Shown: positions 1 through 16,995 of the stretch, in pieces
How the letters are laid out: each line of letters opens with the position of its first letter
Position numbering within the stretch: position 1 is the first letter of the stretch
DNA from: Deltaproteobacteria bacterium RIFOXYA12_FULL_61_11
GTDB taxonomy: Bacteria > Bdellovibrionota_F > JAHFAK01 > YA12-FULL-61-11
Assembly (NCBI GenBank): GCA_001799195.1
Contig: MGSU01000053.1
Location: forward strand, 1-16,995
Direction: 5' to 3'
DNA: 16,995 nt
Position numbers and translations under genes: made by a program
Notes under the pieces: generated by a model
Databases searched by the model: none
What the model was told of the DNA's origin: nothing
What the model saw: only the letters and a program-made list of their open reading frames with translations

Positions 1-82
1 GTCGCCCCCACCATGCTCATGCTTGCGCCCGATGGTGCGGCATCCTGCGCACCACTTGGAGGTGTGCATCCTTGCACCCACC

Positions 83-109
83 GTGGCGGGGGAACCCCGT
101 CGGCGCCAC
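83..109 (-). terminator. Strong hairpin downstream of the large surface-protein gene
   Basis: GTGGCG at 83-88 pairs with CGCCAC at 104-109, and an inner GGGG (89-92) pairs with CCCC (95-98). It lies about 70 bases beyond the stop codon of the minus-strand gene ending at 180. No T-run follows in the minus-strand direction, so this is not a classical intrinsic terminator. It may still end or stabilise the transcript. The rest of 1-179 holds no gene I can support. Confidence 0.3.
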
Positions 110-179
110 CCCAATGTGGAGACAATCAACCTGCAATCCACCCAAGACTGAAGGCATGCGGACACCTGGTGCGGTACGT

Positions 180-3100
180 TTATTCGGACTCGTTGTAGCC
201 GCTGGTCGAGAGCACGGTCCTACCCATGCCACCAAGGTACAAGGTCGCTCCTACTCCGTGCAGCGAAGAGAGGGGCAACCCGGTCTGTGGGAAGAACTGC
301 AACTCGAGATCGGGCCAGTTCCTAAAAACGTAGAGCGAAGAATCCACGCTGAGGATCCACAACCATCCCCCGGAATCGAGATGCAACTCCTTCGGTTCAA
401 AGGGCATACCGGTGGTGGATACCAGCGGTATCTCTATCCAGCCGCCATCCCAGTAGTGGAACAGGTGGGGAGTAGCCCCCTGTTTACCAGAAATAAAAAA
501 GGCGTCCAGACCACCATACACGGGGATGTGGACGATGCTGGACCAGACCATGGTATCGGGGTCGCTGAGCGAACCAGGGGGGGAAATGAGGTCGACCGTG
601 GCGTCGTGGTAATGGAGGATGGCCCCGTGGTTGCCGACCACGAAGAAGTCGCTGGAATTATCCCCGGCAATAGCGTGGAAGGTGTGTTGACTGGTGATCT
701 CGGGTGGAACGGGCAGCGAGGTACAATCCCCGGTCGGGCCGAAGGTGACGACCATACCCTCTTCGCCCGCGGCTAAGTAACCATAATCAGGGAAGGCGGT
801 CACGGTGTACCAGCGCGCGGCTGAACACAGCGGGGTGGCCGATTGGATCCAGTCCGTGGCCGAGGTATAGGTGAAGACCGCGCCGCCCAGGCAGACCGCG
901 GCCGCGTTGTCGGCGTCCAAGGCCGCGACACCGACGAAGTTGTTGATGCCGTTCAAGTACGTGTGCCAGGTGCCCAGGTTGTAGCGCAGCAGCAGACCGT
1001 CCTGGCCGCCGGCGAAGATGGCGTCCGGTCCCAGGGCGAAGACATCGTTGATGACGTAGCCGGGGCTGCCGGAATTGAGGTGTCCGGTGGCCCGGTTGAC
1101 GAAGTCGCCGTCGTACGTGAGCAGCGCGCCCCCGGGTCCGACGCCATAGAGGTTGCCATTGTCTGGGGTCACCCACAGGCCCCAGGTGCTCCCGCCGTCG
1201 ACGAGGTCGCCGAAACTGCCCAGCGGCGTCGGGTCCGAGGCTTGGACCACGGTGCCATTCCAGCCTGTGAGCCAGTAGGGATCTTGCCCCGGCACGCCGC
1301 CGACCGCGCTGACCGAGCCGTCGAAGTGCGAGAGATCCGTGCTGACCGGCGCCCAGGAGGTTCCATCGAAGACGAAGGCCGCGGCGGCCCAAGAACTATC
1401 GTGACCGCCGAGGTAGAGGGTGTCCTGCACCGGGTCTAACCAGAGGGCGTTGATACCGAGGTCCTCTCCGGTCATGAAGGGATCGAAGTCGGAGGCCGTG
1501 GCCAGGGGAACCCACGCATCCGTGCCTTCTGCCATGAAGAGTTCCCCACCGGCGCTGGCAACGACGAGATAGGGATCGAGCCCGGGGCCTTGGGACTCGC
1601 CCGTGAGCGCGGTCAGGTCGCCCAAGAAAGGCGGCAGGTCTTGTACTACCTGGTAGTCGAGGTCCGCGGTCACGTCGCCGACGGGGGTGTGGTACGTCCA
1701 GGCTGCGGGGTCGAAGAGGTTCGAGCCTTGGAAGCGCAGCACGTAGGGCAAGGCCGTGACCCCGGAGGGCAGGGTGATGCCGTAGGTCAGGCCGGGGAGG
1801 TAGATGTCGCCCGGGCCGTCCGCCCACAGGTCCGAGATGTCTCCCAGGAAGGGGTGCCCGATGAAGGCCTCGAGACAATAGACCTCTTCCGGCGCATAAC
1901 ACGAATACAAGGTGTTGCGGTTATTGCGGTCGTCGTAGCCCACGGCCAAGGCGTGCTGCGGGCCGAGGGAGAAGACGTGCCAGAAATCGACAAGGGCTGA
2001 GGCAGCCGGACCGCCGTGCCATGTCTGGCCGTTGTAGTGAAGGACTTGGCCGTTGCATCCGACGGCCCACACGTCGCTCGAGGAATCTCCGTGGACGGCG
2101 TGCAGATCGGCTCCGCTCGGGTGGTGGGACAACCACTGCACGGCAACAAAGGGCTCCGTTGAGGGTGGTGGGAAGTCCGGTGGAGCGGCCACATCCCAGA
2201 AATGAAAAGTCGAACCCGAGACGAGGTCGAAGGCCGTCGCCGTGACCTCGAAGGTGTGGGAGCCGGGGGTGAGGTCGGTGACGACGTGGGGCGAGGTGCA
2301 GGGGTTGACCACCACCGAGCCGTCGAGTATGCACAGGAAGGTTGCCTCCAAGACGTTGCTTTCGAATGAGAAAGATGCGTCGTTGCCGATGGTGAGCGGG
2401 GTGAAAGCGACCACCTGGGGATAGGGCGACACCTCCAAGGCGAAGGTTTGGGTGTCGGTCAGGATCGGGGTGCCATCGTCGGAAACCGTGACGGTGAGAA
2501 CGTAGGAGCCCGCGTCTCCTGGCCCCGGGGCAAGGGCGAGATGACCCTGCACGAAGGTGACGAAGGACGGCAGGCCATCGGGGAAAGAATAGGTCAGGGT
2601 ATCCCCGTCCGGGTCCGTGGCAGTGACCAGCACACTGAGATGTTCGGTCTCGCGCAGGGTGTGGTCTGGAATGGTGGTCAGCACGGGGGACTGGTTGACC
2701 TCGGTTACGGTCAGGGTCACGGTCTGGGTGGTCGAGGCGGGTGGGGTGCGGTCGTCTTGGTACAGAAGGGTGAAGCTGTAGGAACCGCCGTTGGCAAAGC
2801 CGGGAGCGACGAGGAGCAGGTTGTTGTGAAGGGTGACGAAGCCAGGCAGGTCTTCGCCGGGTAGGATGGTCACCTGGTCGCCGTCCGGGTCGGTCGCGGC
2901 CAGGACAAAGCTCTCTTCCCGCCCCTCGGCCACGGTGTAGGTCAAGGTCGTCGGTACGGTCGGCGCCCGGTTGACGGGTGGTGTCTCCGGCTCGTCGACC
3001 GCGGTGACGGTCACGGTGACGGTCTGGAGGGTTGTGGCCGGGGGGGTACCATCGTCCCGGTAGGCGAGTCGAAAGGAGAAGGACCCCGTGTCGCTTGCGC

Positions 3101-4049
3101 CGGGTTCGACCGTCAAGTGCCCATGTTCCAACAGTACAAAGGCGGGTAGGTCGTCATACGCCGTAATGGTCACCGTATCGCCGTCGGGATCGTCGACCGC
3201 GAGAGTCAAGGTGCGCCGCTCTCCCGCCGGAACGTCGTAGGATAAGGTCGAGGCTACTTTCGGCGGTCGGTTGAGTTTTTCTTCGGGCAGGACGAAGGCG
3301 ACGAACCCAGGTTCGAGCTCGTCCAGCAGACGTCCGGCCAGGCGGACTATCACGTGACCGCGCTGCAGGAGCACCAGCACGATCACCAACCTTGTTCCTC
3401 CAGGCACCCCCTCGGCGGGGAAAAGCTCGGGCCTGATCTGGGCCAAAACGGTTGCTTCTTCTGCATCCCAGGTCAGTTCTCCCCGGAGAGGAGCGGAGAG
3501 CAGATTCCCCTTGGGACCGATGAGCAGATAAAAGCTCTTTAAAAGGTGGACCGCTTCTTCGGTGCTCCCGGCCGTGGTCGCGGTGGTCTCGTCGGGGGTC
3601 AATGCTTTGATATTTGAGGTAACTCTTGCCGCCGGGGTTTGCCCTGCCGCGATAGCTGCGGGTATTTCTGCTGGCGGCAGGTCGTCTGCGGGTAACGTCG
3701 AAGCAGCCAAAGCGGCAGAGAGCATTTTTTTCACCTGTACGGTCTCACCGCTTTCTCCCAGGGTGAGTTCCAGAGAGGCGAGGATCTTGCCACCCTCGGG
3801 CAGCTCCAGGGGAAGCTCGAGTTCCTCGAGCGTGCTGCCGACGGCAGAAGGCTCGAGAACTGCCAGACCGACCGCATCGCTGCCGACCAGAGCGTCCTCG
3901 GGCAGAACGATGGATCCACCGCCGGACGCCGAGATCAGACGGCCTTCGGGCTGCCCCTCGTCCTTGCTCGGGTTCTCCTCTTCCGTGGGGAGGAAGGTGC
4001 ACGACAGCGTCACGACGAACCAGCAGGCGATCAAGTGGTTGCGGACCAT
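180..4049 (-). CDS. Large secreted or lipid-anchored protein with cadherin-like repeats and a propeller-like tail
   Basis: This 1289-residue protein is probably exported. I chose the ATG at 4049, not the upstream one at 4082, because GGAGGG lies just before it and the protein then starts with a short hydrophobic signal ending in VVTLSC. That is an imperfect lipobox with Cys17. Residues about 30-250 are Gly/Leu-rich β-like sequence, beginning with a stretch reminiscent of a ZU5 domain (GGGSIVLPEDAL). Three cadherin/Ig-like repeats follow (about 258-358, 358-453, 453-540), each with a calcium-type DPDGD motif. A two-Cys Ig-like module ending in GSHTFEVTATA spans about 540-610. The remaining 670 residues carry spaced blades of the type SSSDVWAVGCNGQVLHYNG, seen in many myxobacterial and deltaproteobacterial surface proteins. 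It is the last of five minus-strand genes, with a 107-base gap before it. A role in adhesion or surface binding is inference only. Confidence 0.85.
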   Translation of the reverse strand: MVRNHLIACWFVVTLSCTFLPTEEENPSKDEGQPEGRLISASGGGSIVLPEDALVGSDAVGLAVLEPSAVGSTLEELELPLELPEGGKILASLELTLGESGETVQVKKMLSAALAASTLPADDLPPAEIPAAIAAGQTPAARVTSNIKALTPDETTATTAGSTEEAVHLLKSFYLLIGPKGNLLSAPLRGELTWDAEEATVLAQIRPELFPAEGVPGGTRLVIVLVLLQRGHVIVRLAGRLLDELEPGFVAFVLPEEKLNRPPKVASTLSYDVPAGERRTLTLAVDDPDGDTVTITAYDDLPAFVLLEHGHLTVEPGASDTGSFSFRLAYRDDGTPPATTLQTVTVTVTAVDEPETPPVNRAPTVPTTLTYTVAEGREESFVLAATDPDGDQVTILPGEDLPGFVTLHNNLLLVAPGFANGGSYSFTLLYQDDRTPPASTTQTVTLTVTEVNQSPVLTTIPDHTLRETEHLSVLVTATDPDGDTLTYSFPDGLPSFVTFVQGHLALAPGPGDAGSYVLTVTVSDDGTPILTDTQTFALEVSPYPQVVAFTPLTIGNDASFSFESNVLEATFLCILDGSVVVNPCTSPHVVTDLTPGSHTFEVTATAFDLVSGSTFHFWDVAAPPDFPPPSTEPFVAVQWLSHHPSGADLHAVHGDSSSDVWAVGCNGQVLHYNGQTWHGGPAASALVDFWHVFSLGPQHALAVGYDDRNNRNTLYSCYAPEEVYCLEAFIGHPFLGDISDLWADGPGDIYLPGLTYGITLPSGVTALPYVLRFQGSNLFDPAAWTYHTPVGDVTADLDYQVVQDLPPFLGDLTALTGESQGPGLDPYLVVASAGGELFMAEGTDAWVPLATASDFDPFMTGEDLGINALWLDPVQDTLYLGGHDSSWAAAAFVFDGTSWAPVSTDLSHFDGSVSAVGGVPGQDPYWLTGWNGTVVQASDPTPLGSFGDLVDGGSTWGLWVTPDNGNLYGVGPGGALLTYDGDFVNRATGHLNSGSPGYVINDVFALGPDAIFAGGQDGLLLRYNLGTWHTYLNGINNFVGVAALDADNAAAVCLGGAVFTYTSATDWIQSATPLCSAARWYTVTAFPDYGYLAAGEEGMVVTFGPTGDCTSLPVPPEITSQHTFHAIAGDNSSDFFVVGNHGAILHYHDATVDLISPPGSLSDPDTMVWSSIVHIPVYGGLDAFFISGKQGATPHLFHYWDGGWIEIPLVSTTGMPFEPKELHLDSGGWLWILSVDSSLYVFRNWPDLELQFFPQTGLPLSSLHGVGATLYLGGMGRTVLSTSGYNESE

Positions 4050-4156
4050 GGTCCCTCCGAAGCGATGACGGGTACTAGTCACCTAGCGCACACGCAAGAA
4101 GAAGACAATGACCGTTTGTGGGACGAAACGATCGACGGTTCGAGCAGGGGGCGAAC

Positions 4157-4786
4157 TCAGGGGCGGGTTTGTGGGGTATATTCGGTCGTGGTCACCCGGT
4201 CGTGCTCGCAGGCCGGGTCGGCGTAGTAGTTGAGCCGGATGCGCAGGGGTTCGGTCAGTTCCCGGGACTGGAAGTACGGTACGTCGCTGCCCTCTTCGAT
4301 CGAGAAGCCGTCGGGGAGGTCGAGGGGACCGGTCTCGTCCGGGTAGCTCTTGCTGCCGAGACTCACGTACTCGCGCAGCGGCACGTCGAGTTGCTCGAAG
4401 GGCTCGCAGGTTCTGACGTCGCACATGCCTGGGGATAGAACCTCGTCGTCGAGTACCAGGGTCGTCTCGAGGGGGAGGTCGAGGTTCACCTTCTCCCAGC
4501 GTTCGTCGAGCTCCCGTTCGACCACGATGGTGAGAGGACTGCAGGTCATGTGGTAACCCGAGAGATGGAAGCTCAGTACCCCCTCGGCCACGCTGGTATC
4601 CAGGGTGGGAAAATCCTGGAACGGGGCCGGGCGATCGGCCGAACCGTCGGTCGCGCTCAGGTCCTGGGTGGGATCGACCGAGGTTTGGGGAGGGATGGTC
4701 GGGTTCTCAGGGGTGGTCTCGGAGTTTCCGCCACAGGCGGTACCCAGGACGAGCAGCAACAGGATTGCGGCGCAGGGCAGGGGCAT
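4157..4786 (-). CDS. Small hypothetical lipoprotein
   Basis: This 209-residue protein has a hydrophobic N-terminus (MPLPCAAILLLLVLGTAC) ending at Cys18, followed by GGNSETTPENP. This is a lipoprotein-style signal with a slightly imperfect lipobox, Leu sitting at -4. A low-complexity Thr/Pro/Asp segment (about 20-50) precedes a compact β-rich domain with further cysteines (TCSPLTIVV, MCDVRTCEPF and ADPACEH). I do not recognise the family. The start is supported by the signal sequence and by a promoter-like pair upstream (TTGCCT, 17 bases, CATACT). The 82-base gap and own promoter suggest transcription separate from the SUMF1-type gene, though the two may be co-regulated envelope proteins. Confidence 0.75.
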   Translation of the reverse strand: MPLPCAAILLLLVLGTACGGNSETTPENPTIPPQTSVDPTQDLSATDGSADRPAPFQDFPTLDTSVAEGVLSFHLSGYHMTCSPLTIVVERELDERWEKVNLDLPLETTLVLDDEVLSPGMCDVRTCEPFEQLDVPLREYVSLGSKSYPDETGPLDLPDGFSIEEGSDVPYFQSRELTEPLRIRLNYYADPACEHDRVTTTEYTPQTRP

Positions 4787-4816
4787 GGGATCACTCGTCG
4801 TCGTTGACTGGGCTGC

Positions 4817-4845
4817 AGTATGCCAAGACCTGAACGAGGAGGCAA
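4817..4845 (-). promoter_or_regulatory. Sigma70-like promoter for the small lipoprotein gene
   Basis: On the minus strand, TTGCCT (4840-4845) is separated by exactly 17 bases from CATACT (4817-4822). The expected transcription start is about 25 bases before the ATG at 4786. The match was made by eye. Confidence 0.45.
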
Positions 4846-4868
4846 GAGCTGTTCGGTCGGGGGGGCTG

Positions 4869-6845
4869 TTACCAGGAGGCCACGCAACGGAAGCCGAGGG
4901 TGAAGGTGCTGGTATTGCGGTGGATCGAGGGTCGGGACGCGATCTTGATCATACCCGTCCCGTTGCTGACGCTGCCGCCCTTGGTAATACCCTCGCTCGC
5001 GGAGAAATCGGCGCAGGGGGATCCTGCCGGGAGTTCGGTACAGGCGGAGGGGGTGTAGCTGTCGAGCACCCATTCGTCCAGGTTGCCGGCCATGTGCAGG
5101 AGGCCGAACGGGGAACGGCCGGCTGGTCTGGCGTCGGCGGCGAGCAAGTCATCGAAGTAACCGGTGCAGTTCTGACAGTTCGAGTACTGTTCGGCCCCGT
5201 TGGGCACGGCGTCGCCCCAGGGGTACGTCCTGCCGTCGGCCCCGCCTGCCGCATAGCTCCACTGGGCCTCGCTGGGGAGGTCCCCCCCGGGGGCTTGCCA
5301 GGCGCAGAAGGCTCGGGCCTGGGCCCAGGTGACCATGTTTACCGGCAAGTTCCCTCGGCTGGAGACTCCGTAGGTGTGCCAACGCGCATTGCCGCTGCCG
5401 TAGAGCGTGTCGGTGTCGCTCGGGGCGGTACAAACCCTGGCGTTGACACAGGCAGCGTACTGCGTTGCGGTGACCTCGGCGACCATGATCTGGAATGGCT
5501 GGAGGGTTGCGGTGGCGCCGTTCGAGCCCAGGGGGAAGGTCCCACCGTGGAGGAGGCACCACTGGTTGTCGCAGCGGTAGCGGTGGACCAGAGTCGGGGC
5601 TTCGGCCTTGGCCACCGCGCCGTCGGCGGCGGCGAGCCAGACCATGGGCCGCAGGTGGGTTAGCCGCTCGGGCAGGGTCAGGGTGAGCGGGAGGGCCAGT
5701 TCGGCCGTGGGGCCGGACAAGGGAATCCAGCGCGTATCGGCCGAGGTCGGGGCCTGCGCTTCATCGAAGGTCGGGAGATAGGCGGTGACGCCGGCGGGAT
5801 GCCGTGCGCCGAGCACCACGTCGAGGGTGTTCCCCTCGGTGCTGGTGAGTTCCCCGGTGACGGTCAGCGAGGTCGCGGTGAAAGGGGCCGGAGGGAGCGG
5901 TTGCGACGGAGGGTCGGGGACCTCAGCGGAAGGATCAGGGTCAACCGAGGGCGAAGTCGGGTCCACCGGAGGCTCCGGTTCACCTGCGATCGGGGGCGGG
6001 CTGGGAGCGACCGGTGCGACGGGAGCGGGGAATTCGCTGTCGCCGGAGGAGGCAGGGGCGGTCGGCGCGGGGGCGAGTTCAGAGGGGAGGGAGGTCACGG
6101 CTTGGCCTTGGACAAGGGGTTCGGCCCCGGCGGCCGGCCATGCGACGAGACCGGCGAGGATCGTGGAGCTGCCGGGGAGGGGAACGGTACCGAAGGCCTG
6201 GGCCGGCAACAGGATTGTGAAGGTACCGGTGCCGTGGCCAGAGACAGGTGCGGTGGCACAGAGGGGGAAGCCTGGGCCTGTTTGCGGCGGTTGGATCAGG
6301 CACAAGAAGGCACTGGGCCCACCCGGGGACGAGGGAGGGAGTTGGCGCAGGAAACGGTAGGACGCGGGTTGGTCGTCCGGCACCAGGATGCGGTCGTCGG
6401 GGATGAGGATCCGGTCGTCGGGGATCAGGATGTCGTTCTCGGGTATGAGAATGCGTTCTTCGGGGATGATGATGTGGAGGTCTTCGTCCACGAGGATCTG
6501 CTCCCCGGGGATTCCCAGGCGGAGCCCGGCGCCGACGAGCCTGCTCCCCGGCGGCAGCGAGAGCGACAATCCTTGGCTCGCGAAGGCTTCGGCCGGTCGG
6601 TCGTCGGGAATGAGGATCGGCTCGGTGTGGAGGGTCCCGCGGATAGAGCCCTCGGGCACGATGATGGCGAGAGGGATGATGGCGAGAGGGACAGAGGCTT
6701 GTTCTGCCGGGAGGGGGACTTCCTGAGCGGGTGGGGTTTGCACGTCCCGGCGGATCAGATTTGTTTCGCCGCCGCAGGCGCACAGGAGAAAGGTGGTCAG
6801 GATCGGCCACCAAATCCGAGGGACGGGGAATTCGGCGAGGTTCAC
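4869..6845 (-). CDS. Lipoprotein with heptad repeats and a C-terminal SUMF1/FGE-like domain
   Basis: I prefer the GTG at 6845 (658 residues) to the ATG at 6875. GCAGGA precedes the GTG at normal spacing, and an extended -10 box lies about 35 bases upstream. The ATG would sit on the transcription start with no ribosome site. The signal ends in LLCACGG, a lipobox with Cys24. Residues about 110-158 contain tandem heptads of the form ILIPDDR. A long Pro/Ala/Ser/Glu linker follows at about 330-400. The last 200 residues form a formylglycine-generating-enzyme/SUMF1-like fold, shown by GGTFPLGS, the VTATQYAACV segment, LPSEAQWSYAA, YPWGD, MAGNLDEWV and the closing GFRC. In secreted proteins this fold usually serves as a binding module rather than an oxidase; which applies here cannot be told. 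Four extra cysteines (CDNQWC, SNCQNC) may form disulfides. Confidence 0.85.
   Translation of the reverse strand: MNLAEFPVPRIWWPILTTFLLCACGGETNLIRRDVQTPPAQEVPLPAEQASVPLAIIPLAIIVPEGSIRGTLHTEPILIPDDRPAEAFASQGLSLSLPPGSRLVGAGLRLGIPGEQILVDEDLHIIIPEERILIPENDILIPDDRILIPDDRILVPDDQPASYRFLRQLPPSSPGGPSAFLCLIQPPQTGPGFPLCATAPVSGHGTGTFTILLPAQAFGTVPLPGSSTILAGLVAWPAAGAEPLVQGQAVTSLPSELAPAPTAPASSGDSEFPAPVAPVAPSPPPIAGEPEPPVDPTSPSVDPDPSAEVPDPPSQPLPPAPFTATSLTVTGELTSTEGNTLDVVLGARHPAGVTAYLPTFDEAQAPTSADTRWIPLSGPTAELALPLTLTLPERLTHLRPMVWLAAADGAVAKAEAPTLVHRYRCDNQWCLLHGGTFPLGSNGATATLQPFQIMVAEVTATQYAACVNARVCTAPSDTDTLYGSGNARWHTYGVSSRGNLPVNMVTWAQARAFCAWQAPGGDLPSEAQWSYAAGGADGRTYPWGDAVPNGAEQYSNCQNCTGYFDDLLAADARPAGRSPFGLLHMAGNLDEWVLDSYTPSACTELPAGSPCADFSASEGITKGGSVSNGTGMIKIASRPSIHRNTSTFTLGFRCVASW
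6369..6500 (-). repeat. Degenerate 21-bp tandem repeat encoding ILIPDDR heptads
   Basis: At least five consecutive 21-base units encode variants of I-L/I-I/V-P-D/E-D/E/N-R/D inside the SUMF1-type lipoprotein. The best conserved units encode ILIPDDR followed by ILVPDD. A single related copy (EPILIPDDRP) lies about 50 residues earlier, and IIPLAIIVPEG is a looser relative. Confidence 0.75.
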
Positions 6846-6880
6846 AGGTCGCAATCCTGCAATAGTAAAGTCCATCCGTA

Positions 6881-6889
6881 ATACTAGCA
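6881..6889 (-). promoter_or_regulatory. Extended -10 promoter for the SUMF1-type lipoprotein
   Basis: The minus strand reads TGCTAGTAT, an extended -10 box (TGn plus TAGTAT). No good -35 is visible. Transcription would start near 6874, which favours the GTG start at 6845 with a leader of about 30 bases. Confidence 0.4.
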
Positions 6890-6969
6890 CAGGCGGGGAG
6901 GATTGGAGTCGGTCGGGCGGAATATTTACCGTGGGGGTCGACCTGGAGACGGGAAGCGGCTGCCCGGGG

Positions 6970-7620
6970 TCAGGGCTCCCAGCGCCAGCCGTGGAGATGG
7001 GCGGCGACCTCCTCGTCCATGGCCACCTCCATGCCCTCGAACCTGACGATGAAGGTCGGACGCTTCTGGTGGATCTCGATGACCACCCCGGGGCGCAATC
7101 CGAGGTTGAGCAGCTTGTGCAGCATGTCATGGCTGCTCGGGCGGACGTAGGCGATGCGGATCTTCTGGCCGATCTCCAGGTCGGTCACGCAGGTGATGCG
7201 CTGGGTGATGTCGACTTCGTGGTTGAGGCAGCAGTGTCCCGGGGGAATCCGTCGGCCGTGAGGACATTCGGTGGGATGACCGAGGAGGACGCAGATGCTC
7301 TTCTCGACCTCGGGGATGACTCCGTGCTCGAACTCGCAGACGATGGCTTCGGCCTTGTCACCCTTGAGATTGAGGACGCGGTCGAGCAGGACCTCGCCCA
7401 GGCGTTTGCGCCGGATCAATCCCGCCGAGCGGCAGCGGCCGGTGTCGGTCATGCGGATCACGTCGCCCGGTAGTTCGACGAGGCCTGCCGCGACCATCTC
7501 GGCGAGCAGGCTGTCGCTCCAGTCGCCGTGGCTCAAGGCCCGGACCCGTTCGCGGGTGGGTGTGCCGGACTCCTCGGCGATCCAGACCGCCTCGAGGATT
7601 TCTTCCATTTCTCTAGTCAT
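6970..7620 (-). CDS. DtxR-family metal-dependent regulator fused to a FeoA domain
   Basis: This 216-residue protein combines a DtxR/MntR-type repressor with a C-terminal FeoA (SH3-like) domain. Residues 1-70 are the winged helix, with the wing near LVELPGDVIRMTDTGR. Residues about 70-130 form the dimerisation and metal-binding part. C95, E98 and H99 (CEFEH) match the primary metal ligands of the family, and LGHPTECPHG is a family signature. An additional C119/H121/C130/C131 cluster is notable. The FeoA part spans about 141-212 (LGLRPGVVIEI is typical). The start at 7620 is set by AGGAGG six bases upstream. The gene follows feoB by 24 bases, so the pair is almost certainly co-transcribed. It probably represses its own iron-uptake operon when Fe(II) is plentiful, and the FeoA half may contact FeoB. 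Confidence 0.88.
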   Translation of the reverse strand: MTREMEEILEAVWIAEESGTPTRERVRALSHGDWSDSLLAEMVAAGLVELPGDVIRMTDTGRCRSAGLIRRKRLGEVLLDRVLNLKGDKAEAIVCEFEHGVIPEVEKSICVLLGHPTECPHGRRIPPGHCCLNHEVDITQRITCVTDLEIGQKIRIAYVRPSSHDMLHKLLNLGLRPGVVIEIHQKRPTFIVRFEGMEVAMDEEVAAHLHGWRWEP

Positions 7621-7644
7621 GAGAGCCTCCTGGCGATACGGATT

Positions 7645-9612
7645 TCAAGAACTGAAGAACTCGACGACCCGGTTCAGGACGAGGTTGAGCAGGCTGCCGA
7701 GCAGGAGCGCATAGGTTACCACGAAGGCGCAGATGGCCAGCGCGGCTTTTGTCCCGAGTTCCTTGACGATGACCAGGATGGTGTTGACGCAGGGGATGAG
7801 GAAGGTCACCAGCAAGAGATTGATCACGATCTGCACCGGCGTGAAGGCGCCGCGGTGGACGTAGTCGGCCAGGAGGGCGACTCCGGCCTCGCGGCGGATG
7901 GTCGAGAGCAGGAAGACGTTGACACTCTCGGGCGGCAGGCCGATCAGTCCGGACAGCACCGGTGCGGCGAGACGTTCGAGCAGCGCGATGCCTCCCGCCT
8001 CGTCCAGGACGAAGAGCAGGAAGGTCGCCAGGAGGAACACGGGCAGGGCCTCGTGGAGGAAGAACCACGTGCGTCGCAGGGCATTGTGGAGCAAGGGGAA
8101 CAACTTCGGTAAACGAAGGGGGGGGATCTCGAGGAGCAACGGTGTTGGACGGCCCGGCAAGAGACGGTTGGCGAAGTGTCCGACCAGGCCGACTTGGAGC
8201 AGGACGAAACCGAAGATGAAGGGGCCGCCCCAGACCGGCAGGTCGCCGAGCAGGACCAGCATCACGCTCAACAGCGGAGCGCAGGGAATCCCCAGGACCA
8301 AGAGCAGCGTGGCCAGGATGCGTTCGCGGCGGTGGTTGAGGATGCGGGTGGACAGCACGGCCATGGTGATGCAGGAGAAGCCGAGGATGACCGGCAGCAC
8401 GGCTTTGCCCGAGAGGCCGATCCGGCGGAAGGTCCGGTGCAGCAATACGGCTAAGCGGACCATGTACCCACTGTTCTCGAGCAGACCGAACGCGGCGTAA
8501 AAGGTGAGCAACACGGGCATGACGAGGCCCAGCGAGAGCGCGAGGCCGGTGCTGAGCAGCCCGAATTCGCCGACCAGCGCGCGCACGAGGAGCGGAGGGG
8601 CTGTGTGACCTTCGAGGAAGGTCCGAGTGGCCGGGACGAGCAGTTCGCCGAAGAGGCGGCCTTCGAGTTGCTCGACCAGGAATTCGGCGCCGAGCTTCCC
8701 GACCACCAAGAACATCAGCGACAGGACCGCGAGGGCGATGGGAATGCCGGTGATCGGATTGCGGGCCCACATACCGACCCGGTCGATGAGCGGGAGGGAG
8801 GGGCTGGAGGTGGTTTCCAGGACGCTCTCGGTGAGGTGCTCCGCGGCGGATTGGTAGACCTCGAGCAGCAGGAGATCGGGGGCCTTTAGCAGGCTGTTCT
8901 TCGTCGCGGTGATGAGCTGGCGCAGGGCCTCGCTTTCGTCGGGCGACAATCGCCGGTCGAGGTGGTGCCGGACAACGTCGTCCTCGGCGAGGGCCGAGAG
9001 CAAGAGACCGCGGGCGAGTCGGCGGCCGGGAGTAACCTTCTCGGCTTCCTCGAGGTATCGACGGACGGCCCCCGGCAGGGGGAGCTGAGCGGTCAACCGG
9101 GCGACCTCACCGGTGCGGCTGCGCAGGTTGTTCACGCCGCCGCCTTCGACCGCGACCGTGGAGACGACGGGGACTCCGAGCAGTCTGGCCAACCGGTCGG
9201 CATCGACCCGCAGGTTGCGCACCAGCGCTTCGTCGACCATGTTGAGGACGATGAGGAGCGGAACGCCGAAGTCGGCATAATGCAGTAAAAGGGTCAACGA
9301 GCGCTTGAGGTTGCGGGCATCGGCGACAAAGAGGAGCCCGGTCGGGGATCCGTCGAGGAGCAGCCGCTTGGTCGTGACCTCGTCCTCGTTCTCCATGAAA
9401 ATGGTGTTCGCGCCCGGAGGGCAGAGCAGCACGACCTCGCCCAGGTAGTCTTGCCAGGTACCCTTGCGGATCGCCCCCGGATGACCGGATCTCTCGGGCT
9501 CTTGGCGGTCGCACAGGCGCTCGAATAGAGTACTGCGGCCGACGTTGTCCTGGCCCGCCAGCAAAAAAGTCCTGGAAGGCGGGGTTACGGATCGCTCGAG
9601 GGGTTGCGACAC
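7645..9612 (-). CDS. feoB: Divergent FeoB-type ferrous iron transporter
   Basis: This 655-residue inner-membrane protein is predicted to move Fe(II) into the cytoplasm. The N-terminal G domain (1-170) has a recognisable but altered P-loop, GQDNVGRST at 20-28, with Arg26 where Lys is normal. The G3 region reads LCPPG (63-67) in place of DLPG, so the Mg-binding Asp is missing. G4 is intact (NMVD, 124-127). A helical linker follows, then the permease half with the duplicated Gate segments. ENSGYMVRLAVLLHR, IGLSGKAVLPVILGFSC, GIPCAP, the STIRREAGVAL block and FLIPCVNTILVIVKELG match FeoB positions. The start is a GTG preceded by GGAG at five bases. Length is slightly below the usual 700-770. The permease half makes the family assignment firm; GTPase activity is doubtful. 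Confidence 0.87.
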   Translation of the reverse strand: MSQPLERSVTPPSRTFLLAGQDNVGRSTLFERLCDRQEPERSGHPGAIRKGTWQDYLGEVVLLCPPGANTIFMENEDEVTTKRLLLDGSPTGLLFVADARNLKRSLTLLLHYADFGVPLLIVLNMVDEALVRNLRVDADRLARLLGVPVVSTVAVEGGGVNNLRSRTGEVARLTAQLPLPGAVRRYLEEAEKVTPGRRLARGLLLSALAEDDVVRHHLDRRLSPDESEALRQLITATKNSLLKAPDLLLLEVYQSAAEHLTESVLETTSSPSLPLIDRVGMWARNPITGIPIALAVLSLMFLVVGKLGAEFLVEQLEGRLFGELLVPATRTFLEGHTAPPLLVRALVGEFGLLSTGLALSLGLVMPVLLTFYAAFGLLENSGYMVRLAVLLHRTFRRIGLSGKAVLPVILGFSCITMAVLSTRILNHRRERILATLLLVLGIPCAPLLSVMLVLLGDLPVWGGPFIFGFVLLQVGLVGHFANRLLPGRPTPLLLEIPPLRLPKLFPLLHNALRRTWFFLHEALPVFLLATFLLFVLDEAGGIALLERLAAPVLSGLIGLPPESVNVFLLSTIRREAGVALLADYVHRGAFTPVQIVINLLLVTFLIPCVNTILVIVKELGTKAALAICAFVVTYALLLGSLLNLVLNRVVEFFSS

Positions 9613-9638
9613 AGGTGCTCCGATGGATCCCGAGCTGT

Positions 9639-9667
9639 ACGCTAATCATTTCCCTGCCCGCTGGCAA
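9639..9667 (-). promoter_or_regulatory. Possible promoter for the feoB / dtxR-feoA unit
   Basis: On the minus strand, TTGCCA (9662-9667) is followed after 17 bases by TAGCGT (9639-9644), 27 bases before the GTG start. The -10 match is weak. AATGATTAGCG lies across it and could belong to a metal-regulator operator, but I cannot delimit a palindrome. Confidence 0.25.
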
Positions 9668-9752
9668 GGAGTGCCTCGTTTGCTCCCAAAGGAGGTAGCC
9701 ATCCGCTTCGAAGACCGATTGCGCCAGGGCAAGTCTGGGTAGGGAGGAAGGT

Positions 9753-9956
9753 GAAGTGGCTTGACCGCCGCTCTTCCAAAGCATGTATGAAGTGGGACCG
9801 TTTCAATCGGCTCCTCCAGCGGTATCCGCTGCCTGTGCCGGTGGCCATCCACTCCATCTGCCGTCGCGGAGCGAGTCCGTGACCTGAGGAACCGGATGCG
9901 GTAATCCTGCACCACGTCCGGATCTGTGGGAACCCAAGGAGGGTGACCTCCCTGGG
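9753..9956 (+). mobile_element. Group II intron 3' remnant, copy 1
   Basis: This is a 5'-truncated group II intron. Bases 9754-9882 encode the last 42 residues of the intron-encoded maturase, including KWLDRRSSKACMKWDRFNRL and LLQRYPLP, and end in TGA. Seven bases later, 9889-9924 can fold as a domain-V-like hairpin in which GAACCGGA pairs with TCCGGATC. A second hairpin, CCCAAGGAGG(GTGA)CCTCCCTGGG at 9933-9956, could be domain VI with a GNRA loop. The part up to 9931 is repeated at 12281-12439 plus 14084-14103 with four differences in the first 159 bases. No reverse transcriptase core remains, so it cannot move by itself. It begins 140 bases upstream of feoB, on the opposite strand. Confidence 0.7.
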
Positions 9957-10170
9957 CCACCTAACCTGGGATTCAGCCTTCTTCCCCTACTACGCCCGAC
10001 ACAGCTCTCCTTTCTTTTGCTTCCAGCATGTTATCAATCTCCAGTCCCACATCTCTCCGTTTCTCTGCTTGACTCCCCCGCCCGCTTCTGTGAACAGTGC
10101 CGCAGAGGGAAGATGTGGGCAAATTGTAGTTAGCCACCAAAATTCAAATTCAGCTATTGATGGAAGCGAA
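9957..10170 (+). other. Leader region of the two-gene cassette
   Basis: This stretch has no coding signal. Its composition changes from GC-rich to AT-richer near 10120. TTGACT at 10068 and TTGTAG near 10125 could be -35 boxes, but neither has a convincing -10. The promoter of the cassette should lie here. The frame is open back to 9943, but that GTG lies inside the intron hairpin and is unlikely to be a start. Confidence 0.4.
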
Positions 10171-10605
10171 ATGCAACGACGACCTAACCGATTCAACTCG
10201 AAACGCAAAATGCACCTCTTATCGCCTGAGTTATTGCAACAATGCGCTGTTCTTTCAGAAAGCGTCAGATATGGCGGCAATCCTGAGCACAAGAAAAATC
10301 CCGGGGATTTCGGGTTAACCCCTCCCTCTGCGCCTAGAACTGCAAAATCACTCTGTGATAGTGTCGCAATATTTAAGAAATCACTTGCAATGAAGTATTT
10401 AAAGAGGGGTTTAAAAAGGGGGCTTGTTTCCGAGCAAATAGTAAATGGTTGGCCTCAAAATATATGGTCGTTAACTGATTCAGGCTACCCCATTGAAGCA
10501 CAGCTAGAAAACTCTGAAACCGGTGTATATCACGGGTATCCCATGCCGGAATCAGATCCATTCTCTGTGGAAGTAGTAGCAGCGTGGAAAGCCCGCAATG
10601 TCTAA
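10171..10605 (+). CDS. Winged-helix-like protein, first gene of the cassette
   Basis: I place the start at the ATG at 10171 (144 residues), which has GGAAG just upstream; ATG 10210 is an alternative without a ribosome site. The basic N-terminus (RRPNRFNSKRK) is followed by a Gly/Pro-rich segment at 34-56 (YGGNPEHKKNPGDFGLTPP) and then a probable winged helix. Helices span about 59-92 (KSLCDSVAIFKKSLAMKYLK and RGLKRGLVSEQIV), and the wing is WPQNIWSLTDSGYPIEAQLEN. The tail is GVYHGYPMPESDPF. I believe such proteins recur in bacteria but know no named family. It overlaps the next gene by eight bases, so the two are translationally coupled. A DNA-binding role, perhaps autoregulation or an antitoxin-like role, is inference. 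Codon and base usage differ from the GC-rich backbone. Confidence 0.7.
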   Translation: MQRRPNRFNSKRKMHLLSPELLQQCAVLSESVRYGGNPEHKKNPGDFGLTPPSAPRTAKSLCDSVAIFKKSLAMKYLKRGLKRGLVSEQIVNGWPQNIWSLTDSGYPIEAQLENSETGVYHGYPMPESDPFSVEVVAAWKARNV

Positions 10606-11917
10606 GTTCGAAATACGTCAGGCCTGGGTCGCCTCTACTTCAGAGGCGTTAGAGTTTCGGCACACCACTGCCCAGCTCGATATTCTAGTAAATGGGACCT
10701 GTTTGACAAGAAATGAAAATATCTGGTCTCAGTCTATTCAGGATGGAGTGACTGTACCCACGTATCCTTTGGCGCTCTGGTTCTTGAATTCCTGGTGGCG
10801 CCTTCTCTATGAGCCGCTTCCAGCCCAAGGAATTCCGGCTATTGACTGGAGAATGGCGCATGAAATTGGCGCCGCCAATCACGGTATCGTATGGCCCAAA
10901 GTCGTATTTGCAAGCGATGGCCAAAGCATTCAAATATGGGCTAGCCAATTCGATGCGGGCCAATTCCAATCGGTTCGTTACCTTAATGGATTGCCGCAGT
11001 GTGAGTCAATTTCAATTGCTGACTTTAAAAATGCTGTGTTCGATTTTATCTCGACTGTAGACAGTAAATTAAGGGCGGTCGGTATTATTGATTCACCCAT
11101 CTCTGATCTCATTAAGATTATCCAGGAGGAACAAAGCGACGAGAACCAGTCCAAATACCGCAGACTCGAGGCCATTATGGGCTTCGATCCAGATGAATGC
11201 CCTCTCGATGCAATGATCTACGCATCCGAACTAGAGAGTAAAGTCGGACTATCAACATTGGGTGAATTGGCCCCTCTTTATGGAAAGCGAGCCACTACAG
11301 AGCCTCTAAGGGAAATCGAACAGTTTATCTCGTCCGGGGGAGTTGTTGGGCAACCAACTTTTAATAGAGTGGGAAGACATGTTTTACCTACTTGCCATCG
11401 ACCTGCTTGGCAGTCCGCAGTTAACGACGCGCGCACTATTAGATCTCAAATTGGTAATGAACGAGGCCCGATAGATACCACAAGATTGTACGAGCTACTC
11501 GGAATCGCCAGCAAGGACATCGAAAAATGGGCACCCCACACGAGGCGGAGTGTTTCGGTTGGAATCCCAATATCGTCGGGCAAAATTAAATTTGTTCCCC
11601 GCAAGAGTCATCCAATAAGTAAGCGATTTGAGCTGTCACGCTATATTGGGGATATTAATTACGTCAATAGGGGAAACTGGTATGCGACTACTGAATTAAG
11701 TACGCACCGACAAAAATACCAGCGAGCGTTCGCGGCGGAGTTTCTCTGTCCGATTTCCGGATTGACCGAATACCTGAATAATGATTTTTCGGATGAGGCT
11801 ATAGATGAGGCATCAGAGTACTTTGATGTCAGCCAACAAACGATAAATTCCCTTTTAGCAAACAATCATATTACTGAGAAGCCAATCATTCATGATGAGC
11901 TTCCTTACCGAATTTAA
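10598..11917 (+). CDS. ImmA/IrrE-like protein lacking zinc ligands, second gene of the cassette
   Basis: This protein of 439 residues begins eight bases inside the upstream gene. Residues 24-115 form a distinctive N-terminal domain with VNGTCLTR, PTYPLALWFLNSWWRLLYEP, DWRMAHEIGAANHG and VVFASDGQSIQIWA. A helical middle part follows (about 125-330). Residues 342-425 have the layout of an ImmA/IrrE (COG2856) metallopeptidase core: KRFELSRYIGD (342-352) occupies the place of the usual RFTLAHELGH, and AFAAEFLCP (377-385) the place of NRFAAELLMP. The two His and the Glu of HExxH are replaced by R348, D352 and Y349, and the Glu ligand of the EAN motif by Y374. A small C-terminal helical part (FDVSQQTINSLLANNHI) also fits the family. 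It should be non-catalytic, perhaps a sensor or binding partner of the winged-helix protein. The function is unknown. Confidence 0.75.
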   Translation: MSKFEIRQAWVASTSEALEFRHTTAQLDILVNGTCLTRNENIWSQSIQDGVTVPTYPLALWFLNSWWRLLYEPLPAQGIPAIDWRMAHEIGAANHGIVWPKVVFASDGQSIQIWASQFDAGQFQSVRYLNGLPQCESISIADFKNAVFDFISTVDSKLRAVGIIDSPISDLIKIIQEEQSDENQSKYRRLEAIMGFDPDECPLDAMIYASELESKVGLSTLGELAPLYGKRATTEPLREIEQFISSGGVVGQPTFNRVGRHVLPTCHRPAWQSAVNDARTIRSQIGNERGPIDTTRLYELLGIASKDIEKWAPHTRRSVSVGIPISSGKIKFVPRKSHPISKRFELSRYIGDINYVNRGNWYATTELSTHRQKYQRAFAAEFLCPISGLTEYLNNDFSDEAIDEASEYFDVSQQTINSLLANNHITEKPIIHDELPYRI

Positions 11918-12280
11918 TACAATCTTCTTTTACACTTAGGCCAGCTCCTCTCCACAGGCCAATAATCTTTCAGGTTGTGTATCACCACATGATAACGAAA
12001 GAGGGCGAGTTGCGCAGGACTCGGCGGGATACATCTTCTGCACGCAGGAAGAGGACGGGTTTCGTGGTAGGCTAAAGGCCAAAGGAAAGGAGAAACCAGA
12101 GGGATACCAGACGTTACCACTGCTGGCGGAAGAAAGAGCGAGGCTAGCAGCATGGGTTGTTCCCAACTCTCACACGGCTGTGCCCTCGCTGTACAGGGAC
12201 CCGAACGCCTGGTCGAAACCGGCCCAGTCGATCTGGCCCGCAAAGCGGTACAAATGGTATGAGGTGGTGCGCGTCTGGAG
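11918..12280 (+). other. Non-coding stretch between the cassette and intron copy 2
   Basis: I see no supported gene here. The plus-strand frame is open from 11940 straight into the maturase tail ending at 12410, but it has no convincing start before the GTG at 12180. From about 12255 the encoded WYEVVRVWRKWLDRRS looks like maturase, so copy 2 may reach about 25 bases further 5' than copy 1. Bases 12081-12145 resemble 16648-16713. Confidence 0.4.
12081..12145 (+). repeat. Short diverged repeat, copy A
   Basis: It begins AAAGGAAAGGAGAAACCAGA and ends GAGCGAGGCT. The first 22 bases match 16648-16669 with one mismatch, and the ending matches 16704-16713 at nearly the same spacing. The middle is diverged. 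Nature unknown. Confidence 0.4.
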
Positions 12281-12439
12281 GAAGTGGCTTGACCGCCGCT
12301 CTTCCAAAGCATGTATGAAGTGGGATCGTTTCAATCGGCTCCTCCATCGGTATCCGCTGCCTGTGCCGGTGGCCATCCACTCCATCTGCCGTCGCAGAGC
12401 GAGTCCGTGACCTGAAGAACCGGATGCGGTAATCCTGCA
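12255..12439 (+). mobile_element. Group II intron 3' remnant, copy 2, 5' part
   Basis: Bases 12281-12439 match 9753-9911 with four substitutions. They encode the same maturase tail (stop TGA at 12408-12410) and the 5' half of the domain-V-like hairpin. The element is cut at 12439 by the IS1380-family insertion and resumes after it at 14084. Copy 2 is in the same orientation as copy 1, so the cassette lies between direct repeats. Upstream of 12255 the sequence no longer looks like maturase, so this copy is also 5'-truncated. Confidence 0.7.
12436..12439. repeat. Target-site duplication TGCA, left copy
   Basis: TGCA here is repeated at 14080-14083 on the other side of the IS. Intron copy 1 (9908-9911) shows the uninterrupted site with a single TGCA. 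Confidence 0.85.
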
Positions 12440-12721
12440 CCCGGATTATTCACCAAGCGCACATGAATCTCGACACAATGCACAATTCGTTCGCCCCAAG
12501 CCCAGCATAACCCCAATATATAGGCCTATGAGGTCATCTATCGACAGGAAATGCATACATTACAAGTATTCGGTTTAAGAGCAGAGCAATATGCCTTGAA
12601 AATAGGCGCACCTGGAGTGGTAGATCAGCGCATTCGCAAGATTTTCGGGTACATGCGCCTAGCCTGAAGCGATGACAAGGCGATAGAAGTCCAGAGCCGG
12701 GGCATCTTTCGTCATACGGAC

Positions 12722-13980
12722 TCAGACGTTGCGGCTCGTGATCTTGATCCAGCAGGCCACCTTGATCAGGCGCAAACGGAGGGTGGCAATGGTCGAGGTC
12801 TCGAACTCGGTTCTCGCAAGCCGTCGATGCATCTCCTTGAAAAGAGCATAGGCAGCAACGTGCAAGAACAGCCGCAACTGATTGGCCTCAAAGCGATGGC
12901 AGCTCGTCCGGTCGGCAGCGAGCTGGCACTTCCACTCCTTGATCCGGTTCTCGATATCCTCACCGCGCTGGCAATACTCCTCATACACTTCGTCCAAGGG
13001 TTCCTGTCGATCGGTCACCACGAAGTGCTGGCGCACCACCCCAGTTGCACGAGAAAAGGTGATGGCAATGACCCTGCGCGCCTGCGGCCATGTCTCGGCT
13101 TGATAGAGGAACTCACGGTAGAGTCTTCCGCCATGCTTGCTGACCGCCTCATAGTCTTCTTGGGCCAGACGGTGCAGTACTGGATTGCCGGCGAGTGCGA
13201 TGGAATACCGCAGCCCAAGCCGCTCGACCGCCGTGAAGAGTGCTGGACAGGCGAATCCGGCATCCATGCGGACGGAGATCGAGAGTTTTGGCAGCCGAGA
13301 GCGGATCTTCTCGATAAGAATCCCTAGAAGGTTCACCGTGATGTGTCCCGCATAGGTCGTACCGGGCAACAAGAGCGGCAGGAGGATATCGCCGGTCGCG
13401 CTGTCGACGATCAGGTAGTGCAGATAACACCGCTCGTCATAGTATCCGTTCCACAACGACAACTGCTGTTGACCGTGCACTTCGTCATCAGTAGGATCAA
13501 AGTCCAGCACCACCTCCTTCCGGCCCGAGGCCTGCCCGAGGCCTTGACCCGGTCGATCCAGTGATGCAACCAGGCGGTCTGCAACCTGACGATATCCTCT
13601 GCACTGCACCGTTCCTCGATTCTCGACAAGGTCGGCTGACTGCCGCTCCTGCCGTGGTCATGCAAGGCCAAAGCGGTCAGAAACGCCGGATCATGGCACA
13701 AGTCGTCGGCATCGTTGCAATCTTCATAGCCCGCTGCGATCTGATAGACCCGTTGCCGGATCAGTGTTTGCTGTTCATAGGTGATCCGGTCTGGATCGCG
13801 AGGATCGAAGAGAGCACGCGAGATCAACCGGGTGATACCGACCTGATCGTCAAGTTGCCGCAGGGCGGGAATCCCTCCGTTGCTGCTCAACTCCTCCTCG
13901 CTCGAAACCATCGTCACTCGCCTCGTCGTTACGCCGATTTTATCTGCGTACAACTCGAGCTGCTCGCGACAGTCTGCCAT
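12722..13980 (-). pseudogene. IS1380-family transposase broken by an 11-bp duplication
   Basis: This is a DDE transposase of the IS1380 type. The 5' part (13980 to about 13545) gives MADCREQLELYADKIGV through QPTLSRIEERCS to HHWIDRVKASG. The 3' part, in another frame, gives RKEVVLDFDPTDDEVHGQQQ, the GYYDERCYLHYL segment, a central VRMDAGFACPALFTAVE and ENRIKEWKCQLAADRTSCHR. The frames are separated by GCCCGAGGCCT occurring twice in tandem (13523-13533 and 13534-13544). Deleting one copy gives a continuous reading DRVKASGRKEVVLDFD and a 415-residue protein, the normal size. The start at 13980 has GAGGA eight bases upstream; ATT/ATG codons further upstream lack this. The catalytic Asp of DPTDDEVHGQ and a Glu in the ENRIKEWK block are present. 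Confidence 0.88.
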
Positions 13981-14019
13981 CGTGATATTCCTCGGTAAAA
14001 TCACTGTAACTTATTTGTA

Positions 14020-14047
14020 ATTATATCATATATTGGTGATTTTACAA
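14020..14047 (-). promoter_or_regulatory. Transposase promoter of the IS1380-family element
   Basis: On the minus strand, TTGTAA (14042-14047) and a consensus TATAAT (14020-14025) are separated by 16 bases, about 40 bases before the transposase start. Confidence 0.55.
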
Positions 14048-14079
14048 GGTTTCAATGCGGTTATGGTGAATTATTCGGG

Positions 14080-14083
14080 TGCA
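14080..14083. repeat. Target-site duplication TGCA, right copy
   Basis: Matches 12436-12439 and directly abuts the right inverted repeat of the IS1380-family element. Confidence 0.85.
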
Positions 14084-14133
14084 CCACGTCCGGATCTGTG
14101 GGAGATTTTAATCCGGCAGGGTGAAACCCGCGG
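14084..14133 (+). mobile_element. Group II intron 3' remnant, copy 2, 3' part
   Basis: Bases 14084-14103 are identical to 9912-9931 and complete the domain-V-like hairpin cut at 12439. After GTGGGA the two copies diverge fully. Copy 2 continues into a different hairpin, CCG (14113-14115) with CGG (14131-14133) and GGGT with ACCC around a GAA loop. Confidence 0.6.
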
Positions 14134-14203
14134 TTTTGAGCAGCCCCGAGATAGCGAGACTGGTCTGGATCGGATCACCATCGTCCACGATCACCCATTG
14201 TGG

Positions 14204-14911
14204 TTACTCCTTTCCTCCTTGGCTTTCGGTTAAATTTCGGTTTGGGGAATAAGTCGGTACTACAGCCATTTCACGGCAATAACCAATGTAAAAACCAATA
14301 AAGACGCAAAGAGTCACGATTGCAATAGAAAATAATAAAACAAATATTCTACATTTTTTCCTATCAATAGGCATAGCGGATTTTAATTTATTACCATCAA
14401 TAATAAAACTGAAGTAGTCAATCTGATTAGATATATTACCAATATCTTCAATAAAATATTTTTTATTATTAAAAATAATCATTATTGTTCCAATGTCCAA
14501 AAATGCCCAAAGAGGATGATTAATGAAATGAATAGTAGAGATTTCTTCAAGTGGAATAATAATGGTTTTGTTATAGAATAAATTGTTTTCATTGAACACT
14601 ATTCTGCCATTGTCATAAATAATTGTTTTTGTAAAATATTCATAGAAGGCATGTAAAGATATATATGTAAAAAGTACTATCATGATAGCCATTGGGAATT
14701 GAAAAAAACTTCTTAAAGTCCAGAAATTTAGCATAATTCCAGCATGTTCGCCATAATGAAATATTAGTATATTTTTGTTGCTTAAGTATAATAATGTTAC
14801 GCTAATTGGTAACTGAGATAATATAAGATAAATTGTGCTTGTTTTAATAGTTTGGATTTTTTTGTGCAAATCATTGTTATGCGTATTGTGTTGAAGGCTA
14901 AATATCTTCAT
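14204..14911 (-). CDS. AT-rich membrane protein with a bacterial PH-like domain
   Basis: This 235-residue protein is encoded by very AT-rich DNA, unlike everything around it. Two hydrophobic segments (about 24-42 and 62-86, including FPMAIMIVLFTYISLHAFY) precede a β-rich segment (about 95-165). That segment (TIIYDNGRIVF, TIIIPLEEISTIHF, GTIMIIFNNKKYFIEDI) has the strand pattern of bacterial PH (bPH) domains. A third membrane segment lies at about 188-211 (FVLLFSIAIVTLCVFIGFYI). Other proteins of this layout are inner-membrane proteins of unknown or stress-related role. GAGGAG lies 13 bases before the ATG, too far for a good ribosome site. The last residues (TESQGGKE) are encoded by more GC-rich DNA and may be a replaced C-terminus. 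It stands alone between mobile elements and was probably acquired from a low-GC source. Confidence 0.7.
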   Translation of the reverse strand: MKIFSLQHNTHNNDLHKKIQTIKTSTIYLILSQLPISVTLLYLSNKNILIFHYGEHAGIMLNFWTLRSFFQFPMAIMIVLFTYISLHAFYEYFTKTIIYDNGRIVFNENNLFYNKTIIIPLEEISTIHFINHPLWAFLDIGTIMIIFNNKKYFIEDIGNISNQIDYFSFIIDGNKLKSAMPIDRKKCRIFVLLFSIAIVTLCVFIGFYIGYCREMAVVPTYSPNRNLTESQGGKE

Positions 14912-14937
14912 CTATGAAACCCACTCCTCGTTGGACT

Positions 14938-15470
14938 TAGCTTCTGCAGCGATTTTTGCAGCATTCCGACCCCCACTCACTCCACACCTAAAAGCAGGCC
15001 TTGAGGTCGTAAGGATAGCAATGCAGACCGGTGACGGTCAACCAGCGGGCGCGCCTCGGCCCTCTTCGCGCGGCGCTTGAAAGACAGCCGATAGGTCGGC
15101 TCAGTCTTTTTTCGAATCAGCGGCGTCGGAGTGGCGGCAGGGATGCCGACCTCCATGCGACGCGCACGAAGCAGCGGCGTCGGAGTGGCGGCAGGGATGC
15201 CGACCTCTAGCGGCGCGGTGGGTGCAGGGCCGCACCCCTCTAGCAGGCCGCAAGAAGCAAGCCTGTCAGGTAGGAGGCAAGCGCAGTCGGGGAGTTGCAG
15301 GTCGCGGCGGACGCGGGTGTTGGTGATCGGGCTCATGAGTGGATCACTACAGCACACCCCGTGCCTCTTGCATTATATTAAATATTCAATATGTTGTGAC
15401 GAGAGATATGGGAACAGTTCTGAAAGACGAATCGAAGTGCCGAAGTCCAACGTGAGATTCGTGATTCTTC
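14938..15470. other. Gene-poor stretch with direct repeats
   Basis: I find no convincing gene here. A minus-strand frame at 14977-15357 is open for 126 codons, but it lacks a ribosome site and repeats VGIPAATPTPL only because of the DNA repeat. The left part is GC-rich; from about 15360 it becomes AT-rich (TATTAAATATTCAATA). The junction with the truncated IS66 element is somewhere between 15400 and 15480. Confidence 0.4.
15118..15207. repeat. Two perfect 36-bp direct repeats with a 54-bp period
   Basis: CAGCGGCGTCGGAGTGGCGG and the 16 bases that follow occur at 15118-15153 and again, identically, at 15172-15207, with an 18-base spacer. Within each copy GTCGG and CCGAC can form a short stem. 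Confidence 0.85.
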
Positions 15471-15815
15471 CCCGGGAGGGGGAATCGTCACGATCGCTTC
15501 CGCTTCGTCAAACAACCCCAACTGGTCGGGATGGATCTTCTCGCTCTTTGGCCGATACAAAGCCCGTTGGAAGTACGCGATCAGCTCTTTCAGTCGCTCG
15601 ACTTCCGCGTTGGCGTGTTTGAGTTCGACCTCTCTGCGTTCGAGTTCTACCTCTTTGCGCTTGAGTTCCACCTCTTTGCGCTCAGCCTCTGCATCTTTTT
15701 GGAGCAGCTCGGTGTGGAAGTGTTCGGTGTGTTCCTCGAGCAAATCGGCCTGGGCGAGCACGAGTCGCTTCAGCTCGTCGAGGTCGTTGGGGAGGTTGTT
15801 CGCAAGCTTGTTCAT
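15378..15815 (-). pseudogene. tnpC: IS66 tnpC transposase, N-terminal fragment
   Basis: The 145 remaining codons start at the ATG at 15815 behind AAGGGGG. LDELKRLVLAQADLLEEHTE begins a strongly charged coiled coil (about 30-85, with repeated ERKEVELKRK units). LKELIAYFQRALYRPKSEKI and HPDQLGLFDEAE are the conserved N-terminal signature of IS66 transposases. Beyond about residue 115 (PPPGEES) the sequence no longer resembles the family; full-length proteins have about 500 residues including the DDE domain, all lost here. The heptad-like KEVELK/REVELK repeats look expanded. Confidence 0.8.
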
Positions 15816-15885
15816 ACCCCCTTGTAGCACACTCAAAATGCGCTGCAAGCCTTTATTTGCAAGGGATTCAGATGACTCTGACTTT

Positions 15886-16242
15886 TTATGCAAGCACCGT
15901 ATAATGACGTGTTTTGTGTCCACCAGTAAGCGGCAACTGCATTCCCTCAAGCAACCAGCTCAGCTCCCGATCGCTGAGCTCGAGCACCTCCTGTTCGCTC
16001 TTCGGCCAGTGAAAGTGCTCCCGGGAAAGACGCTTCTGCCACAGGCAAAACCCCGTGCGATCCCAATAGAGAATCTTCACCTGTTTGTGCCGCTGGTTGC
16101 AGAAACAGAACAGGTGGCCGCTGTAGGGATCCCTCGCAAGTTGTTGCTCGGCTACCATCGCCAATCCATCGATCTGCTTGCGCAAATCCGTCGAGCCGGG
16201 TGCGAGGAACACCCGAACCCCGGGGGCCGGCCTGAACATCAC
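15886..16242 (-). CDS. tnpB: IS66 accessory protein TnpB
   Basis: This 118-residue protein matches the IS66 Orf2 family: GVRVFLAPGSTDLRKQIDGL, ARDPYSGHLFCFCNQRHKQV, KILYWDRTGFCLWQKRL and FHWP are the family blocks in the usual order. Length is typical and the gene looks intact. It may start at the GTG at 16242, overlapping the tnpA stop (GTGA), or at the following ATG at 16239. The tight overlap implies translational coupling with tnpA. With tnpC truncated it has no obvious job. Confidence 0.88.
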   Translation of the reverse strand: MMFRPAPGVRVFLAPGSTDLRKQIDGLAMVAEQQLARDPYSGHLFCFCNQRHKQVKILYWDRTGFCLWQKRLSREHFHWPKSEQEVLELSDRELSWLLEGMQLPLTGGHKTRHYTVLA

Positions 16243-16562
16243 AACCCTCGCAGTGCCACCACGACCTTGCGGACCAAGCTCAAATCGCTTCCACGATGTA
16301 CCTCAATGCAAACCCCTCCAACCTGAAGCACCAGAGCACGGCCTACACGATCGCCCCAGGCTCGTACCTCGACCAGACCGGTCCCTTCCTCTCCCAACCT
16401 CCTTCGCCACCGATAAAAGGTATATTGGTTCAACCCGCGCTGACGGCAATACTCGGCCTGCTTCTCTCCGCTCTCCCTCCATTCCCGTACCTGCCGCCGC
16501 CAATAACTCCGGCGATCCTGCCGGTTTCCCGTCGTCTTCACCTCGATCAACTGCTGTTCCAT
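16239..16562 (-). CDS. tnpA: IS66 accessory protein TnpA
   Basis: This 107-residue protein is the IS66 Orf1 type, a small DNA-binding protein with a helix-turn-helix (EYCRQRGLNQYTFYRWRRRL, about 37-56) behind the conserved YWRRQVREWRESG. The second half (VEVRAWG to VVVALRGL) is the usual β-rich tail. It begins 85 bases inside the left end of the element and is followed by tnpB with a four-base overlap. Confidence 0.85.
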   Translation of the reverse strand: MEQQLIEVKTTGNRQDRRSYWRRQVREWRESGEKQAEYCRQRGLNQYTFYRWRRRLGEEGTGLVEVRAWGDRVGRALVLQVGGVCIEVHRGSDLSLVRKVVVALRGL

Positions 16563-16624
16563 GCACGACCCCCGGTCTCTGGTATACCTCCAGTAAACCT
16601 AGCCGAGTCTCACGATCAGCGGAA

Positions 16625-16647
16625 GATGCGTTTGGTTACGCGCTTAC
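16625..16647 (-). repeat. Terminal inverted repeat (left end) of the IS66-family element
   Basis: The minus strand from 16647 reads GTAAGCGCGTAACCAAACGC, starting with the GTAAGCG typical of IS66 ends. The outer partner is missing. Confidence 0.7.
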
Positions 16648-16865
16648 AAAGGAAAGGAGAACCCAGAGGCCGAAGCATGTTCGGGAGCCGGAGGAGCGAA
16701 TAGGAGCGAGGATGTGAGGTTCTTGGACAAGGTGATCGTACCGCACCGCAGTGGTTGCTTGGCTATCTTGTTGCTTATATTGCTAATATATTTTCCAAGG
16801 TGGGTTGTTCCTTTCTTCCGGCTCTCCATCTGAGTCGCTGTGTCCTGCGGGACCACAACCCTCAT
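16644..16865 (-). pseudogene. Hypothetical reading frame cut by the IS66 element
   Basis: A 73-codon frame begins at the ATG at 16865, overlapping the upstream stop by four bases (ATGA), and ends at the TAA created by the IS66 terminus. Only the first 20 residues (MRVVVPQDTATQMESRKKGT) look protein-like. The rest runs through AT-rich DNA and the short repeat. It is probably the start of a gene that was truncated by rearrangement. I do not recognise it. Confidence 0.35.
16648..16713 (+). repeat. Short diverged repeat, copy B
   Basis: AAAGGAAAGGAGAACCCAGAGG directly abuts the IS66 end and matches 12081-12102 with one mismatch. GAGCGAGGAT at 16704-16713 matches the end of copy A at 12136-12145. 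It is the target DNA of the IS66 insertion. Confidence 0.4.
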
Positions 16866-16995
16866 GAGAGTTCACCCTTCACGGGGCCGAGAAGAGCCTC
16901 GAGCACGCAGGGGAGCGAGGGCTGTTGTTTGAACACGACATGCGCGGCGATCAACGTGGGAATTGGAATTTCCGAAACAAGATCAACCACCAAGC
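16862..16995 (-). CDS. C-terminal end of an unidentified protein (partial)
   Basis: A reading frame enters from beyond the right edge of the window and stops at TGA 16862-16864. The 43 visible residues (LVVDLVSEIPIPTLIAAHVV, a short Gln/Pro stretch, then CVLEALLGPVKGELS) have natural protein composition. The stop overlaps the next ATG as ATGA, a coupling typical of real operons. Too little is visible for identification. Confidence 0.45.
   Translation of the reverse strand, partial: LVVDLVSEIPIPTLIAAHVVFKQQPSLPCVLEALLGPVKGELS

Follow-up and report, generated by a model that had tools for sequence, protein, structure and literature searches.

A horizontally spread two-gene module pairs a predicted RelE-fold toxin with an ImmA/IrrE-like protein lacking the zinc-site motif

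The usual assumption about ImmA-type antitoxins in phage-defence modules is that they work through their protease. In RosmerTA systems the ImmA-domain proteins are the antitoxins, and NetFlax places such antitoxins in phage defence (PMC10440598); within its node D25 toxin-first order accounts for 58%, and an N-terminal helix-turn-helix (HTH) is frequent but not universal among the antitoxins of this node (PMC10440598). ImmA-type proteins beside RelE toxins had been predicted as toxin-antitoxin modules by Makarova and colleagues in 2009 (PMC2701414), and both that prediction and the RosmerTA work presume a functional protease (PMC10440598, PMC2701414). The gene pair analysed here, ORF1 and ORF2, shares the general layout of these systems and departs from them in the protease itself; the open-licence papers searched yielded no description of the ORF1/ORF2 family, nor of any pseudoprotease ImmA antitoxin.

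The window, by which we mean the whole stretch of DNA analysed, is one complete contig of 16,995 bases. On its forward strand ORF1 (positions 10171..10605, ATG start, 144 amino acids, basic pI 9.6) encodes the predicted RelE/BECR-fold toxin and ORF2 (10598..11917, ATG start, 439 amino acids, acidic pI 5.6) the predicted antitoxin, a pseudo-ImmA protein, with the end of the former overlapping the start of the latter by 8 nt (10598..10605), an arrangement that may couple their translation. The ORF1 start codon is supported by the alignment of its homologues from residue 1. The eight-base overlap and the peptides quoted in a preliminary description of this DNA are present in the sequence, and the low GC remarked on there was measured at 0.43-0.50 over the pair (about 45%) against 0.60-0.70 (about 65%) in the backbone. 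The pair is single-copy in its source genome and is bracketed by a 161-nt direct repeat, whose left (9753..9913, + strand) and right (12281..12441, + strand) copies are 98% identical and the only two in the genome; judged by eye, the repeat resembles the terminal (3') part of the reverse-transcriptase/maturase gene of a group II intron, and an Rfam scan gave no match and no group II intron domain V. Nothing at the pair can be picked out as a promoter, operator or terminator, and the upstream palindrome and promoter signal does not rise above that of shuffled sequences.

Several other features of the contig deserve mention in their own right. To the right of the pair, all on the reverse strand, lie a transposase frame split by a frame change (12722-14004, as 12722-13609 and 13411-14004), which appears to be what is left of an IS element, a 235-residue membrane-protein-like frame of about 27% GC (14204-14911), likely foreign, which sits between IS elements in a region of 60% GC, and a group of small IS66-like genes in which the start of the transposase is truncated (15378-16562). 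To the left, a FeoB-like iron transporter (7645-9612, reverse strand) has an unusual GTPase G3 region, LCPPG in place of the usual DxPG, and adjoins a DtxR/FeoA-like fusion (6970-7620); a 21-bp tandem repeat in five copies (6371-6475) encodes an ILIPDDR-like peptide within the large frame 4869-7130.

Relatives of the pair, gathered by a search with an ORF2 peptide, amount to 179 genome loci, 80 of which were kept. By tblastn, 78 of 87 loci have ORF1 immediately upstream of ORF2, profile comparison detects a 79th pair with a divergent ORF1 in Tistrella, and where no upstream ORF1 was detected the locus mostly lies at a contig edge or holds a decayed copy; in the reverse direction, ORF1 occurs in 3 of 369 genomes sampled from one class, all three of which also carry ORF2. 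The two genes overlap by 1-26 nt in most homologous loci and their pairwise distances correlate (r 0.75; 0 of 2000 permutations). The loci fall in Pseudomonadota, Cyanobacteriota, Planctomycetota, Chlorobiota, Chloroflexota, Thermodesulfobacteriota, Myxococcota and Lentisphaerota, with plasmid-borne relatives in Massilia, Rhizobium, Allorhizobium, Sphingomonas and Tistrella, and this joint conservation of both proteins across several phyla puts the association far beyond chance. Furthermore, the ORF2 of the window nests within methanotrophic Gammaproteobacteria with 99% SH-aLRT support, which, together with a host phylum represented by only 2 genomes in the collection, fits horizontal transfer. 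A neighbourhood survey of the homologous loci revealed no third conserved gene and no co-travelling integrase; a phage genome collection gave no match to ORF2, and viral contigs contributed a single relative. ORF1 and ORF2 thus form a conserved, horizontally spread two-gene module, as the preliminary description had supposed in treating them as genes that travel together and were transferred: homologues of the two do co-occur, neither matches a characterised housekeeping family, and small, adjacent, overlapping, co-occurring and horizontally spread genes are a trait of type II toxin-antitoxin systems.

Neither ORF1 nor ORF2 returns anything above threshold from Pfam, PADLOC, NCBIfam or PHROGs, and ORF1 represents an undescribed family of predicted toxins for which Pfam, NCBIfam and PADLOC hold no model. 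The AlphaFold model of ORF1, built with 64 sequences (pLDDT 80, weak over residues 31-67), runs from helices through a three-strand meander to a final helix, and among solved structures it comes closest to the toxin domain of CdiA from Cupriavidus taiwanensis (CdiA-CT, 5t87_E; Z 5.5, 65 of 69 residues), which resembles residues 64-144 in fold with no detectable similarity in sequence. Subsequent matches reach Z 2.6 at most, with RelE and HigB at Z 2.1-2.5, and 8 of the 17 fold matches listed are RelE, HigB or CDI toxins; Foldseek returned no significant E-value for the model, which makes the fold evidence moderate. Sequence comparison linked ORF1 to no solved toxin, and sequences of either family to no credible relative among solved structures, apolipoprotein and designed-repeat matches having been set aside as compositional; a fold search against viral structures likewise gave nothing for ORF1. 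On the strength of the model, ORF1 is most likely a toxin of the RelE/BECR-type ribonuclease fold, and would as such be expected to cleave RNA and to be toxic.

The alignment of the ORF1 family identifies G36, P95 and G118 as invariant, C62, D63 and W99 as invariant or nearly so, and H40, K41, E109 and Y120-H121-G-Y123-P as near-invariant. Some of these residues fall in a conserved N-terminal loop region (residues 35-63, GGNPEHK.NPGDFGL.PP...K.LCD; 10273..10359, + strand), where the model has low confidence, whereas YHGYP lies on the last beta strand (10528..10542, + strand) and is a candidate catalytic motif that distant ORF1 homologues carry as well. The segments YGGNPEH, WPQNIWSLTD and YHGYPMP, which had been taken for a winged-helix pattern, are therefore truly conserved in the alignment but carry no winged-helix signature: none of the 64 aligned members matches an HTH profile, the model resembles RelE, HigB and CdiA-CT toxins, and the winged-helix fold does not appear in the list of fold matches, an absence that taken alone would be compatible with one.

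A further hint as to function comes from NsnC, a component of the Menshen anti-phage system. Its C-terminal ~65 residues match distant homologues of ORF1 (PDLC03898; E 1.2e-4 and 0.017, in two cousins), so that NsnC and the ORF1 toxin possibly share an effector domain, and the ORF1 family may be common to the effector end of NsnC; the match is nevertheless weak, is to cousins rather than to ORF1 itself, and involves different partners. One locus (L113, 1021-1782) encodes, beside an AAA/OLD-type ATPase, an NsnC-like protein of 253 residues that ends in GGPVYHAYEV; the YHAYEV end is similar to distant homologues of ORF1, a hint at the same shared domain.

The model of ORF2 is of high confidence (pLDDT 93.5, pTM 0.92) and predicts that residues 260-439 adopt the ImmA/IrrE (M78) fold, matching CapP at Z 10.5 and IrrE at Z 9.1-9.3. 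At the level of sequence, the Pfam M78 model recognises 29 of 71 members (best 9.4e-6), with ORF2 itself giving a sub-threshold match over residues 341-416 at 13.4 bits. Within this half, the pseudo-ImmA/IrrE core (residues 266-385; 11393..11752, + strand) is followed by the HTH-like helices that belong to the IrrE fold (residues 386-425; 11753..11872, + strand) and thus sit at the C-terminus and not at the N-terminus. The N-terminal domain (residues 1-165; 10598..11092, + strand), which had seemed novel on a first reading, is modelled with a fold that resembles CdiI immunity and Whirly proteins: residues 2-154 match the CdiI of Burkholderia dolosa (5ffp_A; Z 7.2, 121 of 155 residues, Foldseek probability 0.84), once more with no detectable sequence similarity, and Whirly and PUR-alpha proteins come next at Z about 5.

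These folds bear on two alternative readings. According to the first, which we regard as distinctly improbable, the genes would encode a pair of transcription regulators of the ImmR/ImmA kind that belongs to a mobile element, ORF1 being the winged-helix repressor, as might be suggested by the membership of ORF2 in the ImmA family and by the location of the pair between mobile remnants. The lack of any HTH match among the 64 ORF1 members speaks against it, as do the topology of the ORF1 model, the failure to find an upstream inverted repeat, the absence of a travelling integrase and the lack of any match in the phage collection, with a single viral contig positive. The preliminary description had left the module as regulatory, toxin-antitoxin or defence; because ORF1 is without HTH matches and has a toxin-like model, and because the HTH-like part resides in the ORF2 C-terminus, a toxin (ORF1) with a pseudo-ImmA antitoxin (ORF2) is the better reading when set against an ImmR/ImmA-like regulator pair.

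In the second alternative, the CdiA-CT-like ORF1 and the CdiI-like N-terminus of ORF2 would be an orphan contact-dependent-inhibition toxin/immunity pair retained for contact killing, a scenario we consider scarcely probable. All ORF1 homologues begin at their own start codon without a delivery domain, the immunity-like domain is fused to a full, pseudo-ImmA core, and the pair comes without a delivery protein: no cdiA, cdiB or RHS gene is conserved beside it, and the annotated plasmid loci show none. A cognate CDI relation between 5t87 and 5ffp was likewise considered and dropped, the immunity protein of 5t87 being a different chain of 116 residues.

The ImmA/IrrE core, called pseudo-ImmA in the preliminary description, lacks the catalytic residues throughout the family. 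HExxH is found in 0 of 83 ORF2-family sequences: the first zinc-motif histidine is Arg in all 83, the catalytic Glu position is hydrophobic, mostly Phe, Leu or Ile, and the second histidine has given way to Asp in 65 and to Glu in 13, so that ORF2 itself reads R348-Y-I-G-D352 in place of the motif (11639..11653, + strand). Aligned on zinc-intact cousins, the third ligand position is Gln in 83 of 83, a count biased by the fact that this residue, unlike the Arg, lies inside the peptide of the collection search; in ORF2 it is Q372, replacing the Glu of the cousins (11711..11713, + strand). The core is accordingly predicted from sequence to bind zinc no longer in the normal way.

The cousins in question provide a direct counterpart. 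One of them (L103, 1803-3215) shares the layout of ORF2, retains its HEICH intact, gives a full M78 match (6.3e-10) and is preceded by an overlapping gene of 127 residues with SFHGYP; the pair is flanked by a DNA methylase (HmaB/DUF1156-like) and a phospholipase-D/SNF2 helicase. Taken as a whole, that methylase/zinc-intact pair/helicase operon (L103, 2-5499) looks like a defence system with a built-in toxin module. Further zinc-intact pairs occur on an Agrobacterium plasmid, on a Thiodictyon plasmid and in genome G435, and the distant full-length zinc-intact cousins mostly have a distant ORF1 homologue upstream; a zinc-intact relative in Azospirillum (L109) has a different upstream partner, and a wider search through 289 genomes added only one more distant ORF1 homologue. 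Profile comparison relates ORF1 to the small proteins of the cousins (96.9%, E 1.7e-10) and ORF2 to the cousins themselves (98.2%, E 2.8e-14, 405 columns), and it follows that a single architecture underlies both, with the zinc site either lost in the one or gained in the other, loss being the simple reading since M78 proteins outside the ORF2 family are intact.

The same cousins also supply the best case for an ordinary RosmerTA-type protease switch in which ORF2 would still cleave a repressor, or itself, to free the toxin: sharing its architecture, they match RmrA of RosmerTA (1e-12 and weaker) and CapP, and 29 of 71 members of the ORF2 family match an RmrA model (best 1.2e-7), the ORF2 of the window not among them; NetFlax, moreover, puts ImmA-domain antitoxins in phage defence (PMC10440598). 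With HExxH absent from every family member, Arg at the first histidine in all of them, a hydrophobic residue for the catalytic Glu and Gln for the third ligand, we judge such a switch highly unlikely.

Patterns of decay and divergence bear on the roles of the two proteins. In four loci with a full-length ORF2 (L022, L030, L051, L062) frame changes break ORF1 into pieces; in others of this kind it has an internal deletion (L078), is missing its N-terminal part (L040, L052, L082) or has decayed (L063). An intact ORF1 with a broken ORF2 was seen once (L055), against about 8 loci of the reverse kind, a count that is biased because ORF2 was the route to these loci. Of five frame breaks, four fall in the shorter gene, ORF1 (p 0.015 by length, again among loci collected through ORF2), and across the family the median pI is 9.3 for ORF1 and 5.2 for ORF2. 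In a joint regression, ORF1 distance tracks the ORF2 N-terminal domain (beta 0.68, 0.55-0.80) as against its C-terminal half (beta 0.10, -0.04 to 0.24), and the N-terminal coupling is the stronger one in all 500 taxon bootstraps and in 189 of 200 draws of length-matched columns. From this co-divergence and from its fold, we infer that the N-terminal domain is the part of ORF2 that binds ORF1.

A reversal of roles, with ORF2 as the effector and ORF1 as a small regulator or antitoxin, has precedents: CapP was deposited as a toxin, and Makarova and colleagues list COG2856 proteins as toxins with Xre partners, the small partner being the regulator (PMC2701414). Among the loci found through ORF2, however, it is nearly always ORF1 that decays, ORF1 is basic with a toxin-like fold, and a cousin of ORF1 matches the C-terminus of an anti-phage system protein, NsnC, and we hold the reversed assignment to be improbable.

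The preliminary description had counted a defence module among its readings, and the pair is indeed often found among defence genes. On the Massilia plasmid it comes after dndCDE and dptFGH, with hipA and nucleases nearby, and a PADLOC scan (E 1e-15) of 166 genes lying no more than two positions from the pair in other loci returned JetC/JetD, BrxHI, BrxD, OloA/OloB, SngB/SngC, AbiEi and DpdJ/DpdF as well as three PglZ, three AriA/AbiLi-type and two type I restriction genes, calls that rest in part on broad models and counts that stand without a matched control.

Together, these results lead us to favour, with reasonable though far from full confidence, a mobile, RosmerTA-like toxin-antitoxin module with a pseudoprotease antitoxin and a probable role against phages. 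One overlapping transcript would yield ORF1 together with ORF2, whose CdiI/Whirly-like N-terminal domain would hold ORF1 inactive; since normal zinc binding appears to be lost, the pseudo-ImmA half and the HTH-like tail would serve as a sensor or scaffold, in keeping with the earlier suggestion, still a plausible one, that ORF2 acts by sensing or sequestering and has given up cleavage. ORF1 would be released when a cue from phage or stress acts on the pseudo-ImmA half, or when ORF2 is lost, and the freed toxin would halt growth, most likely via RNA cleavage; that the trigger is a phage is suggested by genomic context. The computed elements of this reading are co-occurrence, the family-wide zinc-site loss, the ORF2 C-terminal fold, the homology to zinc-intact pairs and the defence-gene setting.

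More tentatively, the entire family may consist of pseudoprotease antitoxins in which a conserved Arg-x-x-Gly-Asp replaces the zinc site and a non-cleaving sensor frees a RelE-fold toxin upon phage infection, with sister modules retaining the zinc site and a homologous toxin; were this true, cleaving and non-cleaving control would arise from the same architecture. The ORF2 family is a widespread branch in which the catalytic site is gone while fold, partner and defence-island setting are kept, and its sister branch is zinc-intact. Comparison of the two is therefore a natural test of whether toxin release needs proteolysis and of what a non-cutting ImmA fold senses.

Among described systems, the M78 proteases CapP/CapH and IrrE/PprI resemble residues 260-439 of ORF2 both in fold and in their C-terminal HTH-like helices, but possess the zinc site that ORF2 lacks. 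The COG2856-Xre fusions near RelE toxins (PMC2701414) present an ImmA-type protein adjoining a RelE-type toxin, a pairing predicted to be a toxin-antitoxin module; they keep HExxH and an Xre domain and have been proposed to cleave repressors, in all of which ORF2 differs (PMC2701414). Finally, RosmerTA (RmrT toxin and RmrA ImmA-domain antitoxin; NetFlax node D25) consists, as is predicted for ORF1/ORF2, of two adjacent genes for a toxin and an ImmA/IrrE antitoxin. RmrA often has a small N-terminal HTH and is described as a protease, whereas the N-terminus of ORF2 has no HTH; the Kita toxin of RosmerTA is a membrane depolariser, whereas ORF1 is RelE-like in its model; and ORF2, without a zinc site, instead joins a CdiI/Whirly-like N-terminus to a C-terminal HTH-like tail.
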